Positions 1-64,000 of a stretch of DNA of 64,000 bases are shown piece by piece. The position numbers and the translations under genes were made by a program. Below the pieces are notes generated by a model that saw only the letters and a program-made list of their open reading frames with translations, was not told the origin of the DNA and made no database searches. Within the stretch, counting starts at the first letter, position 1, and each line of letters starts with the position of its first letter. The stretch spans positions 62,001-126,000 of the forward strand of contig JADGNZ010000004.1 of the NCBI GenBank assembly GCA_017883205.1, written 5' to 3'. This stretch comes from Thermoanaerobaculia bacterium (GTDB lineage Bacteria > Acidobacteriota > Thermoanaerobaculia > Gp7-AA8).

Positions 1-2
1 AC

Positions 3-461
3 GCGATTCGAAGGGAGGTGTTATCGATCGCACTGGTCGTTGGCGTTGGCTCCTGGCTCCTGGTTCTGGCGGCCGCCGATGCCGCGGTCGCATTCACGGG
101 CAGATACGCCGCTTCCCATGTCCCCGGTGGCGTCGTGCTGTGGCAGACGGCGCAACTGATCGTTTCCGTGGCAGTCCAGGCCCTGATGTTCGCGGCGCTG
201 TTCCGTTACGTGCCGGATACGCGCGTTCCGTGGCGCGACGTGCGCATCAGCGCCCTCTCCACGGCTCTGCTCTTCGTCCTGGGCAAGCTCGCGCTCGGCC
301 TCTATCTGCGAAAGGCCGCCGTCGGGTCGATGTTCGGCGCCGCCGGTTCCATCGTGGTGGTGCTGGTCTGGGCGTATTGGTCGGCGCAGATCTTGTTCTT
401 CGGCCTCGAGCTCACGCACGAATACGCGACCGCGGGGAGAGCGAGGGAAGTGAGTCCATGA
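3..461 (+). CDS. YihY/BrkB family inner-membrane protein, C-terminal part (cut by window edge)
   Basis: The reading frame is open to the left edge, so the 5' part lies outside the window. About 152 residues remain, with four hydrophobic segments. One is near the start (ALVVGVGSWLLVLAAADAAV), one around residues 40-60, one at 80-100, and one at the end (SIVVVLVWAYWSAQILFFG). The ending 'WAYWSAQILFFGLELTHEYA' is typical of the YihY/BrkB family (once called ribonuclease BN), whose members are integral membrane proteins of about 300 residues with no firmly established activity. The GTG at 18 is an internal codon rather than the start, because the family continues upstream of it. The gene runs convergently towards the phosphorylase that ends at 480. 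Confidence 0.85.
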   Translation, partial: AIRREVLSIALVVGVGSWLLVLAAADAAVAFTGRYAASHVPGGVVLWQTAQLIVSVAVQALMFAALFRYVPDTRVPWRDVRISALSTALLFVLGKLALGLYLRKAAVGSMFGAAGSIVVVLVWAYWSAQILFFGLELTHEYATAGRAREVSP

Positions 462-479
462 GTCCGATGCGTATGGCGC

Positions 480-2135
480 TCACGACGCCGCGAGGTAGAC
501 CTCAGCCGCATATCGACGAAGCGTTCGATGGCTATTGAAGAGCGATGCATTGTGCACGATCGTTCCCTTCATGACTTCGACCCAGCCCTGCCGGTCTGAG
601 AAATAGAGAGGAAGGATGACTTCTCGCAGTTTGCGATAAAGCCGGTCTCTGTGATTGCCTGAGCCCTCTTCATCGATTGCCCAGCCGGTAACTCCTTCGA
701 TCCATCCCTGAATCCACCACCCATCGAGTACGCTCAGGCTCGGGACCCCATTGTGCGCCGCTTTCATTCCGCTCGTTCCTGATGCCTCCATCGGTGGCAA
801 CGGAGTGTTCAACCAGACGTCGCTGCCTGCGGTCAGGACTTTCGCAAGGTCAAGGTCATATTGCGGCAGGAATACCGTGGGGATATCGCCGCCAAGCTGG
901 TTTGCATACTCATGCAGCGAGTGAATGGCGCGCTTTCCTTCCTCGTCATGAGGGTGAGCCTTGCCGGCCAGGACGATCTGAAACCTGTGCTCGCGCGCGA
1001 TCTGGCGAAGCGCGCCCAAGTCCTGGAACAACAGGTCAGGGCGTTTGTAGCCGGTCATTCTCCGCGCGAATCCGATGATTGGTATCGATGAATCCAGCAC
1101 GGTTCCGGTGCGCGCTCGCACCGTGTCGATGAGTGCCCGTTTCGCCTCGCCGTGCGCCTGCAGGATCTCTTCGCCTGGAATACGCATGGCGCGCGTCAGG
1201 AGTGCCGGCTCATGACGCCACTCGGGGATGTAGCGGTCGTAGAGGTGCGCAAACGAAGGGAACGTCCAGAAGACTGAGTGCACTCCGTTCGCGATTTCCT
1301 TCGCATGGGGCATGCGCTCCTTTGTCGCGACGCCATTGACCACACCACTCGTCGCCCGTGCAAGTCCGGTCAGGTTCAATTCATCGTTGCCGCCGATCCG
1401 GCGCAACAGCGGCTGGTCGACGGTGTCTCCGAATACGGCCCGTACCAACTCGTATGAGAAATGGTCGTGCGCAGCCTCGACCGGAGTGTGCGTCGTGAAG
1501 TTGATTCGAAGCCGCACTTCCTCGAGCGCTCGATCGACGTTCGACCCAAGTGCGGTTTGTTCTCGCAGCAGCTCGAGAGCGAGGAGCGCCGAGTGTCCTT
1601 CGTTCATGTGGTACTCACGAATCCTGAAACCGAGCGCGCGCAGCATTCGGACACCGCCAATGCCAAGAATCGCCTCTTGCTTCAGCCGGTAGGATTCATC
1701 CCCGCCGTACAGAACATCGGTCAGAGTACGGTCCTCACTCGTGTTCCGCGCATCCATCGAGTCGAGAAGAACAACAGGCACACTCCCTCCGAGGCCGGAC
1801 TCGACGTACAGCCAACCGTGAATCCATACGTCATGTCCGTTCAGTCGGATGGTGACAGCCGTCCCGAGAGGTGCCGCAAACGCTGCCGGGTCCCACTCTT
1901 CCGGCGACTCGATCTGATTGCCGTCAGGTGTGATCTGTTGGCGAAAGTAGCCATGCCGGCTTGCCAACGTGACTCCGACCATCGCTACACCCAGGTCGGC
2001 GGCAGAGCGCATGAGATCACCTGCCAGAACGCCGAGTCCTCCCGCGTACGTTGGCATGTCGCTCCGCAACGCGAGCTCCATCGAGAAGTACGCGACGCGA
2101 GGTGAGTGAAGGAAGGACTCGATCGTGGCCTGCAC
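480..2135 (-). CDS. glgP: Short-type alpha-glucan (glycogen/starch) phosphorylase
   Basis: 551 residues. The enzyme would release glucose-1-phosphate from the non-reducing ends of storage glucans in the cytoplasm, using pyridoxal phosphate. The N-terminus VAYFSMELALRSDMPTYAGG and the segment EASGTSGMKAAHNGVPSLSV, which holds the PLP-binding lysine, are hallmarks of the family that lacks the long N-terminal extension. RRMTGYKRPDL and the HMNEGHSAL stretch are also typical. I chose the GTG start at 2135, which reads MQATIESFLHSPRVAYF. The frame is open further upstream, but that extension is Ser/Cys/Arg-rich and unlike the family. A weak GTGA-N6-TCGC dyad at 2176-2189 lies just upstream and may be regulatory. 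Confidence 0.9.
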   Translation of the reverse strand: MQATIESFLHSPRVAYFSMELALRSDMPTYAGGLGVLAGDLMRSAADLGVAMVGVTLASRHGYFRQQITPDGNQIESPEEWDPAAFAAPLGTAVTIRLNGHDVWIHGWLYVESGLGGSVPVVLLDSMDARNTSEDRTLTDVLYGGDESYRLKQEAILGIGGVRMLRALGFRIREYHMNEGHSALLALELLREQTALGSNVDRALEEVRLRINFTTHTPVEAAHDHFSYELVRAVFGDTVDQPLLRRIGGNDELNLTGLARATSGVVNGVATKERMPHAKEIANGVHSVFWTFPSFAHLYDRYIPEWRHEPALLTRAMRIPGEEILQAHGEAKRALIDTVRARTGTVLDSSIPIIGFARRMTGYKRPDLLFQDLGALRQIAREHRFQIVLAGKAHPHDEEGKRAIHSLHEYANQLGGDIPTVFLPQYDLDLAKVLTAGSDVWLNTPLPPMEASGTSGMKAAHNGVPSLSVLDGWWIQGWIEGVTGWAIDEEGSGNHRDRLYRKLREVILPLYFSDRQGWVEVMKGTIVHNASLFNSHRTLRRYAAEVYLAAS

Positions 2136-2424
2136 GAGACTATTGTATTGAAGACACGGAGCAGCAAGCAGCGCTGTGATCGTCGTCGCTTTGAGCTGTT
2201 CGCGAGCGCAGCCGGCTGAATCGCGGAACGTTCCGCTTCGAAGGCATCCGCGGCTGTGGAAGCGAGCTCGGGGAGCGCTACGGGAGGAGCAGGTTTTCGA
2301 AGAATCACAACAGAGGATGGGAGTGCTTGCTGCTCGCTCGGCCCCTGTCAACCCACGCTTAGCCCCCATTTCGGAAGGAGCGCCGGTTGCGACCGACACG
2401 GAACTTGCAGTTACGAACGGTCGA

Positions 2425-2775
2425 ATGCGTACTGCGCGAGGTCACTCCAATGCCGAGGCCGGACGGAAGCGCTGGTCCCGGCAAGTCACCGAGACGAGCA
2501 ACGCGCTCGACATCGAGAAGGGTGTGTTTTCGAAGCGCGATCCGGGCGCGATCGCGCGTTCGCTCAAGCGGTCGGCCGGCCAGAGCGTCCGCCGCAAGAG
2601 CAATCCTTTCCGTTCGGCCATGTCGATGCTCACCTTCTACATCAACCGCGCCGGCAAGAACCTCACGAAGAGTGATCGCCATCGGCTGGAGCAAGCGAAA
2701 GACGAGCTACGGCGCATCTACCGCCGGCCTGCGCGAGGAAACGTTCATCGCGCTCGTGAGGAGTTAAACGGATGA
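2425..2775 (+). CDS. DUF3175 domain protein
   Basis: 116 residues, very basic. The core KRWSRQVTETSNALDIEKGVF, then ARSLKRSA, then SAMSMLTFYINRAGKNL, matches the conserved DUF3175 pattern, a small bacterial family of unknown function. I chose the ATG at 2425. The frame is open further upstream, but the extra residues do not resemble the family. No clear ribosome-binding site is visible. The gene is divergent from the phosphorylase, with 289 bases between them. Its stop codon overlaps an ATG that opens into the 42-bp repeat array. That downstream frame is not called as a gene because it is made of repeats. Confidence 0.8.
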   Translation: MRTARGHSNAEAGRKRWSRQVTETSNALDIEKGVFSKRDPGAIARSLKRSAGQSVRRKSNPFRSAMSMLTFYINRAGKNLTKSDRHRLEQAKDELRRIYRRPARGNVHRAREELNG

Positions 2776-2803
2776 CGGAACGGCCGTGTCGCTTGTCCTC
2801 GTC

Positions 2804-3139
2804 AAGGTCTGGCGCCCAGATCTTCAAAAAGGATTTTGACTCTTCAAGATCTGACGCCCAGATCTTCAAAGGGCATTTTGGCACTTCAAGGTCTGACGGC
2901 CAGATCTTCAAAGGGGATTTTCGCTCTTCAAGATCTAACGCCCAGATCTTCGAAAGGGATTTTCGCTCTTCAAGATCTGGCGTTCAGATCTTCAAAAGCG
3001 ATTTTGACTCTTCAAGATCTGGTGCACAGATCTTCATGTGCCCAAGAGCCTTCTCGGGATGTGCCCGGCGCACCTTCAGACGCCCGAAACCCTTTTGAAG
3101 GTCTGCGCGTCAGACCTTCAGAACGATTCTGCGGAACTT
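2804..3139. repeat. 42-bp tandem array, eight units, each with a palindromic core
   Basis: Six units start exactly 42 bases apart, at 2804, 2846, 2888, 2930, 2972 and 3014. Each holds AAGATCT-N7-AGATCTT or a variant, followed by a CAAA..GGATTTT..CTC spacer. Two diverged units at 3056 and 3098 keep the phase. In the last unit the arms are GAAGGTCTG and CAGACCTTC with a five-base loop, so both arms changed together and the pairing is kept. Because 42 is a multiple of three, repeat-encoded frames stay open on both strands, and I do not call them as genes. It is not a CRISPR array, since spacer and repeat are both conserved. Its function is unknown. Repeated hairpins could act in RNA or as protein binding sites. 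Confidence 0.85.
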
Positions 3140-3240
3140 CACGAGGTGAAAAGGTTGCTGACAAAGCGAAACCGACAGTTACAGAAGCGGAAGTACCGCC
3201 TCTCGACCGACCTGAGGCACACTCTCGTGATTAGCATGGA

Positions 3241-3435
3241 ATGAGCAATGTTCTGATTCTTGGCGCGGCCGGGTCGATTGCGCGGGAGGCCACACGGCTG
3301 GACGAGAACCTCAACGTCTTCGACTTCGAGTTGACACCGGACGGGACGAGCACCATCCGGCGATGGTGAAGATGCTGAGCGAGCGAAGCGTCCGACGTAA
3401 CGCCGATCCCGAAGCGCTGGAGTGAAGCCGCCGAA
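3241..3435 (+). pseudogene. Decayed oxidoreductase remnant: SDR N-terminus joined to aldo/keto reductase C-terminus
   Basis: The first dozen residues, MSNVLILGAAGSIAREA, look like the Rossmann start of an NAD(P)-binding SDR-type protein. They run directly into [14 protein letters not shown], which is typical of the C-terminal end of aldo/keto reductases. In the next frame, from about 3352, [15 protein letters not shown] continues the aldo/keto reductase tail. This is a chimera of two deleted genes with a frameshift and cannot be functional. The stretch from the repeat array to the tRNA looks like a graveyard of small-molecule oxidoreductase genes. Confidence 0.55.
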
Positions 3436-3499
3436 CGCAGTCGTCGTCTCCGACCAGCGCATGGACGGCGGAGTCACGGCTGCCTACTGATACGGGGAA

Positions 3500-3650
3500 A
3501 GCTCGCCCCAAGTGGGTCATCGCGGTCGTGGCGGTCGCGCCGTGCCAGTGCTTCTCGCCGGGCGGGCACCAGACGACGTCGCCTGCCCGAATCAACTTTG
3601 ATGACGCGGTGATGACGGTGGACTCTGTTCTGCTCTCAACGACACCCATT
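3500..3650 (-). pseudogene. Cupin-domain fragment
   Basis: On the minus strand the segment [18 protein letters not shown], followed by [11 protein letters not shown], is a good match to the metal-binding core of small cupins (the GD..PPG..HWHGA pattern). Those cupins are often encoded next to SDR or aldo/keto reductase genes. The sequence on both sides does not continue the fold, so only about 50 residues are recognisable. I read it as a remnant of the same decayed cluster as 3241-3435. The larger open frame around it is not called as a gene. Confidence 0.5.
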
Positions 3651-3752
3651 CCTACCCTTGGACGAAAGCGCATGATAAAATGCGCCCAGCGCTGTGAGTG
3701 CTCCCTCATAGCGCTTGTATCTTTCTGAGAACACGTTACTTACCATCATCAA

Positions 3753-3828
3753 GCGGGCGTAGCTCAGTTGGTAGAGTAGGAGCTTCCCAAGCTCTTGGTC
3801 GCGAGTTCGAATCTCGTCGCCCGCTCCA
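3753..3828 (+). tRNA. tRNA-Gly (anticodon CCC)
   Basis: The gene folds as a full cloverleaf: acceptor stem GCGGGCG paired with CGCCCGC, a D-arm with AGCTCAGTTGGTAGAG, and anticodon stem GGAGC/GCTCT with loop TTCCCAA, giving anticodon CCC. It has a five-base variable loop, and a T-arm GCGAG-TTCGAAT-CTCGT, followed by T and an encoded CCA. The 3' half is the integration site of the island to its right. The left copy is complete, so the integration event preserved the gene. Confidence 0.95.
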
Positions 3829-3829
3829 A
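3782..3829 (+). repeat. Left attachment-site repeat of the island (48 bp, tRNA 3' half)
   Basis: This 48-base stretch runs from the anticodon loop through the CCA end of tRNA-Gly. It is repeated without mismatch at 36136-36183. Identity stops abruptly on both sides: A before the left copy versus T before the right, and A versus T after. That is what site-specific integration into a tRNA gene leaves. Confidence 0.92.
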
Positions 3830-3899
3830 ATCAAACCCTTGGAAACATGCGCAGTTGCGGGTTTCTGTTTTCTTCCGTCCAATATTCATTTGGGGCTTG

Positions 3900-3926
3900 G
3901 GTGTCCATTCGGGTGTCCATCGTGAC
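3900..3926 (+). promoter_or_regulatory. Candidate left arm-type integrase site (GGGTGTCC pair)
   Basis: Within the otherwise gene-free stretch 3830-4190 there are two GGTGTCCAT-type octamers ten bases apart, ending in TGAC. A near-identical pair in the same orientation lies at 36014-36039, close to the right end. Paired octamers at both ends of a tyrosine-recombinase island fit arm-type integrase or excisionase binding sites. This role is inference from position. I see nothing else in 3830-4190. Confidence 0.5.
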
Positions 3927-4190
3927 GGGCAACTGACGGCAAATGGTCATCAAGGTCTTGGCTGTCCGTGCGGATGTCGGCGACCGCTTGATCAAGGAGA
4001 GGCATGCATCCCGAACGCGTCCAAGGTCACAGGTCACCCGACGATCACTGGAGCGCCGACTCCCCGCTTACCGGCAGGCGCGCTCACCATCTTTCGGCTT
4101 GCGCTCGCATTCACTTAGTGCTCATCGAACAGCTCAGGACCGGAGCCGTATTGATCGTAATTGAGTGATCGAGCGTTTCACAGGTCTGGA

Positions 4191-7181
4191 TCAGCCGGGC
4201 AATGCCGAATCGGCGATGACGTCGTCCCAGCGAAGCCGGTAGCGCCGCTCACGTTCGAGGAACGCTCGCTCGCCGCCCTCCAAGATCTCGCAGACAAGAT
4301 GGCGAATGTCAGGATTCTCAAGGGAGCCCGAGCGGTAAGAGATCGTCGGAAGTGACTCGGCCGAGTCGCGCACGGATTCTGCAACGATGACTTGGTCCGC
4401 GTCGGTGTTCACAACGAGGTTCGCGTTGTGGGTCACTACGATGACTTGCCTGCGCTTCCGCGCATCACGAAAGTGGGGCACGAGTTCGTGAAACACTGAG
4501 TTCGGGTCAAGGTTTTCCTCGGGCTGATCGATGATCAGAGGCCTCTGATCGTTGCGGTCCATCGCGAGATAGAGGAGCATGAGCACGATGCCGCGCGTGC
4601 CGGGCGAAAGTCGTTCGATGGGAACCCCATCGTAGGTCATTCCGTACTCGACCGCGATGTGAGAAGTGTCGTACAACCACGACGCTACATCCTGCACCCA
4701 CGAACGGCGACTATCCGGCGTGACGCTTGCTGGCATCGCCTGAAGCCAGTCGGCTTGGTATTCAGCGCGAAATGCATCCATCGCGGACGCAACATCCTCG
4801 GCGGACCCAATCCCCCACGCGCTCAGCAAGTGTCGCTCCGCTTCGGCCATTAGCGCACCGTGCCCCCGTAACCGCGTTGCCCTCCGAAGGTCGATCAACT
4901 CTTCTCCCCTCCGAACCCAACCCTCGACATCGACACGCCGTTGGACTACAAAGCGCAGCTTTCCGAGCGTTCCAGAGGCACTTGACAGCTCCCCTTTCAG
5001 TGGCGCGTAGACATCGGCTAAGACCTCCTCTTCGTCGGTTAGTGTTTTGAAAATATCCGCATAGGCAGCTCGCCGCGTTCCGATGAGTTCCTTTCGACGA
5101 ACCTCAGCTCCTTCCGCGTTTGCAATCTCAGCGGTCAGCCGTCGTAGCGTAGCCTCCTGCCGACCCATCGCCTTCTGAAGCTCGTTGTACCTCCTCTGCT
5201 TCAGGGCATCGATCCCTGCCTCTTGTTTGAGCAGTTCGCGCTTTGCGCGCAGTGATTCGAGTGGCCAATCCACGCCAATCGGCCCCTTCAGATCCACGGG
5301 AGGAGATTGCCTTGCTTTCGTCAGCCGGTCGATCTGCCCGGCAATCACTTTCGACGCTTCCGCGACGACTGAAGGCGGGTCACCAACGAAGCGCATCATG
5401 AACTCTTGCCACTGCCCATCGTCGAGCTGAGCTTCGACAAAGCGACGTTTCATTTCCGAGAAACGCGTCGGTTCCGCATACGTCGTAACGTGGTTGGCTG
5501 CCGACGCCAAGTCAAGTAGCGCCTTCTTTCGTCGGGCCAGCTTATCGATTTCAGCCTCTAGTTGGGAGCACGCTAGCTCGACCCGTTCAAGCTGCTCCGC
5601 TCGTCCTTGATTTCCTTTCGGGACGAGAGCTGTCAACGCGCGCTTGTTCTGTCCGAGGTGACCAGTTAGCGTTTCGCGCTCCTTGGATAACCCTTTGAGG
5701 GACTCTTTTAGGCCTTCCTCATGGACGACTCGTGCGCTGATGGATGCAATCGTCGATTGCAGTTCGGCGCGCAGAACGCGAGTTGGCTCAAGCAGAACTT
5801 CCAAGAACTCATCGAACGAAGTGGTGCCGAGCCTTGCGGTAGGGTCAGTCGCGTCGAAGACGACGCGCTCCATCTCAGCTCGAAGTTCCGTGGCGAGACC
5901 GGCAGCGGAGCAAAGCTGTTCGACAAAATGCTGCGACAGATAGGCGGCTGTAGGGACCGCGTCGCTTTCGCGTTGGGGCGCGGAAAGGGGAACGCTGACC
6001 GGCGTCGTGCCGTCTGACCACGTTAGTTGGACGGCCGCCGTCGCGAGGTGATTGACCGGCTTGGTCGCTCGTCGAATAAACGATGAGTCGCCTTGCGACG
6101 GCTGAAGTGCGTGGGCACCGGCCGCGATGATGTCTGCGAGGGCCGTCTTGCCTGAACCGCGCGCACCGATGATCGCAATGAGGCCCGAGTTCAGCGGAAC
6201 AGAACATGTGTCTAACCACGGCGCGCCCGACACCGTCGCGGTCGTGATAGCGAGCGATGCTACGTCTGATGGCTGCGAAGGTCCGATCCAGACTCGGTCT
6301 TCAGGTTCTAGGACAGCCTGCCGAAGCGTCTCAAAGATCGGATCGCCTTTCAGCCAGCAGAAACGATCCAAGTCGGGCACGGCAACCGCCTCGTCCCTGT
6401 GGGCGTCCGAACCGTGCAGGCAAGGTTTCAGCGCACCGTATCGCTCTTCGATGTGTCTGACCGGGAAACCAGTCTTCTTGCCAATCCAAAAGTCGCGCTG
6501 TGCTGGGGTAGCCGAAAAAATGATGTGAGCAAACCGTTCGATCTCGCGGCGAGTGGCTTCGAAGGAATCATCTTCCTGTAGACCCGATGTTCCGTCGCCA
6601 AGATTTCCCGCGGCCGCCACCAAACAGTTCTTTCGCATCCATAACTCATTCTTGAAGAGGCGTCTCAGATCCGAAAGCGTGGTTTTGAACTGGTTGGCGC
6701 CGATCGAGACGGCGGAAAGGTCGGCGAGTGGTTTCTTCGAGAATGCTCGACCAAGATCAGCAAGATCCGAGAATGTGCACCGGTAGGTTCGATCACCAAA
6801 AGAGAACGTTAGCTGCGAGAGAACGCGCTCGATTTGTTTCTCGTGGTCGGTATCTTCGGGCGAGAAGAGAAGGTGGATGTTGATGGGACGTTGCTTCGCA
6901 GTCTTGATGTCAAGGCGCACCTCGACGTTCGGGAAGACCAGCTTGACCTGCTGAAGGCACCCCTTCAGTCTCTGCTCTCTCACCTTTTGGTAGGTGCCGA
7001 TCGAGAAATAATCCGTCACGCCGAGAGCTTCGACAATGGGCGTAGCAGTCTCGATTCGTTGAATGTACGTTTCCCAATTGCCGCTGAACTGGTCGTTGAG
7101 CAGAGTGCCGGGAGCATGCAGGTGTGGGTCCCAGCGACGCCATTCAGATCCTCTGCTTATTTCCGTAGTCTGTGCTCCCAT
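4191..7181 (-). CDS. TrlF-like protein: PHP-type N-terminus plus SMC/ABC-like ATPase
   Basis: 996 residues. The N-terminus WRRWDPHLHAPGTLLND and then VEALGVTDYFSIGTY are typical of a PHP-like phosphoesterase domain, whose His residues bind metal. A large ATPase follows. Its Walker A is GARGSGKTAL near residue 338, then comes a long coiled-coil region of roughly 480-800, an ABC-type signature RLSPGTRGIVLML, Walker B LIIDQPEENLD near 883, and the switch histidine VVTHNANLV near 915. This matches TrlF-family AAA-like ATPases, found on mobile islands and in defence neighbourhoods. Their mechanism is not settled, but a nuclease coupled to an SMC-like ATPase is plausible. The gene sits at the extreme left of the island and is transcribed towards the attachment site. 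Confidence 0.82.
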   Translation of the reverse strand: MGAQTTEISRGSEWRRWDPHLHAPGTLLNDQFSGNWETYIQRIETATPIVEALGVTDYFSIGTYQKVREQRLKGCLQQVKLVFPNVEVRLDIKTAKQRPINIHLLFSPEDTDHEKQIERVLSQLTFSFGDRTYRCTFSDLADLGRAFSKKPLADLSAVSIGANQFKTTLSDLRRLFKNELWMRKNCLVAAAGNLGDGTSGLQEDDSFEATRREIERFAHIIFSATPAQRDFWIGKKTGFPVRHIEERYGALKPCLHGSDAHRDEAVAVPDLDRFCWLKGDPIFETLRQAVLEPEDRVWIGPSQPSDVASLAITTATVSGAPWLDTCSVPLNSGLIAIIGARGSGKTALADIIAAGAHALQPSQGDSSFIRRATKPVNHLATAAVQLTWSDGTTPVSVPLSAPQRESDAVPTAAYLSQHFVEQLCSAAGLATELRAEMERVVFDATDPTARLGTTSFDEFLEVLLEPTRVLRAELQSTIASISARVVHEEGLKESLKGLSKERETLTGHLGQNKRALTALVPKGNQGRAEQLERVELACSQLEAEIDKLARRKKALLDLASAANHVTTYAEPTRFSEMKRRFVEAQLDDGQWQEFMMRFVGDPPSVVAEASKVIAGQIDRLTKARQSPPVDLKGPIGVDWPLESLRAKRELLKQEAGIDALKQRRYNELQKAMGRQEATLRRLTAEIANAEGAEVRRKELIGTRRAAYADIFKTLTDEEEVLADVYAPLKGELSSASGTLGKLRFVVQRRVDVEGWVRRGEELIDLRRATRLRGHGALMAEAERHLLSAWGIGSAEDVASAMDAFRAEYQADWLQAMPASVTPDSRRSWVQDVASWLYDTSHIAVEYGMTYDGVPIERLSPGTRGIVLMLLYLAMDRNDQRPLIIDQPEENLDPNSVFHELVPHFRDARKRRQVIVVTHNANLVVNTDADQVIVAESVRDSAESLPTISYRSGSLENPDIRHLVCEILEGGERAFLERERRYRLRWDDVIADSALPG

Positions 7182-7344
7182 GAGATGGCGGCCCTTTTCT
7201 TTCGATACGACGGGCCGAACGTCAGAGGGTAGCAGACTTTCTTACGGATCGGCCGCGTTCATGCGGCCGATAGCACACGGTTGAGCTTTGCCACGACAGG
7301 CTTGAAATAGCGATCGTTTTGGCGAGTCTGTAGGCAGTGCTCTT

Positions 7345-8651
7345 CTAGGACACGACAACCAGAACGTTTAATTGCGTCGCCTTCTGCGCAACGGAGGGCT
7401 GGTTCAAGGCGGTGCGATCCCGACGGCTGTTCAGCGACGCACGCATCTGTTCCAAGGCCTTCGGAGATGGCTTTGCATACCGCTCGCTCATGCGGGTAGT
7501 GGTGTGCCCCAATCCGTCGCGGATGATGAGCAGCGAGACGCCGTCGCTTGCGAGGTTCGATGCAAACGTGTGGCGTAAATCGTTCAACCGGCACCGGCGC
7601 GTGATTCCAGCAAGGTGCTTGGCAATCGCGTAGTACTTGCGTAGCGTGCTGTCCGAGTACGGCTTGCCCGACTCGGTCGTGAAGACGTACTCGCTGTTCA
7701 CGATCGGCTGCGAGATAGCCTCTTCGATTGCGTCGCGCAAGCGGTCGGAGAGGGCAATCGTAGCGGTCTTGCCGGTCTTCATCACCACGACCTCGACGAC
7801 GCCACTGGTCAGATCGATCATCGAATGCTTGAGTAGACGAAGATCGGTTTCCCTCAGTCCGAGATCGATCGCACCGAGGAAGATGGTCCTCGACCGTTGG
7901 AAACGTTGAAAGTGTGCGGTTGATGCGCTGGAGCCCGGCTTACGCCCGCCGCCGAACTTGCGTTCCTTGAAGCCGAAGTGTGGTGACTTTACTACCTTGC
8001 CGCTCCGCTTCTGGTTCCTTGCGAGGTACGCGAGGCACCCTTCACGATCGTCGAACGCGGCTAGAAAGCGTATTTGTTCGTCGTCGCTCATCTCCAGTTT
8101 TAGTTGCGTCTCTTTGACGAAGTGGAAGTTCTCGGGCACAGCCGGAATGATCTTGCGACGGCGAGCATGATGCAGAATCTTGCGAAGGAGTCGGAGGGCG
8201 AAGTTCGTCGTCGGGGGAGCCATCCCCTTTCCCTTCATGCAAACGGTGAAGTCCTCGCATGCGGCCTCCGTCGATGTCCACGACCTTCTTCTCACCAAAG
8301 AAGGGGAGCAAGTGAGAATTGCGACTGTGCCGATTCGAGACTTCCGTTGAGGCGCCACACCTCGCATGCAGCGACAGCCATTGCAGGGCGGCATAGTCAG
8401 AGAAGGTGACTCCTCCGGTAGGTTCGGCCACGGTCTGAGCGGGCACCGATCCCGGCTGCGGCTCGTCGTACTTCCCAGCCTTCACATCGGCTCTGAATGC
8501 TGGAAACACCTTCTTGGCCCGAGTCGAAGGGAAGAACGCGCCGAAGCCGCTTCCCGGAAGGACCGCGAACGTCGAAGAGGGCGCACTTTGCTCTCCGGTT
8601 CCACTTCAGGCCCGGCTGCGACTCGATGAAGTCTGTCGCCTTTATGGGCAT
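7345..8651 (-). pseudogene. int: Tyrosine recombinase (integrase), broken by two frameshifts
   Basis: The paralogue at 18668-19957 allows the original gene to be read. It starts with MPIKATDFIESQPGLKWNRR at 8651, changes frame near 8520 into VFPAFRADVKAGKYDEP, and changes again near 8270 into CEDFTVCMKGKGMAPP. From there it is intact to the stop. The catalytic half keeps the first arginine (LGLRETDLRLL), the box NDLRHTFASNL, and GHTTTRMSERYAK with the tyrosine. About 435 codons in total. A ribosome-binding-like GGAAAAGAG precedes the start. Either this enzyme is dead and the island can no longer move by its own means, or the two shifts are assembly errors. Its start overlaps the excisionase gene. 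Confidence 0.8.
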
Positions 8652-8923
8652 CGCGGAGTTCTCTTTTCCTTCCAGTCCCGCAGGAATGCGTCCACTTCCG
8701 AGGCTGGGTAGCTGACGCTCGTGGCGCTCGTGCGAATCCACTCCTTCGGGCCTCGATCATTCCGCCGCCACTTCGCGAGAGTGTCCGTCTTGATGCCGAG
8801 CAGCCGTGCAACGTCGGGCGCTTGGATATAGGTCTCCGATCGACTGTCAGAGCCGCCGTGGATGCGGAGAACCCGCTCGATGATGCGAAGCACTTCGGGT
8901 GTGAGCGCCGCTCGCTCGATCAC
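8642..8923 (-). CDS. Excisionase-like helix-turn-helix protein
   Basis: 93 residues. The central segment YIQAPDVARLLGIKTDTLAKWRRNDRGPKEW is a MerR/AlpA-type helix-turn-helix, the fold used by small excisionases. The gene ends ten bases inside the integrase start, an arrangement typical of xis-int pairs, in which the protein bends DNA and steers the recombinase towards excision. An analogous pair occurs at 18668-20189. No other function is suggested. Confidence 0.75.
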   Translation of the reverse strand: MIERAALTPEVLRIIERVLRIHGGSDSRSETYIQAPDVARLLGIKTDTLAKWRRNDRGPKEWIRTSATSVSYPASEVDAFLRDWKEKRTPRCP

Positions 8924-9167
8924 GTGTCATTGGCCGTTCCTCGAATCACGTCCTGGATGGTCACCATGGATGCAGGAGTCAGGTCGCGAAGCGCGTTGCG
9001 GATCATCATGGACAGGTCGTCAGAATTGCACTTGGGTCGGATCAGGGGTGGGCCTCCACCCTGATAAAGCCGGTTTTCTCCCAAAGACATCAATTTTCGT
9101 CCGAAAAACCTTCAGCATCGTCCCGAGCGTCTTGGCCCGAATGGCGTACGACCGATCCTCCAACCAC

Positions 9168-9473
9168 TCATTGTTCGTCGCCGGTGCTATCCGAATCAGG
9201 CGTTAGCGAGTCCTCTAGGGCGATCAGCGACAGGGCTAAAACGAGCGCATAGGGTTGGAGATCTTTCTCAAGCATTTCGAGGTGTTCTGCATAGAGATCC
9301 CCGTACACCTCGCGATACTTGTCATCGACGATGACGAAGAAGCGATCGAATGCCTTGATCCGCGCAAGGACGTGGGGAACGTCGTGAGACTGGTAGTAGT
9401 TGGGAACGTGTTGGTACTCGGTCTGCGGATTGTCATGATCGAGCGATGCTTGCTCAGGCGGCTTGTAAGGCAT
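9168..9473 (-). CDS. Hypothetical protein, acidic, 101 residues
   Basis: I do not recognise a family. The protein is mostly helical in appearance (VLARIKAFDRFFVIVDDKYREVYGDLYAEHLEMLEKDL), with an acidic, disordered-looking tail (LTPDSDSTGDEQ) and no membrane segment or signal peptide. The ATG start has AAAGGAAA about nine bases upstream. It lies alone between the excisionase (8642-8923) and the Cys-rich gene. The 244 bases to the excisionase hold no other gene I can support. Confidence 0.6.
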   Translation of the reverse strand: MPYKPPEQASLDHDNPQTEYQHVPNYYQSHDVPHVLARIKAFDRFFVIVDDKYREVYGDLYAEHLEMLEKDLQPYALVLALSLIALEDSLTPDSDSTGDEQ

Positions 9474-9577
9474 GGCGAGATTTCCTTTTCACGTGATGTG
9501 TGTGATCAGACGATGGGAATGGGATCGTCAACTCGTAGAAGCGGGGGATCGGCCGCTGGACGGGGAGACGTCGCTCT

Positions 9578-9808
9578 TCATGAGCCTTGATTCACCGGGC
9601 GGAACTCGTGGCAACCGCAGACGTACGCGTGATGGCAGGAGCCTCTCGCATGCGACTTCTTTCCGTGACCGCAGCGGCAAATCGGCTCCGGATCGAATGA
9701 GCGGCAATCACACTCACGACACGGTCCCGCTGGCTTTGTCTTCGTGCAGAAGTGAAGGCGCTTGGCGTGCGAGCAGGTGCAGACGCGGTTGGCGGGCCGC
9801 CAGCTCAT
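9578..9808 (-). CDS. Small Cys/His-rich protein, probably zinc-binding
   Basis: 76 residues with twelve cysteines and about six histidines, arranged in two similar halves: CTCSHAKRLHFC...CRECDCRSF and CRCGHGKKSHA...CHHAYVCGCHEF. The repeated C-x-C-x-H, then C-x-C-x-x-F pattern suggests two treble-clef or similar zinc sites. Its start overlaps the stop of the upstream gene by four bases (ATGA), so the two are probably translated together. I know of no named family with this exact pattern. A DNA- or RNA-binding role is only a guess. Confidence 0.6.
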   Translation of the reverse strand: MSWRPANRVCTCSHAKRLHFCTKTKPAGPCRECDCRSFDPEPICRCGHGKKSHARGSCHHAYVCGCHEFRPVNQGS

Positions 9809-10023
9809 CGAGCCGCACTCCGCTCGAAGACATTCGCAACCTCATCGAAGCTCTCGTCCACAGTGACGTTGTCGCCGTTTGTGAACTTGAAGGTGGTCCC
9901 GCGGTCGCTCTCGGTGAACGTGGTGAACCACATTCCATTGACGCAGACGCGCTTGCCGGTATCGGCATCATGAAGAACGATGATTGGAGCATACGTCGCG
10001 TTTGGTTCTGTGTGTTTCACCAC
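9805..10023 (-). CDS. Hypothetical protein, 72 residues
   Basis: I chose the GTG at 10023 because a strong GGGAGG sits seven bases upstream. The frame is open further but without such a site. The sequence alternates short beta-like stretches (IIVLHDADTGKRVCVNGMWFTTF, TTFKFTNGDNVTVDESFDE) and looks like a small beta-rich protein. No family is recognised. It is the first gene of a two-gene unit with the Cys-rich protein. Confidence 0.6.
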   Translation of the reverse strand: MVKHTEPNATYAPIIVLHDADTGKRVCVNGMWFTTFTESDRGTTFKFTNGDNVTVDESFDEVANVFERSAAR

Positions 10024-10057
10024 GGTTTGGCCTCCCTGTGTTGTTCGTCGTGCGGGT

Positions 10058-10549
10058 TCACGCGTCACCTTCCATGGGGAAAAAGAGTGCTTCTAGAAAG
10101 CCAGGAATCTGCTCCTCCAGCAGTGCGTGATCTGAGGCGGACGCAAGGTCGAGAAGTTGACCCTGAAGGAACGTGCTCGGATCGAGTTGTTCGCGACTGG
10201 CCAGTACCTCCAGCATCCGCACTTGGTACGAGGGGAGGGAGACGGTGAACTCGATCGGTCGAAGGAGCGTCGGAAGAAGGGACGATGTTTCACTTTCAAG
10301 CGCCTCGAAGATCGCTTTGAGCGGCCACCGTCGAAGAGCAAGATGGGCGACCTCGGCCCACGGCAGACTCAGTTTTCGGCCATCTCGGAGCACGGCGATG
10401 TCTCCCGCTGCGATCTTCGCGGAGAGGGCCGAGCGTCCGATTCCGAGCAGGATTGCCGCCTCCGGGATGGTGTAGGTTTGCTTCGCCGTGAGGATTCGCC
10501 GGACGGCCTCACGTGACTCAGTGGATAGTTCCCGCGTTCGTCCTAACAT
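10058..10549 (-). CDS. Helix-turn-helix protein divergent from an XRE regulator
   Basis: 163 residues from the ATG at 10549. Residues about 20-60 (TIPEAAILLGIGRSALSAKIAAGDI, then GRKLSLPWAEVAHLALRRW) form an excisionase-type helix-turn-helix followed by a wing. The C-terminal half (LPSYQVRMLEVLASREQLDPSTFLQ) is helical and unassigned. It is transcribed away from the XRE gene at 10599. The 49-base gap between them holds a perfect palindrome, so the two proteins may control each other as in lysogeny-type switches. Exact function unknown. Confidence 0.65.
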   Translation of the reverse strand: MLGRTRELSTESREAVRRILTAKQTYTIPEAAILLGIGRSALSAKIAAGDIAVLRDGRKLSLPWAEVAHLALRRWPLKAIFEALESETSSLLPTLLRPIEFTVSLPSYQVRMLEVLASREQLDPSTFLQGQLLDLASASDHALLEEQIPGFLEALFFPMEGDA

Positions 10550-10558
10550 AAGGCTATA

Positions 10559-10576
10559 GTCTATAAGGCTATAGAC
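10559..10576. promoter_or_regulatory. Operator-like palindrome between divergent regulators
   Basis: GTCTATA-AGGC-TATAGAC is a perfect 7-bp inverted repeat. The sequence ATAAGGCTATAG within it is repeated directly just to the left (from about 10548). It is the only AT-rich stretch in the 49-base gap between the two regulator genes and is well placed to control both promoters. Confidence 0.65.
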
Positions 10577-10598
10577 CATCGACGCAAGAGGCTTGTTG

Positions 10599-10862
10599 AT
10601 GTCGAATGTCTCCGTGAGGCAGAGAACGCCCGAAGCCGAGATCTTCGGCAAGACGCTCCGGCGCTTGCGAGACGAAGCAAAGCTCTCGCAGGAGGCTCTT
10701 GGGCAGGGGGCCAACCTGACGACCGGCTACATCAGCGATCTGGAACGCGGACTGAAGGCACCCGGTCTCGCAACGATTCTCCGGCTTGCAGTTGCCCTAC
10801 GCGTTGATCCCACCGAGCTGCTCAAGGACTTCACACCAGCCACGCTGCGACGCCTGAAGTAG
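10599..10862 (+). CDS. XRE-family transcriptional regulator
   Basis: 87 residues, almost entirely one helix-turn-helix domain: FGKTLRRLRDEAKLSQEALG, then LTTGYISDLERGLKAPGLAT, then LRLAVALRVDPTELL. This is the Cro/C1-type DNA-binding fold. The ATG at 10599 is preferred over the one six bases upstream by analogy with relatives, which begin a few residues before the domain. It is likely an autoregulator acting on the palindrome at 10559-10576, and it may control mobility or the divergent gene. Confidence 0.85.
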   Translation: MSNVSVRQRTPEAEIFGKTLRRLRDEAKLSQEALGQGANLTTGYISDLERGLKAPGLATILRLAVALRVDPTELLKDFTPATLRRLK

Positions 10863-10877
10863 TTGCGCGCCAGCGTG

Positions 10878-11430
10878 ATGACGCATTCGCTGTGCGTGTG
10901 GTTGCACGAAGTTCACGCGAACCTTACGGGCGAATCAAACGTCTCCGCGAGCAGCACCTTCCGAAGCTACCAACTCGAAACGCTCGGGTGGAAGGCGTTT
11001 CAGGACCTCTGCGCAACGGTGCCGAGTGAAGTCCTCGGCCGACGCTTCCCTCACTCGAAGCATGATGAACGAGGAACTTGAGAAGTCACGGGAAGTCGTC
11101 CACGAAGGTCTTGCAGATAACTACATCCTACTGACGAACCTCTCGCGCGTGGAGCCCCGCCTCGCGCCGGTGCTCGACTTGAACCTTGATGATTTCAAGC
11201 AGGACATCAGGAAGCTCGTTGACCGAGCGCAGGAACTCCATCGCGTGAAGGAGCGATGCAAGGCTCAGCTTGTCTCGCTCCAAAATCATCAGCCCCTCAT
11301 CGAATCTGAGATCGAAATCACCGCGAAGGCAGTGCAGGAACAAACCGGATTCACTGTTCTGGTTCCAAGTCTGACGTTCAGACGTCTCTTTGAGTCGGCT
11401 CGTGTTGCGTCCCTGCCAGCGGGACCCTGA
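10878..11430 (+). pseudogene. Degraded restriction-endonuclease-like gene (fragments in two frames)
   Basis: In one frame the segment YQLETLGWKAFQDLCATVPSEVLG resembles the N-terminal start of Mrr-like or nuclease-associated proteins, which usually continue with a DGGRDG motif. Here it stops after GRRFPHSKHDERGT. In a second frame from about 11059, EELEKSREVVHEGLADNYILLTNLSRV looks like a later part of the same family. The rest, up to 11430, is helical and not recognised. A deletion and frameshift most simply explain this. A short independent gene from 11059 cannot be excluded. The 143 bases from 11431 to the next gene hold no gene I can support. Confidence 0.45.
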
Positions 11431-11573
11431 GCGTCGAAGGTGAGTAGACACTCGACTCCGGCCGCGTCCGGCTATTGCCTGAGCGGTGACCCGCTGCGAC
11501 GGTGTGTGTTAGCATCGCTGTCATATTGCTGCTCGATCTCCAGGACCATCAGGCACTTCTTCGGAGTCTCTGA

Positions 11574-12389
11574 GTGAATGAGCCGATCGCTAAGATAAGC
11601 GTGCGGAATCTTGCCCAGACATTTGCGTCTAGGTTTCAATCCGTTGCTGTCTTTCATGACCTGTCATTCGACGTGGAGCCGAATGAGTTCCTTTGTATCC
11701 TGGGCCCGTCGGGCTGTGGGAAGAGCACGTTGCTTAATATCCTAGCCGGGCTCCTCCAGCCGACTGCGGGCCAGATACTGATCGATGGCAAGCCTCTACG
11801 TCTCACACCCGCGAACGGTATCGGATACGTCTTCCAAGAACCGAGGTTACTTCCCTGGCGAAATGTGCTTGGGAACGTCACTTTTGGCCTTGAGGCGACG
11901 AAGGCGGACAAACAGTTCCTTGTGGCCGAGGGGAAACGCCAAATCCGCCGAGTTGGCCTCTCCGAGTTTGAGCAGTCATACCCCCACGAACTTTCTGGCG
12001 GTATGCGCCAGCGTGTCGCTCTGGCGCGGGTTCTCGCAACCAATCCAGCCATTCTTCTGATGGACGAACCGTTTGGCGCACTTGACTTCGATACACGTAC
12101 CCAGATGCAGCGTCAGCTGCTCTCTTTGTGGCTACAAGAACAATGCACTGTCCTTTTTGTTACGCATGATCCTTATGAAGCCGTCTTGCTCGCAGATCGC
12201 GTTATTATCATGACTAGTCGGCCAGCACAAGTGAGATTCAGCGAATCCATAACCCTGGACAGGCCGCGGCAGTGGCGAGACGCGGCAACGCTCGCGGCAT
12301 ACGTCGCAATCCTTGAGGCTATCGAAAGCGAGAAACCAATGGCATCGTACTCACATCAACACAATGAGGACAACTTCCATGCGTCATAA
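11574..12389 (+). CDS. ABC transporter ATPase, nitrate/sulfonate/taurine type
   Basis: 271 residues. Walker A GPSGCGKST, Q-loop VFQEPRLLPWRN, signature LSGGMRQRVALAR, Walker B ILLMDEPFGALD and switch VTHDPYEA are all present. The protein should be a working energy-coupling subunit. The sequence style is that of SsuB/TauB/NrtD, which power import of small organic or inorganic anions. The GTG start has GGAG eight bases upstream. It is the first gene of a five-gene unit. The next gene begins eleven bases before this one ends, so they are translationally coupled. Confidence 0.9.
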   Translation: MNEPIAKISVRNLAQTFASRFQSVAVFHDLSFDVEPNEFLCILGPSGCGKSTLLNILAGLLQPTAGQILIDGKPLRLTPANGIGYVFQEPRLLPWRNVLGNVTFGLEATKADKQFLVAEGKRQIRRVGLSEFEQSYPHELSGGMRQRVALARVLATNPAILLMDEPFGALDFDTRTQMQRQLLSLWLQEQCTVLFVTHDPYEAVLLADRVIIMTSRPAQVRFSESITLDRPRQWRDAATLAAYVAILEAIESEKPMASYSHQHNEDNFHAS

Positions 12390-13410
12390 GGCAATCATTC
12401 TCCATGTCTTGTTTATACTGATTCTGTCCTCGTCTTGCAGGCAGGCCGAGCCTCAAGCAAACGATAACCTCTCCAAGGCGGTGCCAATTCGGCTTGGTGT
12501 CTTCCCAAGGGGGGTACAGGCACCAATGTTCCTGATCGCGAAGAAGCACAGATTTCTAGAGAAGCATGGGCTGCAACCAACGTTCTACCAATTCGGCCTC
12601 CTCCCTGCAATGACTCAAGCGTTCCTGGCAGGTAAAACTGACGTCATCTGGGTTGGCGTCACACAGGCAGCTGATATGCGGAATAAAGGCGTGCCAGTTA
12701 AGATCGTGCTAGCGCACGCCGCAGCTGCTGAAAGGGTAGTCGTGAGAGCACAATCGCCGTTCCGCTCGTTAAGCGATCTGAAGGGCAAAAAGATAGGCAC
12801 GCCAGGCGCGGGGACAACCGCTCACACGCTGTTCATGCTGATCGCGAAAGAGAATTACAAACTTGACCCCGCGCGCGATTTCCAAACACTCAAGGCGAGT
12901 GAGGACAACATGGCGTTGTACTTAATGCGCGGAGAGCTAGATGCCGCCATCCTCAAGGTCGAGACGTTCGCGGCGATGGATAACGGTCAGACTCGTGTTA
13001 TCTCCGTACTATCTGATGAGTGGAAGAAGCTCAACCAGAGCGACACACCGTTCATACTTCTTAGCAGTACCTTCCGCGAAGAATACGTTCGCGATCACCC
13101 AGACGCGGTGCGGCGATATATTCTGGGAATGCAAGAGGCGAACGTTTATGCTTCGACTCACCAGGCGGAAGTGGCGCAATTGCTCGCGACGGAATTCTCC
13201 ATGCCGCTCGTGGCGGCACAACGTTACTTGGTTAACTGGAATCAGATCTACTTCTGCGAACTTGGGCCAGGTGTTCGCGATACGATAACCAAAGAGTGGC
13301 AGCGCATGACCGTGGCTGGGGACCTCACGGCTGTGCCTGAGAATATCTTTCGAGTGTTCCCCGAGGCCGAGCGCGTGAGCGACCCCCGTACCGGGCTCGC
13401 CCCCCGCTAA
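12379..13410 (+). CDS. NMT1/SsuA-type substrate-binding lipoprotein of ABC importer
   Basis: 343 residues. The N-terminus MRHKAIILHVLFILILSSSC is a lipoprotein-like signal peptide ending in a cysteine, so the mature protein would be anchored outside the inner membrane. The body (GVFPRGVQAPMFLIAKKHRF, DVIWVGVTQAADM, SDLKGKKIGTPGAGTTAHTL) is typical of the NMT1/SsuA/TauA family of periplasmic binding proteins for sulfonates, thiamine precursors and related compounds. The ligand cannot be read from sequence. The ATG at 12379 has GAGG about nine bases upstream. It lies between the ATPase and permease genes of the same importer. Confidence 0.88.
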   Translation: MRHKAIILHVLFILILSSSCRQAEPQANDNLSKAVPIRLGVFPRGVQAPMFLIAKKHRFLEKHGLQPTFYQFGLLPAMTQAFLAGKTDVIWVGVTQAADMRNKGVPVKIVLAHAAAAERVVVRAQSPFRSLSDLKGKKIGTPGAGTTAHTLFMLIAKENYKLDPARDFQTLKASEDNMALYLMRGELDAAILKVETFAAMDNGQTRVISVLSDEWKKLNQSDTPFILLSSTFREEYVRDHPDAVRRYILGMQEANVYASTHQAEVAQLLATEFSMPLVAAQRYLVNWNQIYFCELGPGVRDTITKEWQRMTVAGDLTAVPENIFRVFPEAERVSDPRTGLAPR

Positions 13411-13429
13411 GCGGAAAGTTCAGCGGAGA

Positions 13430-14218
13430 ATGGAGGTCGGAATCGCGAAAGTTTGGCAACGCTGGAAAATCTTGGCTCGGCGGGCACTGCTGCCGATATC
13501 AAGTTTGCTTGTGGTGCTAATCCTATGGCAGACATGGTCATTTTTTGTGCCAGCATACCTGGTACCGTCGCCGCGTCAAGTCGCTTCACTCTTAGTCGGC
13601 TTGGCAGCGTCCCCCGATTTTGTTCAGCAGGTGGGAGTGTCGTGTTACCGGATAGGCGTGGGTTTCGTCGGCTCCGCCTTCGCAGGAATAATCGTTGGGC
13701 TTGCGATGGGTTATTTGACTGCCGTCCGGCGGCTGGCCGAACCCTTGCTCCTCCTATTTCAGTCTATACCCTCCGTTTGTTGGGCGCTGCTTGCGATTCT
13801 GTGGTTCGGTCTTTCGGATATGACTCCTATCTTCGTCGTGTTTTCGGTCGGATTTCCTATAATGCTCACTAACACATGGGAGGGCACGAAACATGTTGAC
13901 AGGGACTTGGCCGCCATGGCTCGATCCTTTCATTTCACGAGAATCGCTATTGTCCGAAAGATCGTGGTGCCGTCAGTTTTGTCTTACGTGTTTGCTGGAG
14001 CCCGCCTAGCGTTTGGCTTTGGTTGGCGAATTAGTATTTTGGCGGAGGCGCTGGGCGCGACCAGGGGAGTGGGGTACAAAATCATGACCGCAGCAGACCT
14101 GGCGCGGACGGACCAGGTTTTCGCTTGGACTTTAACAATTGTTGCATTCATGATGCTCGCGGAATACCTGATCTTTCGACCATTGGAGCGGCGCTTCGGC
14201 CGATGGCGCCATGTCTGA
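13430..14218 (+). CDS. ABC transporter permease, SsuC/TauC type
   Basis: 262 residues with about six membrane segments, among them LLPISSLLVVLILWQTWSFF at the N-terminus and LTIVAFMMLAEYLIF near the end. The cytoplasmic loop AAMARSFHFTRIAIVRKIVVP is the EAA motif that contacts the ATPase. PSVLSYVFAGARLAFGFGW follows, as in SsuC. With 11574-12389 and 12379-13410 it makes a complete binding-protein-dependent importer. Only one permease is encoded, so it probably forms a homodimer. Confidence 0.9.
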   Translation: MEVGIAKVWQRWKILARRALLPISSLLVVLILWQTWSFFVPAYLVPSPRQVASLLVGLAASPDFVQQVGVSCYRIGVGFVGSAFAGIIVGLAMGYLTAVRRLAEPLLLLFQSIPSVCWALLAILWFGLSDMTPIFVVFSVGFPIMLTNTWEGTKHVDRDLAAMARSFHFTRIAIVRKIVVPSVLSYVFAGARLAFGFGWRISILAEALGATRGVGYKIMTAADLARTDQVFAWTLTIVAFMMLAEYLIFRPLERRFGRWRHV

Positions 14219-14278
14219 GTACAATTCGGGAATCGAGAAAGTTCGCCAGTTTGATGTGGCGTGGAACGGGAGCGAAAA

Positions 14279-16193
14279 ATGCCAGAGGGAAACTTCGCGC
14301 TGCAATTAGCGGAGGTGGAGTTTAGTATTCGTAGCCTGTTTGAGTGGTCCCTTGGCTTCGAGGGTGACCGCTTGTGCGTTCTCGTTGACGAATTGCAGTT
14401 CCTTCTTCATGCGCAATACGTGACGGTTCGAATGGGGTCGGCCGAGCGCAAGAACGTTCTCGATTTCGAGGCGGCCGAGATTGGGCGCCATGCGTTGGCT
14501 TCCGGTCGGCGAGAGACGATCGAGAGTGCTGACGGCGTTTCAATCACAGTGACTGACTTCACGGTATTAGCAGATATCTCCACGGTCTTCTCCCGGCGAA
14601 GCCTAAAAGACGTTTCCAAGCTATACGTCTACACTTGGGGTGAAGGTGACATTGAGATACGGCTGGGATTCTCGGCAATGACAGAGTCCTTGCGCGCTAC
14701 GCTTGTTGGAGGACACTTCCGGAGTTGGTTGAGAGGGTTAGTCGCACGCGTTGCAGCATACTCTGACAAGGGCAATGGCCTGGATCTCGGCGACTTCAGG
14801 ATTGACACCGTCCATAACCGCTTTCGGCAATCCCGATATCTTGAGGCAGCTCTTGGATGGATGCACAAGAAAATAGTCGAGGTTATTGGCGGCATGGGGC
14901 CAGCGTTCGCCGCCGACGCAGATAGCCCGTTTTTTTGTGAACTATTTCCTAAGTGCCACGGTCTCCGCAGCGTCGCCGCACAAGCTGCGATTCTTTCCGC
15001 TACGCGAACAGTCGGAGATTCTGCGCAGCAAAGGTGTGCGGTCGGAGGTCGAGGTTAGCGCGGCGGACGCCGGGCTGGATGTTCCGAAAGACCTTCTCCG
15101 CTTTATACGGTCCTACACTTGGGATTCAAAAAGATCGTTCGCGGGATACGTAGCCGACACCGGCGCCGCGATATACGCAGACGATTGGCACACGGAACCT
15201 CTCGTGCAGGGAGATCTAGTATCGGACGAGGAGCAGCGAGAACGCAAGTTGGCTATGATGGTCTTGCAGGCGGCGCGCAAGTGGCCATCCAATCTTTTCG
15301 AGATTCCGCTACTTGTCGGTCCACAGTTGTTTGGCGTCGCGCAGATCAATTTGAACCAACCGATCCCAGATGGCAAACGAATCCTTCCAGTGAGAAGCCT
15401 TAGAGACAGCGGCTTTCTGTTACGTATTGCACTTCGCTCCGATGAAGAGGCGAATCACGTGGCGTCGCTCTCGGCCTACAAGCATTGCATGCAGTCTATC
15501 ATGCATCATGAGGGCCGCTTTACGAAGTACCTTGGCGGATTCATTCAAGACCTCAGTAGCGTGGGTCTAGACGGCCCGTGGCCCTCGGCGACGCGTTTGT
15601 TCGCTGCAATCGTCCGGGAGCGTGTTCAAGTATGCGAGGAGTTTCAAGAACAGACGGACCCGCTCATCAGCATCGAGCCCACCAAGATCTACAGGTCGGC
15701 GACGACGACGGCGGATATCGTGCTGATGCTTGATGTAATCAAGCGCCTCTACCAGGACGCGATTCCGGGCGAGGTTCACCTCAGGATCTCGGAGGCGGTG
15801 CCGCCAACGTTAACGCCACTTGAGCCGCAAGTGGTTCAGCGAGTACTCCGCGAGATTCTCTGGAACAGTTTTCGGTATGGCCACAGGGCCACGTCTCCCC
15901 GTACGGACGTGTTCTTAGACGTTAAGGGGGATAATCCGGCTACGCTTGAGATTACCGTGGAAGATAATTTTGGCGGTTTCGATGAGGACGATGACATGCC
16001 AAGGGAGATCACATTCGAGAGTTGGTCCGAGTATGTGCATCGAAAGGATCTGACTCACGGAATGGGGTACTTCACTCTAGCGCGCTATGCAAGAGCTACG
16101 AACGGCAGTTGCTCTCGCGAAAATTGGATGAGCCCGGACGGCACCATCGGCGCGCGAGTAGTAGTGCGGCTTGGTCTGGAGTCACGGCGATGA
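14279..16193 (+). CDS. GAF-like/HATPase sensor protein, frameshifted at a T7 tract
   Basis: Two overlapping frames join into one protein of about 637 residues if one T is removed from the run of seven at 14931-14937. Before the run the frame reads ...DADSPFF, and after it VNYFLSATVSAASPHKLRFF continues sensibly. The N-terminal 200 residues look GAF-like but are not clearly recognised. The C-terminus is a histidine-kinase-type ATPase: N-box LREILWNSFRYGH, G1 VEDNFGGFDE, G2 LTHGMGYFTLARYARATNGS. A His-Glu pair in QSIMHHEGRFTKYLGG lies where a dimerisation/phosphoacceptor helix would be. I chose the ATG at 14279 because GGGAG lies seven bases upstream. The shift may be a sequencing error, a mutation or programmed slippage. 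The stop overlaps the next gene's ATG. Confidence 0.7.
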
Positions 16194-17875
16194 ATATATT
16201 TGCGCTGGTTATCGATGATGATAGGGAGGTGGTCGAGCGCACTTTGCAAGAAGTGAGGAACCGCCTAACGGATATAGGCCATTCCTTCGTGTACGCCATT
16301 AGGAGTGATGTGCAGGATGCCGTGGAAACATTCGGCGATTGGAAGAACGTCGATGTAATTTGGCTGGATCTTATCGGTGTGATCCAGGACGGGAATCTGG
16401 CTCGCGGCTTGGCGAAGTCAATTCCGCTTATCAGACGCTCAAACCGGCTGGCGCCATTGTTGGTAGTTTCGAAACAGACGGCGCCGGATGTTATCATTCA
16501 GGCCATCGATTTGGGTGCGAGTTCGTATGTGCTCAGCAACTCGCTGCCGACCGGCGCCCCTGGCGTGTACGGCAACGATGTGGTGGCCGACAATGCGCGA
16601 TGGCGGCTGCTGACCGACAAACTCCTGCGACTCGCGGAGCGATACCGAGCGATTAAGCAACACATTAGTGAGCCCCGGCCCGCTGGTGTCTTTCGGAAGA
16701 CAGGCGCGAAGGCTTCGTCCGCGACGGTTAAGCGCCAATTCAACTATTTGGACGAGTTGATGCAATTCGACGATCTGCGTGGGTTGTTTCCGGAGATTGT
16801 TGGCCCGCCGTCGGAAGTTGAGGAGTCGTTCAGTTATGAGACGACGTACTTCGAGCTTCCTACTTTGCGGAGCCTCCTATTCCGCATGCGAGATCAGGCG
16901 GAGATGTTGAAAGTTGGAGAAATGATCCTCGTGGAACTGGTGACCAAGCTCGTTCGCGGACTCTATAGCCGGAGAGTCGCGACACCAGACCGCGCCTTCA
17001 TTAAAACGTGGTATGTGGAGAAGTTTGAACGGCGGCAGCGGGAGACGAAGGAACTTCTTGTTGAGCGTCGGCGATATACGGAGGAGGCAGAGCTTGTCGT
17101 CGCCTCCCTCCGCGACAAATTACCTCCTGCTGACCTATCGCGATTGTGTCGCGCTCTTCCCACTCTAACAGATCTCCAGCAACTCGAATGGCTACTGAAC
17201 GCTGAGAGCATCACGTTGGCGGGCGTTGCTTTACGAATGCCTGGCGAGATACTTGGTGAATTGATGGCGTTGCCAGAGTTCTGCGAGATGGTCACGCCGC
17301 CACGAACCTCCTGGATTCATGGCGATTTGCACCTTGGAAATATACTGGTGGATTATCCACACCCGGAGATCATTCACTTGAAGTTGATCGACCCTGGGGG
17401 ATACTTAGAGGGACACGATCCTGCATACGACCTCGGCAAGCTGTTTCTTTCGCTTGATGGCGAGTATGATTTTATTCACGAAGGGCATTTAACGATTGGA
17501 GGTGTTGTCCCGAATTCGGATACGCGTGACGTGATAGCCGACGGTCTTGTCTTTACGGAGTGGGCAACTGTCGCACTGGGCGGAGGCCTGTCGGGAGACG
17601 TAACGCAGACCCTAAAAAAGGAAGTCGGCAGTGGACATCGGTATGTGTTCGGCCTGCTCGCCACGAGGTTGATAGAGATAGTCGGTAATGAGGAATACTT
17701 TCAGAGCGATCCACACTGGCAACTAAGGGCGCGGTTTCACGCAGCGTTGCAGTGCTGCACCGTAGCAAGATTTCACGTAGCCGACAACCCGAAGCGTGCT
17801 GCGACACTTGTATTGCGGGGTGTTGATCTGATGAATCAATTCTATCGGCTCTTCAAGAGTGGAGTACTGAGGTAA
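16190..17875 (+). CDS. Receiver-like domain fused to APH/choline-kinase-like phosphotransferase
   Basis: 561 residues. Residues 1-120 resemble a response-regulator receiver: acidic pocket VIDDDREVV, acceptor-type aspartate in VIWLDLIG near 60, serine in LLVVSKQ, and AIDLGASSYVLS. The usual lysine after the last strand is missing. Residues about 370-420 carry the kinase motifs of the aminoglycoside phosphotransferase/choline kinase fold: WIHGDLHLGNILVDY (Brenner motif), LKLIDPGGYLEG (metal-binding Asp) and HDPAYDLGKLF. All catalytic residues seem present. I know of no well-described protein with this architecture. Its ATG overlaps the stop of the sensor gene (ATGA). The kinase output may be switched by the sensor and act on the imported compound, but this is inference. 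Confidence 0.72.
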   Translation: MNIFALVIDDDREVVERTLQEVRNRLTDIGHSFVYAIRSDVQDAVETFGDWKNVDVIWLDLIGVIQDGNLARGLAKSIPLIRRSNRLAPLLVVSKQTAPDVIIQAIDLGASSYVLSNSLPTGAPGVYGNDVVADNARWRLLTDKLLRLAERYRAIKQHISEPRPAGVFRKTGAKASSATVKRQFNYLDELMQFDDLRGLFPEIVGPPSEVEESFSYETTYFELPTLRSLLFRMRDQAEMLKVGEMILVELVTKLVRGLYSRRVATPDRAFIKTWYVEKFERRQRETKELLVERRRYTEEAELVVASLRDKLPPADLSRLCRALPTLTDLQQLEWLLNAESITLAGVALRMPGEILGELMALPEFCEMVTPPRTSWIHGDLHLGNILVDYPHPEIIHLKLIDPGGYLEGHDPAYDLGKLFLSLDGEYDFIHEGHLTIGGVVPNSDTRDVIADGLVFTEWATVALGGGLSGDVTQTLKKEVGSGHRYVFGLLATRLIEIVGNEEYFQSDPHWQLRARFHAALQCCTVARFHVADNPKRAATLVLRGVDLMNQFYRLFKSGVLR

Positions 17876-18146
17876 CGTTTGTACGGGCTATGCGTCGAAC
17901 CCTGTCGCTAAGTGGGTGGAATGTAAGGCCCGCTTCCGCGGTGGGGAGATTTCCGCGGTGCGGTTGATGGCTGTCTGCGCGATCTCGGGTGGTGTTCGTT
18001 GTTTATGTGGTTCAGAATGCCAGTTTAGATTCTCATCGCCGGGTCGGCTGATGATGCGATGATCCGGCTGATCTTGGCCCCGAGGTCGATCCGGTTGTCG
18101 TCGTAGACCACCAGCGTCTGAAGCTCAACGCACTCTCTCTGGTCTC

Positions 18147-18419
18147 TTGGTCAAGGCTCAGCACTTCACGGAGCTTCGCAATTCGATCAACGCCGTCAGA
18201 GACCTCGCTGGCCTCGCCCCTTTCCCGTTCACCGACCCGTCGCTCTCAAGCAGCGTGGTCATCAAAGCCTCGCATCTCGCGGACCTTCGAACGGCGCTTG
18301 ACGCGGCACGTTCGACGCTTCTGCTGCCAACGATCAGTTACGCCAACCCGACCGTGACGCCCGGAGCGAGTTTGATCTCCGCAGTTGATCTCTACGACCT
18401 TCGCAATGGCGTTAGGTGA
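18147..18419 (+). pseudogene. Fragment of a secreted protein with 'A.H..ELR' repeats
   Basis: The ninety residues contain three similar units, each running from A.HFTELR / ASHLADLR / AVDLYDLR to a FTDP-like end. Such repeats occur at the C-termini of large exported proteins in Acidobacteriota-like genomes. There is no signal peptide or N-terminal body here, and the frame upstream carries no matching sequence, so this is a tail left after a deletion. The neighbouring stretches 17876-18146 and 18420-18667 hold no other gene I can support. A GC-rich repeat, CCGCGGTG, occurs twice near 17940-17960. Confidence 0.5.
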
Positions 18420-18667
18420 AGCGGGCTGTTTCCGCGAGCGGGAGACACAAGGGCCGCACGTGGATGTATATTGCTGGACATGGCCGCGACAGGCCGCCCT
18501 CACAATCCTTTCGCCGGACGCACCGACCGTGCGCGATGCGAGGACAACGGATATGGCGAGTGGTCAATCTGCCCACAATGTAACGGGCGAATCCACGAAT
18601 CAGGCTGCACGTCAAAACGAGATAAGATGAAGGACTGTTGTATCGAGCGACACCAGATGCTTCACGA

Positions 18668-19957
18668 TCAAGGACAGACGGTGGGGCTTAGCGATTCGTC
18701 AATGTCGATGCTGTAAGGGACCGTCGCCCGGCGGTTTAGAGCCTCGCGCATGCGCTCCAGCGAGTGCTCGTTGGGCTTCGCGTATCGCTCGCTCATGCGC
18801 ACGGTGGTATGCCCGAGTGCGTCTCGTATGTCGAGCAAGGAGAGCCCCTCGGATGCGAGGTTACTCGCGAATGTGTGCCTGAGATCGTTCACCCTGCAAC
18901 GCCGGGTGATCCCGGCAAGCCGTTTCGCTATCGCGAAATAGCGGCGCAGCGTCGATTCCGAGAACGGCTTCCCGTCCTCGGTGACGAACACGTATTCCGA
19001 GTTTGCCACGTCATGAGACATGGCCTTCACGATCGCCGCTTTACAACGGTCGGAGAGCGCCACGGTTGCTCTCTTCGCGGTCTTCTTTGTGATGATCGTG
19101 ACGAGTCCCTTCTTCAGGTCAACCGCTGTTCGTTTTAGGAGGCGCAGGTCCGTCTCCCGAAAGCCGATGTCGATTGCGGCGGTGAAGATGAGCCGTGAGT
19201 CGTGGTATCGCTGGAAGTAGATCGTAGCAGCGTCGCTGTGTGGCCGGAGCCCACCGCCGAAGCTTCGCGCCTTGAACCCGAAGTGCGAGGATCGGACAAT
19301 CTTGCCTCCGCCCTGCGTCTCGCGGAGGTAACGCTGAAACCCCTCTTGATCATCGAAGGCAGCAAAGAAGGCGATCTGCTCTGAATCGCTCATCTCCAGT
19401 TTGAGGAGGTCTTCCTTTGCGAAATGAAAGGACTCCGGCACGTCGGGGCGCAGCTTTCTGCGGCGGGCGTGGTGGAGAACCTTCCTGAGGAAGCGAAGCG
19501 CGAGGTTGGTGGTACAGGGCGCCTTTCCATTGCCCTTCATGCCCGCAGCGAAGTCTTCGCAATCAGCTTCAGTGATTGCAGCGAGGGCCTTCGGACCGAA
19601 GAAGGGTTTGACATGGTTCCGGTAACTGAAACCGTTCGTCTTGATGGTGGTGGCGCAGCAACGGGCGTGAAGGCTGTCCCATTGCGCTTCGACGTACTCA
19701 GCGAGTGTCACGCGGGTCTCGTCTTTCGCGCCCGTCTGCCGACCGTGCGGACCAACCGTCACGCTGTCGTCGTCAGCCTTCACTTCTGCTCGGAAGTGAG
19801 GGAACGCTGCTTTTGCCTCCTCGACCGATTCGAACGCACGTATCGTGCGCTGGCGGCCCTTTGGGCCACGAACGTCAAAGTAAGCCGTACGGGTACGCCG
19901 GTTCCATCTACAACCGGCGAGTCCTGTTGGCTTGAAGTCGTTCGTTTGAATCGGCAA
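18668..19957 (-). CDS. int: Tyrosine recombinase (integrase), intact
   Basis: 429 residues. The N-terminal third (AGCRWNRRTRTAYFDVRGPKG, then LAEYVEAQWDSLHARCCATTIKTNG) is an arm/core-binding part. The catalytic domain has the first arginine in IGFRETDLRLLKR, the box VNDLRHTFASNLAS (Asn at the usual first His), the HxxR-type GHTTVRMSERYAKP with the nucleophilic tyrosine, and no disruption. It is a close paralogue of the broken integrase at 7345-8651, so the two elements share an ancestor. It forms an excisionase-integrase unit with 19959-20189, one base apart. It may be able to mobilise the island in place of the broken copy. Confidence 0.9.
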   Translation of the reverse strand: MPIQTNDFKPTGLAGCRWNRRTRTAYFDVRGPKGRQRTIRAFESVEEAKAAFPHFRAEVKADDDSVTVGPHGRQTGAKDETRVTLAEYVEAQWDSLHARCCATTIKTNGFSYRNHVKPFFGPKALAAITEADCEDFAAGMKGNGKAPCTTNLALRFLRKVLHHARRRKLRPDVPESFHFAKEDLLKLEMSDSEQIAFFAAFDDQEGFQRYLRETQGGGKIVRSSHFGFKARSFGGGLRPHSDAATIYFQRYHDSRLIFTAAIDIGFRETDLRLLKRTAVDLKKGLVTIITKKTAKRATVALSDRCKAAIVKAMSHDVANSEYVFVTEDGKPFSESTLRRYFAIAKRLAGITRRCRVNDLRHTFASNLASEGLSLLDIRDALGHTTVRMSERYAKPNEHSLERMREALNRRATVPYSIDIDESLSPTVCP

Positions 19958-19958
19958 C

Positions 19959-20189
19959 TCAGCGCCCTCCCGGGCCGCGCAGGTTCAAGCTGTTGATCGG
20001 TTGCGGACCATGCCACGTCTCCTCGAACTTGAGGAGTTCAGACACGGGGTACATCACCACGGTGCTGCTGACACGCCTCCAGCACTTCGGGCCCTTACCC
20101 TGCGTTCTCCATTTCTTCAAGGTGCAGGTTTCGATTCCTAGTCGCCGGGCAACTGCGGAACTTTTCATCCAAGCCGTCTCTGTGAGCAT
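19959..20189 (-). CDS. Excisionase-like helix-turn-helix protein (second copy)
   Basis: 76 residues. WMKSSAVARRLGIETCTLKKWRTQGKGPKCWRRV is a MerR/AlpA-type helix-turn-helix like the protein at 8642-8923, followed by a wing (VVMYPVSELLKFEETW). The internal ATG (MKSSAV) is an alternative start. It ends one base before the integrase start, so the two are co-expressed. It probably directs excision or represses the integrase. Confidence 0.75.
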   Translation of the reverse strand: MLTETAWMKSSAVARRLGIETCTLKKWRTQGKGPKCWRRVSSTVVMYPVSELLKFEETWHGPQPINSLNLRGPGGR

Positions 20190-20286
20190 TCATCTCTCTC
20201 TCCTGATGAGTGGCTTGACGTATTCCCCTCAAAGACTCCTTCGCTTTCTTGAAGCGAATCCCTTCACCTCCCGGCTACGACGACGA

Positions 20287-20997
20287 TCAGGCAGCCGTGT
20301 TCTTAGGCTGCTCGATGCGCTGCACATTCGCGCGCTCAAGGATTGACCGAACCTGCTCGGCGCTCCACCTCCCGCCGCGGCGCGTCGGCACATTCGACGT
20401 AGCGAGATGGCCTGCTATGGCAGCGAGCGTCTTCTTCTCTGTGCGTAACGCGACGATTTGCTGCACGACTTCGATCTCCCCAACCTTCGGTTCTAGCTTG
20501 CCGTCAACGATCGTGTAGCCGTACGGCGTCGAGCCGCAGTGTTTGCCCTGAGCGCGAAGCGCTTTCATCGCAAGGCGTGTGCGCTGGCTCGCAAGCTCTC
20601 TCTCGATCTGCGCGACCATTTGCATCACACAACGGGTGATCGGACTCACGTCCTGCTCATCGAGCACAATCAACTCAGCACCGGCACGTCGAATCGTCGT
20701 CTCGATGTAACCGGCAAGACTCATGTCACGAGCGAGGCGGTCGCGTTTCGAGACGACCAACGCATCGGCGCGACCTTCGGTGATTGCCGCTAGCGCCTCA
20801 CGCAGGCCGGGGCGCTCGGTCTCGTCCTTCGCTCCGCTGATCCCGGCGTCGATGAAGAGGCCGATCAGTTCGAGACCGGAGGCGATCGTGAACGAGACGA
20901 GCTGTTCGCGCTGCGCTTCGATCGAGAGGCCAGACTCGGCCTGCTGATCCGTGCTCACGCGGATGTACCCGACGACGCTTTTCACTCTTCCGGTCAT
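20287..20997 (-). CDS. Small serine recombinase (resolvase/invertase family)
   Basis: 236 residues. The N-terminal catalytic domain opens with VVGYIRVSTDQQAESGLSIEAQ, which includes the nucleophilic serine. ALVVSKRDRLARD supplies the conserved arginines. The C-terminal part STPYGYTIVDGKLEP, then ALRTEKKTLAAIAGHL, resembles a short Recombinase domain plus helix-turn-helix. It is longer than classic resolvases but shorter than large serine integrases. It may resolve or invert DNA on the island, or be an accessory insertion. It is divergent from the XRE gene at 21139, with 141 bases between. Confidence 0.88.
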   Translation of the reverse strand: MTGRVKSVVGYIRVSTDQQAESGLSIEAQREQLVSFTIASGLELIGLFIDAGISGAKDETERPGLREALAAITEGRADALVVSKRDRLARDMSLAGYIETTIRRAGAELIVLDEQDVSPITRCVMQMVAQIERELASQRTRLAMKALRAQGKHCGSTPYGYTIVDGKLEPKVGEIEVVQQIVALRTEKKTLAAIAGHLATSNVPTRRGGRWSAEQVRSILERANVQRIEQPKNTAA

Positions 20998-21080
20998 GGC
21001 GATTTCAGAGAACCGACCCCTTTGCTGATTTTCTGCTGCCCCTGTACTCTTCGGAGGTGGTCCAGAGGCACGATCTGTTG

Positions 21081-21138
21081 GTATCCCGCAGACAGCATAA
21101 CTAAGTATCCCACAGACGGGATTATAACGGGATTATAA
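21081..21138. promoter_or_regulatory. Direct repeats abutting an XRE start codon
   Basis: Two GTATCCCRCAGAC copies start 24 bases apart (21081 and 21105). They are followed by two perfect tandem copies of CGGGATTATAA (21117-21127 and 21128-21138). The second tandem copy ends exactly where the ATG begins. This leaves no room for a normal ribosome-binding site, so translation may be leaderless or start later. The pattern fits an operator for the XRE protein encoded just downstream. Confidence 0.6.
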
Positions 21139-21414
21139 ATGAAGAGGAAGAAACCGGTCACGCGATCCTCAGCCCCAGCCGGTGACGACTACGCCGCGTT
21201 CGTGCAACTGCTGGCTGCCGTCCGGAAGGAGCAAGGAGTCACACAGACGGATCTTGGTGAACTCGTTGGCCGACGACAGACATGGGTGGCGAAGGTCGAG
21301 GCCGGAGACCGACGAATCGATGCCGTCGAGTTGCTTGTCGTCCTCGATGCCCTGAAGGTGGGCGTCGCTGAGTTTTTCATTCGCCTTCGACGCAAGCTCA
21401 GGAAGAGGCACTAA
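21139..21414 (+). CDS. XRE-family regulator
   Basis: 91 residues. YAAFVQLLAAVRKEQGVTQTDLGELVGRRQTWVAKVEAGDRRID is a helix-turn-helix of the Cro/C1 type. The tail LRRKLRKRH is very basic. It lies divergent from the serine recombinase and is preceded by the repeats at 21081-21138. Autoregulation and control of the recombinase are the simplest roles. Confidence 0.8.
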   Translation: MKRKKPVTRSSAPAGDDYAAFVQLLAAVRKEQGVTQTDLGELVGRRQTWVAKVEAGDRRIDAVELLVVLDALKVGVAEFFIRLRRKLRKRH

Positions 21415-21470
21415 ACGGCGAAGCCCGGCGCGTCGAGCTGCCGGGCCACGATCACGAACGCCAAGTCAAT

Positions 21471-22349
21471 CTACAAAATGTTGCCGGAACCAACCACCTC
21501 GTAGTTCATGTTGAAGCGCACCTCGGTCACCTTCGCCCGCCTTCCACGGTAGTCGTCGGCAACGTAGTAGACCTGAACGCACAAGTAGCCACCGTTCATG
21601 TAGGGATCGCCCACGCTCGTGATCTCGACGCTCCCTGCGGCCTCATGCTCGATGTAGCGGCGCGCTGTCCCTTCGATACGGGGCTTGAGGTCACTCATCG
21701 ACGCATTCTGTTTCCGTTCCGCTCGACGCTCAGCCCGTTCTGCCTGTTCACGCTCGACCTGATTGCGAGCTTCGAGCAGTGCAGTCATCACCACGCCAGC
21801 ATCCGATGGTGGCTGAACGGAGTCATGGGCGTTGATCGCCTCGACGAACGCGGCACGCGCTCCGTCCGCCTCACCGAGCAGGGCAAGTGAGGCACCGAAT
21901 CCCGCTTTCGCTCGTGCCTTTTCTTTGTGGAGAGTCGTGCTGCTCAACTCATCGACGATCGCCTCGTACTGACGGCGCGCTTCGCCGTATCGATTCGCAC
22001 GCAGGGAAGCCTCGGCGCGTTTGAACTCACCCGGCAGATTGGTTTGGACTGCCGCCTCCCGAATGAGTTGCGTGGTTCCCATCATCACCGTGCACGCGAC
22101 GCAGCCTCCGATCGCCACACCTGGCGTCAGGGCGAGAGCGAGCAGCACGCCGCTGCGTTTCTGTGCCGTGCCAGCAGATCGTCCGGCCATGACTTGCGCC
22201 GCCGTCTTCCACGCGCCGATCGTCGGGTGGTAGACGAGGGCAGTTGGCGGCACGCGGCGATCGATGAACCACTGCCGGAGCATCTCGAAGTTCTCTGCTC
22301 GGTACTCCTGCTCACCTACACGGATGAGCCAATCGTTCTCCGCGGTCAT
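21471..22349 (-). CDS. GYF_2-like membrane protein with helical repeat region
   Basis: 292 residues. The N-terminus DWLIRVGEQEYRAENFEMLRQWF, then VPPTALVYHPTIGAWKTAAQV, resembles GYF_2/DUF4339 modules, which are thought to mediate protein contacts. A membrane segment follows (GVLLALALTPGVAIGGCVACTVM). Then come TPR-like helices (FKRAEASLRANRYGEARRQYEAIV) and a coiled, basic stretch (ERAERRAERKQ). The C-terminal part is a beta-rich domain (SVEITSVGDPYMNGGYLCVQVYY). No enzymatic motif. Its place among regulators in the island gives no clear job. Confidence 0.6.
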   Translation of the reverse strand: MTAENDWLIRVGEQEYRAENFEMLRQWFIDRRVPPTALVYHPTIGAWKTAAQVMAGRSAGTAQKRSGVLLALALTPGVAIGGCVACTVMMGTTQLIREAAVQTNLPGEFKRAEASLRANRYGEARRQYEAIVDELSSTTLHKEKARAKAGFGASLALLGEADGARAAFVEAINAHDSVQPPSDAGVVMTALLEARNQVEREQAERAERRAERKQNASMSDLKPRIEGTARRYIEHEAAGSVEITSVGDPYMNGGYLCVQVYYVADDYRGRRAKVTEVRFNMNYEVVGSGNIL

Positions 22350-22473
22350 CGCTCTCAGCTCCTTTCGTTGACGCTCTCTCCGGCGAACAGAGACCGAAGT
22401 CGGGCCTCTCGCACGGCCGTCTGGTCGATTTCAACCCTTTGGGGTCTGTCAATGGTAACGCACCGATCAACAC

Positions 22474-22500
22474 CATTGGGTCGATTACTTCGACCCAATG
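22474..22500. promoter_or_regulatory. Perfect palindrome overlapping the XRE start codon
   Basis: An 11-bp inverted repeat, CATTGGGTCGA / TCGACCCAATG, flanks TTACT. Its last three bases are the ATG of the XRE gene at 22498. A repressor bound here would block both transcription start and ribosome access, giving tight autoregulation. A ribosome-binding site is not visible upstream, so initiation may be leaderless. Confidence 0.7.
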
Positions 22501-22839
22501 CGCGCACGTACGCCACAGCCGAATACAGTCTTCGGAGAGCACCTGAGATCACTCAGGAAGCAACGCAAGCTCACGCAGGAGCAGATCGCAGAAGCGGCCG
22601 ACTTGGGCGTCAACATCGTCGGCCGACTCGAACGTGCTGTGATCGCTCCCGGCCTCGTGACGCTACTCAAGCTCAGCGTCGCCCTTGGTGTAACCGTCCA
22701 TGATTTGCTCGACCCGTTCACGCCGGAGCTTGTCGCGCAGATGAAGCTCGGTGCCATGTCTCCCGGTTCGCGTGGCGTGGGCGTTGATCTCACTCGTCCG
22801 ATCTGGACGCTTCGAACACCACGCGTCGGCCGCCGATGA
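22498..22839 (+). CDS. XRE-family regulator with palindromic operator at its start
   Basis: 113 residues. FGEHLRSLRKQRKLTQEQIAEAADLGVNIVGRLERAVIAPGLVT is a Cro/C1 helix-turn-helix, followed by KLSVALGVTVHDLLDPF. The C-terminal 30 residues are unordered. The gene overlaps the convergent gene 22790-23350 by 50 bases at its 3' end. The overlapping palindrome suggests it represses itself. Confidence 0.8.
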   Translation: MRARTPQPNTVFGEHLRSLRKQRKLTQEQIAEAADLGVNIVGRLERAVIAPGLVTLLKLSVALGVTVHDLLDPFTPELVAQMKLGAMSPGSRGVGVDLTRPIWTLRTPRVGRR

Positions 22840-23350
22840 CGACGTACGGCTTCAGGCTGACGTTTGGCTTCGCTTCCATCGTGGCCACTACCTCACCGCG
22901 TGCGATCGTCAGCGATCGACGCCGATCGAGCGCAACGACGACACGCACCTCGTCGCGCTGCGCCGTCATCTGCTTCGCGTAGTCGATCACCCGCAGCTCG
23001 TCGTGCGCGATATCAACCGGCAACTGGAGCTTGATCCACACCCCGGCAAACGGCCGCATGTGAAGCTCGATCTCGACCGACTCATCGGCCCAACGGTTCC
23101 ACTCCTCAAGCTCCTCGACGCGCTGCCGGTGCAGCAGCTCCACCACGACAGCGAGATCGAGATCGAGCGCCGTGATGATCAGCTGGAGAAGGTTTTGATC
23201 GCGTACGCCTTCGCGCTCGAACAGGACGAGCCTTTGGCTGACGCGGGAGGTCTGCTTCGGCGTCACCGCGCCACACGCACGTGCGAGATCACCGAAGCTC
23301 CATCGACGACGATGACGCTCCTCGTGGATCAGCTCACCGATGTAGTTCAC
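22790..23350 (-). CDS. Helix-turn-helix protein, possibly XRE-related
   Basis: 186 residues from a GTG at 23350, which has AAGGGG seven bases upstream. An ATG at 23380 is the alternative. The N-terminus VNYIGELIHEERHRRRWSFGDLARACGAV is a degenerate Cro/C1-like helix-turn-helix. ALDLDLAVVVELLHRQRVEELEEW is helical, and the C-terminal half (GVWIKLQLPVDIAHDELRV, VVVALDRRRSLTIARGEVVATM) is beta-rich. No family is recognised. It is convergent with the preceding XRE gene. Confidence 0.6.
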   Translation of the reverse strand: MNYIGELIHEERHRRRWSFGDLARACGAVTPKQTSRVSQRLVLFEREGVRDQNLLQLIITALDLDLAVVVELLHRQRVEELEEWNRWADESVEIELHMRPFAGVWIKLQLPVDIAHDELRVIDYAKQMTAQRDEVRVVVALDRRRSLTIARGEVVATMEAKPNVSLKPYVVIGGRRVVFEASRSDE

Positions 23351-23840
23351 GCTTCGACCCCTTTGACTCAAGTCGCGCATGCAACCAGTTTTTGGCTGAG
23401 ACCACCCGGCTAAGTGACACTTTCGGGTTGGTGTGATCCCTCTTGGCATCGGGATTCATCTCTTCATGCTGATCACACATTTTATTCGATCCTAGGATGA
23501 AGACTACTGGACCGAAAAAGCTCCGCACTCATCTCTCTCAGGGTGGAGAAGGCAGCGAGTAGCAGGTTCACGCCGGGAAGGCAGATGGAGGATTCGATGC
23601 AGAAGGAGAGGCACACCACGGCTCGATATCGATCAGGAGGAAAGAGGGGCCTCTCGTCGGAGATCGCGGCAGAGAAGCGATCCTGTGCATCGTGAAGGCA
23701 TTCTGGGTACCGTTTCTTGATCGAACCGTCAGGAGAAGGGACTGAGCGAGACGTTGCATTCTTCACCTATGTAGAAGAGGGTGCGTCTGCGGCCTGTGAG
23801 GGAGGGGCGGGGGGCCTACATAGACGAACAACGCACCGTC
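23351..23840. other. Gene-poor stretch between a regulator and the primase-like gene
   Basis: I see no gene I can support here. The minus-strand frame at 23482-23766 could encode 94 residues but has no recognisable domain. A GA-rich plus-strand stretch (GGAGAAGG, GGAGGATTC, GGAGGAAAG) runs from about 23540 to 23640. Confidence 0.4.
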
Positions 23841-25301
23841 TTACTTCCAGCGGCCAAGGCCTCGCAGCGAAGCACGAAGAGGGAGCGCGATCCCCTTCAA
23901 TTGGATCTTCTTCACGTACCGACTCACCGTTGATCGATCCTTCCCGGTCAGGTTCGAGATGCACAACACCGGCATCCCGTTCGTCACGAAGTAGTCGAGC
24001 CACCACGCACTGAGATCATTCGCATTCTTCTTCTCGATTTCGGCGTTCTGTTTCCGTGCGCGTTCATCACTCGGGATCAGACTCGTGAGCCGACACGCAA
24101 GCATCTCCTCCTTTGTGACCCCCAGCATGGTGACGATCGTCTCGTTCCGATGGGGCTTCTCCGGCATCGTGTCAAAGATGCCCGCGATCTCTTCCTTCGG
24201 TAACGGATCTGCGAGCTTGCTGTTGAAGCGGAGCGCTCGACGAAGAGCGATGGCTTTCACGGCCGCTCGATCGTTCCCGAAGCGCTCGTACACGATCCTC
24301 CTCTCGGCGGTCGTGAAGTAGAGCAGGAGGTTGTGCCTCATCCCCGGCCATCGACCAGCGCGATGTTCATTCAGTCGCAGCAGCTCGTTCCGGCGCACGA
24401 TCATCGAGCGTGCGTTCTGAAGCCATGGCCGTTTGCCGTTCGTCTTCCGCTTCTGGATCGTCACCGCTCCGAGCGGCACATACGTTTCGCGCTTTGCCTT
24501 TGGTTCGCGTTCGCCATCACTGTGGTGGTCATGGTTGAGGAGGAAAGCGTCGATCTCGTCAAGGTTGTATCGCCGCAGCTCACCGCTCCCGTCATTGAAC
24601 ATGGAGTAGACGACCCTTCCATCGAGTGCGCCGGGGACTTTGAAGCAGCGATTCAAGGTGTGGCAAGCGCCGATGTCGGGGGCAAGGTGCTTGATGCAAG
24701 GAAGGACACCATCCACAACTACACGCCACCGCGCAACGTTCTCGGGCGTTGCGTCGATCGGCTCGTTGAACAGGTACAGGAAGTAACGTCCCCGGCCCGA
24801 GGTGGCGGTCAACGTGGGCATGGGGATTACCTCACTGCCGATCAGGTCGTGCAGCCCAGAGAGTGCTTCTTCGGCCGTCATCTGATCGAAGTCGTTCTTC
24901 GAGTCCTCCGGCGAGCGGCCGACGTCGAGATCGAAGAAGAGGCCGTGAATCTGCGCGACATACTTCTTCCCGTACTCGAAGCGCAGCGCGTGGCCATTCC
25001 ACACCGCCTGCTGGTCGCACGCTTGGGGCTTGAGCGTTACTGCCATCCAGTACGCCACTTCACGAAGGGCGATCGTTGTTTCGATGATGTTGGCGGCCTC
25101 GTAGTGGTCCTCGCAGCGCAGGGGAAAGTAGCTGTGAATGTACGGCCCGCCTTTCTGGGAGGTGAGCCTGCCAGGTCGGAACGAACAGATCGGGATCAAA
25201 TCGTCGGGACGAGCATTCCGAAACATTTCGTCGGCGAGACGTTCCGCGCTCAGCTGCACGAGCGGGAGCCGAGCGGTGTGGACCGGGACAGGGCGGTCCA
25301 T
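23841..25301 (-). CDS. Primase-polymerase-like (AEP superfamily) replication protein
   Basis: 486 residues from an ATG at 25301. The frame is open upstream but that part is low-complexity, so the start is uncertain. Near residue 124 the motif IHGLFFDLDVG provides the paired aspartates of archaeo-eukaryotic primases. LTATSGRGRYFLYLF and LNRCFKVPGALDG, then VYSMFNDGSGELRRY, follow in the order seen in mobile-element primase/replication proteins. The C-terminal AWWLDYFVTNGMPVLCISNLTGKDRSTVSRYVKKIQLKGI ends in a helix-turn-helix. It may start replication of the excised island. No helicase domain is present. Confidence 0.65.
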   Translation of the reverse strand: MDRPVPVHTARLPLVQLSAERLADEMFRNARPDDLIPICSFRPGRLTSQKGGPYIHSYFPLRCEDHYEAANIIETTIALREVAYWMAVTLKPQACDQQAVWNGHALRFEYGKKYVAQIHGLFFDLDVGRSPEDSKNDFDQMTAEEALSGLHDLIGSEVIPMPTLTATSGRGRYFLYLFNEPIDATPENVARWRVVVDGVLPCIKHLAPDIGACHTLNRCFKVPGALDGRVVYSMFNDGSGELRRYNLDEIDAFLLNHDHHSDGEREPKAKRETYVPLGAVTIQKRKTNGKRPWLQNARSMIVRRNELLRLNEHRAGRWPGMRHNLLLYFTTAERRIVYERFGNDRAAVKAIALRRALRFNSKLADPLPKEEIAGIFDTMPEKPHRNETIVTMLGVTKEEMLACRLTSLIPSDERARKQNAEIEKKNANDLSAWWLDYFVTNGMPVLCISNLTGKDRSTVSRYVKKIQLKGIALPLRASLRGLGRWK

Positions 25302-25985
25302 CGGAGCGTTGCGAGCGATTCTTCTGGTGCGTGGGGGTGTCGCGCCTACAGCCTTGAGGCCGGAGTTGGCTTCCACGCACGGGGTAGCGACGAAGTCGAA
25401 AGAGTGTGTTGGAGAGCACCAACTGGTAGGAGCTGTAGCACTGTCATGCGAACGCGAGATTTGCGTCATGATGGCAATTGACGCAAAGCCGACAAAGCCG
25501 TGACCGGCGGATCACTGCTGGGTAGGCTGTATACAGGATCGCTTTCGACGTTTTCTGAACACAGGTCCTCTGGCGCGTTGATCGCCGATGCCGATGCTTA
25601 CCGCGCCGGGTGCCTATCGCGGCTGGCGTCGTCATCGAGACCGAGTAGGGTTTCGAGATCGAGGAGTGAGCGGTTCGAGTTTAGTGATCCAGACTGGTTG
25701 CGAGGACTTCAGCCTGCTGTCGAAGGGAGCGTGGATTTCGCGCATCGCTTCGAGCCTGATTTCTCGGCATCGGGAGTTCGCGGTGAATCGCGTGGGCAAA
25801 CCCGTCTTTTGTCCTACAGGGAACGAGGCAATCAACTCAGACGCCCTACCGCTTCGATCTGATCTCTCGGCGACTTTGATCTCAGCTCCGACGTTGCACG
25901 GGGCGGCGATTCGAGACGCGAACTCGATTGAGGATAGTCAAGAGCGTCCAAGGGAAGGCGTATCGCCCAAGGTGATTACCCGCCG
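25302..25985. other. 684-bp stretch without a supported gene
   Basis: Open frames exist on both strands (for example 25588-25989 plus) but none shows a recognisable domain or a good start. Because it lies upstream of the primase-like gene it could hold that gene's promoter and the element's replication origin. I see no clear iterons or strong palindromes. Confidence 0.35.
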
Positions 25986-27266
25986 TTAACCCTTTGGGTT
26001 TTGAAGGAAGAGAGGCGTCGGCGGCCCGAAAGTGATCCGGATTTTCTGTGGCTCTAGGCTCCGAGCGTCGTGCGACAGCAGTTCGATTTCGACAATAGTT
26101 CGCCCCTCGTTCAACGCTCGGCAGAATGGGTTCTCTGCATCAGTCATCCCGTAGGTTGCCTGAAGCTCCGACGCGCTCAAGCCGCCGCCAAGCGCACGCA
26201 GAACCTGATTCGCGGGAAAGGTGACAGCGTACCCACCCTTCTTTTGCTCCCACAAGAGAGTACCTCCTAGACCTTCCGTTCGCTCACGTACCGATCCGAC
26301 TCCTTCCCACTCGTTCCAGCCATGCCCGTAGTCCAAGAGGTCGAACCGAAGTTGCAACTTGCGAAAATAGTCGTTGTCGAGAGCGAACGTCGCTGATCGA
26401 TTCACCGACGCGCTGACTCGTGCTCGACGCGAGGTATTCAAGGTGCCGATCGAGGCGATCGTGGCTTCGACCGAGACGATGATAACTCCCGACAGTGCCG
26501 AACTGCGATACGCCTCCTGAATGGCGGCCTCCGTCGAAACCGACATCGGTCCCATGAATCGAACAGCAGTGCTTCGCTCACTTCCGATGCAGACAATAAG
26601 CGGTGCCCCTAAATCTCGTGGATGGTATTTCTTCGCCTTTTTTGTGAGAAGGCGGAAGACAGCATGCTCGGCAACACTGCGAGGCTGCTCAATGACAACG
26701 GAGCTGGAACCGTATGAGCGAGTATTTGGCCTGTATGCCAGCCTGACCGTTGCCCCGTACTCGCCAAGGTCTACCATCACCGGCTGGTCGGGGTTGCCCT
26801 TGATGAACTCGAAAAAGCCCTTCACAGCTTCGACGCGAAAGAATGATCCGATCTCATGCTCTGCGGGCAGCGTCATCTCGAAGCCATGGGCAACCTGCTG
26901 ACCGTAGAAGTCATGGTGCAGCGACCCCGGAGCGATTCCGATGCGGCGTTCCTCGGCCCACACAGCGCGCTGGAACAGGTCTTGACGTTCTTCGAGACGC
27001 GCAAATCGGGGATGGAGGTACGCGGCCTCGAACCAGCATGGACCGTTAGCTGTTTCGACGAAAAGGTCTGGAGTTTGCCCGCTGCGTGTCGGGCGTTCGT
27101 AGTCGATTTTGCCGATACGCGTGAGGGCATCGATCAGGATCAATTCCCAGATCGCTGGACGAACGTGCAATTTTGATCGGAGCCGCCCGCGAATGCTATC
27201 GAGCCGTCTGCCGATGGTGCGCTCGGCCTCGTCGAGCAGATAGATCACTTGATGTTCGGCGAGCAT
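25986..27266 (-). CDS. Hypothetical protein with PD-(D/E)XK-nuclease-like N-terminus
   Basis: 426 residues. The segment IWELILIDALTRIGKIDYERP, then GQTPDLFVETANGPCWFEAAYLH, has the spacing of a restriction-nuclease-like core: Glu in the first helix, Asp in TPDLF, Glu in WFEAAY. The usual lysine of ExK is replaced by alanine, so activity is doubtful. The C-terminal two thirds are mixed alpha/beta (HGWNEWEGVGSVRERTEGLGG) and unrecognised. It heads a series of minus-strand genes of unknown function. Confidence 0.45.
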   Translation of the reverse strand: MLAEHQVIYLLDEAERTIGRRLDSIRGRLRSKLHVRPAIWELILIDALTRIGKIDYERPTRSGQTPDLFVETANGPCWFEAAYLHPRFARLEERQDLFQRAVWAEERRIGIAPGSLHHDFYGQQVAHGFEMTLPAEHEIGSFFRVEAVKGFFEFIKGNPDQPVMVDLGEYGATVRLAYRPNTRSYGSSSVVIEQPRSVAEHAVFRLLTKKAKKYHPRDLGAPLIVCIGSERSTAVRFMGPMSVSTEAAIQEAYRSSALSGVIIVSVEATIASIGTLNTSRRARVSASVNRSATFALDNDYFRKLQLRFDLLDYGHGWNEWEGVGSVRERTEGLGGTLLWEQKKGGYAVTFPANQVLRALGGGLSASELQATYGMTDAENPFCRALNEGRTIVEIELLSHDARSLEPQKIRITFGPPTPLFLQNPKG

Positions 27267-27316
27267 GGTTCGATCGCATCATCGCGACAAAGTTGGAGGC
27301 CTCTCCGACCAGTCGG

Positions 27317-27859
27317 CTACATGATTTGGGTTTTGGCATCATCGCCACCCTCGGCCCACGTCTCAACATCCGTTCTGATTTCAAGATCGAGACCGAGGGG
27401 TGTCGCGCGGACAGAAAGCAGTGAACCATCTGCGAACTCGATCGCCAGTTCCCCTCGGCGCGCCCGAGTGACTGTCTTCACTGTCTTTCCGAGCAGCAGC
27501 GACGACGCGCGGCGACTCTGTTCGTTGAGCGGAGGCCGAGGGTTCCGTGAGCCCGGAAGATTCACGGCAAGGTGGCGTTTGCCCCGTACACCGAGCTTCT
27601 CATCGCGTTGCTGAAACCGCCGCTGCGCCCACCCCAGCCGCTCTGGGCCGTCCTCGGTCGTGATGAGCGCCGTGTCGAGAAGTCTAGCGGCGACCACTTC
27701 GAAGTTTGTGCCGTGGAAACTAGTCCGACTAAGCGCGTCATCGAGATGCAGTCGCTCTTCTTCGCTCATTTGATCAAGCCGACGCTGGAACTCGCGATAC
27801 ACAACTTCGATTCGATCGGCGTACGGCTCGATCACCTCTCGCCACCATTCGTAGTCCAT
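27317..27859 (-). CDS. Hypothetical protein, 180 residues
   Basis: I chose the ATG at 27859 because CGAGG lies seven bases upstream. A GTG 18 bases earlier is an alternative. The N-terminal half is helical and acidic (WWREVIEPYADRIEVVYREFQRRL). The C-terminal half has a small beta domain, LLGKTVKTVTRARRGELAIEFADGS, reminiscent of beta-barrel segments in other mobile-element proteins. No function can be assigned. Confidence 0.55.
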   Translation of the reverse strand: MDYEWWREVIEPYADRIEVVYREFQRRLDQMSEEERLHLDDALSRTSFHGTNFEVVAARLLDTALITTEDGPERLGWAQRRFQQRDEKLGVRGKRHLAVNLPGSRNPRPPLNEQSRRASSLLLGKTVKTVTRARRGELAIEFADGSLLSVRATPLGLDLEIRTDVETWAEGGDDAKTQIM

Positions 27860-27973
27860 GTAAGCCTCGCAGTTCACCGACGCGCTTGTTGCTGTGATCG
27901 TATCGAAAAGCTTGCCAAGCTAGCGGCCTAGACCGCATCGCGCGACTCGTGTCTCCCTACCGCAGCGATGACG

Positions 27974-28681
27974 TCATTGCTGGGGTCGGACGCCAAGATG
28001 CGCATACAAACCTTCCAAAGTAGAAGGATCGCCGCCTGCTGACAGTTTGAAGTACTGGACAATTGGTGCAAGCGCGTATCCCCACTGCCTGAAGTTGTAG
28101 CGCGTCGAACATGCGGGGCGGCGCTCAGCCGGGCTAAAGCACTCGTCCGCAAACCGGAGTATTTCGGAGCCAACGAGACACCAGCGACCTTGACAGTCCT
28201 GCTCGGAAGCAGGAGGACAAGACAAGAGCGCCCGAACCCGACAGCGGCCTTCCAGAACGCCGTTCCGAGCTGTGGCGAGGTCAACCCCGGCGTCGAACAA
28301 GGGCTGAAGGCGCTCGGCTACCGAGCACACCTGCCGCTCGTCGAACAGCCCAGCCCATCGAAGAAGGGAGCGAATAGTCTCTGGATCGTTTCGAAGCGAC
28401 TCGTTGAAACGTTCCTCTGGGACACTCTTTACCTCGCAGATAACCAGATCCACTTCGCCGCTTGAGGTTGCAAGGAACTCTGACGTCTCGATTCCGCGCT
28501 CCGGCTGACAATGATGCTGCTCACGAACCGCCAGACAATCAGTCTCAGTCCGATTCGCGCCCCAATCCGGAGAGTGCACAATTAGACCTGTGGTGAAGTA
28601 CCCGTTCAATCGAAGGTACAACGTGGCAAGCGCCTCGTGAATCTCCGGCTTTCGCCATCCGCAAATGTCTACGTGCGTCAT
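27974..28681 (-). CDS. Nuclease-like protein, PD-(D/E)XK fold
   Basis: 235 residues from the ATG at 28681. The order RLNGYFTTGLIVH, TETDCLAVR, then GEVDLVICEVKSVPE gives the Asp and the E-x-K pair of a restriction-endonuclease-like active site. The rest (LLRWAGLFDERQVCSVAERL, FRQWGYALAPIVQYFKL) is helical. It may be a DNA-cleaving defence or mobility protein. No partner methylase is nearby. Confidence 0.55.
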   Translation of the reverse strand: MTHVDICGWRKPEIHEALATLYLRLNGYFTTGLIVHSPDWGANRTETDCLAVREQHHCQPERGIETSEFLATSSGEVDLVICEVKSVPEERFNESLRNDPETIRSLLRWAGLFDERQVCSVAERLQPLFDAGVDLATARNGVLEGRCRVRALLSCPPASEQDCQGRWCLVGSEILRFADECFSPAERRPACSTRYNFRQWGYALAPIVQYFKLSAGGDPSTLEGLYAHLGVRPQQ

Positions 28682-28803
28682 AACCACTTAACCGAGATCC
28701 AAGCTCACCGCTCGGAAGCCCCGCGCAAGATGGTAACGCAGTCTGGATACAGCAACGTGGCGGCTCCGCGCACGGCAGCAGCCAGAGGTCGCGGCGCGTG
28801 CTC

Positions 28804-29469
28804 CTAGTGCAGAATTGGAAAAACGCTGCACGCACAGGCGACGTGACGTGGGACTACCAAGCGGGGTGCTGGCGGGTTCTGCTCTGGAACTCTGCGACAG
28901 TCTGCGCAGCAACCTGCGGGCATGGACAAGAATCGCCAGCCGAGCACCTTCATTCCGGCTCGCTGGCGCGAGCGATGGGCGGCATACGCGCCGAGGCTGT
29001 ACGTGATGGAAAGCAGTTCGGCGCGTAGGCAGCGCTGAACTAGAGGGTCAACGGACTTGATTCGCGCAATGTAGCGAAACATTTCTCCGCCTAGCCTCCG
29101 GAGATCGTCGTAGTGCTGGGGATACTTCGCACCCAATCGGAACCCCTGCCCACCGTCACCGTCCTCTGTTCCTGCCATCTTTTCCTCATTGCGAGCAGGA
29201 GGCTTCGCTACGGCTTCGTCGAAAAGATCCTCGACGCCCGCGATGAATGTCTCAACCTCTGGAAACCGAACGTCCGGGTGCGTCGCCATGAGGCCTTGAA
29301 CGGCCGCTTCCGCGTTTCGTGGAAGACGGAAGCCATGTTCGAGCGCTTCCTTGAACATCTGAGCCTTCGCTTGGGAGCATGCGGTGGCGTGAAGAGGGAA
29401 CTCGCTTTGTGGATTAAGAGTCCACATGTCGCCGCCCCGGCATTCCACGCAACCTGTCTCGTATGGCAT
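28804..29469 (-). CDS. Hypothetical protein with C-terminal Cys/His cluster
   Basis: 221 residues. The C-terminus GCCADCRRVPEQNPPAPRLVV, then PRHVACACSVFP, resembles the zinc-site ending seen after SPP1 gp7/Mu F-type head-morphogenesis domains and in some toxins, but the body has no matching fold. The N-terminus has another C-x-x-C (TGCVECRGGDM). A shorter start at MWTLNPQ is possible. Function unknown. Confidence 0.5.
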   Translation of the reverse strand: MPYETGCVECRGGDMWTLNPQSEFPLHATACSQAKAQMFKEALEHGFRLPRNAEAAVQGLMATHPDVRFPEVETFIAGVEDLFDEAVAKPPARNEEKMAGTEDGDGGQGFRLGAKYPQHYDDLRRLGGEMFRYIARIKSVDPLVQRCLRAELLSITYSLGAYAAHRSRQRAGMKVLGWRFLSMPAGCCADCRRVPEQNPPAPRLVVPRHVACACSVFPILH

Positions 29470-29515
29470 GACCCTGATAGCGATGAGGAAATCGAGGCTC
29501 TACAATAGCTCGGCG

Positions 29516-30190
29516 CTAGGTGGCAGTTGGTGCCCACCAATCGTCGAGTTGAGCGAGTGGGCGCTTGTTCCAGTCCGACTCTGCTCCTTCTGCGATGGAG
29601 AGCGCTACTCGACAGAGCCATTCAGCACTGAAGTTGATTCTCAGGAAAGGCGCCGAGTTCCATCGTTGGTACGTGATGTCCCCGCTCGTGCCACTGAGAA
29701 CAACCTCGTCAGCCACCCCGGTGGCCTCGTATTCATGAACGTACCCGTTGCGGAAATGCCGATAAAAGATCACAGGATAGCTCCAGCGACGCACGGTCGC
29801 GAGAGCAAGGCGGGGCTCGATACGAAAGAGCACCGACTCCTCAGCGTCCACAGCGTCGCCCGTGACAACGCTATCCCAAAACGCAAATGGTAGAGAGCCG
29901 TCTGGATGCAGCGGGCGCAGGTTCTTCGCGAGATCGTCGTCTCCCGTTTGGAGTAGTCGCTCAATGAGCATTGGAACGGAAACGGCGGTGGCTCGCAGCT
30001 TCGGATCAGCGTATCTAACCCACGTCTCTATGAACCGAACACCATCCTTCGCGCGTGGCCAGAGATCCGCAGCGATCCCAGACACAAGACTCGATACGAC
30101 AAGCACGGCCTCGGCGTAGGTGCCGCCGCAATCGCCCCGCGCGAGACGAACAGCGAGCGAGACGCGCTCTCTTACCCACGCTAAGTTCAC
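29516..30190 (-). CDS. Hypothetical protein, 224 residues
   Basis: A GTG start at 30190 is preferred because a strong AAGGAGGG is placed just upstream. The body is helical at first (WVRERVSLAVRLARGDCGGTYAEAVLVVSSLV) and then mixed (FLRINFSAEWLCRVALSIAE). No family, signal or membrane segment. It is in the same direction as its neighbours and may form a loose operon with 28804-29469. Confidence 0.55.
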   Translation of the reverse strand: MNLAWVRERVSLAVRLARGDCGGTYAEAVLVVSSLVSGIAADLWPRAKDGVRFIETWVRYADPKLRATAVSVPMLIERLLQTGDDDLAKNLRPLHPDGSLPFAFWDSVVTGDAVDAEESVLFRIEPRLALATVRRWSYPVIFYRHFRNGYVHEYEATGVADEVVLSGTSGDITYQRWNSAPFLRINFSAEWLCRVALSIAEGAESDWNKRPLAQLDDWWAPTAT

Positions 30191-30461
30191 GCCGCCCTCC
30201 TTGCTAACTACTCCTCCCGTGGCGGTGGAGTGCCGACATTCCAACACCAAGACGAGCCGTGTGGCCTGAATTCTATCTCCTGATCGATGTGGGATCTTGG
30301 CGCGAGGAGCTGCGTTGCGGACCGCGAGCGGGTATCTCGGCTAGGTGAGCGAGACCGAAACACTGGCACCCGTCATCGCAGGCTTGAGTGGACTTGCAGT
30401 AGCCGACCCACCGGGCGCCTCACGAGAGACGTGGAGAAGCCGCGCTAGACCGAAGAGAACC

Positions 30462-31676
30462 TCACGCTGCAACCGCCTTGAACGCTTTGAGGGTGACGCA
30501 GCGCCGCTGAACTCCATTAATCAAATCGGGATTTGCGACGATCTCGACAGTCACGACGATGTCGTCCGCAACGGTAGGCGGATCAGAAAAGGGCGTGCTA
30601 TGAAACATCGATTCGACGTCGAAGGGGTGTCCATCAACTAGGGCGTGGACTGCCCACGACGAGAATCCGTAATACGCGTTCATACCGTCCGCACGTGTCC
30701 GATCAGCGAGTCGCAACCTGCACTTCTGCCCCTTTGCGATTCTGGCTTCCACGGATGGAGTGTGCGCCCACTGACAGTAGATGTCTCTTGTTCGGGAGGG
30801 CTTCACTGGGCCGTCGATCATGAGCATGGCTGAGAACGATGCGGTCTCACCGTTGTTTGACACTTCAATGCTCGCAGACCATTCGTCGCAGATCAGATCG
30901 ATATCGGCGATGGTGCAACGGTCGTCACCCCGAATCGCTCCCGGCGGTCCGATGATCTCGACTGTCGGCTCGCCGTTCTCGACATCAACACTGACTCGCT
31001 CCTCTATTTTGCCAACCAACTGCTCGTTTGGTTCGAGAACCGACAGGAGGACCCATGCCGTGAAGTGCGTGAAGGGCAAGGGGCGCTTGGTGCATCCGCT
31101 AACGACTTCAGAGTCGCGCCGGTTGTCGTTTACCGCGAACATCGCGTTGTCATCGTAGAGGGCGATGACCAGATCCCTAGTCTCGCTCGCTCCGAATGAC
31201 GTCCGGTTTAGACGTTCCCCCAGCCAAGTTCCGCACGATGTACGTTGAACGTCCATCGTGACCGGGTTGACGTAAGCCAGTTCCGCACGCACTCTAGGAA
31301 CTGCCGTTGGCCAATCATTGCGAAACGACACGACGACGGCGCGCACTGCGGTGTCGAATGATTTTGGGGTTAGCGTCGTGTCCCACTCAGCGTATCCTCC
31401 GTCGCGCTCGACAACCCAACACACTCTCGCATCGACGGTCGGAATGTCAGGACGAGCAGCATGCGCCGAGATCGCCCCGAAGACGGTCCCCTGATCGTCA
31501 GGTTTCCGAAACCACCATTCGTACGAAGCTCCGGCGCAGCACATAGCCCCGAGCACGCAGAGCGTTCCTCGAAACCATGGGTTGTCGAAGAATCCCGGAG
31601 GTATGCCAGCGATCAGCAGAGTCACGCCTACGCCGACATACCACCCAGCAGCGACGATTCTTCGTCTTTCTGGCAT
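30462..31676 (-). CDS. Hypothetical membrane protein, 404 residues
   Basis: Two membrane segments lie at the N-terminus (IVAAGWYVGVGVTLLIAGI and FRGTLCVLGAMCCAGASYEWW). The remaining 340 residues form a large soluble part with alternating beta strands (GDDRCTIADIDLICDEWSASIE, FSAMLMIDGPVK). Nothing in it matches a family I recognise. The gene stands alone between the two gene clusters of this part of the island. Confidence 0.6.
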   Translation of the reverse strand: MPERRRIVAAGWYVGVGVTLLIAGIPPGFFDNPWFRGTLCVLGAMCCAGASYEWWFRKPDDQGTVFGAISAHAARPDIPTVDARVCWVVERDGGYAEWDTTLTPKSFDTAVRAVVVSFRNDWPTAVPRVRAELAYVNPVTMDVQRTSCGTWLGERLNRTSFGASETRDLVIALYDDNAMFAVNDNRRDSEVVSGCTKRPLPFTHFTAWVLLSVLEPNEQLVGKIEERVSVDVENGEPTVEIIGPPGAIRGDDRCTIADIDLICDEWSASIEVSNNGETASFSAMLMIDGPVKPSRTRDIYCQWAHTPSVEARIAKGQKCRLRLADRTRADGMNAYYGFSSWAVHALVDGHPFDVESMFHSTPFSDPPTVADDIVVTVEIVANPDLINGVQRRCVTLKAFKAVAA

Positions 31677-31756
31677 CGGTTGCGATGATATCGCCGCTGC
31701 TTCTGCGCCAGAAAAGTAGCGCGCGTGCCGTTCCGGAGCACGTCGAACCGCTGGTG

Positions 31757-32368
31757 CTAGCGTCCGCCGTCATCTTGGAGGGCGCGGAGCCGGGCACTTC
31801 GGATCGATCGCCACAGCTCCTTCCAATCAGCGTGATCGCAAAGACGCGACGGTTCATCGGCCATCGCTCGTCCGTCGAGCGCCGAAGCCTTCGCCCACAG
31901 CTCGGGATGTTCGTCCGCCGAGATGCGCTCGAAGTTCCGCATCGTCTTCTGACGATGGCAATCCGCGCAGAGGAGTTGTAGGTTCTCCAAGATCGACCGA
32001 TCGCCTTTGATGTGATCGATCTCGGTTCCGGCATCGCCGCACGAGCGGCACTTTCCGCCGTCACGTTCGATCACGCTTTGCCGAATAGCATCAGGCACAA
32101 GTCGCCCCCGAGCGTTGTATCCACCGCTGAGGATGTGGGCGCGCTTGATCTGAATTGCCTCTCGAACGTCGGGCTTCCACAACGTGCCGTCAGCAATCCG
32201 CTCACGGTAGTACCGAACGAACTTAGCCTCGTCGCGACAGAGGTCGGTGCAGAAGAGTGACCCGTCCGGGACGGGCGAGTCGCAATTCGCGCAGGGGAAC
32301 GGGAAGACGACGAGCAGCACAGCTCGTGGATCGATCGATGATGCAGTGCTGCGCTTTCGTGGGTTCAT
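31757..32368 (-). CDS. HNH endonuclease with an N-terminal zinc finger
   Basis: 203 residues. An N-terminal C-x-x-C pair (CANCDSPVPDGSLFCTDLCRDEAKF) may bind zinc. The HNH core follows: VIERDGGKCRSCGDAGTEIDHIKGDRSILENLQLLCADCHRQKT. It has the paired C-x-x-C sites and the D-H/N/H residues that bind one metal and cleave DNA. Such enzymes occur in phage, defence and homing contexts. It lies next to the DUF4238 gene, on the same strand. Confidence 0.85.
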   Translation of the reverse strand: MNPRKRSTASSIDPRAVLLVVFPFPCANCDSPVPDGSLFCTDLCRDEAKFVRYYRERIADGTLWKPDVREAIQIKRAHILSGGYNARGRLVPDAIRQSVIERDGGKCRSCGDAGTEIDHIKGDRSILENLQLLCADCHRQKTMRNFERISADEHPELWAKASALDGRAMADEPSRLCDHADWKELWRSIRSARLRALQDDGGR

Positions 32369-32388
32369 GTCGTACTTCTCAAAGGCGA

Positions 32389-33417
32389 CTACTGCCGCTC
32401 TTCGACTAAAGATGAGTTCATGATCTCCTCCAACTCCTCTTCGGTGATCAGCGCGGCGGTTTCGCCGATTGTGGTTTGGCGTCGCCTGTTGTCATCAGAT
32501 ACCCGATCACTGATGAAGTATTCAAACGACGAGCGTGCAATCTCCTCTGGCAACTGTTCGGGCAGCGTGGCGGAGTTGTTCGCTGCTCCCATTAGGACCA
32601 GTCTCGGGCTAAGAGGAAGATATACGGCTGCCAGCTCATCCTTCCCTTCGAGCAGCGTCTTGAATCGCCGAGATCCGGTGACTTCAAAGAGGACGGGCGA
32701 ATCTCCGAGGATCAAGTCACCGGCAGTGCATTCAACCGTGGCGTAACGTAACGTGCGCAACCGGTCGGCTCTCGCAGCGGGTGAGACCGTACCCTTCAGT
32801 GCGCGGACATGGCTACTCTTCGCGATGCGCTGAACCTCTCCGCGAAGCCGACCGATGACTTGGTCTACGATCATCGGCGAGTATCGCGCAACCATCTCCT
32901 CCAGTATCGTCCGAGGCATGTTTTCGACGAGCAACGCCGCTTGGTCCTCAGAACACCCGAGGCTTGCCGCGAGCGGCTTTCGCAGCATTTCCGGATTACT
33001 CCGAAGTTGTCGGATCAAGTAGCTGGTCGCAGACGTAGTATCGGTCAGAAACGCCGCGAGTCCGCGGAGCAAATAGTCAGTGGCAGAAACGAGCGACTGA
33101 CGGAGATGCCTCGTCCGAATTTCAAGATGCGAGATGAGTTCCGGTATCCGTGAGTCCGAAACGGATTGCGCTGCACGGTCGCGGAGGGAGCTGACGAGGG
33201 AGCTGAACGAATCCTCAACATCGGTGATCGCATCGTCCGCAGCGGTATCGGTACCAATCGAGTAGAACTCGCGCTCAACGCCAACGTTTAGAGTGTTGCT
33301 CTCGAACGGAGGCCGATCCGTTCGATAGACCCACGTGAAGACCTGATCGGCGGTCCTCTTACTCGCGAAGCCAGCCTGAAGAAACCGGGGAACGAAATGC
33401 TGTCGTTTGCCTGCCAT
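32389..33417 (-). CDS. DUF4238 protein
   Basis: 342 residues from the ATG at 33417. The start GKRQHFVPRFLQAGFAS and ESNTLNVGVEREFYSI match the DUF4238 family, which is common on mobile elements and near defence genes. No catalytic role is established, although a nuclease-like origin has been suggested. C-terminal sequence TTIGETAALITEEELEEIM is acidic. It is 20 bases from the HNH gene, probably in one unit. Confidence 0.75.
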   Translation of the reverse strand: MAGKRQHFVPRFLQAGFASKRTADQVFTWVYRTDRPPFESNTLNVGVEREFYSIGTDTAADDAITDVEDSFSSLVSSLRDRAAQSVSDSRIPELISHLEIRTRHLRQSLVSATDYLLRGLAAFLTDTTSATSYLIRQLRSNPEMLRKPLAASLGCSEDQAALLVENMPRTILEEMVARYSPMIVDQVIGRLRGEVQRIAKSSHVRALKGTVSPAARADRLRTLRYATVECTAGDLILGDSPVLFEVTGSRRFKTLLEGKDELAAVYLPLSPRLVLMGAANNSATLPEQLPEEIARSSFEYFISDRVSDDNRRRQTTIGETAALITEEELEEIMNSSLVEERQ

Positions 33418-33531
33418 CGGTCCACCTGAACGGCTGGGTGTCACGCAAGCTGTGTACGATAGCAAACGCGACGGCGCCTTCACGCGGACGGCGAGAGGCT
33501 TACGTCTTGTTCTCTCTGGTAAGCTTTCATC

Positions 33532-34866
33532 ATGCAAAAAACGAACGAGGCCGCAGTGATTCTTCTCGCAGTCGCGTTCATGTTCTTCTCCGAAGCGAGT
33601 CCCGCTCAAACAAAGAAGAAGACGACCGGTACGCGCCCGAAGACGGCGGAGGCGGCGACGGCGACGAGCAATAGCCCTGCCGCCGCATCTATCTCCTACG
33701 ATGTGAAGCCTTTCGACCTGACGGCGAAGACACTTCCGCTCGGTTATCGTGGCCATTCGTTTCGCAAGATGTATGAGTCGGCCGTTCTAGTGCCGCCGAA
33801 GGGTGAGTTCGAGACTACTGCCGAGTATCAGCAGCGAGCGAAACGCACGTTTGACGGGTCATATGCATTCGTACTTGGCGAACGCGCTGTCAGCGCGACG
33901 TATGACGCTGATCAGGAAGTCATGCAGGTTGTGATCAGAACCGATGGCTTCAGACCGGGTGTTGGCGTCCGTGACACAGAGAATGGGTACACCGTTGAAT
34001 CTAAGAAGACCTCCGAGCGCGAGTACATAGCTTCGAACGCATTCGGAGCAAGCGTGAACGTGACTTCCACGAGTTACGACACGTGGGGCATTATCCCGAG
34101 GCCGGGACCGCTCTCGGGCGGTGCTACCTTCGCGATCAAACTAGCTCGACCGGAGGCGCAGCGAACTAAGTCCAACTTGAGAGCAATGGTCGTGGGGAGG
34201 ATAGCGCGTGAGCAAGAGGCCCCGATCAGCACGAATTCGGAATCCAACGGGCTCTGGTTCGCGGAAGCGAAGATCGATTCGCCATCCGAAATCCACGAGC
34301 GACAGTTCCTCCTGCGCATGGAACTGATCGACCTATGGGTGTTCGACACAACTACCGGGGCGATCCTTGCGAAGCACTCTGAGCGCGAGGACCACGGCGA
34401 AATGTCGGTTTCAGTGTTCGAGTCGAAAGACCACGACGGCTACGCCATTGTCAGTCTAGCGGGCAACAGGAACCTGACGTTGAATCGCGGCTTCTCCCAG
34501 TACGGTGGTGGGTGCCACATCGTTGTTGGAGGCTGGTATGAAGTAGTTGGCATGAAGAGCGGCGTATGGGGAGCGGGAGCAAGCATGGTTGACCTGCGCG
34601 GTCGGAAGAGGCTAGTGGTCATCGACCGTGACGGCGCCGAGTTGCTGAACGAAGGAACTCCAATGACTTTCGGTCACGACTCCCGTGGCGAGTGGCCTCA
34701 CGCAGAGGCGGCTGCCCGCCTGATGTGGCAAGCAGCACCGGGTGGGTTCGTGGAAGTGAAAGGCGATGACTACAGCAGCTTCCCCACGAAGGCATCGCTG
34801 GCCGGATTCCGCGAACTATGGAAGTGGGGTATCTCGAACTGCGGTTTCCCATCGCTCGAAAAGTAG
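33532..34866 (+). CDS. Exported hypothetical protein, 444 residues
   Basis: The N-terminus AVILLAVAFMFFSEASPAQ is a signal peptide ending at a probable cleavage after AQ, followed by a Lys/Thr/Ala-rich linker (TKKKTTGTRPKTAEAATATS). The mature part (KPFDLTAKTLPLGYRGHSFRKMYE) shows no known family. Two later stretches, GNRNLTLNRGFSQYGGGCHIVVGGWYEVVG and MVDLRGRKRLVVIDRD, look like beta-rich domains. No operon partners are close. Confidence 0.65.
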   Translation: MQKTNEAAVILLAVAFMFFSEASPAQTKKKTTGTRPKTAEAATATSNSPAAASISYDVKPFDLTAKTLPLGYRGHSFRKMYESAVLVPPKGEFETTAEYQQRAKRTFDGSYAFVLGERAVSATYDADQEVMQVVIRTDGFRPGVGVRDTENGYTVESKKTSEREYIASNAFGASVNVTSTSYDTWGIIPRPGPLSGGATFAIKLARPEAQRTKSNLRAMVVGRIAREQEAPISTNSESNGLWFAEAKIDSPSEIHERQFLLRMELIDLWVFDTTTGAILAKHSEREDHGEMSVSVFESKDHDGYAIVSLAGNRNLTLNRGFSQYGGGCHIVVGGWYEVVGMKSGVWGAGASMVDLRGRKRLVVIDRDGAELLNEGTPMTFGHDSRGEWPHAEAAARLMWQAAPGGFVEVKGDDYSSFPTKASLAGFRELWKWGISNCGFPSLEK

Positions 34867-35105
34867 GCTTCGGCTTCGCGTCCCACAAATGTCAGCCGGG
34901 CGCAATTTTGCTGGCCTACTTCGTAGAGGCGAGTCGCAATCGTTTCGCATCCGGAACGCTCCGGATGCGCAGAGATCAACCACGTCGCCGAAAGAACAGG
35001 AATCGGTCGATACGGCTTTCGCGGAAATCGGAAGCCGGTTTGCCGGGCGTATCCTGAACAGGTGTCAAACGATCAGAGGTTCGAAAGCGCTGAGGGAGAC
35101 CAAAC

Positions 35106-35786
35106 GTGCGCCTAAATCATCGACTCATCCTAAATGTACTCGGCGGTTTTCTGGTCATCTCTGCGATGGCTCAGACGAACGGCACCGTCGAGAAGCTGAC
35201 GGAAGTGAAGTCTCCGGAGCCATGGACGCAAGCTCCTGAGGGGTTCCGGGACGTTCGCCTCGGTTCCACGCCGGAACAGGCGAAGGCGGTCCTAGGTCCG
35301 CTGAAGTGTGAGGATCGGAACGATTGGATAGCAGGCGTTCAGCAATGCCACACGACCGACCGAAGTAAGGCGTTTCGGGTGGCTGGTGAGGTGATCAACA
35401 CCTACTACTTTTTCGACCAAGGGAAGTTCGTTGGCGTGACGCTCAGCGAAGGCTTGATGGCGTCCTTGCAGCAGTTTCCGCCCGCGACATACATCGAACT
35501 TTCGACAGCTTTCAAACAAAAGTTCGGCCCGCCGACGTACACGCGCTCGTTCCGCAGCCACGGCATCCGTGAGGAGAAGGGGAACATCTTTAACGGCGGT
35601 GTCACGCGCCGAATCCCCTACGACTACACCTTCGAAAGTGTCGCATGGGAGAACGAGCAGGTGAACGCCTACCTCGTCTCGGATGAAAAAAACCGCGTTT
35701 CGTATGGCGTCATCGAAACGCAGGCGTGGGCGAAAAAGAAGACTGACGCGGAGAAAAGCAGAAAGACGAATGTCACACCGTTTTAG
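35106..35786 (+). CDS. Exported hypothetical protein, 226 residues
   Basis: A signal peptide (NHRLILNVLGGFLVISAMAQ) is followed by a soluble part opening with FRDVRLGSTPEQAKAVLG, an 'F..i.lGMs.eea...lG'-like motif found in several exported small domains. It ends in a charged tail (KKKTDAEKSRKTNV). Function unknown. It is the last gene before the right end of the island. Confidence 0.65.
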   Translation: MRLNHRLILNVLGGFLVISAMAQTNGTVEKLTEVKSPEPWTQAPEGFRDVRLGSTPEQAKAVLGPLKCEDRNDWIAGVQQCHTTDRSKAFRVAGEVINTYYFFDQGKFVGVTLSEGLMASLQQFPPATYIELSTAFKQKFGPPTYTRSFRSHGIREEKGNIFNGGVTRRIPYDYTFESVAWENEQVNAYLVSDEKNRVSYGVIETQAWAKKKTDAEKSRKTNVTPF

Positions 35787-35873
35787 TCTCGGTGGGTGTC
35801 AGTTAGGTGGCAGTTTCGCGGCTGGCCTATGCATCACGACACTTGCAGACGCTCAGGGACGCCCGAATTCCAA

Positions 35874-35907
35874 GAGCTACCGGATAGCTGCGGACATCCG
35901 GTAGCTC
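35874..35907. other. Perfect 12-bp hairpin near the right end of the island
   Basis: GAGCTACCGGAT pairs with ATCCGGTAGCTC across a ten-base loop. No T-run follows on either strand, so it is not a standard terminator. It could mark the end of the upstream gene's transcript or be a protein-binding or replication feature of the island end. The surrounding stretch 35787-36135 has no gene. Confidence 0.6.
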
Positions 35908-36013
35908 CCGGTCAGCCTTCTAAGCTGTGGGTCGCAGGTTCGATCGGGCACACTCCAGTGGTGGGAGTTGGGTGCCGGGGCCTTCTCTCTCCGTCACGCC
36001 CGGGAAAGTAGCA

Positions 36014-36039
36014 GGTGTCCGTCGGGTGTCCATGTTGAC
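36014..36039 (+). promoter_or_regulatory. Candidate right arm-type integrase site
   Basis: GGTGTCCGTCGGGTGTCCAT, then TGTTGAC, copies the pair at 3900-3926 in sequence, spacing and orientation. It lies about 100 bases inside the right attachment repeat. The role is inferred from this symmetry. Confidence 0.5.
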
Positions 36040-36135
36040 GCCTAGCGGGCGCTCAGGGCAGCTTGGAGAAGGTAGGCGAGCGCAGTCCTCATCTCTATCT
36101 CCGAGAGGCGACTGCCATCTCCATCCACCCGGCAT

Positions 36136-36183
36136 GCTTCCCAAGCTCTTGGTCGCGAGTTCGAATCTCGTCGCCCGCTCCAA
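36136..36183 (+). repeat. Right attachment-site repeat of the island (48 bp)
   Basis: Exact copy of 3782-3829, the 3' part of tRNA-Gly(CCC) including CCA. Without the 5' half it cannot make a tRNA. It marks where the chromosome resumes. Confidence 0.92.
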
Positions 36184-36242
36184 TTCCACTCCTTCGAATC
36201 CTGCCCGGGATCGGGTTTCACTCTGTGCGGAGCACACGATGA

Positions 36243-36923
36243 TCACCTGACATCGACAAGAAGTGGCCGATGGTCACTGTGCTCCTTCCACTGTTCATAG
36301 GAGCCGACCTCGACGCGATGAATGCGAGACGACCAGGCGTCGGAGATGAAGCAATAGTCAATGTGAAACGGCCGGGTCTCCTTCCACTGGAAGTAGTACG
36401 TGGGCTGACTCTCGCCTCCGTGTTGCTCACCGTGGAACGCGTGATAGGCGCTGACCAGCCCCAGCCCCGAAAGCTGCCGAACCAACGCGCTGTGGTTGCG
36501 GTCGTCATCGTGGTTCGCATCCCAGAATGTGTTCGAGTTCAGGTCTCCCATCAGGACAACCGGCTGCGTGAAAAGGTGGCGATACAGTCTGACCGCCTTT
36601 ACGACGGCCTCGACGTACGGGTGGCGCTGCTGCCCCTTCGACCAGACGGCCAGCAGCAGAAAGCTCTCCGGTCCGGTCACTTCGACGGGAAACGTGTACC
36701 GCGGAACGCCGATGCGCCGCTCCATCGCGCGGATGCGGTACGGCTCACGGGAAACAACCGCGATCCCCTGCCGCAGGTTGCCCCCGAACCAGAGACAGTG
36801 ATCCGTTTCCGCCGAAGGCTTCGCGCACTCCTGAATCACGGCGACGTCAAACGCGAGCGGCTCCAGCAATGGAGCCTTCCGCGCGTACGCACCGCGGCAG
36901 CAGTTCCAGGTCACCAATCGCAT
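36243..36923 (-). CDS. Endonuclease/exonuclease/phosphatase (EEP) family protein
   Basis: 226 residues. The fold's landmarks are present: MRLVTWNCCRG (metal-binding Asn), AVIQECAKP (metal-binding Glu), VVLMGDLNSNT (D-x-N), FHIDYCFIS and HSDHRPLLVDV (catalytic Asp-His pair). The family covers DNA-repair nucleases, phosphatases and lipid phosphodiesterases, and the substrate cannot be told from sequence. It is a short single-domain version with no signal peptide. It stands just outside the island. Confidence 0.85.
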   Translation of the reverse strand: MRLVTWNCCRGAYARKAPLLEPLAFDVAVIQECAKPSAETDHCLWFGGNLRQGIAVVSREPYRIRAMERRIGVPRYTFPVEVTGPESFLLLAVWSKGQQRHPYVEAVVKAVRLYRHLFTQPVVLMGDLNSNTFWDANHDDDRNHSALVRQLSGLGLVSAYHAFHGEQHGGESQPTYYFQWKETRPFHIDYCFISDAWSSRIHRVEVGSYEQWKEHSDHRPLLVDVR

Positions 36924-36978
36924 GGCCGGATCGTTCTCATTTGCTGCCTAACGTTTTCTTTCTGCGGATCCAAGCCCT

Positions 36979-38298
36979 CTAGCTACCCGGCTTCTTGAAC
37001 GCAGGGTTGCTGGGAATGGACCGAATTTCCTCCCTTAGAACTTGAGGAAGAGCAGCGTCGCTCTGCCAGAAAAGGAGCCAGTCCGACACTCGCGGATCAG
37101 TACGTTGGAACGAAGCCAGAGACCATCCTGCGATCTGGTAAGCCAGTCCGCGGGCAACGCGAGGATTGAGACCCGGGACGCCGCCTTTGGTCTTGACCCA
37201 ATGCTGATATGCGTCAAAGTCGGCAGAGCCGTTCAAGAGCCCCACAAGCGCAAGAACGTAACTCGGATCTCCGGTCGCCTCCCAACTTCCCCAGCATTGA
37301 TCCATAGCCACTCCAATGGCCGCCACCCGACGTGGATCAACAGGGTCAGTGAAGGGGACAAAGATTCTCGGATCTGGGAGTGGCTGCGCCTTCAGTAGCG
37401 AGCCCTTCGCGTCTTCGGGCAGATCTCCCATCATGGTCGAAATATCCTCTCCGCTCATGCGAAGCACCATCAGTAGCGCCCACTGACAAAGGGGGTCCAG
37501 AGATGGGAGTGCTTTGACCGCCTCTTGTCTCGCGGCCAGGTTTTCCCGAAAGGCGGCTGCAAAGAAGGCATAGACGGCGACGTTCTTCAGTGAGCTCGTA
37601 CGAGCCGCGGTTTTGAGCATGGGCAAGAGCCGCCCCGGTTGCGGCGATTCGTGGAATCCATTCATCTCGTTCGACAGCTCTGCCTGATCGGCCTCCGGAT
37701 CTCGCTGCCACTCAGCCCATGGGCGCACCGTCAGAGTGATTGGTTTCAGTGCCGGTAGGGGCGCGGTGCCGCCCGAAACGGTTGCAGTGATGTGGATCTG
37801 TTCCGAGGCGCTGCCTGTCGGGGCCTTCCAGTCGGTCTCAAACACGGCGAAGGAGACTATCGATGTGGCCCTTTCGATGGCAGCCTTGTCCTGTTTCTTT
37901 ACGTTCCCGGCGTCCAGCGCCATCATGACCATGTCGTATCCGGATGCCTTGATTGTCCTGATGGACACCGGCTTCAACTCCCGCTCTTCCGAGACGCCGG
38001 TACTGCTTGCAATCCTAAGGGTCATGCGAAGGCCGTCGAGCAATTGCTCGCGGTTGTTTCCGTCGGCAACGAGTGCGATGGCGAATCCTTGTCCTGGTGA
38101 CAAAGCCTCCACCTGACCTGGAGCATTGACACTTCCTTGCGGCGGGATTCGGCCCGCCCAACCGTGGGGAACCAGCAACAGCTCATCCCTGATCTTCGCG
38201 GGTTGCTCCGTCGAGGCGACCGGCGGTGCCTGCGCGGCAAGATGCATTGAGAGCGAGAGAAGGGCCAGATGAAACCAAGCAAGACGCCGTATCCGCAT
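36979..38298 (-). CDS. Exported hypothetical protein, 439 residues
   Basis: A signal peptide (FHLALLSLSMHLAAQAPPV) leads into a soluble protein with two apparent parts: beta-rich up to about residue 200 (FAIALVADGNNREQLLDGLRM, IHITATVSGGTAPLPAL) and helical later (LKNVAVYAFFAAAFRENLAARQEAVKAL, YQHWVKTKGG). No catalytic motif or repeat is recognised. The stop lies 56 bases from the EEP gene start, so co-transcription is possible. Confidence 0.6.
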   Translation of the reverse strand: MRIRRLAWFHLALLSLSMHLAAQAPPVASTEQPAKIRDELLLVPHGWAGRIPPQGSVNAPGQVEALSPGQGFAIALVADGNNREQLLDGLRMTLRIASSTGVSEERELKPVSIRTIKASGYDMVMMALDAGNVKKQDKAAIERATSIVSFAVFETDWKAPTGSASEQIHITATVSGGTAPLPALKPITLTVRPWAEWQRDPEADQAELSNEMNGFHESPQPGRLLPMLKTAARTSSLKNVAVYAFFAAAFRENLAARQEAVKALPSLDPLCQWALLMVLRMSGEDISTMMGDLPEDAKGSLLKAQPLPDPRIFVPFTDPVDPRRVAAIGVAMDQCWGSWEATGDPSYVLALVGLLNGSADFDAYQHWVKTKGGVPGLNPRVARGLAYQIAGWSLASFQRTDPRVSDWLLFWQSDAALPQVLREEIRSIPSNPAFKKPGS

Positions 38299-38338
38299 GC
38301 TGGATGGTAGACCACTTGAATTGTTTCCATCTCCCTTC

Positions 38339-39397
38339 TCACGCCACCGCCCTCGACATCTCCCGCACCAGCGGAATCACCTGTTCCCCGAAACGCTCCA
38401 TCTCCTCGTACTGCGGGCTGAACTGGAGCAGGACCAGGTCGATGCCGCTCCGCTCCAGGGCCACGAGGCGTGCGGCGATCTCCTCCGGGCTTCCGATCAG
38501 GTTCGTGCGCAGGCCGCGGTTCGACACCGAGTAATCCTGGATCGACACCTGCTGATCCAGCTTCGTGCCCGAGAGCCATTGCTCGTAGTTGGCGTTGCCG
38601 GCGGCGCTGGCGTGCACGTTGGTGATTCGCTCCACCTCCCGCCTCGCCTCGTCGGCGCGATCGCGGCAGACGACAAAACCGGCCACGCCGAAGGTCAGCC
38701 GTTTCGCGCCGGGCGCGAGCTTCGCGCGGCGCGCGTTCATGTCGGCGATCTTCGGCGCGAGGTTTTCCGGAGGGTCCCCATGCATCACGTACGCGTCCGC
38801 TTCGCGGGCGATGAGATCCTTCGCCGCGGCCGATTCTCCACCCGCGTAGATTGGCGGAAGCGACTTGCGCAGCGGCTTCGGCTCGACGATGGCGTCGTTC
38901 ACGCGATACAGCCGGCCGTCGTAGGAGAACCGCTTTTCCTGCCACAGCCCCTTCACCACCGCCAGCCACTCCTCGGTGCGCCGATAGCGATCGTCATGCT
39001 CATCGAACGGCACGCCGTACTGAAGCGACTCGTCGCGCCACCACGACGAGACCACGTTCAGCGCCAGGCGGCCACCCGAGATGTGATCGATGTTCGAGGC
39101 CTGCTTGGCGAAGAGCGCGGGCGGATGAAACGTCGGCCGCACCGCCACCATCAGCTCGAGCGTCCGCGTTGCGGCGGCCAGCGCCGCGGCCGTCGACCAC
39201 GCATCGAGGCTCGGCGCTTCCACGCCTTTGATGTCATTGAGATTCAGCTCCGCGAGCAGCGAGAGATCGAATCCCAGCTCCTCGCTGCGCACGGCCAGAC
39301 GCCGCACGTAATCCCAACTGGCCTCCATCCGCTCGTCCTCCACGTTGCGCAGCCAGCCACCGAACATCGGCATCCAGTATCCGAAGCGGAGTGTCAT
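38339..39397 (-). CDS. LLM-class flavin-dependent monooxygenase (SsuD/SfnG-like)
   Basis: 352 residues, the length usual for the bacterial luciferase-like (LLM) group. RFGYWMPMFGGWLRNVEDERM, SEELGFDLSLLAELN, FHPPALFAKQASNIDHISGGRLALNVVSSWW, and IYAGGESAAAKDLIAREADAYVMHGD are typical of enzymes that use reduced FMN to cleave C-S bonds in sulfones and sulfonates. LVREMSRAV ends the protein. The reaction would release sulfite for cysteine synthesis. The gene starts four bases inside the preceding ATP-grasp gene (ATGA). A Cys-rich leader and terminator precede the pair, supporting a role in sulfur supply. The exact substrate is unknown. Confidence 0.85.
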   Translation of the reverse strand: MTLRFGYWMPMFGGWLRNVEDERMEASWDYVRRLAVRSEELGFDLSLLAELNLNDIKGVEAPSLDAWSTAAALAAATRTLELMVAVRPTFHPPALFAKQASNIDHISGGRLALNVVSSWWRDESLQYGVPFDEHDDRYRRTEEWLAVVKGLWQEKRFSYDGRLYRVNDAIVEPKPLRKSLPPIYAGGESAAAKDLIAREADAYVMHGDPPENLAPKIADMNARRAKLAPGAKRLTFGVAGFVVCRDRADEARREVERITNVHASAAGNANYEQWLSGTKLDQQVSIQDYSVSNRGLRTNLIGSPEEIAARLVALERSGIDLVLLQFSPQYEEMERFGEQVIPLVREMSRAVA

Positions 39398-40371
39398 GAC
39401 ACCCTCCGCTGGCGCCGGGCCTGAAGGCGCTCTTCGATGGAATCGACGACGCGCGCAGTGGGATCGAAGCCGATGACACGCAGCGGATCGGCCACGAAGT
39501 TCGACAAGGCGTTGATGTCGTAGAAGTAGCGTCGGCCATCGCGTGCGCTCTCCAAGTACTCGATGCCGCCGACGTCCAGCCGCGAGCGCAGCGCGATGTT
39601 CTCCACCACATCGATCACCTCGGCCGGCGGCGTGAAGGCCTCGACGCTCAGTCCCTTCTTGCGGCTGTCGGCCGGGCAGGCGCTGCTGGTGAGCGCGGCT
39701 CCATCGGTGGTCTTGCAAACGTCAGCGGGGCAGAGATCGAATCCTCCATCGTCGCCGAGGTGAATGCGAATGCCGTAGAGGTAGGCGCCGTCGAGCGTCT
39801 CCACGCGCGTGATGACGCCATCGCGCGGCGCGTGGTACTCCTGCAGCAACAGCAGTCCATCGCCGCCGCGGTCGATCGATCCCGACGCGACGGCCTCCAG
39901 CAGCTCTTCGCGCGTTTGCAGGAGCCGCACGCCAGCGCCGCTGCCACCGACATTCGGCTTGACGAGGAGCGGGTATTCGAGCCGTTCGCCGGCCGCCTCC
40001 AGTCCGGCCGGCGTCGTCACTTCCGTGCGCGGCGTCGTCACGCCGATGCGCTGCAGAAACGCGCCTTGGGCCGCCTTGCTGATCTCCAGCTCGAAGATGG
40101 CCGAGCCGTTGATTACATCGGCGCCACTCAGCTCCAGTTGCCGCGTCCATCCGAGGGTCTGGAAGATGAGCGCGCCGCGAGCGCGGGTCCAGGCGGAAGG
40201 GCTGATGCGGTTGAAGACGACGTCGTCCGGTCCGTAGCCGTCCGGATCGAACGCCTGGGACGCCGCATCGACGCGTTGATGCGGGATCCCGCGCCGCTCC
40301 AGCTCCTCGAACAACGGATTGAACCAGTGGGGATGCTCGTAAAGAATGGTGAGGCTTTTCGACCGTGACAT
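39394..40371 (-). CDS. ATP-grasp family ligase, first gene of a putative sulfur operon
   Basis: 325 residues. FNRISPSAW, then ISKAAQGAFLQRIGVTTPRTE, EYPLLVKPNVGGSGAGVRLL, LLLQEYHAPRDGVITRVETLDGAY and GGIEYLESARDGRRYFYDINALSNF are in the order of an ATP-grasp fold: phosphate-binding loop, and a D-x-N-type metal site near the end. Such enzymes join a carboxylate to an amine or thiol by way of an acyl phosphate. Substrates are unknown. AAGGAGAG precedes the ATG. Together with the LLM gene it lies after a leader peptide and an intrinsic terminator. Confidence 0.8.
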   Translation of the reverse strand: MSRSKSLTILYEHPHWFNPLFEELERRGIPHQRVDAASQAFDPDGYGPDDVVFNRISPSAWTRARGALIFQTLGWTRQLELSGADVINGSAIFELEISKAAQGAFLQRIGVTTPRTEVTTPAGLEAAGERLEYPLLVKPNVGGSGAGVRLLQTREELLEAVASGSIDRGGDGLLLLQEYHAPRDGVITRVETLDGAYLYGIRIHLGDDGGFDLCPADVCKTTDGAALTSSACPADSRKKGLSVEAFTPPAEVIDVVENIALRSRLDVGGIEYLESARDGRRYFYDINALSNFVADPLRVIGFDPTARVVDSIEERLQARRQRRVS

Positions 40372-40418
40372 CGCGCTCTCCTTTGCGTCCGCGGCCGGCC
40401 GGTAGGAGCGAGAGGTCG

Positions 40419-40457
40419 AAAAAGAAAAACCCCGCGACGAACAGGCCGTGCGGGGTT
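40419..40457 (-). terminator. Rho-independent terminator in the leader of the ATP-grasp operon
   Basis: Read on the minus strand, AACCCCGC and GCGGGGTT form an eight-pair stem around a 14-base loop, followed by TTTTTCTTTTT. It stands 31 bases past the stop of a leader peptide and about 50 bases before the ATP-grasp start, so it would cut transcription before the operon. Leader bases TGCGGG...TTGG (in the Cys-rich ORF) can pair with CCAA.CCCCGCA, the terminator's 5' arm, giving a mutually exclusive antiterminator. Confidence 0.8.
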
Positions 40458-40487
40458 GGTGGTTGATGAAGTGAGTCGTCTAAATGG

Positions 40488-40538
40488 TCAGGACGCCAAG
40501 CCTCTCCCGCATGTCGTGAGACAGCAACACATCGACAT
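40488..40538 (-). CDS. Cysteine-rich leader peptide (putative attenuator)
   Basis: Sixteen codons reading MSMCCCLTTCGRGLAS and a TGA stop, with three consecutive Cys codons and a fourth further on. It is too short to be a usual protein and has no obvious family. Its place, between a good sigma-70-like promoter and an intrinsic terminator, is that of a regulatory leader peptide. When charged tRNA-Cys is scarce, a ribosome stalled on the TGT-TGC-TGT run would free the antiterminator pairing. I infer regulation by cysteine supply. There is no visible strong ribosome-binding site, although GTCCC..CGCG precedes the ATG. Confidence 0.6.
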   Translation of the reverse strand: MSMCCCLTTCGRGLAS

Positions 40539-40568
40539 CGCGAGGGACTGGTGCGTCATTGGCGAGGC

Positions 40569-40598
40569 GTTATACGCGCACGCTGATGGCGTTGTCAA
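40569..40598 (-). promoter_or_regulatory. Sigma-70-like promoter of the ATP-grasp/LLM operon
   Basis: On the minus strand TTGACA (40598-40593) and TATAAC (40574-40569) are 18 bases apart, close to the bacterial consensus. Transcription would begin near 40562, about 25 bases before the leader ATG. Confidence 0.7.
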
Positions 40599-40681
40599 AT
40601 GTTGGGAGACGAGGTGGGCGATGCGTGTCGACGCTGTACGAGGAGCATTCAAGGCCGCCGCTTGGAGACGTGGCGCTCACC

Positions 40682-40757
40682 CTCACGCGAAGACGCGAAG
40701 GCACGAAGGGTTTAGGTTGCGATGCTCTCCTTCGCGGTCTTCGCGCCTTCGCGTGAG
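40682..40757. repeat. Inverted repeat, CTCACGCGAAG..CGCGAAGG type
   Basis: The two arms (CTCACGCGAAGACGCGAAGG and the reverse complement ending TTCGCGTGAG) differ at a few bases. Tandem GCGAAG words inside them may slip. Such elements occur scattered in related genomes. It lies between the leader region and a convergent-looking gene end and could end transcription. Confidence 0.6.
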
Positions 40758-40773
40758 AAATCCGCTCAACGCA

Positions 40774-41079
40774 TCATTTTGGCGCGACCCGCCGAAGTTC
40801 CACCCGGTACGCGAGCTCACCGAAGCTGTCGTACGACTTGGCTCGCAACTCGACGTTCTCCCCATCGACGACGATCACACGTTTGCGTCTCGTAATGGCC
40901 GAAAGCTCTTTCCGAAGTGCGGTCGACCAGGGAAGGCTGGCGATGCTGAAGCCGCTGCCACCCTTGAGCGCAAAGATGTGGTCTTCGCCCTCGTCGTATT
41001 CGACTTCCAGCTCGTCGGCGCCGAGGCGGACTGCCTCCGCGGCAAAGAATTCAAGGATGCTCTCTCGTTCCTCAGGCAT
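40774..41079 (-). CDS. Hypothetical protein, 101 residues
   Basis: A GGAGGACACC just upstream supports the ATG at 41079. The sequence shows alternating helix and strand (ILEFFAAEAVRLGADELEVEYDEG, RKRVIVVDGENVELRAKSYDSFG, ELAYRVELRRV), like a small alpha/beta domain. No family, signal peptide or membrane segment is recognised. It is monocistronic as far as seen. Confidence 0.6.
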   Translation of the reverse strand: MPEERESILEFFAAEAVRLGADELEVEYDEGEDHIFALKGGSGFSIASLPWSTALRKELSAITRRKRVIVVDGENVELRAKSYDSFGELAYRVELRRVAPK

Positions 41080-41112
41080 CGGTGTCCTCCATCGACGTGT
41101 TCATAACAAAAG

Positions 41113-41189
41113 CATGAACCACAGAGACACAGAGGTCACAGAGTTGCCATTCAATCATCTCTGTGATCTCTGTGTCTCTGTGGTTCATG
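41113..41189. repeat. CCACAGAGACACAGAG-type inverted repeat
   Basis: CATGAACCACAGAGACACAG pairs with its reverse complement at the other end (CTGTGTCTCTGTGGTTCATG). A close relative lies at 48762-48820. This kind of palindrome is widespread in many metagenomic genomes and probably acts as a REP-like element or bidirectional terminator. It separates two genes transcribed in the same direction. Confidence 0.75.
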
Positions 41190-41193
41190 TTTC

Positions 41194-41745
41194 CTATCCT
41201 CCGCCGCCCGCCCGTCGAGCCCGGAGCCGGCGCTCCAGATCCTCATCAGATCGCTGCTTGGCCTCGGGATACCGTTCCAGGAACTCCTGCAGCACGACGG
41301 CCCGCGCGATCATCTCCTCGGGGAGGCTCTTGCGAATCCAGACGGTGTCCGGATCGAGAAGGTAGGAAAGGAACTCGTCGCACTTCTCCACCGAGTGATA
41401 GGCGGCCTGATAAAAGGCGCCCTTCTTTCGCTCGAGAATTCGTCCGAAGACCCGCGAGCAGATGCCGTAGGGCGCCTGAATGAGAAGGAACTCTTCGAGC
41501 GCCATGTTCGGCATCTTGCTGATGTTCTGCCGCTCGATGGCCCCCTGGAAGAAGCGCCGGAGGATGGTCAGGTGGATCTTGGGAGGATTGTTCGCCGTCC
41601 ACGTGGAGACGATCTCCTGGAGAAAACGCTGGACGCTCTCGATGGCAGACCGATCGGGATAGATCAGCTCCCGAAAGCCGTGCTTGCGCGCGATCGACCG
41701 CTCATCGAACGCCGCCTCCCCGCTCGTCTCGTCCTGTTGGGCCAC
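41194..41745 (-). CDS. Hypothetical protein, 183 residues
   Basis: A mostly helical protein (IESVQRFLQEIVSTWTANNPPKIHLTILRRFFQGAIERQN, KCDEFLSYLLDPDTVWIRKSLPEEMIARAVVLQEFLERYPEAK) with an acidic, Gly-rich C-terminus. No known domain. It lies about 100 bases from the acyl-CoA synthetase end. Confidence 0.6.
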   Translation of the reverse strand: MAQQDETSGEAAFDERSIARKHGFRELIYPDRSAIESVQRFLQEIVSTWTANNPPKIHLTILRRFFQGAIERQNISKMPNMALEEFLLIQAPYGICSRVFGRILERKKGAFYQAAYHSVEKCDEFLSYLLDPDTVWIRKSLPEEMIARAVVLQEFLERYPEAKQRSDEDLERRLRARRAGGGG

Positions 41746-41844
41746 GAAGCGCGCTCCTCCTTTGCTGATGGTTATACATCACGATGTCGTTGACAGCGGA
41801 GACTCGCTTGATTCGAAAGCGGGCGGGACGCCCGCGGTCCCAGG

Positions 41845-44535
41845 TTAGTACGCGATTCTTCGCGATGGGGGCGCCGGAACCAAGCGCTCTACTCGCACGC
41901 GGGCGTCGAGCGCGATGGCTCCTTTTTCGAGGACCTTGAGCGGGTTGATGTCGAGCTCCTGGATTTCGGGGCAGATACTTATCAATGCTGAGAGGCGCAT
42001 GATCGCTTGGCGAAGGGCGGGGACATCGCTTGGCGGGGCGCCGCGGACGCCGGCCAGCATCTTTGCGCAGCGCAGTTCGTTGATCATGTCCTCGGCGTCG
42101 TTTGGGGTGAGGGGGTGGATGCGGAAGGCGACGTCCGCCAGGACTTCGACCAGCGTGCCGCCGGCGCCGAAGGCGAGGACGTGGCCGAAGCTGGGATCGT
42201 TGGTGGCGCCGAGCATGACTTCGACGCCGCCGGTCACCATCGGCTGTACGAACGCGGCTTCCATGTCGTCGCCGAGGAGGGTCTTCATTTCGAGGAAGGC
42301 CTCTTGTGCCTCGCACTCGTTTTTCAGCGACAGCTTGACGCCGCCGCGATCGCTCTTGTGAAGGAGTTTGGGACCGATTGCTTTGAGTGCTACCGGTTTG
42401 CCGATTCGCACTGCCGCTTCGAATGCTTGCTCGCCGTCGGACACGAACTCGCCGCCTGCTGTCTCGATACCCGAGGCGCGAAGAAGTTGTTCGATTTCGT
42501 TCGGGTCGAGCCAGCCTCCGCCGCGCTCCAGCGCGCTGTTCACAATGGACCGGAGCGCTAACGCGTCGAGGTTCAGCTCAGCGGCTTCCTCTTCCGGGCG
42601 GCGGCGCCATTCGGCGTAGCCAACCGCTCTTGCCAGCGCGCCGACTGCGCGTTCCGGAAATGGGAACGCAGGAACCGGCTCGAGCGACGGAGGAACGCCG
42701 TGCGCGCTCATGAACGTCGCCAGAATCGTCTTGCCGGCGGCGCGCGTGGCGGTTTCGCGAATGGCCGCGGCGACGTCGGGCGCCTGCGTCGGCACGACAG
42801 GGATGTAGATCACGAGCACGTTGTCGATCGACGGATCGGCGAGCAGCGCTTCGAGCGACTTCTTGTAGTGCTCCGGCGATGCGGACGCGATCATGTCGAC
42901 AGGATTGCCGACGCTGGCTGCGGCGGGAAGGAACGAGCGCAGTTTCGTCACTGTCGATTCCGCCAGCGGCGGCAGAGTCAGCCCGCGCGCTTCGCAGGCG
43001 TCAGCAGCGAGGATGCCGGGGCCGCCGGCGTTCGTGAGGATGCCCACGCGGCGGCCGCGCGGCAGCGGCTGATTGGCGAGGAGCGAGGCAACATCGAACA
43101 GCTCTTCGAGCGTATCGGTGCGGATCACGCCGGCCTGGCGAAGCAGATCGGCGACGATGGCATCGCTCGACGCCAGCGCGCCCGTGTGCGATGCCGCGGC
43201 GCGCGCCCCCGAGGCGGAACGGCCGGATTTTACGAGCACGATCGGCTTGGTTTTTCCGACTCGGCGCGCGATCTCCGCAAACTTCCGCGGATTCCCGAAG
43301 CTCTCGAGATAGAGGAGGATCACGTCGGTCCGTGGATCCTCGGCCCAGTATTGAATGAGGTCGTTGCCCGAGACGTCGGCCTTGTTGCCGACGGAGAGGA
43401 ACGTCGAGAAACCGATGTTCAGCGATCGCGCGTAGTCGAGAATGGCCACGCCCAACGCGCCGCTCTGGCTCGACATCGCCACGTTGCCTGCCGGCGGATA
43501 GACCGCCGCAAACGTGCCGTGCATCCGAATGGCGGGGTCGGTGTTGATGATGCCCATGCAGTTCGGGCCGACCATGCGCATTCCGGCGGCGCGCACCTTG
43601 TCGAGGAGGAGGCGCTCTGCCTCGCGGCCCGCCGGGCCCGTCTCGCCGAAGCCGGCTGTGATGACGACGGCGCCGCGCACGGACTTCTCCACGCAATCGT
43701 CGATGACGTGCTCCACCTCGGCGGCCGGCACGACGATGATGGCCAGATCGACGACGCCCTCGATGTCGCGCAACGATGGATAGGCGCGCACGCCTTCGAT
43801 CTCAGTCGCGCTCGGATTTACGACGTAGAGGTCGCCCGTAAAGCCCGATCGCCGCAGGTTCGAAACGATCTCGTGTCCGAGCTGGCCGGGCTTTCGTCCC
43901 GCGCCAACGACAGCGATGGAGCGCGGCTCGAAGACTGCCTTCATCGACTGATGTGCGGCGTTCTGCGCGCGGCCGGCGGCGAAGGCGACTGAGTTTGCAG
44001 TTGGCTCGATGGCGAAGGAAACGTGCGTCGTGCCGCGATCGGTGTTTCGCGTGACGACGTATCCCGACTGAAGAAAGACGTCGAGCATCCTGGCGTTCTC
44101 GTCGAGCACCTCGGCTTCGAAGCGCTCGATGTGATTCATCCTCGCCGCGATTGCCAGTTTTTCCAGGAGAAGAGTCCCGATCCCGAATCCCTGCTGGTCA
44201 TCCGCGATCGCAAACGCAACCTCGGCAATCCGAGGATGTTGCGGGGAAGAGTAGTAGTGGGCGACGGCGACGATCCTGTCACCCACTTCGCCAACCACGC
44301 CAAATTCATGAACGTAATCGACCTGCGACGGAGCGTAGATCAGCGCCTGATCCGCGGTGCAGACGGCAAAGAATCGCGCGTGCAGCGTCTCGGGCGACAA
44401 CGTGGAAAAGAACGCCCGCATCTGTTCGTGATCGTCCACGCGGACCGGCCGGATGCGCAACGTACGGCCGTTACGCAGAACGACGTCGGCTTCGAGGTGC
44501 GCAGGATAGGTGACTTCAGGTTCAGCGATAGTCAT
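41845..44535 (-). CDS. GNAT acetyltransferase fused to ADP-forming acyl-CoA synthetase
   Basis: 896 residues. Residues ~15-175 are a GNAT domain (RPVRVDDHEQMRAFF, EVAFAIADDQQGFGIGTLLLEKL). Then a CoA-binding Rossmann part (PRSIAVVGAGRKPGQLG, GVVDLAIIVVPAAEVE), a succinyl-CoA ligase-like part with the phosphohistidine-type segment (AAASHTGALASSDA) and a C-terminal ATP-grasp part (KPVALKAIGPKLLHKSDRGGV, MVTGGVEVMLGATNDP, ELDINPLKVL). It can make acetyl-CoA with ATP, or run in reverse to make ATP, and it may acetylate proteins. In the well-known Pat enzymes the GNAT domain is at the C-terminus; here it is at the N-terminus. A perfect GTGA-N6-TCAC lies about 60 bases upstream. Confidence 0.92.
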   Translation of the reverse strand: MTIAEPEVTYPAHLEADVVLRNGRTLRIRPVRVDDHEQMRAFFSTLSPETLHARFFAVCTADQALIYAPSQVDYVHEFGVVGEVGDRIVAVAHYYSSPQHPRIAEVAFAIADDQQGFGIGTLLLEKLAIAARMNHIERFEAEVLDENARMLDVFLQSGYVVTRNTDRGTTHVSFAIEPTANSVAFAAGRAQNAAHQSMKAVFEPRSIAVVGAGRKPGQLGHEIVSNLRRSGFTGDLYVVNPSATEIEGVRAYPSLRDIEGVVDLAIIVVPAAEVEHVIDDCVEKSVRGAVVITAGFGETGPAGREAERLLLDKVRAAGMRMVGPNCMGIINTDPAIRMHGTFAAVYPPAGNVAMSSQSGALGVAILDYARSLNIGFSTFLSVGNKADVSGNDLIQYWAEDPRTDVILLYLESFGNPRKFAEIARRVGKTKPIVLVKSGRSASGARAAASHTGALASSDAIVADLLRQAGVIRTDTLEELFDVASLLANQPLPRGRRVGILTNAGGPGILAADACEARGLTLPPLAESTVTKLRSFLPAAASVGNPVDMIASASPEHYKKSLEALLADPSIDNVLVIYIPVVPTQAPDVAAAIRETATRAAGKTILATFMSAHGVPPSLEPVPAFPFPERAVGALARAVGYAEWRRRPEEEAAELNLDALALRSIVNSALERGGGWLDPNEIEQLLRASGIETAGGEFVSDGEQAFEAAVRIGKPVALKAIGPKLLHKSDRGGVKLSLKNECEAQEAFLEMKTLLGDDMEAAFVQPMVTGGVEVMLGATNDPSFGHVLAFGAGGTLVEVLADVAFRIHPLTPNDAEDMINELRCAKMLAGVRGAPPSDVPALRQAIMRLSALISICPEIQELDINPLKVLEKGAIALDARVRVERLVPAPPSRRIAY

Positions 44536-44592
44536 GGAGAATACAGTAAAGGGAGGGGTTTCGCAGGGCAGGGAAGCGGGTCACGTGCGGAG

Positions 44593-44606
44593 GTGATGAT
44601 CATCAC
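44593..44606. promoter_or_regulatory. CRP/FNR-type dyad upstream of the acyl-CoA synthetase
   Basis: GTGATGATCATCAC: perfect GTGA-N6-TCAC palindrome, centred about 64 bases upstream of the ATG. Three other exact copies are in front of KorA, FeoB and a universal stress gene. Confidence 0.65.
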
Positions 44607-44677
44607 GCGGGAGGGTTGGGGCTGAGCTCGCGACGACGGTCCACCTGATTATCGTGTCAACTATTCGTGTCATCCAT

Positions 44678-44894
44678 CGTGTCATCCTGAGACAGCCGGA
44701 GCCGCCCGCGCTGCCCGATCCCTTACGCTGCACGAGATGGCGGCGGAGGACGGCGAAGGATCTCTAGTTACCATGCACATGCCACATGCCACATGCCACG
44801 AATTTTGAGATCCTTCGCCGTCCTACGCCGCCACTTCTTGCAGCGCGAACGGTTCGAGCACGAATGGCGGCTCCGGCTGTCTCAGGATGACACG
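44678..44894. repeat. Long imperfect inverted repeat (MITE/REP-doublet-like)
   Basis: The outer arms share CGTGTCATCCTGAGACAGCC and GGAGCCGCC, and the inner arms GGCGGCG.AGGACGGCGAAGGATCTC. The centre holds a short repeat of ATGCCACAT. The core words (TGTCATCCTGAG, GCGAAGGATCTC) belong to a repetitive sequence seen often in environmental genomes. It fills most of the gap between the acyl-CoA synthetase and Uma2 genes, where I see no coding sequence. Confidence 0.7.
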
Positions 44895-44960
44895 AGGGGT
44901 GAGCGGCGCAAGGGTGAGGGTGACATCGCGGATGTGCAGCGCTGCCCGGACCGTCGGCCG

Positions 44961-45539
44961 TTAGCGCTGTGGGCGTGCCGAGGACACTTCCAAGTCTTCG
45001 TAGATTCGCGCCACCGGCAGGTCGATCCCGACTTCGGTGAGGTGCACGATCTGATCGAGTGACTCGGAGATCTCAGGAGACCACGAGCCATCTTTCTGGA
45101 TGCGACGATGCTCCACATTCACGAACGACGGCTCGATCAGCAGGTAGTGCCGCAACGTTGGGATCGAACGATAAAGCTCGAACTTGTCGCCACGGTCGTA
45201 GTTGCGCGTGGAGTCGGATAGAACCTCGACGAGGACGACGGTGTTGCTGATCGTATCCGCTGAGGCGTTAAAGCGCTGGCCGCAAACGACGGATGCGTCA
45301 GGGTAGGTGTAGAGACCGGACGGCATGCTCACACGCATGTCACTTCCGAACGCTTTGCAGGATGACCCGGCTAGAGCGGCACGCAGGAAGCTTGAAACGT
45401 TCAAGCTGATTGTGTTGTGACCGAGGGTGCCCCCCGACATGGCAAAGATGTCGCCATTGAAGTACTCGAGTTTGAGGTCCGTCCCTCGCTGCATCGAGAA
45501 GTAGTCGTCGAGCGTGTACTGCCGGCGCGTTTGCTGCAC
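44961..45539 (-). CDS. Uma2-family nuclease-like protein
   Basis: 192 residues from a GTG start preceded by GAGGAG. YTLDDYFSMQRGTDLKLEYFNGDIFAMSG, GLYTYPDASVVCG, NTVVLVEVLSDSTRNYDRGDKFELYRSI and LRHYLLIEPSFVNVEHRR are the hallmark order of the Uma2 (DUF820) family, a PD-(D/E)XK-like fold whose members are expanded in some bacterial genomes. The biological target is unknown. It is isolated from its neighbours. Confidence 0.85.
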   Translation of the reverse strand: MQQTRRQYTLDDYFSMQRGTDLKLEYFNGDIFAMSGGTLGHNTISLNVSSFLRAALAGSSCKAFGSDMRVSMPSGLYTYPDASVVCGQRFNASADTISNTVVLVEVLSDSTRNYDRGDKFELYRSIPTLRHYLLIEPSFVNVEHRRIQKDGSWSPEISESLDQIVHLTEVGIDLPVARIYEDLEVSSARPQR

Positions 45540-45579
45540 GCCGTAATTCTACTCCTCGAACCGGTCGTGTGATGCCCCC

Positions 45580-45978
45580 TCACGCCACGGCGATCGGCGC
45601 CCCTGTCAGCTCGAAGTAGAACGTCGCCAAATCCTTGTTCGTGAAGTCGTCCCAGCCGTTGCAGGAGTCGTGTTCTTTCTGCTGGACGTCGCAGGCGATC
45701 GGCAGTTGATTGACTTCCTGGCGGGCGAGCTGCCAGCGATTGGCGAGGTCTTCCAGCTCTTCGCGCGACATTCCCGGACGGCGCTTGTCGATCCACGAGT
45801 AGCAGCGGCGCAATCCGCCGTCGCTGCTGCGGTGGAAGCCTTTGCAGAAGATCCCTTTTTCCGCGGCGACCTTGCAAACGGAATTCTCGTCGTCCGCGAG
45901 CTTCATCAGCTCGACGCGCAGACGATCGATCGCTTCGGTCCGTGAGATTGTCTTTTCTTGCAGCATCGTGCGGGACAT
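45580..45978 (-). CDS. Hypothetical protein, 132 residues, Cys-containing
   Basis: The ATG at 45978 is preferred over 46041, because residues before it are low-complexity. Body: ISRTEAIDRLRVELMKLADDENSVCKVAAEKGIFCKGFHRSSDGGLRRCY, then CDVQQKEHDSCNGWDDFTNKDL. Four or five cysteines could bind metal. No family is recognised. It is divergent from the radical SAM gene and shares the 180-base gap with clustered GTGA-type sites. Confidence 0.55.
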   Translation of the reverse strand: MSRTMLQEKTISRTEAIDRLRVELMKLADDENSVCKVAAEKGIFCKGFHRSSDGGLRRCYSWIDKRRPGMSREELEDLANRWQLARQEVNQLPIACDVQQKEHDSCNGWDDFTNKDLATFYFELTGAPIAVA

Positions 45979-46089
45979 TCTGCCTCCAGTGCTGCATGCA
46001 CAGTGCGCCGATGCCGGCAGGCTCGCCGTAGGCTTGCTCACACCGCCATGTGTCGCACGTCACATGGCTGCTGCCGGTGTCCCTCAATC

Positions 46090-46125
46090 ATGACGGCCAT
46101 CACATCCCCTTGTGACGTTGATCAT
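46090..46125. promoter_or_regulatory. Two near-consensus CRP/FNR-type dyads before the radical SAM gene
   Basis: ATGA-CGGCCA-TCAC at 46090-46103 and GTGA-CGTTGA-TCAT at 46112-46125 each differ from GTGA-N6-TCAC at one position. A third near match, GTGT-CGCACG-TCAC, lies at 46050-46063. They sit 36-110 bases upstream of the radical SAM start and could also serve the divergent gene. Confidence 0.5.
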
Positions 46126-46160
46126 CCGGCGTGAACGGAGGTCAGTTTCTAATCGCCGCC

Positions 46161-47408
46161 ATGCTAAAGCCAGTCGAGCTGGAGATCGAGTTGTTCTGCC
46201 GCGGGATGCGTATCGACGAGTCGTGCGACACGGAGCACGATGGACGGCGCATCAGCCGCACACGCGCGGGCCTCGGGTCGGGGCTCGAGATCGTCATCCC
46301 GGCGGCATCGAAGCCGGTGTGGGTCAACGTCCCGGTCGTCGAACCGTTCGCGCTGGACTCTGTCTTCACGCTTCACGAAAGCGAGGGCAACTACTTCATC
46401 GTCGACTCGCGCGACGGCGAGGCGTACGAAATCACGATTCCGCCTGAGCCGGCCTGGTACTCGCGCAACACGAGCGCCGACGTCCCGATGTCCCGTGTCG
46501 GCGTCCTCCAGGGCAACTACCTCGGCATCTACATTTCGAACCGGTGTCTCTACTGGACATGGTCGCCTTCGCTGGCCTGCAAGTTCTGCACGACCGGCAA
46601 GAACGTCGGAGCCGCCGAGGAGTCGCGCAAGCGGGTGACGGACGTGGTGGAAGTGGCGATGGCCGCGCGGCAGGAGTCCGGCTCCATCTTCACGCACTTC
46701 AATACCGGATATCACTATGAAGACCGCGCCGACCGCGAAGTCATTCACGGTTTGCGTCAGGCGCAGCCGTTCGTACGCGCGGTGCGCACGCATGTCGGCG
46801 GATTCATCGGCGTTCAGGCCGTGCCGGTGCCGCGGGCGAATTACTACGAATACGATGAACTGATCAAAGCAGGAACCGACCACTTCTCGTTCTGCTACGA
46901 GTTCGAGGATCCGGAAGTCTTCGCGCGTCTCTGCCCCGGCAAAGCGCAAACGGTCGGCCAGCATTCGTTCTTCGAAGCGATGGAGTACACGTCGCGCAAG
47001 CTGGGACGCGGCCGCGTGTCGGGCGAGATCATCGCCGGCGTCGAGCCCATCGAAGCAACGAAGCGCGGCATCGACCGCATCGTGAACGCCGGCGCGTTTC
47101 CGACGGTCTGCATCTTCCGTCCGACGGTCGGCAGCGAGATGGAGAACGTCCCGCCGCCTGATCCCGAGGCGATGAAGGAAGTCTTCGCGTACCTGCACGA
47201 GAGCTGCCGCCGCGCCGGATTGCCGGTCGGCATTCTTCCGATCGAAGTCTCGCTCGTCGTGCAGCCCGAGGAGACGGCCGCTCTCGTCGAGCCAAGCCTG
47301 GCCGGTGATCTGTACGCGTTCAAGAATCGCGCGCTGCGGCAACTGGCGAGGCCGTATGTCGCGTGGAAGCTGCGCCCGCATGGATCGCGCGCGCGGGCGA
47401 TGGCGTAG
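46161..47408 (+). CDS. Radical SAM protein with noncanonical cysteine spacing
   Basis: 415 residues. The cluster-binding region reads ISNRCLYWTWSPSLACKFCTTGKN, giving C-x10-C-x2-C in place of the usual C-x3-C-x2-C. Downstream (GGFIGVQAVPVPRANYYEY, VSGEIIAGVEPIEATKRGIDRIVNAG, VCIFRPTVGSEMENVPPPDPE) is a TIM-barrel with pieces typical of the superfamily. The reaction is unknown. There is no SPASM-type C-terminal cysteine cluster. The ATG at 46161 is the best start, although GGAGGT lies a long 18 bases upstream. Confidence 0.8.
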   Translation: MLKPVELEIELFCRGMRIDESCDTEHDGRRISRTRAGLGSGLEIVIPAASKPVWVNVPVVEPFALDSVFTLHESEGNYFIVDSRDGEAYEITIPPEPAWYSRNTSADVPMSRVGVLQGNYLGIYISNRCLYWTWSPSLACKFCTTGKNVGAAEESRKRVTDVVEVAMAARQESGSIFTHFNTGYHYEDRADREVIHGLRQAQPFVRAVRTHVGGFIGVQAVPVPRANYYEYDELIKAGTDHFSFCYEFEDPEVFARLCPGKAQTVGQHSFFEAMEYTSRKLGRGRVSGEIIAGVEPIEATKRGIDRIVNAGAFPTVCIFRPTVGSEMENVPPPDPEAMKEVFAYLHESCRRAGLPVGILPIEVSLVVQPEETAALVEPSLAGDLYAFKNRALRQLARPYVAWKLRPHGSRARAMA

Positions 47409-47461
47409 GGGTTTGGCGTCGACGTGAAGTTAGCCTCTGGGCGTGCTACGATTTTCAAGTC

Positions 47462-47692
47462 ATGGCACAAGCGAACGAGCTATTGAAGCAGGTGTTGGAA
47501 CTTCCCCTTGATGAGCGGGCCAAAATGGCTGCCGAGCTGCTCGAGAGTTTGAGCGACACGGAAGAAGGCGTAGAAGAGGCTTGGGCCAACGAGATTCGCA
47601 ACAGGGTGGACGCGCTTTGTGCTGGGGAGCTTGAAAGCACGGATTGGCGCATCGTTCTTGACGAGGTCGAGAGAGAAGTACTGGGCCGTTGA
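47462..47692 (+). CDS. Addiction module antitoxin
   Basis: 76 residues: ELLKQVLELPLDERAKMAAELLESLSDTEEGVEEAWANEI is the typical helical form of the small 'addiction module protein' antitoxins that neutralise ParE/RelE-like toxins. The start (ATG at 47462) is clear. The stop overlaps the TTG start of the toxin by four bases, so expression is coupled with the antitoxin first. Confidence 0.85.
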   Translation: MAQANELLKQVLELPLDERAKMAAELLESLSDTEEGVEEAWANEIRNRVDALCAGELESTDWRIVLDEVEREVLGR

Positions 47693-48003
47693 AACTGCTG
47701 CGGATCATCGAAGCTGCCAGGGTGGAGTTTCGTCAAGCGACGGCTTGGTACCGAGAGCGAGATCCGCGCGTCGCAGATCGATTTGCAGAAGAGGCCCGTA
47801 AGACTCTGCATTTGATCGAGCAGTTTCCTCAGACAGGAGGGTTGGTAACTCGCATTGGTGATCGTATCGCCCGACGCATGCCGATCCACTCCTTTCCGTA
47901 CAGCGTTGTCTTTGTTGATCTTGGCGACACGCTGGAAGTGGTGGCGTTCGCACATTACCGCCGTCGCCCCGGCTACTTCGTCAAGCGGCTGCGCCGATCA
48001 TAG
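47689..48003 (+). CDS. ParE/RelE-family toxin
   Basis: 104 residues. RIIEAARVEFRQATAWYRERDPRVADRFAEEARKTLHLIEQFPQTGG, then IARRMPIHSFPYSVVFVDLGDTLEVVAFAHYRRRPGYFVKR, is the fold of the ParE/RelE superfamily (plasmid stabilisation type). The start is a TTG overlapping the antitoxin stop. Such toxins cleave mRNA or poison gyrase, but this one's target is not clear from sequence. Confidence 0.88.
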   Translation: MKLLRIIEAARVEFRQATAWYRERDPRVADRFAEEARKTLHLIEQFPQTGGLVTRIGDRIARRMPIHSFPYSVVFVDLGDTLEVVAFAHYRRRPGYFVKRLRRS

Positions 48004-48038
48004 AAGGCCATTCCCTTTGGCGCGCGTATGCTGCCTTC

Positions 48039-48761
48039 GTGAACGACTGGGAAGATCTCGCCCGCCGCGAGCCGTATTTCGCGCTTCTCAATGATGACGG
48101 CTCGCCCGACGTGGCAGGGAGCGCGAATGCAACTGCCGCATTCTTTGAAGCTGGCGAAGGCGATGTCGCGACACTTCTGCCAGCAATCGAGTCGCTCCTC
48201 GGTCGCGACGTAACGCTTGATCGCGTGCTCGACTTCGGATGCGGAGCCGGGCGGCTGACGTTGCCGTTGGCGCGACGGGCGCGAAACGTCGTCGCTTGCG
48301 ACATCGCGCCGACGATTCTTGAGCATGCGCGGCGGAATGCGGAACATGCCGGATTGCACAACGTGACGTTTATAGGGATCGAAGTGCTCGCAGGTTCCGG
48401 CGCGTTTGACTTCATCTGCTCGCTCCTCGTCTTCGAGCACATCCCGAGCGCGGCCGGCTACGACATCATCCGAACGTTGATGACGTTGCTGGCGCCGGGA
48501 GGCGTCGCCGCGCTTCACGTTCCGTTTCGCCGGCCCGCAGCCACGCTACTTCGTCTGATCCGATTCCGGTCGCTGCCGGAGAATCGGACGCGCGGAGTCA
48601 TCCGGCAGGTGCAACGCCGGACTCCGGATCCGGCGGAGCGATGCGAATACGAAGAGCGATCCATCCTTCGCAGCATCGCGTTTGCCGGCGCTCGCGTCGT
48701 CGCCCGCCTTCCGATTCATCGCGGCCACGCGGGCGGCGTCCTGATCATCGAGAAGCGGTAG
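48039..48761 (+). CDS. SAM-dependent methyltransferase
   Basis: 240 residues from a GTG start. VLDFGCGAGRLTLPLARRARNVVACDIAPTILEHARRNAEHAG is a class I SAM-binding motif. FDFICSLLVFEHIPSAAGYDII supplies motif II-like residues. The C-terminal half is basic (RTRGVIRQVQRRTPDPAER). The substrate is unknown. It lies 35 bases after the toxin gene but is probably not functionally linked. Confidence 0.85.
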   Translation: MNDWEDLARREPYFALLNDDGSPDVAGSANATAAFFEAGEGDVATLLPAIESLLGRDVTLDRVLDFGCGAGRLTLPLARRARNVVACDIAPTILEHARRNAEHAGLHNVTFIGIEVLAGSGAFDFICSLLVFEHIPSAAGYDIIRTLMTLLAPGGVAALHVPFRRPAATLLRLIRFRSLPENRTRGVIRQVQRRTPDPAERCEYEERSILRSIAFAGARVVARLPIHRGHAGGVLIIEKR

Positions 48762-48820
48762 CACCACAGAGACACTGAGGACACAGAGAAAACCTCTGTG
48801 CTCTCTGTGCCTCTGTGGTG
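48762..48820. repeat. CCACAGAGACAC-type inverted repeat
   Basis: CACCACAGAG...CTCTGTGGTG stem with a short loop (GAGAAAACCTC), similar to 41113-41189. T-rich sequence follows it, so it may terminate both the methyltransferase gene and the convergent KorB gene. Confidence 0.75.
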
Positions 48821-48829
48821 ATTTTGGTT

Positions 48830-49699
48830 TTACCTCGCCGGAGCGAACACCCGCAGAATCTCCTCGCGGCCCGGAGGTGGCGCGATGCCGATCGCTTTAT
48901 CGCGGATCTCCAGCATCTCGTCGACCAGCGTCGGACGCTGCGTGTCGTACAGCACGCCTACGGTCATCCGATCGTCGTCCTCGTTCGTGAAACGAAGCGC
49001 CGCCGTGCGGTCGCTCCGATCATGCTCGGCCGGGACGGCGCGCTGTTTTGCGCGGAGCTCTTTCGTCTGATCGTCGCCGCGCCAGGTGACGCAGGGCGAG
49101 ATGATGTTGAGAAACGCGAAGCCGTGGTGGGAGATGGCCAGCTTCATCAGCTCGGTCGTTCCCTTCACGTCGCCGGAGAAGGCGCGCGCGACCCATGACG
49201 CGCCCAGCGAAATCGCCAGGCCGCAGGGATCGACGGAAACCTCGGGGTTGCCGTACAGCGTCGACTTCGTCTTGTCGCCGGAAGGCGTCGTCGGCGCGGC
49301 CTGACCCTTCGTCAGCCCGTAGATCTCGTTGTCCATCATGAAGTAGGCGATGTCGACGTTACGCCGCGCAGCGTGCATGAAGTGATTGCCGCCGATGGCG
49401 ATGCCGTCGCCGTCGCCGCCGACTGCGAGAACGGTGAGGTTCGGACGCGCCAGCTTGACGCCGGTTGCGATCGGCAGCGCGCGCCCGTGCAGCGAGTTGA
49501 AGCCGTACGTATCGACGTAGCCGGGAAGGCGCGACGAGCATCCGATGCCCGATACGACGACCGTCTCATGCGGCTCCCGGTGCAGATCGGCCAGGGCGCG
49601 ATAGACGGAATTGAGAACCGCGAAGTCGCCGCAGCCGGGACACCACACAGGTTTCAGATCGCTTTTGTAATCGTTGGGTGAATACGGTGAGCAAGTCAT
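48830..49699 (-). CDS. korB: 2-oxoacid:ferredoxin oxidoreductase, beta subunit
   Basis: 289 residues. VWCPGCGDFAVLNSVYRAL has the cysteine pair that helps bind the iron-sulfur cluster. AVGGDGDGIAIGGNHFMHAARRNVDI and MDNEIYGLTKGQ form the thiamine-diphosphate and Mg2+ site. With the alpha subunit it would convert 2-oxoglutarate (or pyruvate and similar) and CoA to the acyl-CoA with reduced ferredoxin, as in anaerobic and reverse TCA metabolism. The start overlaps the alpha subunit's stop by four bases. Confidence 0.9.
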   Translation of the reverse strand: MTCSPYSPNDYKSDLKPVWCPGCGDFAVLNSVYRALADLHREPHETVVVSGIGCSSRLPGYVDTYGFNSLHGRALPIATGVKLARPNLTVLAVGGDGDGIAIGGNHFMHAARRNVDIAYFMMDNEIYGLTKGQAAPTTPSGDKTKSTLYGNPEVSVDPCGLAISLGASWVARAFSGDVKGTTELMKLAISHHGFAFLNIISPCVTWRGDDQTKELRAKQRAVPAEHDRSDRTAALRFTNEDDDRMTVGVLYDTQRPTLVDEMLEIRDKAIGIAPPPGREEILRVFAPAR

Positions 49700-51435
49700 A
49701 CGGCCACCTCCTGCGAGCGGTTCGTGAGGATGCGTTGCAATTCGTTTTCGACTTCGGATGCGGCCAGGTTCTTTCCTCCGGACCGGGAGTAGACCGTCGT
49801 CTTCGATCGCGGGAGATCGACCTGCGTGCGCAGATGTTGCGTGAACTGCGCGGCGTAGCTGACTTCGACGACAAGGATTGCTTCACAGGAGTCGATGAAC
49901 ACCTGTAGCTCTTTCGCCGGCAGCGGCGTGATCATCCGCGGCGCAAAGACGCCGACTCGATCGCCGTCTTTCATGTGAGCGAGCGCCTCGCGTACGACCC
50001 CGGTCGACGAGCCCCAGCAGAGAATGCCGATCTCCGGCTTCTTCGCGCCGAAGCGATCGAACATCTTGTAGCGGTCGCCGATCGCAGCGAGCTTGCGGTA
50101 CCGCTTCGCGTTCATTTCTTCGTGCACGGCAAACGATGAATTGGGCCGTCCCTGTTCGTCGTGCTCCAGCCCGTTCGTCTGGTACATACCTCCCGCGATG
50201 CCGGGAACGGTCATCGGCGAGACGCCGTCCGCAGTGTTGCGGTAGCGCCGGTAGTCTTCCAGCTCGTCAGGCTTTGCGATTTGGCGATCGTGTACTTCGT
50301 GCTCGAGCACGCTGGCCATGATGGTCTCGCGCCGCTGTGCGATCGACTGATCCGTCAGCATGATCACCGGCAACTGATACTCCTCGGCGATGTTGAACGC
50401 GTCGACGGTTGCGTGGAATGAGCTCTCGACGTCGGTGCAGGCGATTACGACGCGCGGCGTGTCGCCGTGGCTTCCGTAGACCGCGTGGAACAGATCCGAT
50501 TGCTCGCTCGCGGTCGGCAAGCCGGTCGAGGGACCGCCGCGCTGCACGTTGACGATCACCGCCGGGACCTCGGCCATCGAAGAGAGCCCGAGCAGCTCGG
50601 ACATCAGCGAGAGTCCGGGCCCCGAGGTTGCGGTCATTGCTTTGGCGCCGGCGAAGGACGCGCCGATCACGGCGCCGATCGCCGACAACTCGTCTTCCGT
50701 CTGAAGTGATGATCCGCCGAGCTTCGGCAGCCACTCGGCCAGGAAGTGCAGGATCTCCGACGAGGGCGTGATCGGGTAGCCGGCGAAGAAGCGGCAGCCG
50801 GCATGGATCGCCGCAAACGCCGACGCCTCGTTGCCGGACATCAGAAGCTTCGGCTCGGAGTATGTGTACTCGAGCCGCTCTTTGCCGTCCTGAGGCAGCG
50901 TCTCTTCAAACGTGACGCCGCGGTCGAAGGCGCGAAGGTTCGCGTCGATCACTGCTGCAGGCTTCTTCGCGAAGCGGCGGGAGATCGCGTGACGGGTCAC
51001 GTCGAGTGAGAGTCCGTAGCGCGCCATGACCAGGCCGACAGCGATGACGTTCTTCGATTTTGGTGCGCCCGCTTCTTTTGCCAGCGCTGCGAACGGCACG
51101 GCATGACAGGTTCGCGATGCCAGCTCTTCCGGCGGCGCGTCGCCCGATTCATGAAAGATCACGGCGCCGGGCGCGAGGAGGAGCTCATTCTTGAAACGGG
51201 CGAAGTCGGCCCAATTGAACACGACCAGCACATCGACCGTGTCGCCCTGCGCGTAAATGGGCTTGCTGCTGACGCGAACCGTCGACGACGATTCGCCGCC
51301 GCGGATCTGCGGCCCATACGCCTCGGTCTTGATTACCTGCAGCCCTTCGCTGGCACAAACCCCGGCGATGATGTCGCCGGCCGTCACCGCGCCATCGCCT
51401 CCGGCCCCGACAAACGCAAACGTCAAATCGTGCAT
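49696..51435 (-). CDS. korA: 2-oxoacid:ferredoxin oxidoreductase, alpha (gamma-alpha fused) subunit
   Basis: 579 residues from the ATG at 51435, which has GAGGAGACG upstream. Residues 1-190 are the gamma part (LTFAFVGAGGDGAVTAGDII, EAYGPQIRGGESSSTVRVSS). The alpha part follows (MSGNEASAFAAIHAGCRFFAGYPITPSSEILHF, GAKAMTATSGPGLSLMSELLGL) and then transketolase-type domains (CWGSSTGVVREALAHM). This fused gamma-alpha layout is common in oxygen-tolerant and soil bacteria. A perfect GTGA-N6-TCAC lies about 85 bases upstream of its start. Confidence 0.9.
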   Translation of the reverse strand: MHDLTFAFVGAGGDGAVTAGDIIAGVCASEGLQVIKTEAYGPQIRGGESSSTVRVSSKPIYAQGDTVDVLVVFNWADFARFKNELLLAPGAVIFHESGDAPPEELASRTCHAVPFAALAKEAGAPKSKNVIAVGLVMARYGLSLDVTRHAISRRFAKKPAAVIDANLRAFDRGVTFEETLPQDGKERLEYTYSEPKLLMSGNEASAFAAIHAGCRFFAGYPITPSSEILHFLAEWLPKLGGSSLQTEDELSAIGAVIGASFAGAKAMTATSGPGLSLMSELLGLSSMAEVPAVIVNVQRGGPSTGLPTASEQSDLFHAVYGSHGDTPRVVIACTDVESSFHATVDAFNIAEEYQLPVIMLTDQSIAQRRETIMASVLEHEVHDRQIAKPDELEDYRRYRNTADGVSPMTVPGIAGGMYQTNGLEHDEQGRPNSSFAVHEEMNAKRYRKLAAIGDRYKMFDRFGAKKPEIGILCWGSSTGVVREALAHMKDGDRVGVFAPRMITPLPAKELQVFIDSCEAILVVEVSYAAQFTQHLRTQVDLPRSKTTVYSRSGGKNLAASEVENELQRILTNRSQEVAV

Positions 51436-51513
51436 AACGCGTCTCCTCGAATTGCAAATGCGAGGATGGCCGAAGGGACGCACGCAAACGAATGCCTTCG
51501 ATCACAAACGGGC

Positions 51514-51527
51514 GTGACAGTAGTCAC
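51514..51527. promoter_or_regulatory. CRP/FNR-type dyad upstream of korAB
   Basis: GTGA-CAGTAG-TCAC, exact half-sites, ends about 80 bases before the KorA ATG. The GGTGTGAC-like context and AT content near it fit an activator site. Confidence 0.65.
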
Positions 51528-51635
51528 ACCAGGGAGGTCCGTGCGGAGTCGCGGACGAGACTGCAACGTTGCCAAACAGGAGCTGCGCCGTGACGACACG
51601 CCTGCCTGAACTTCGTGTCCGTCGATTGCAACGCA

Positions 51636-51820
51636 CCCCTCATCCGCCTTCGGCACCTTCTCCCCTCGAAAAGCACGAGGGGAGAAGGCGCTCGATTCAT
51701 GAGTATCGCGTGACCATACGACCGCGTGAACGCCGACCTTCACGACTACACCTCAATCGAGCCCCTTCTCCCCCATGCTTTTTATGGGGGGAGAAGGTGG
51801 CCGAAGGCCGGATGAGGGGG
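51636..51820. repeat. Double hairpin of CTTCTCCCC/GGGGAGAAG family
   Basis: Two hairpins (CTTCTCCCCTCG / CGAGGGGAGAAG at about 51657-51688 and CCTTCTCCCCCAT / ATGGGGGGAGAAGG at about 51774-51798) lie inside a larger inverted pair, CCCCTCATCCGCCTTCGGCACC / GGTGGCCGAAGGCCGGATGAGG (each arm described by its ends). The words resemble a repeat known from many genomes. It lies in the gap before the large exported-protein gene and has no coding sequence. Confidence 0.7.
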
Positions 51821-51835
51821 CGTTTGATGTCGCAC

Positions 51836-54800
51836 TCAGATATCTACGACGACCGTTGTTCGATCCGCCACCGTAACGCTCTTCGAGTCGATGGGCTGGC
51901 CGTTGTCGCCGAGGATCTGGAGCGTGTATGTGCCGGAGAGGATGTGTGGCAACTCAAGGGTTCCGGTGATGTACAGATCGTTGTTGTCAGACCAGACTTC
52001 GGATCGGTACGGCTCGCCTGTCGCCGAGATCAACCGCGCACGAACACGTTTGCTGTTTTTCGAAACGATGCGCAACAGTCCGCCGTTTTCCAGAGGCACG
52101 CGAAGCTCCGGCGACGGCGAGGTCACGATCAGCGTTCTCGCCGCGTAGTACCCCGAGCCAACCGTCAGTTTGTATGTTCCGGGTGCAAGGGCCAGGCGGT
52201 AGGTCCCGTCGGCGCCCGGCTCCATCTGCGAGCCGCGCAGGATCGCCGCACCCGCGGCGTCGGTGGCGTAGAACGCGGCTGTGACGGTTCGTCCATCGCG
52301 TGCGTCGACCGGACGTATGACGACGCCATCGCTTGTTGCTAACGAAACCTCGACAGGCGTCGAGGAGGGGACCGTGAAATCAATCGTCTGCGCTGCGTAC
52401 GAGCGCTTCTCAACGTGAAGGCGATACGAGCCGTCTTCGAGATTGTCAAAGAAAACGCTCCCGGATGTGTCGCTGATCGAGCCGCTGCCGGTAGCGCTGG
52501 TTTTCTTTTGATCGTCGATCCGTTCCAGTGATGCGATGGCTCCCTCAATCGGCTCGTGGGACGTCGAGTCCACGATGTGGCCGGTGACTCGCGAGCCTCG
52601 GACCTCGATGTCGAAGGTTCCCGAGCCATTGACGGTATACGACGTCTCGTACGTGCGAGGATACGAGTTGGTGTAGACGCGATATTTCCCGGAGGCCAGC
52701 CCGGTGACCTCATAGTTTCCGTCGCCGTCCGTCTGGGTGCCGGCGTGAGTCGTAATCGCCGGATCGGCGGGTGCGAACGAAACGTACGTATTCGAAGATG
52801 GTTTCGCTCCCCAGATCACCCGGCCACGGATCGTTGCGCCGGCGCTGAAGGTCAGGTCAACGTGTTGTTCGGCGCCTTCGGCGACTGTGACGGACTGATT
52901 GTCGCTGGAGCGCGAGGTTCCGGCTCCTTCCCGAAGCTCGGCACGAAGGTTGACGACGCCTGTCACACCATCGACGTGGAACGAGCCATCGGGTTGAATG
53001 GGCGAAGTAGCGTACGTCCCGGTTCCGAAGACGTTTACTGTGACGTCCTTGTACTGGCTGGCTTCAAGGCCTCGGACGGATCCGGTGATGACGCCGCCGT
53101 TCTGGAGCGTGAGCAGCAGCGGCTGCTGGACGGTGTCGACGTCGATGTCTTTCACGATCGTAGTCGCGTAACCCTGCTTCTGCGCGCGAACCTCGTAGTG
53201 TCCGGAGCCGAGACTCTCGAGGCAGAAGTTCCCGTTCGCATCCGAGCGAGTACTGCTGCTTCCTGAATCCTGCACCGAAGTCGAGGCCATGATTGCAGCA
53301 TCGGCCACCGGCGATCCGGTCGATGTGCGCACGATGCCGGTCAATGTCTTTGCAGTCTTGAGCGTCACGTCGAGATGCGTGACGGCGTCGGTGAGCTTTA
53401 CGCTCCTCTTTTCGAGCGAACATCCCTGCTTGCCGATGGCGAACGTCTTCTCGCCCGACTCGACGTCCTGAAAGAGGGCCTCTCCGTTTGCATCGGTCGC
53501 CCCGCGAAGTGATTCGGGTAAATTCTGCACCACCGGACCGCCGGCCGCTGGGACTTCGCGAATTGCGGCTCCGGTGATCGGTGAGCCACTGGTGTCGACC
53601 ACTCGTACGGTAAGGCTGACGCCACGAGTGAGCGTCACTTCCAGGCCCTCGATGTTCTTCCCGTCTTCAACGCGAACAGGCGCACGCTTGACCGCGTAAC
53701 CTGCGGCGTCGACGACGAGGTCATAAGTACCCGGACGAATGTGATCGAGAACGACCTGGCCGTCGCTCGTATGGAACTCCTGCATCATCGCCTGACTGCG
53801 GTTGATCATGCTTCCCATCACCTGCGTCACGGACACTCCCGCGCGGAGATCGAGAACCGGCTGATGTTTTTCGTCGACGACGATCGCGCTGATCCGGTTT
53901 CCCTGCTCCGCCTGGAGCACCACGTCCTTCGCCGGTGCGTGTACTGGTTTGGATGCCGTCAGTCCCTCGTCCGACTTGTTGGCGCTGACCGTGTAGGTCG
54001 TCGAAGCGAGGCCGGTAATGGTGAAGCTCCCGTCCGCGCCGGTGAGGGTAGGAACCGGACTGCGGATCTGCCCTGCGTACGCGAACAGGCTTGCGCCCTG
54101 GAGTGGCGTTCCGTCCGGGCGAAGGGCGCGGCCGCTGATCTCGACCGCGGTATCGAGCGTCGCTTCCAGTGGCGGCATCCCATCTTTCAGATCGACCTTC
54201 TTGAGGACGCGCACGACGTAACCCTCGCGCCGGAAGCCAATGTCATAGGAGCCCGGCGTGACGCGAAACGCGAAAGTGCCATCCGCGGCGGACTGGGCGT
54301 GATCCGATGGGTTCGCCGAGGAGAGGGAGCTCTGGACCATAAAGTCGCCCTGTGCTGCATACTGGTCGTTGTGTTCGACCGGCATGACCATGACGCCGGC
54401 CAATTCGTGCTTCTCATTGTCAACGACGCGTCCCTTGACGACGATCCCGCTCGGGATGGTCACGTTGAAATTGTTCTTCTTCTCGCCAGCGATCAGGCGG
54501 AAGGTACTGCTGCGTCCCGGCGGCAATCCAGGACGCCGGGCGCTCAAGACATCATCGATCCCAGGATCAATCGGGCGGACAACGTAGTGTCCGTTCGGGC
54601 CGCTCCAGGTGAAGGCCTCCGGCGATTGGAAGGTGGGTCCTACCTGCACGGACGAATAGCTAATGCCCGCGGCAGCAATCGGCGTTCCGCGCTCGTCGAC
54701 GATCGTGCCCGAGACAGTGCCGGCGCTGGTTGCATACAGGTCGCTGCGGAATCTCGTCGATGACGGAACCGATATGGCCTGGCCTCGAATGATCCAGTGG

Positions 54801-55798
54801 GGGTGGGTTGCCGAGGTGCGGTAGTTCCCTGCCGTCAACGGTCCGAGCACGTAGTTTCCATGCTCGTTGGTGAACGTGGCCGCGCGAACGCTGGGGTCGC
54901 CGCCCATGAAGCCGCCGCGTCCGATGCCGTTTGTCAGGTTCACGAGCACGTTCGCGAGCGGAGTCTTCATCGCGGCATCGCGAAGTGTTCCTTCAATCAC
55001 AGATGCCGGCCGCGTGACGACACGGAGCGGCGTAGCGCCCGTTGGTCGGGTCAGCGCGCCGAGGCGATCCTCTTTGTGAGCGCGAATCTCGCGCCAGAAC
55101 GGATCGGCGTGTGCGATGGAGAAGTGCCCTTCGTTGTCCGTCGCGCCGAGGGGGAAGCCGTCGATGTCGATGACCGCTTTCGGAACGGGCGACTTCCGGT
55201 CCTCCATGACGGCGGTTCCTTCGATGGCCACGCCGGCCGATAACGCCACGTCGAGGTTTCCATGCTTCGCGTCGGGCACGATTCTCGTCGCCAGCGCGTA
55301 GCCCTCCGCGATGACGACCATCCGCGCCGGCGCAGCGGTTTCCGGAACCGTGAACGCACCGTTCGCATCCGTCTTTGTTTCGTAGCCGCTGCTGAACGAG
55401 ACGATTGCGCCGGCCACGGCCTTTCCGTCCGCGCGAACCTGAGCGGTTCGCACGGAGGACGTTCGAAGCATGAACACGCCGGCGTCATCACCTTCGACGG
55501 CGAACTTCTTCTGAATGCCCAACGATGGTGCCGTGACGACCAACTCAACGACCGGCAGCTTCTTCGGATCGACATCGAACTCACCTTTCGAGCTCGTCTT
55601 CGCGCTGGCTACCACGGGACGCTCAGGAGTGGCAGAAACGAGCCGCGACGATCGCTGGTCCGAGGTCTCAATCGCATAGGCGACGACGCTGGCGTTGGCG
55701 AGTGGTTTGCCGTCGCTGGTCATCACGAGACCGTGAATCGAAGCCAATGCCGAGGTTGCCGTGAGGATGCTGATCGCCGCCAGGCCGATTCTTCGCAT
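51836..55798 (-). CDS. Large exported protein with many carboxypeptidase-regulatory-like domains
   Basis: 1320 residues. A signal peptide (IGLAAISILTATSALASIHG) is followed by at least twelve similar beta-sandwich modules, each with a pattern such as GTVSGTIVDERGTPIAAAGI, then DANGAFTVPE / NGNFCLESLGSGHYEVRAQKQGY. These are the CarboxypepD_reg / Cna-B-like fold of cell-surface and exported proteins. There is no peptidase motif. The protein probably serves as a surface-exposed or periplasmic scaffold, perhaps binding glycans. It is divergent from the FeoB gene and shares its control region. Many frames on the opposite strand are artefacts of codon bias. Confidence 0.88.
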   Translation of the reverse strand: MRRIGLAAISILTATSALASIHGLVMTSDGKPLANASVVAYAIETSDQRSSRLVSATPERPVVASAKTSSKGEFDVDPKKLPVVELVVTAPSLGIQKKFAVEGDDAGVFMLRTSSVRTAQVRADGKAVAGAIVSFSSGYETKTDANGAFTVPETAAPARMVVIAEGYALATRIVPDAKHGNLDVALSAGVAIEGTAVMEDRKSPVPKAVIDIDGFPLGATDNEGHFSIAHADPFWREIRAHKEDRLGALTRPTGATPLRVVTRPASVIEGTLRDAAMKTPLANVLVNLTNGIGRGGFMGGDPSVRAATFTNEHGNYVLGPLTAGNYRTSATHPHWIIRGQAISVPSSTRFRSDLYATSAGTVSGTIVDERGTPIAAAGISYSSVQVGPTFQSPEAFTWSGPNGHYVVRPIDPGIDDVLSARRPGLPPGRSSTFRLIAGEKKNNFNVTIPSGIVVKGRVVDNEKHELAGVMVMPVEHNDQYAAQGDFMVQSSLSSANPSDHAQSAADGTFAFRVTPGSYDIGFRREGYVVRVLKKVDLKDGMPPLEATLDTAVEISGRALRPDGTPLQGASLFAYAGQIRSPVPTLTGADGSFTITGLASTTYTVSANKSDEGLTASKPVHAPAKDVVLQAEQGNRISAIVVDEKHQPVLDLRAGVSVTQVMGSMINRSQAMMQEFHTSDGQVVLDHIRPGTYDLVVDAAGYAVKRAPVRVEDGKNIEGLEVTLTRGVSLTVRVVDTSGSPITGAAIREVPAAGGPVVQNLPESLRGATDANGEALFQDVESGEKTFAIGKQGCSLEKRSVKLTDAVTHLDVTLKTAKTLTGIVRTSTGSPVADAAIMASTSVQDSGSSSTRSDANGNFCLESLGSGHYEVRAQKQGYATTIVKDIDVDTVQQPLLLTLQNGGVITGSVRGLEASQYKDVTVNVFGTGTYATSPIQPDGSFHVDGVTGVVNLRAELREGAGTSRSSDNQSVTVAEGAEQHVDLTFSAGATIRGRVIWGAKPSSNTYVSFAPADPAITTHAGTQTDGDGNYEVTGLASGKYRVYTNSYPRTYETSYTVNGSGTFDIEVRGSRVTGHIVDSTSHEPIEGAIASLERIDDQKKTSATGSGSISDTSGSVFFDNLEDGSYRLHVEKRSYAAQTIDFTVPSSTPVEVSLATSDGVVIRPVDARDGRTVTAAFYATDAAGAAILRGSQMEPGADGTYRLALAPGTYKLTVGSGYYAARTLIVTSPSPELRVPLENGGLLRIVSKNSKRVRARLISATGEPYRSEVWSDNNDLYITGTLELPHILSGTYTLQILGDNGQPIDSKSVTVADRTTVVVDI

Positions 55799-55867
55799 TG
55801 GCTATACCTTCCTTCCTATGGATTGAAGTGAGTCCATCCTACACTTGGACGTACGTCACGTGCTCAG

Positions 55868-55881
55868 GTGACGTCTGTCAC
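55868..55881. promoter_or_regulatory. CRP/FNR-type dyad upstream of FeoB
   Basis: GTGA-CGTCTG-TCAC, exact half-sites. It overlaps an ACGTCAC-N8-GTGACGT inverted repeat at 55853-55874. It sits 39-52 bases upstream of the FeoB start and 70-83 from the divergent gene's. Confidence 0.65.
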
Positions 55882-55910
55882 GACCTCATGTCCGAGGGTT
55901 CGCTACCGTC

Positions 55911-55929
55911 GCTGAGACAATGTCTCAGC
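55911..55929. promoter_or_regulatory. Perfect 19-bp palindrome overlapping the FeoB start
   Basis: GCTGAGACAATGTCTCAGC is symmetric around its middle A. The ATG at 55920 lies inside it. It could be an operator for the DtxR-like regulator encoded in the same operon, since it would block access to the start when iron is plentiful. It does not look like the usual DtxR, Fur or MntR consensus, so the regulator is unknown. Confidence 0.6.
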
Positions 55930-57998
55930 TTGCGATGAACCACTGCGGTAGTGAACAAGACGACGGGAAGTATGCCGGGCGGCCGCTGCTTCTCGTTGGC
56001 AATCCGAACGTCGGTAAGTCGCTCCTTTTCACGCGGCTGACCAATACGTACGTCACCGTATCGAACTATCCCGGGACGACCGTGGAGATGACAACGGCGG
56101 TGGCGGAGATCGGCGACGAGAAGCGCTCCATCATCGATACGCCCGGCATCAACAGCCTGCTGCCGCAATCGCAGGACGAGATCGTGGCGCGCGATCTTCT
56201 GCTGCGGGAGAAGGATATCGATGTCATGCAGGTGGGCGACATCGGCAATCTCCGCCGCACGCTCTTGCTGACGCTGCAACTCAGCGAGTATGCGGTGCCG
56301 TTCGTCGTCGCGCTGAACATGGCGGACGAACTGCGGGGAATGGACGCTGGGCCCGACGTCGTCGCACTGTCGCAGGCCGTGGGCGTGCCGTTCGTATCCG
56401 TCTCGGCGCTGCGGCGTTGGAACATCGGGAAGCTCAAGCTGGCGCTGGAAAGTGCGTGCCGAGGATCGATGGCGGTGTCGTATCCGCGCGCGGTGGAAGA
56501 GGGGATCGTCGCGGTTCGTGACGCGCTGGAACTGCACGCGCCGTTCATCGCCAACCGCGGTGTGGCGCTTGCGATCCTCGCGGGCGACGTTACTCTGCGG
56601 CCGCTTCTCACGGCCTCCTGTCCCGCGTCCGTGCTCGCGAAACTCGATGACCTTCGCGCGGCGGTGCAGAGTCAGCTCGCCCGTCCACTCAGCACGTTGA
56701 TCTCGCACGCGCGCGTCGCAACGGTCGATGAACTGCTGGCCACGATGCAGCGAAAGAGCGCCTCGCATGTCGACGGTCTCCGCGACCGGATCGGGCGCCT
56801 CTGCATGCACTCGTTTTACGGCATCCCGATTCTGCTGGGCGTTCTCGCCCTGGCCTGGCTGCTCGTCGGAAAGATCGGCGCCGGTACGCTCGTCGATCTC
56901 ATGCAGAAGCACGTCTTCGAACATGGGATCAATCCGTGGACGATCCGCTTGATCGATTGGCTCGCGCCGTTTCCTCACAAGCATGTCGTCACCGGCGGCG
57001 TGATCACCGCGGCATACGCGGGCCACGCGTCCGGATTCTGGGGAAACGTCGCACGCACGTTTCACGACCTTCTCGTCGGCCCGTACGGCGTCGTGACGAT
57101 GGCGATCACGTACGCGATCGCGATCGTGTTGCCGGTGGTGGTCACGTTCTTCACGTTCTTCGGACTGCTGGAAGACTCCGGATATCTGCCGCGCCTGGCC
57201 GTGATTCTTCATCGCGGCTTCCGCAAGATCGGCCTCAACGGCAAGGCCGTCCTCCCGATGGTCCTCGGCCTCGGATGCGACACGATGGCCACGCTGACGA
57301 CGCGCATTCTCGATTCAAAGAAGGAAGCCACCATCGTCACGCTTCTCCTCGCACTCGGCGTCCCCTGTTCCGCGCAACTCGGCGTGATTCTGGCCATGCT
57401 CGCGCCGCTCGGGATCACAGCAACGCTGATCTGGGTGATGGTGACGCTGGCGACGATCGTGCTGGCCGGCTGGGCGGCATCGCGGGTCGTTCCGGGCGAG
57501 CCAGGCGATTTCGTTCTCGAGATTCCGCCGATGCGCGTTCCGCGTCTGTCGAACATCGCGATCAAAGTCGCGGCGCGGACCGAGTGGTATCTGAAAGAAG
57601 CCGTTCCGCTCTTCATCGTCGGCACGCTGCTTCTGTACGGACTTGACGCCACCGGCGCGCTCAAGTTCATCCAAAGGCTGCTCGGGCCGCTGATCATCGG
57701 CGGCCTCGGATTGCCGGCCGAGGCGACGAACGCGTTCGTCATCGGATTCCTGCGGCGCGACTACGGTGCCGCCGGTCTCTACGCGATGCAGCGCGCCGGC
57801 CACCTCACGCCCAACCAGGTCGTGATCGCGCTGACGGTCATCACGCTGTTCATTCCCTGCATCGCCAACCTGCTGGTCATGCTCAAAGAGCGCGGCGCGC
57901 GGATGGGTTGGGCGATTGCCGGCTTCATCGTCGTCTACTCCTTCGGCATCGGCGTCGTGATGAACGCCGCTTTCAAGGTTCTTGGAGTCGTGTTGTGA
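55920..57998 (+). CDS. feoB: Ferrous iron transporter B
   Basis: 692 residues. GTPase: G1 LVGNPNVGKS, G3 DTPGINSL, G4 VALNMADE. C-terminal membrane part with gate-type motif VLGLGCDTMATLTTRILDSKK and PCSAQLGVILAML, which are usual in this subgroup of FeoB. Iron(II) import in low oxygen or acidic conditions is the role. The start at 55920 falls within a 19-bp palindrome; the ATG at 55935 is the alternative. The operon continues with a Cys-rich small protein (overlap of four bases) and a DtxR-FeoA regulator. Confidence 0.92.
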   Translation: MSQLAMNHCGSEQDDGKYAGRPLLLVGNPNVGKSLLFTRLTNTYVTVSNYPGTTVEMTTAVAEIGDEKRSIIDTPGINSLLPQSQDEIVARDLLLREKDIDVMQVGDIGNLRRTLLLTLQLSEYAVPFVVALNMADELRGMDAGPDVVALSQAVGVPFVSVSALRRWNIGKLKLALESACRGSMAVSYPRAVEEGIVAVRDALELHAPFIANRGVALAILAGDVTLRPLLTASCPASVLAKLDDLRAAVQSQLARPLSTLISHARVATVDELLATMQRKSASHVDGLRDRIGRLCMHSFYGIPILLGVLALAWLLVGKIGAGTLVDLMQKHVFEHGINPWTIRLIDWLAPFPHKHVVTGGVITAAYAGHASGFWGNVARTFHDLLVGPYGVVTMAITYAIAIVLPVVVTFFTFFGLLEDSGYLPRLAVILHRGFRKIGLNGKAVLPMVLGLGCDTMATLTTRILDSKKEATIVTLLLALGVPCSAQLGVILAMLAPLGITATLIWVMVTLATIVLAGWAASRVVPGEPGDFVLEIPPMRVPRLSNIAIKVAARTEWYLKEAVPLFIVGTLLLYGLDATGALKFIQRLLGPLIIGGLGLPAEATNAFVIGFLRRDYGAAGLYAMQRAGHLTPNQVVIALTVITLFIPCIANLLVMLKERGARMGWAIAGFIVVYSFGIGVVMNAAFKVLGVVL

Positions 57999-58201
57999 GC
58001 GACGAGGGCCATCTGGAGTGTCCGATGTGCGGCACCGATTTCGTCGCTGCCGGATGTCACTCGTCGTGTCCGCTCTCGCGGGGATGCGAGATGTCCCGTT
58101 GCCCGCGTTGTTTCTATGAGTTCGTCGGCAGCGGCCGGATCACGCGCCTGCTGACGTCGTTCTTCAAACGGAGGTCCCATGATTCACGCAGCATCCGATG
58201 A
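57995..58201 (+). CDS. Small Cys-rich protein in the FeoB operon
   Basis: 68 residues from a GTG overlapping the FeoB stop. Eight cysteines: ECPMCGTDFVAAGCHSSCPLSRGCEMSRCPRCFYEF. The two C-x-x-C knuckles suggest a zinc ribbon or an iron-sulfur protein. Small Cys-rich proteins that follow FeoB (FeoC-like or FeoB-associated) are known in other groups, but this one is not in a family I recognise. Its last 23 bases overlap the next gene. Confidence 0.65.
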   Translation: MSDEGHLECPMCGTDFVAAGCHSSCPLSRGCEMSRCPRCFYEFVGSGRITRLLTSFFKRRSHDSRSIR

Positions 58202-58832
58202 AGTACTCGAACGGCTCTGGTACGCGGCGGAGGAAGCGCGAGCGGTGACGTTGCCGGGCGACCTTCGCCTCGATGCGGACGGCGTCGATCTCAACGCCGT
58301 GCTCGACTCGCTGATCGCGGAGGGATTCGTTCAGTTCGGACCCGGCTATTGCCTCTCTCCCGCGGGCGCGAAGCGCGCACGCGGCATCGTGCGCCGGCAC
58401 CGGCTCGCGGAAGTGCTCTTCACCCAGGCCTTCGGAACGAATCTGCGCGACGCGGAAGTCTCCGCGTGCGAGATGGAGCACATGCTCTCCGAGTCCGTGG
58501 TCGACCGCGTCTGCGCGTTTCTTGGCCATCCTCCTGTTTGCCCGCACGGCAAACCGGTGCCGGCAGGGGAGTGCTGCCGCATCTACTCGAGTAGCGTGCA
58601 GCCGCTGATCCGGCGGGCAACGGAACTGCCTGTCGGCGCTACCGCGACGATCGCGTTCATCGCACCGAAGACGCTCTCGCGCATCGACCGGTTGGCGGCA
58701 TTCGGAATCGTCCCGGGCAGCGAGATCCGGCTCATTGCGCGGAACCCGAGTTGCGTGATCGGATGCGGCTCGAGCTCGATCGCGCTCGACGACGACATCG
58801 GCCGGGAGATCTATGTTCGGAGCGTCGCGTAG
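58179..58832 (+). CDS. DtxR-family metalloregulator with C-terminal FeoA domain
   Basis: 217 residues. The N-terminus is a winged helix (LDSLIAEGFVQFGPGYCLSPAGAKRARG). ACEMEHMLSESVVDRVCAFLGHPPVCPHG has the C-x-x-E-H metal-binding and dimer motif of DtxR/IdeR/MntR. A FeoA/SH3-like domain follows (LSRIDRLAAFGIVPGSEIRLIARNPSCVIGCGSSSIAL). It likely senses iron and represses the feo operon, perhaps through the palindrome at 55911-55929. The start is inside the preceding Cys-rich gene. Confidence 0.85.
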   Translation: MIHAASDEVLERLWYAAEEARAVTLPGDLRLDADGVDLNAVLDSLIAEGFVQFGPGYCLSPAGAKRARGIVRRHRLAEVLFTQAFGTNLRDAEVSACEMEHMLSESVVDRVCAFLGHPPVCPHGKPVPAGECCRIYSSSVQPLIRRATELPVGATATIAFIAPKTLSRIDRLAAFGIVPGSEIRLIARNPSCVIGCGSSSIALDDDIGREIYVRSVA

Positions 58833-58907
58833 CGCGAGGGAATGGTGGATGTTTTTGATAATGAACACGCACGGTTAGCCTGACGCAGGAGCAGCGCTAG
58901 AATCGTC

Positions 58908-59630
58908 ATGATGTCGCGTCGGGTACTCGTAGTCGAAGATGACGCAGTTTCGCGCCAACTTCTGAAGAGGATCGTGGAGATCGAGGGCCATGTTGCCGAG
59001 ACGGCGTCCGGATACCACGAGGCTGTCACGTTGATCGATCGCGAGCCCTACGATCTGATTCTTCTGGATCTGACGCTCGGGGACGGTGATGGACTGACGC
59101 TCTGCCGCCGTATCCGAGCCCAGCATCAGACGCCCATCATGATCGTTACATCCCGAGGAGCTTCGGCGGATGTCGTGACGGGGCTGGAACTGGGCGCGGA
59201 TGACTATGTCGTCAAGCCGTTCAACATCGACGTGCTGACGGCGCGGATTCGAGCACAGTTGCGGCGCGCGCCCGAGGCACGCCGTGGCGAGGTAGCGGAT
59301 CAGATCCGGATCGGGAGCCTCGTGATCGATAGCGGCATCCGGGACGCCATTGTCGAAGGTACTCCTGCCCGCCTGACGAACAAGGAGTTCGAGCTTCTCA
59401 TGCTCCTTGCGCAACGCCAGGGGCGGGCGATGGCGAAGGAAGCGATTCTCAAGCATCTCTTCGAGGGTGAGGTCCGGTCCGAGAAGATTCTGGCCGTCTA
59501 CATCCGCCGTCTTCGTCAGAAGATCGAGCCCGATCCGGACAATCCCACCCACCTGCATACCGTTCGCGGGTTCGGCTACCGGCTTGGTCCGTCCGCGGAT
59601 TCCCAGGAACCGCGCGCGCCGAAGAGTTGA
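58908..59630 (+). CDS. OmpR/PhoB-family response regulator
   Basis: 240 residues. The receiver is complete (VVEDDAVSRQLLKRI, LILLDLTLGDGDG with the phospho-Asp, VTSRGAS, GADDYVVKPFN). The C-terminal domain is a winged helix (LTNKEFELLMLLAQRQGRAMAKEAIL, KILAVYIRRLRQKIEPDPDNPTHLHTVRGFGYRL). No sensor kinase is adjacent. It would be an orphan regulator of unknown stimulus. It stands 76 bases after the DtxR-FeoA gene. Confidence 0.9.
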   Translation: MMSRRVLVVEDDAVSRQLLKRIVEIEGHVAETASGYHEAVTLIDREPYDLILLDLTLGDGDGLTLCRRIRAQHQTPIMIVTSRGASADVVTGLELGADDYVVKPFNIDVLTARIRAQLRRAPEARRGEVADQIRIGSLVIDSGIRDAIVEGTPARLTNKEFELLMLLAQRQGRAMAKEAILKHLFEGEVRSEKILAVYIRRLRQKIEPDPDNPTHLHTVRGFGYRLGPSADSQEPRAPKS

Positions 59631-59693
59631 TCAGACTGAACAGCATCAATCACGCGCGCACGAAAATCGAGCGACGAAACGGCGCCGCGGTGA

Positions 59694-59813
59694 CGGCGGC
59701 GGGACGCCGCCGAGCCAGCCGGCGAGGACGCCAGCGTTCCCTCCGCATGAGGCGTGCTTTGTGCCGGCGGAACGCTGGCGTCCCGCCGGCTGGCCGGGCG
59801 GCGTCTCGCCGCC
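59694..59813. repeat. Long imperfect inverted repeat, CGGGACGCC / GGCGTCCCG type
   Basis: Left arm CGGCGGGACGCCGCCGAGCC, then AGCCGGCGAGGACGCCAGCGTTCC, pairs with the right arm GGAACGCTGGCGTCCCGCCGG, then CTGGCC..GGCGGCGTC. Similar palindromes recur in some soil-bacterial genomes. It stands between the response regulator and a universal stress gene and may terminate transcription. Nothing else lies in 59631-59912 except the GTGA dyad. Confidence 0.7.
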
Positions 59814-59824
59814 CCGTCCACCAC

Positions 59825-59838
59825 GTGACCGCCATCAC
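59825..59838. promoter_or_regulatory. CRP/FNR-type dyad upstream of a universal stress gene
   Basis: GTGA-CCGCCA-TCAC, exact half-sites, 75-88 bases upstream of the ATG at 59913. Confidence 0.65.
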
Positions 59839-59912
59839 ACCTCCGAATGATCCCGGTCATCGCCGTGCTTGCGTCTCGCTCCTATCGTCACCCAGGAGTT
59901 ACCGGGAGGGCC

Positions 59913-60809
59913 ATGATGATGGAGAAACTCAACTGCATTCTTGTTCCCTCGGACTTCAGCGAGGCGGCCCTCCACGCGCTCCGCTATGCCGGCGAGCTTG
60001 CGCGAGACCTCAATGCACGGCTCATCCTCCTCTACGCCGATCCCTTCGTCCCGCCGGTCGACTTCAGCGCCACCGTTGGCGGATGGGATGAAGAATCCTT
60101 CGAGTACCAGAAGGTCTGCGCGGAAGAGCAACTGCATGTCGACGCCAAAGCGAATCTCGATCCCGCTGTTTCGTATGACGTCGTCGTGCGCGTTGCCATG
60201 CCGCTTGCCGGCATTCTCGATCAGGCGCGTGAGTCGTCCGCCGGGTTGATCGTCATGGGAACGCATGGCCGCAGCGGCTTCCGGCGGCTGATCATCGGCT
60301 CGGTCACCGAGGCGGTGATGCGGCACGCGGAAGTACCGGTGATTGCCGTGCCGCCGCGCGGGGCCGTGAAGCCATCGATCAAAACGGTGGTCTGTCCCGT
60401 CGTCTACAAGGCTCAGTGCCGCGATGCGCTGACCTTCGCGGCGGAGATCGCGCCGCCGGATGCGCGGTTCATCATCATCAGCGCCAATCCGGACGAAGAG
60501 ACGGAGCGAGAGGACTACCTGGCCGCGCTTCACGCCTGGATCCCGGAAGCGATCGCCGCGCGCTGCGACGTGCGGACGTTTGGCGATGAGCACGCAGATC
60601 CGATCGGCGGCTTCGCGAAAACCACGCACGCCGATCTGATCGTGGCCGCGGAGCCTGCCACTCGAACGGCCGCGGATGTGTTGCGGGGCACGTTCGCCGC
60701 ACGCCTGCTGCAGCACAGCGAATGTCCCGTGTTGACGGTGAATGCTCCCGCCGCGAAGGTTGCCGCGCGCCATGCCCGCCAGGAAGCGCCGGCGATGGCC
60801 CATCAATGA
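59913..60809 (+). CDS. Tandem-domain universal stress protein
   Basis: 298 residues. The ATG at 59913 has GGGAGGG just upstream. The first domain (LNCILVPSDFSEAALHALRYAGELA, LIVMGTHGRSGFRRLIIGSVTEAVMRHAEVPVIAVP) keeps the G-x2-G-x9-GS nucleotide-binding pattern. The second (IKTVVCPVVYKAQCRDALTFA) is degenerate. Such proteins help survival in dormancy or low oxygen. It is eight bases from a radical SAM gene, probably in the same transcript. Confidence 0.88.
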   Translation: MMMEKLNCILVPSDFSEAALHALRYAGELARDLNARLILLYADPFVPPVDFSATVGGWDEESFEYQKVCAEEQLHVDAKANLDPAVSYDVVVRVAMPLAGILDQARESSAGLIVMGTHGRSGFRRLIIGSVTEAVMRHAEVPVIAVPPRGAVKPSIKTVVCPVVYKAQCRDALTFAAEIAPPDARFIIISANPDEETEREDYLAALHAWIPEAIAARCDVRTFGDEHADPIGGFAKTTHADLIVAAEPATRTAADVLRGTFAARLLQHSECPVLTVNAPAAKVAARHARQEAPAMAHQ

Positions 60810-60816
60810 GGTGCTC

Positions 60817-61950
60817 ATGACCAGCAGCGAATCCCATCCCATCGTGATGTGGGAGCTCACCCGCGCGTGCGACATGCACTGCCACAATTGCTCCATTGGC
60901 GCCACCGGTACCCCGGGTGCAAACGAGCTGACCACGTACGAGGTCTACAAGACGATCGATCAGATCGACGTTCTCGCGCCGCGCGAGCTCATCATGACCG
61001 GCGGCGATCCGCTGGCACGCGAAGACATCGTCCAGATCATCAACTACGCGCGCCGCCGCGGCCTCGATCCCGCGCTCGTCGTCAGCCCGACCCACCAATT
61101 GACCGCCGATGCCATCACACGGTTGGAGCGCAACGGCCTCACGCGCATGATCTTCAGCGTCGATGGTTCGTCGCCGGCGATCCATGAAGAGGTCAAGGGC
61201 ACGACGGGAACCTTCGGAATCACGCTCCACGCGATGCGATGGGCGGAGCAGGCCGGTCTCGCCATCGAGGTCAACACGTTCATCACGCGCCACAACGCCG
61301 GTGATCTTCGAGCCATCGCCGATCTGATCCGCCCGATGGGGATCAAGCGCTGGAACCTCTACTTCATCGTCCCCATCACCGCGTCGGATCAGTCCGCGAT
61401 GATCACCGCCGCCGAAGCCGAGAGTCTCTTCGGCACCATCGACGAGATCCAGGGCAACGAGACGTTTGCCATCCGCGTCGTCGAAGCGCCCCACTACCGG
61501 CGCTACCTTCTGCAGCGCAATCTACAGACGCGCATCGACAACGCCACGGTGGGAAGCTGGGAAGATTTCCGCGGCTACGAAACCGGCGACGACCACCCGC
61601 AGCGCGACCTCGTGGCTTCAGCCATCGACAATGCCCGCGGCTTCGTCTTCATCTCCCACGCCGGCGATGTCCGCGCCAGCGAGTTCCTCCTCGCCAGCGC
61701 CGGAAACCTCCGCTACCGCCCGCTCAGCCAGATCTACCGCGGCAGCGATCTCTTCGTTGCCCTGCGCGATCCCGCCAACCTGACCGGCAAGTGCGGCCGC
61801 TGCGAGTTCCGCCACATCTGCGGCGGCTCCCGCGCCAGGGCGTGGGTGACCGAAGGCAACATCTTCGCCGACGACCCGCTGTGCGATTACGAGCCAGGCG
61901 TCGCCATGCCGCTTCCGGCGACAGCGCGCGGACACGCAGAAGCGTCGTAG
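60817..61950 (+). CDS. Radical SAM protein with SPASM-like end (AhbD/NirJ-like)
   Basis: 377 residues. MWELTRACDMHCHNCSIGA has the canonical C-x3-C-x2-C. LIMTGGDPLAREDIVQIINY is the GGE-like SAM motif (GGDP), and FSVDGSSPAIHEEVKGTTGTF is a typical strand-4 segment. Near the C-terminus CGRCEFRHICGGSRARAWVTEGN, then DDPLCDYEP, can bind a second cluster. This layout fits the group including AhbD/NirJ in alternative heme synthesis and related peptide maturases. A specific role here is inferred from neighbours only. Confidence 0.85.
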   Translation: MTSSESHPIVMWELTRACDMHCHNCSIGATGTPGANELTTYEVYKTIDQIDVLAPRELIMTGGDPLAREDIVQIINYARRRGLDPALVVSPTHQLTADAITRLERNGLTRMIFSVDGSSPAIHEEVKGTTGTFGITLHAMRWAEQAGLAIEVNTFITRHNAGDLRAIADLIRPMGIKRWNLYFIVPITASDQSAMITAAEAESLFGTIDEIQGNETFAIRVVEAPHYRRYLLQRNLQTRIDNATVGSWEDFRGYETGDDHPQRDLVASAIDNARGFVFISHAGDVRASEFLLASAGNLRYRPLSQIYRGSDLFVALRDPANLTGKCGRCEFRHICGGSRARAWVTEGNIFADDPLCDYEPGVAMPLPATARGHAEAS

Positions 61951-61981
61951 GACGTTCCGCGCGCTGGGGAACGACTGCGAT

Positions 61982-61995
61982 GTAAGCGCAGTCAC
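61982..61995. promoter_or_regulatory. Near-consensus CRP/FNR-type dyad before the second universal stress gene
   Basis: GTAA-GCGCAG-TCAC differs from GTGA-N6-TCAC at one base, in the context TGTAA...TCACA. It is 87-100 bases upstream of the ATG at 62082. Confidence 0.5.
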
Positions 61996-62081
61996 ACGAT
62001 CGCCGTTCAGTTGTCACCGACGCCGTCCGCAGACGGGCCGATGCTGACGATAGGAAGAACCGCGAACTTCAGGAGGGCACC

Positions 62082-62984
62082 ATGCGCGATCTCGAAATCA
62101 AACGAATTCTCGTCCCGACCGATCTCAGCGAGCAGTCGATCGTCTCGCTGCAATATGCGCGGTTTTTCGCGGAGCGATTCTCCTCGTCGCTGACGCTGCT
62201 CTACGTCGATCCGCTGGTCTTCCCGATCAGCGATGCCGGCGCCGACATTCCGCTCTACATCGCCACGACACCCGCTCACATCGCGAAGCTGGAAAAAGAG
62301 GTGCGCACCTATGCCGATGCCGCACTCCTCGGGTATCCCTACGACGTCGCCGCAGCCGTCGGCGAGCCGGTGCCGACGATCGTTCGTGAGGAACAGGAGC
62401 GCGCGGCCGACCTCGTGATCATGGCCACACACGGACTCCGCGGCTGGCGCCGTCTCGTCCTCGGCTCGGTCACGGAAGGAGTGCTGCGCGGAGGCGACAG
62501 TCCGGTGCTGAGCGTCAGCCGAAGCGGTGAGCGTCTTCGTACTCCCGACCCGGTGAAGAAGATTCTCTGCCCGATCAACTTCACGGAGACGGCGCGTGCA
62601 TCGCTCGAATACGCGTCCCATCTCGCTGCCACCTTCGACTGTGAGCTGATCGTTGTTCACGTCGTCGAGGAGGATGTCAAGGCGAAGCCGGTTGCAGCAG
62701 GCGGTATTCGAAGCTGGATCGATCCTGCCATCCAGAACCGATGCAGTTTCCGCGAGATCGTGCAACGCGGCGGCGCCGCCGAGCGCGTTCTCGACTGCGC
62801 CGAGGACCTTGGCGCAGATCTGATCGTCATCGGCGCGCAACACAAACGCTTCCGCGACGAGACCGTGATCGGAACGACAACCGAGCGCCTGGTCCGCTTC
62901 GCGCGGGTGCCAGTGTTGTCGGTGCCGCGGCGAGTGGAAGTGAAGAAGACGCGTGAAGAGGTGTTGGCGGCGCACGTGTACTAG
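62082..62984 (+). CDS. Tandem-domain universal stress protein
   Basis: 300 residues. IKRILVPTDLSEQSIVSLQYARFFAERF and LVIMATHGLRGWRRLVLGSVTEGVLRGGDSPVLSV form domain 1. VKKILCPINFTETARASLEYASHLAATF and LIVIGAQHKRFRDETVIGTTTERLVRFARVPVLSVP form domain 2. Both keep the G-rich loop pattern, in part changed in the second (GAQHKRF). Its paralogue at 59913 and the similar upstream dyad point to co-regulation. Confidence 0.88.
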   Translation: MRDLEIKRILVPTDLSEQSIVSLQYARFFAERFSSSLTLLYVDPLVFPISDAGADIPLYIATTPAHIAKLEKEVRTYADAALLGYPYDVAAAVGEPVPTIVREEQERAADLVIMATHGLRGWRRLVLGSVTEGVLRGGDSPVLSVSRSGERLRTPDPVKKILCPINFTETARASLEYASHLAATFDCELIVVHVVEEDVKAKPVAAGGIRSWIDPAIQNRCSFREIVQRGGAAERVLDCAEDLGADLIVIGAQHKRFRDETVIGTTTERLVRFARVPVLSVPRRVEVKKTREEVLAAHVY

Positions 62985-63050
62985 GCGCTTTCGTTGATCG
63001 CCATGTTTGTTGACGACCGGTCGTCGTTGGTCCGTGAAGGTCCCCCTCCA

Positions 63051-63632
63051 TCACGTACTCTCGGACGTCGACGAACCCTCGTCCTCAGGATCTGCGGTGG
63101 GCGCCGAAGCCGGCGGCGAGGCGGGGGCCGGCGCGGCTTTCCTGCGGCGCCTGAAGCTCTTTAGCCGCGTGACCTCCTCCACATACGGCACGAGGATGGC
63201 GTTGGCCGGATCGCGCGCCAACCGCGTCCCGATGCTGTGCGCCTGCGAGGCGATGAACGCCAGGCGATGGCGGCGCATGAGGTTCGCGCCGGAGACGCCG
63301 TTCAGCATCATCCGCAGTTCGTCCTCGACCGCCGTCCAGCGGTTGGACTCGTCGGCCAACTGACGTACCTCCTCGGCCGGCTGGCCGACAGCCTGGGAGA
63401 CGATGTCCAGCGCGCCGATTGCGTTGATCGAGGCCTGCAAGACAGGATTGGATGTGCGTATGCCGTTGCGCAGCGCTGTACGCTGCGCAGCCGTCAGCGG
63501 CGTCATTTCGCTGATCCGCGCGCGTATGGCCCGCAAACCATCCACTACCTCGTCGGGCGTCATTGGCGGCGCCGCCTCCGGGAGGTCCTCAGCAGCAGAT
63601 CGATGTGTGCTTGTCTCCTGATCGGTTCTCAT
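63051..63632 (-). CDS. Hypothetical protein, helical, Pro/Ala-rich tail
   Basis: 193 residues. It reads as a series of helices (EVVDGLRAIRARISEMTPLTAAQRTALRNGIRTS, QASINAIGALDIVSQAVGQPAEEVRQLADESNRW) followed by RRRRKAAPAPASPPASAPTADPEDEGSS, a disordered tail. No family is recognised. The tail composition suggests a protein-interaction role. Confidence 0.55.
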   Translation of the reverse strand: MRTDQETSTHRSAAEDLPEAAPPMTPDEVVDGLRAIRARISEMTPLTAAQRTALRNGIRTSNPVLQASINAIGALDIVSQAVGQPAEEVRQLADESNRWTAVEDELRMMLNGVSGANLMRRHRLAFIASQAHSIGTRLARDPANAILVPYVEEVTRLKSFRRRRKAAPAPASPPASAPTADPEDEGSSTSEST

Positions 63633-63680
63633 ACCGGTTTAGACGGGCGAGAAATCGGAAGGTTACGGCGAGCACCGGTG

Positions 63681-63869
63681 CACAGGAGCTGTGTCGCCGC
63701 GTACACACGCTGTGTCGCCAGGCACACGAGCCATGTAGCTGCGGACGCGAGCCGTGTCGATGCCTACACGAGCGGTGTTGACGTGTACACGAGCCGTGTT
63801 GCCGCGTACACGAGCTGTGTCACCGTATACACAAGCTGTGTCGCCATCTACACGAGCCGTGTCACCGGG
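63681..63869. repeat. 21-bp tandem array with palindromic cores
   Basis: About nine units near 21 bases long, each with ACACGAGCCGTGT or a variant, then a TCGCCGCGT-like spacer. The arms ACACG/CGTGT vary together in some units (ACACA-AGC-TGTGT), so pairing is partly conserved. It keeps a seven-residue frame (YTSRVAA) open by its length. The array lies in a non-coding tail of the window and has no gene I can support. Confidence 0.75.
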
Positions 63870-64000
63870 TGCGATAGCGTGTTAGCGAAGCAGCGGTGTC
63901 AGACCTTCGTTCGTTCGGCGCTCGTAACCTATTGAACGATCATGACTTGCGATCTCCGCAACCGGCGATTGCATCGGAGTGGTAGTTATTCGCAGATCGA

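Follow-up and report, generated by a model that had tools for sequence, protein, structure and literature searches.

Probable cysteine-sensing attenuators precede an ATP-grasp/LLM operon and sulfur operons in Acidobacteriota

Short, leaderless ORFs rich in cysteine codons were reportedly described in mycobacteria by Canestrari et al. in 2020. According to two reports, such leaderless poly-Cys ORFs lie before mycobacterial sulfur and cysteine operons and respond to cysteine (PMC9031893, PMC13236596), and the cys leaders of Mycobacterium carry no terminators (PMC1262725). Among the Rhodobacterales, the uORFC-8-2 motif before cysS joins a tandem-Cys short ORF to an intrinsic terminator, and attenuation governed by Cys-tRNA has been proposed (PMC8632094). 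On the enzymatic side, flavin monooxygenases of S-alkylcysteine salvage (CmoO/CmoJ, YxeK) and the enzymes SfnG, SsuD, and MsuD cleave C–S bonds and so recover sulfur or cysteine (PMC10863075, PMC8234197). Our literature search, incomplete in its coverage, found no cysteine leader in Acidobacteriota. Here, we describe one from a soil bacterium of that phylum, in a 64,000-nucleotide stretch of DNA that we call the window.

The element lies on the minus strand of the window, 5' of a gene pair encoding an ATP-grasp protein and an LLM-class monooxygenase. Its promoter, to which an earlier note on this DNA had drawn attention, is present at 40598–40569. Specifically, a −35 element, TTGACA (40593–40598, 6/6 consensus bases, with TTGAC(A/G/C) kept in most homologous leaders), is followed after an 18-nt spacer by a −10 element, TATAAC (40569–40574), for a total of 11/12 consensus bases. 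The automated promoter scan did not call TTGACA-18-TATAAC; the pair was seen by direct reading and by anchored comparison. Downstream, a short Cys-codon ORF, MSMCCCLTTCGRGLAS, ends at 40488. The earlier note had counted 16 codons (40538–40488), and that frame stands as part of a longer one: the first in-frame ATG lies at 40559, 9 nt past the −10 element, so the leader ORF is probably near-leaderless and 23 codons in length, encoding MTHQSLAMSMCCCLTTCGRGLAS before its stop codon (40488–40559, minus strand). A run of three regulatory codons, TGT TGC TGT (40521–40529), is followed by a fourth cysteine codon (40511–40509), which is overlapped by segment 2, the antiterminator core TGCGGG (40506–40511). 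The paired stretch of segment 2 begins 16 nt past the first cysteine codon of the run and is complementary to CCCGCA in the 5' arm of an intrinsic terminator hairpin, AACCCCGCACGGCCTGTTCGTCGCGGGGTT (40428–40457, minus strand, −17.2 kcal/mol), the 5' arm of which is segment 3 and the 3' arm segment 4. After the hairpin comes a T-run, TTTCTTTTT (40419–40427), whose end is 47 nt from the ATP-grasp ATG (40371), much as the earlier note had placed a GC-rich stem and T-run about 50 bases before that gene. A terminator-like site from the automated scan (40445–40431) falls within the same hairpin.

The surroundings hold further structure. An Rfam search of window positions 38000–42000 returned no family at gathering score; its only matches, below threshold and microRNA-like, fall at 41110–41192, where a near-perfect palindrome, probably an intergenic palindromic repeat, matches on both strands. 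A second intergenic palindromic repeat, CTCACGCGAAGGCGCGAAGACCGCGAAGG ... CCTTCGCGTCTTCGCGTGAG, lies at 40680–40750 on the minus strand, just 5' of the leader promoter.

Unmasked, the window leader folds into a 1:2 hairpin plus the terminator, and the fold of this single leader is unremarkable (z −1.7). Because the window terminator exceeds the antiterminator in stability, switching would have to be kinetic, taking place as transcription proceeds. Promoter, codons, terminator, locus-specific pairing, conservation, and downstream genes, all of them read from sequence, make it very probable, in our view, that the element is a ribosome-mediated transcription attenuator sensing charged tRNA-Cys. 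The notion is that RNA polymerase starts a few bases from the leader start codon, and that a ribosome then translates the 23-codon peptide with its Cys-Cys-Cys run and fourth cysteine. When Cys-tRNA is ample, the ribosome would translate across segment 2; hairpin 1:2 and terminator 3:4 would then form, and transcription would end short of the ATP-grasp gene. Under a shortage of Cys-tRNA, the ribosome would instead stall on the cysteine run, leaving segment 2 free just ahead; segment 2 could then pair with segment 3, no terminator would form, and the ATP-grasp/LLM operon would be read. With equal confidence, we propose that the same device sits on many Acidobacteriota sulfur-assimilation operons, metY leaders mixing in, or using only, methionine codons.

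The start of translation so close to the promoter appears to be general. With the start codons of some leaders set by rule or inspection, a −35/−10 pair matching the consensus at 8 or more of 12 positions lies ahead of 88% of 33 leaders versus 3% of control positions, and the distance from the pair to the start codon is 5–10 nt in 64% of leaders versus 0.6% of controls. Likewise, an in-frame start codon stands 5–12 nt past the −10 element in 86% of 63 further loci. Transcription usually starts 6–8 nt after the −10 element. Thus, the leader ORFs would begin at or beside the first transcribed base, and we infer that they are near-leaderless.

Protein searches with the ATP-grasp sequence yielded orthologues mostly from the same phylum. 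A Cys-codon leader and terminator precede the gene in 12 of the 13 distinct loci at ≥50% identity, L046 being the exception. By comparison, a short ORF with three cysteines in five codons occurs in 2% of random 250-nt windows from the fetched loci, a figure that overestimates chance because the sample includes true leaders. Many distant orthologues have no leader, among them most of those in families f22 and f66, Myxococcales, and Planctomycetota, and there the regulation would have been lost or replaced. The expectation that homologous loci carry the leader thus holds for close relatives and fails for many distant ones. At several f22 loci without a Cys leader (L053, L055, L057–L061, L063), an imperfect palindrome, TTCATCTAAACTTGAGATATYAGATTCG, lies approximately 80–130 nt 5' of ATP-grasp; it is possibly a protein operator in place of the attenuator. 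Short ORFs 5' of ATP-grasp at L065 and L104 end in RCICR or CRCICP, a differing layout in which the cysteine codons abut the stop and the hairpin follows directly. No relatives were found in the viral contigs searched, and the leader peptides matched no NCBIfam family.

The core of the proposed switch, the pairing of segment 2 with the terminator, can be followed across loci. A GC-rich hairpin and T-run follow 31 of the 33 leaders tested, with tens of nucleotides usually separating the terminator from the downstream start codon. In those 31 leaders, the median distance from the first regulatory codon to the start of segment 2 is 22 nt, and that from the end of segment 2 to the stop codon is 19 nt. 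Unlike in the textbook trp case, a ribosome halted at the stop would therefore cover segment 2 only in part, and it may be the 1:2 hairpin that brings about termination in rich medium. Segment 2 pairs better with the 5' arm of its own terminator than with those of other loci, by a mean of −2.7 kcal/mol (31 loci; sd 0.42, p ~1e-5, both by permutation of double-centred energies from which row and column effects had been removed, with the codon cluster set by rule or inspection), and the preference is repeated in the 63 further loci (p 5e-5); since the loci are related, these p-values are optimistic. The tests bear out the earlier claim that the antiterminator and terminator structures exclude each other. 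Terminators of the types CCCGC, CCGCTC, GCCCGG, and GACGCCT each come with a matching segment 2. With the leader masked up to 13 nt beyond its first regulatory codon, 30 of 31 loci give the antiterminator fold in the pre-terminator transcript. The earlier note had asked for a check of covariation in both competing stems: the antiterminator pairing is locus-specific, but the terminator-only stem shows little covariation within the CCCGC group. Because that stem hardly varies, its pair counts are uninformative, and the cross-locus pairing test was used instead.

Analogous elements precede sulfur genes elsewhere. Nine leaders, all from ATP-grasp loci, went into covariance model R1, with which 392 genomes of the phylum were scanned. 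In genomes with no ATP-grasp orthologue, R1 found full elements before metY at six loci (L118–L122, L127; the L119 product scores 688 bits against TIGR01326, cut-off 495). R1 also found two cysH leaders, one (L124) in genome G390, which carries an ATP-grasp copy as well and whose CysH protein, read from L148, is confirmed by NF002537, and one (L128) where the next gene appears, by eye, to be sulfate adenylyltransferase-like. Inspection added a leader before cysH (L149) and another before metY (L160). The metY leaders mix methionine with cysteine codons, and that of L121 has methionine only (MTNATLPTMAMIMRMSMRKLW), which fits codon-specific sensing. At L120 and L121, methionine codons dominate in an unchanged terminator architecture, as if another amino acid were sensed. 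A match to the terminator part of R1 only, at L125 (G041), precedes what by eye is an ArgE-like deacetylase gene and is perhaps an attenuator for yet another amino acid.

Model R2, built from seven leaders of another class, hit more than 100 sites at E≤1e-3, spread over 80 of that class's 193 genomes; a negative control of 28 genomes not belonging to the class had none at E<1e-3. In the window genome, R1 and R2 together returned the window copy and no other. All 63 R2 loci examined have a Cys-codon leader, a richness that is partly selected because both models include cysteine codons; the identity of the downstream gene is not so selected. The first gene could be labelled in 62 of the 63, by scanning representatives against NCBIfam and Pfam and running tblastn to those representatives. 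It belongs to a sulfur pathway or is PF03601 (YeiH-like) in 46 loci and encodes a TlpA-like redoxin in 13, the YeiH and redoxin labels falling under NCBIfam cut-offs and over Pfam cut-offs. By gene, the loci comprise siroheme synthase (24), TlpA-like redoxin (13), YeiH-like PF03601 (6), TauE/SafE (6), CysH (4), SUMT (3), outer-membrane receptor (2), and one each of CysKM, CysD, SsuA, OprP-like porin, and the unlabelled gene. A secreted-looking protein of approximately 410 aa, with an unassigned N-terminal part and a TlpA-like redoxin part, recurs directly behind the Cys attenuator (L178, L181, L184, L189, L190, L203–L205, L213, L214, L217, L222, L224), and in G510 its gene stands between the attenuator and ATP-grasp.

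A tRNA-Cys gene is part of two ATP-grasp operons. Specifically, in genomes G506 and G509, a tRNA-Cys(GCA) gene lies between the terminator of the Cys attenuator and ATP-grasp (L095:2506–2581, minus strand; L100:1382–1457, plus strand). It is the sole tRNA-Cys-like BLAST match in each genome, a search that a diverged second gene could escape. Remnants of the same tRNA-Cys occur at L098 and perhaps at L056.

Other mechanisms deserve weighing. Leaders that are near-leaderless and poly-Cys, like the leaderless poly-Cys ORFs of mycobacteria (PMC9031893), could act by translational attenuation, in which the stalled ribosome alters access to a downstream ribosome-binding site or couples translation. 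The near-constant hairpin and T-run, and a start codon that usually lies well beyond them, 47 nt in the case of the window, argue that this mechanism is improbable. We give very little credence to a metal, redox, or thiol sensor, in which the cysteine-rich peptide would bind a metal or oxidant and halt the ribosome, as copper-responsive leader ORFs do. The leader peptides share codons, not sequence; methionine replaces cysteine in metY leaders such as MTNATLPTMAMIMRMSMRKLW; and the targets are chiefly cysteine, methionine, and sulfur genes, including tRNA-Cys, even if Cys-x-Cys and Cys-Cys motifs and TlpA-like redoxin targets would suit such a sensor. That a random short ORF merely happens to stand before an ordinary terminator is scarcely conceivable: while the modest z-score of the single leader, and the approximately one terminator-like site expected in the scanned 2 kb, are compatible with chance, all of the elements are kept in many families and in gene contexts independent of one another, and R1 and R2 find matches elsewhere. 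Attenuation of transcription by charged tRNA-Cys thus remains our reading, and the question becomes what the window operon does.

The ATP-grasp ligase-like gene (325 aa; 39394–40371, minus strand) and the LLM-class (bacterial luciferase-like) flavin monooxygenase gene (352 aa; 38339–39397, minus strand; PF00296, 212 bits) overlap by stop and start in ATGA (39397–39394), so the two very likely form one operon. The predicted ATP-grasp structure (pLDDT 82) has a fold nearest LysX/ArgX and RimK, with ArgX/LysX/RimK as the best Foldseek matches at 15–20% identity and NCBIfam scores far under the cut-offs; nine aligned ATP-grasp sequences have an invariant LCPADxC motif in common. The earlier note had the LLM enzyme feed cysteine through sulfite liberated from sulfones or sulfonates. 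A desulfonation operon of that kind, under a genuine attenuator, would be in keeping with an LLM protein nearest SfnG and SsuD, and with the SsuA, TauE, and siroheme genes that carry the same attenuator elsewhere. We nonetheless find it unlikely. The LLM protein scores under both the SfnG and SsuD cut-offs (TIGR04021 SfnG, 265.9 bits versus 382.95), and the window genome, which is 99.7% complete, holds no PF01507 (CysH/CysD) and no PF01077 (siroheme sulfite/nitrite reductase) protein, so released sulfite would be without its usual onward route. PF01077 is likewise absent from most other ATP-grasp genomes tested. Of the cysteine attenuation of a sulfur operon first envisaged, the leader, terminator, antiterminator, and sulfur genes at other loci are retained, and the sulfite-releasing role is put aside where this genome is concerned. 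The cysteine link of the window operon itself is one of association. We would cautiously suggest that the likelier task of the gene pair is to recover reduced sulfur or cysteine, with an organosulfur compound as the source. We conjecture, by analogy with CmoJ and YxeK, that an LLM enzyme releasing the thiol of an S-alkylated compound would fit better than sulfite release, and that the ATP-grasp protein, in parallel with LysX, might protect an amino group.

These findings point to a large, phylum-wide network of cysteine-controlled genes in Acidobacteriota that appears not to have been described. More tentatively, and with somewhat less than even confidence, we speculate that much of the sulfur, cysteine, and methionine regulon of the phylum, tRNA-Cys included, is under parallel near-leaderless poly-Cys (or Cys/Met) terminator switches with no protein regulator, and that, in members that reduce neither sulfate nor sulfite, an undescribed pathway of cysteine salvage by ATP-grasp and LLM proteins is under the same control. 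With this element, both the signal (Cys/Met-tRNA) and the mechanism would be well defined, and the regulon, seen in many families, would be controlled by repeated RNA switches. It also ties uncharacterised genes, encoding ATP-grasp, LLM, TlpA-like redoxin, and PF03601 transporter proteins, to cysteine supply, making their functions testable.

Among known systems, the flavin monooxygenases CmoO/CmoJ, YxeK, and SfnG/SsuD/MsuD, which likewise serve sulfur or cysteine recovery, provide a possible lead for the LLM gene; the available portions of the sources mention no ATP-grasp partner for them. With the trp, his, and ilv attenuators, the acidobacterial element shares a leader peptide bearing regulatory codons and the 1:2, 2:3, and 3:4 segments. 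It departs from them in its cysteine (and methionine) codons, its near-leaderless start, and a segment 2 that lies mostly 5' of the stop codon. The uORFC-8-2 motif, likened here by description, also places an intrinsic terminator after a short ORF with tandem cysteine codons, for a proposed ribosome-mediated attenuation. However, it concerns a single gene, cysS, of a single order of Alphaproteobacteria, whereas the acidobacterial ORFs are near-leaderless and stand before many operons. Finally, mycobacterial leaders similarly put a leaderless poly-Cys ORF ahead of sulfur and cysteine operons, but they have no conserved terminators and are described as translational, whereas in Acidobacteriota the terminator/antiterminator switch is conserved. 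Thus, two features previously described apart, the leaderless poly-Cys ORFs of mycobacteria and the terminator switch, are here combined.
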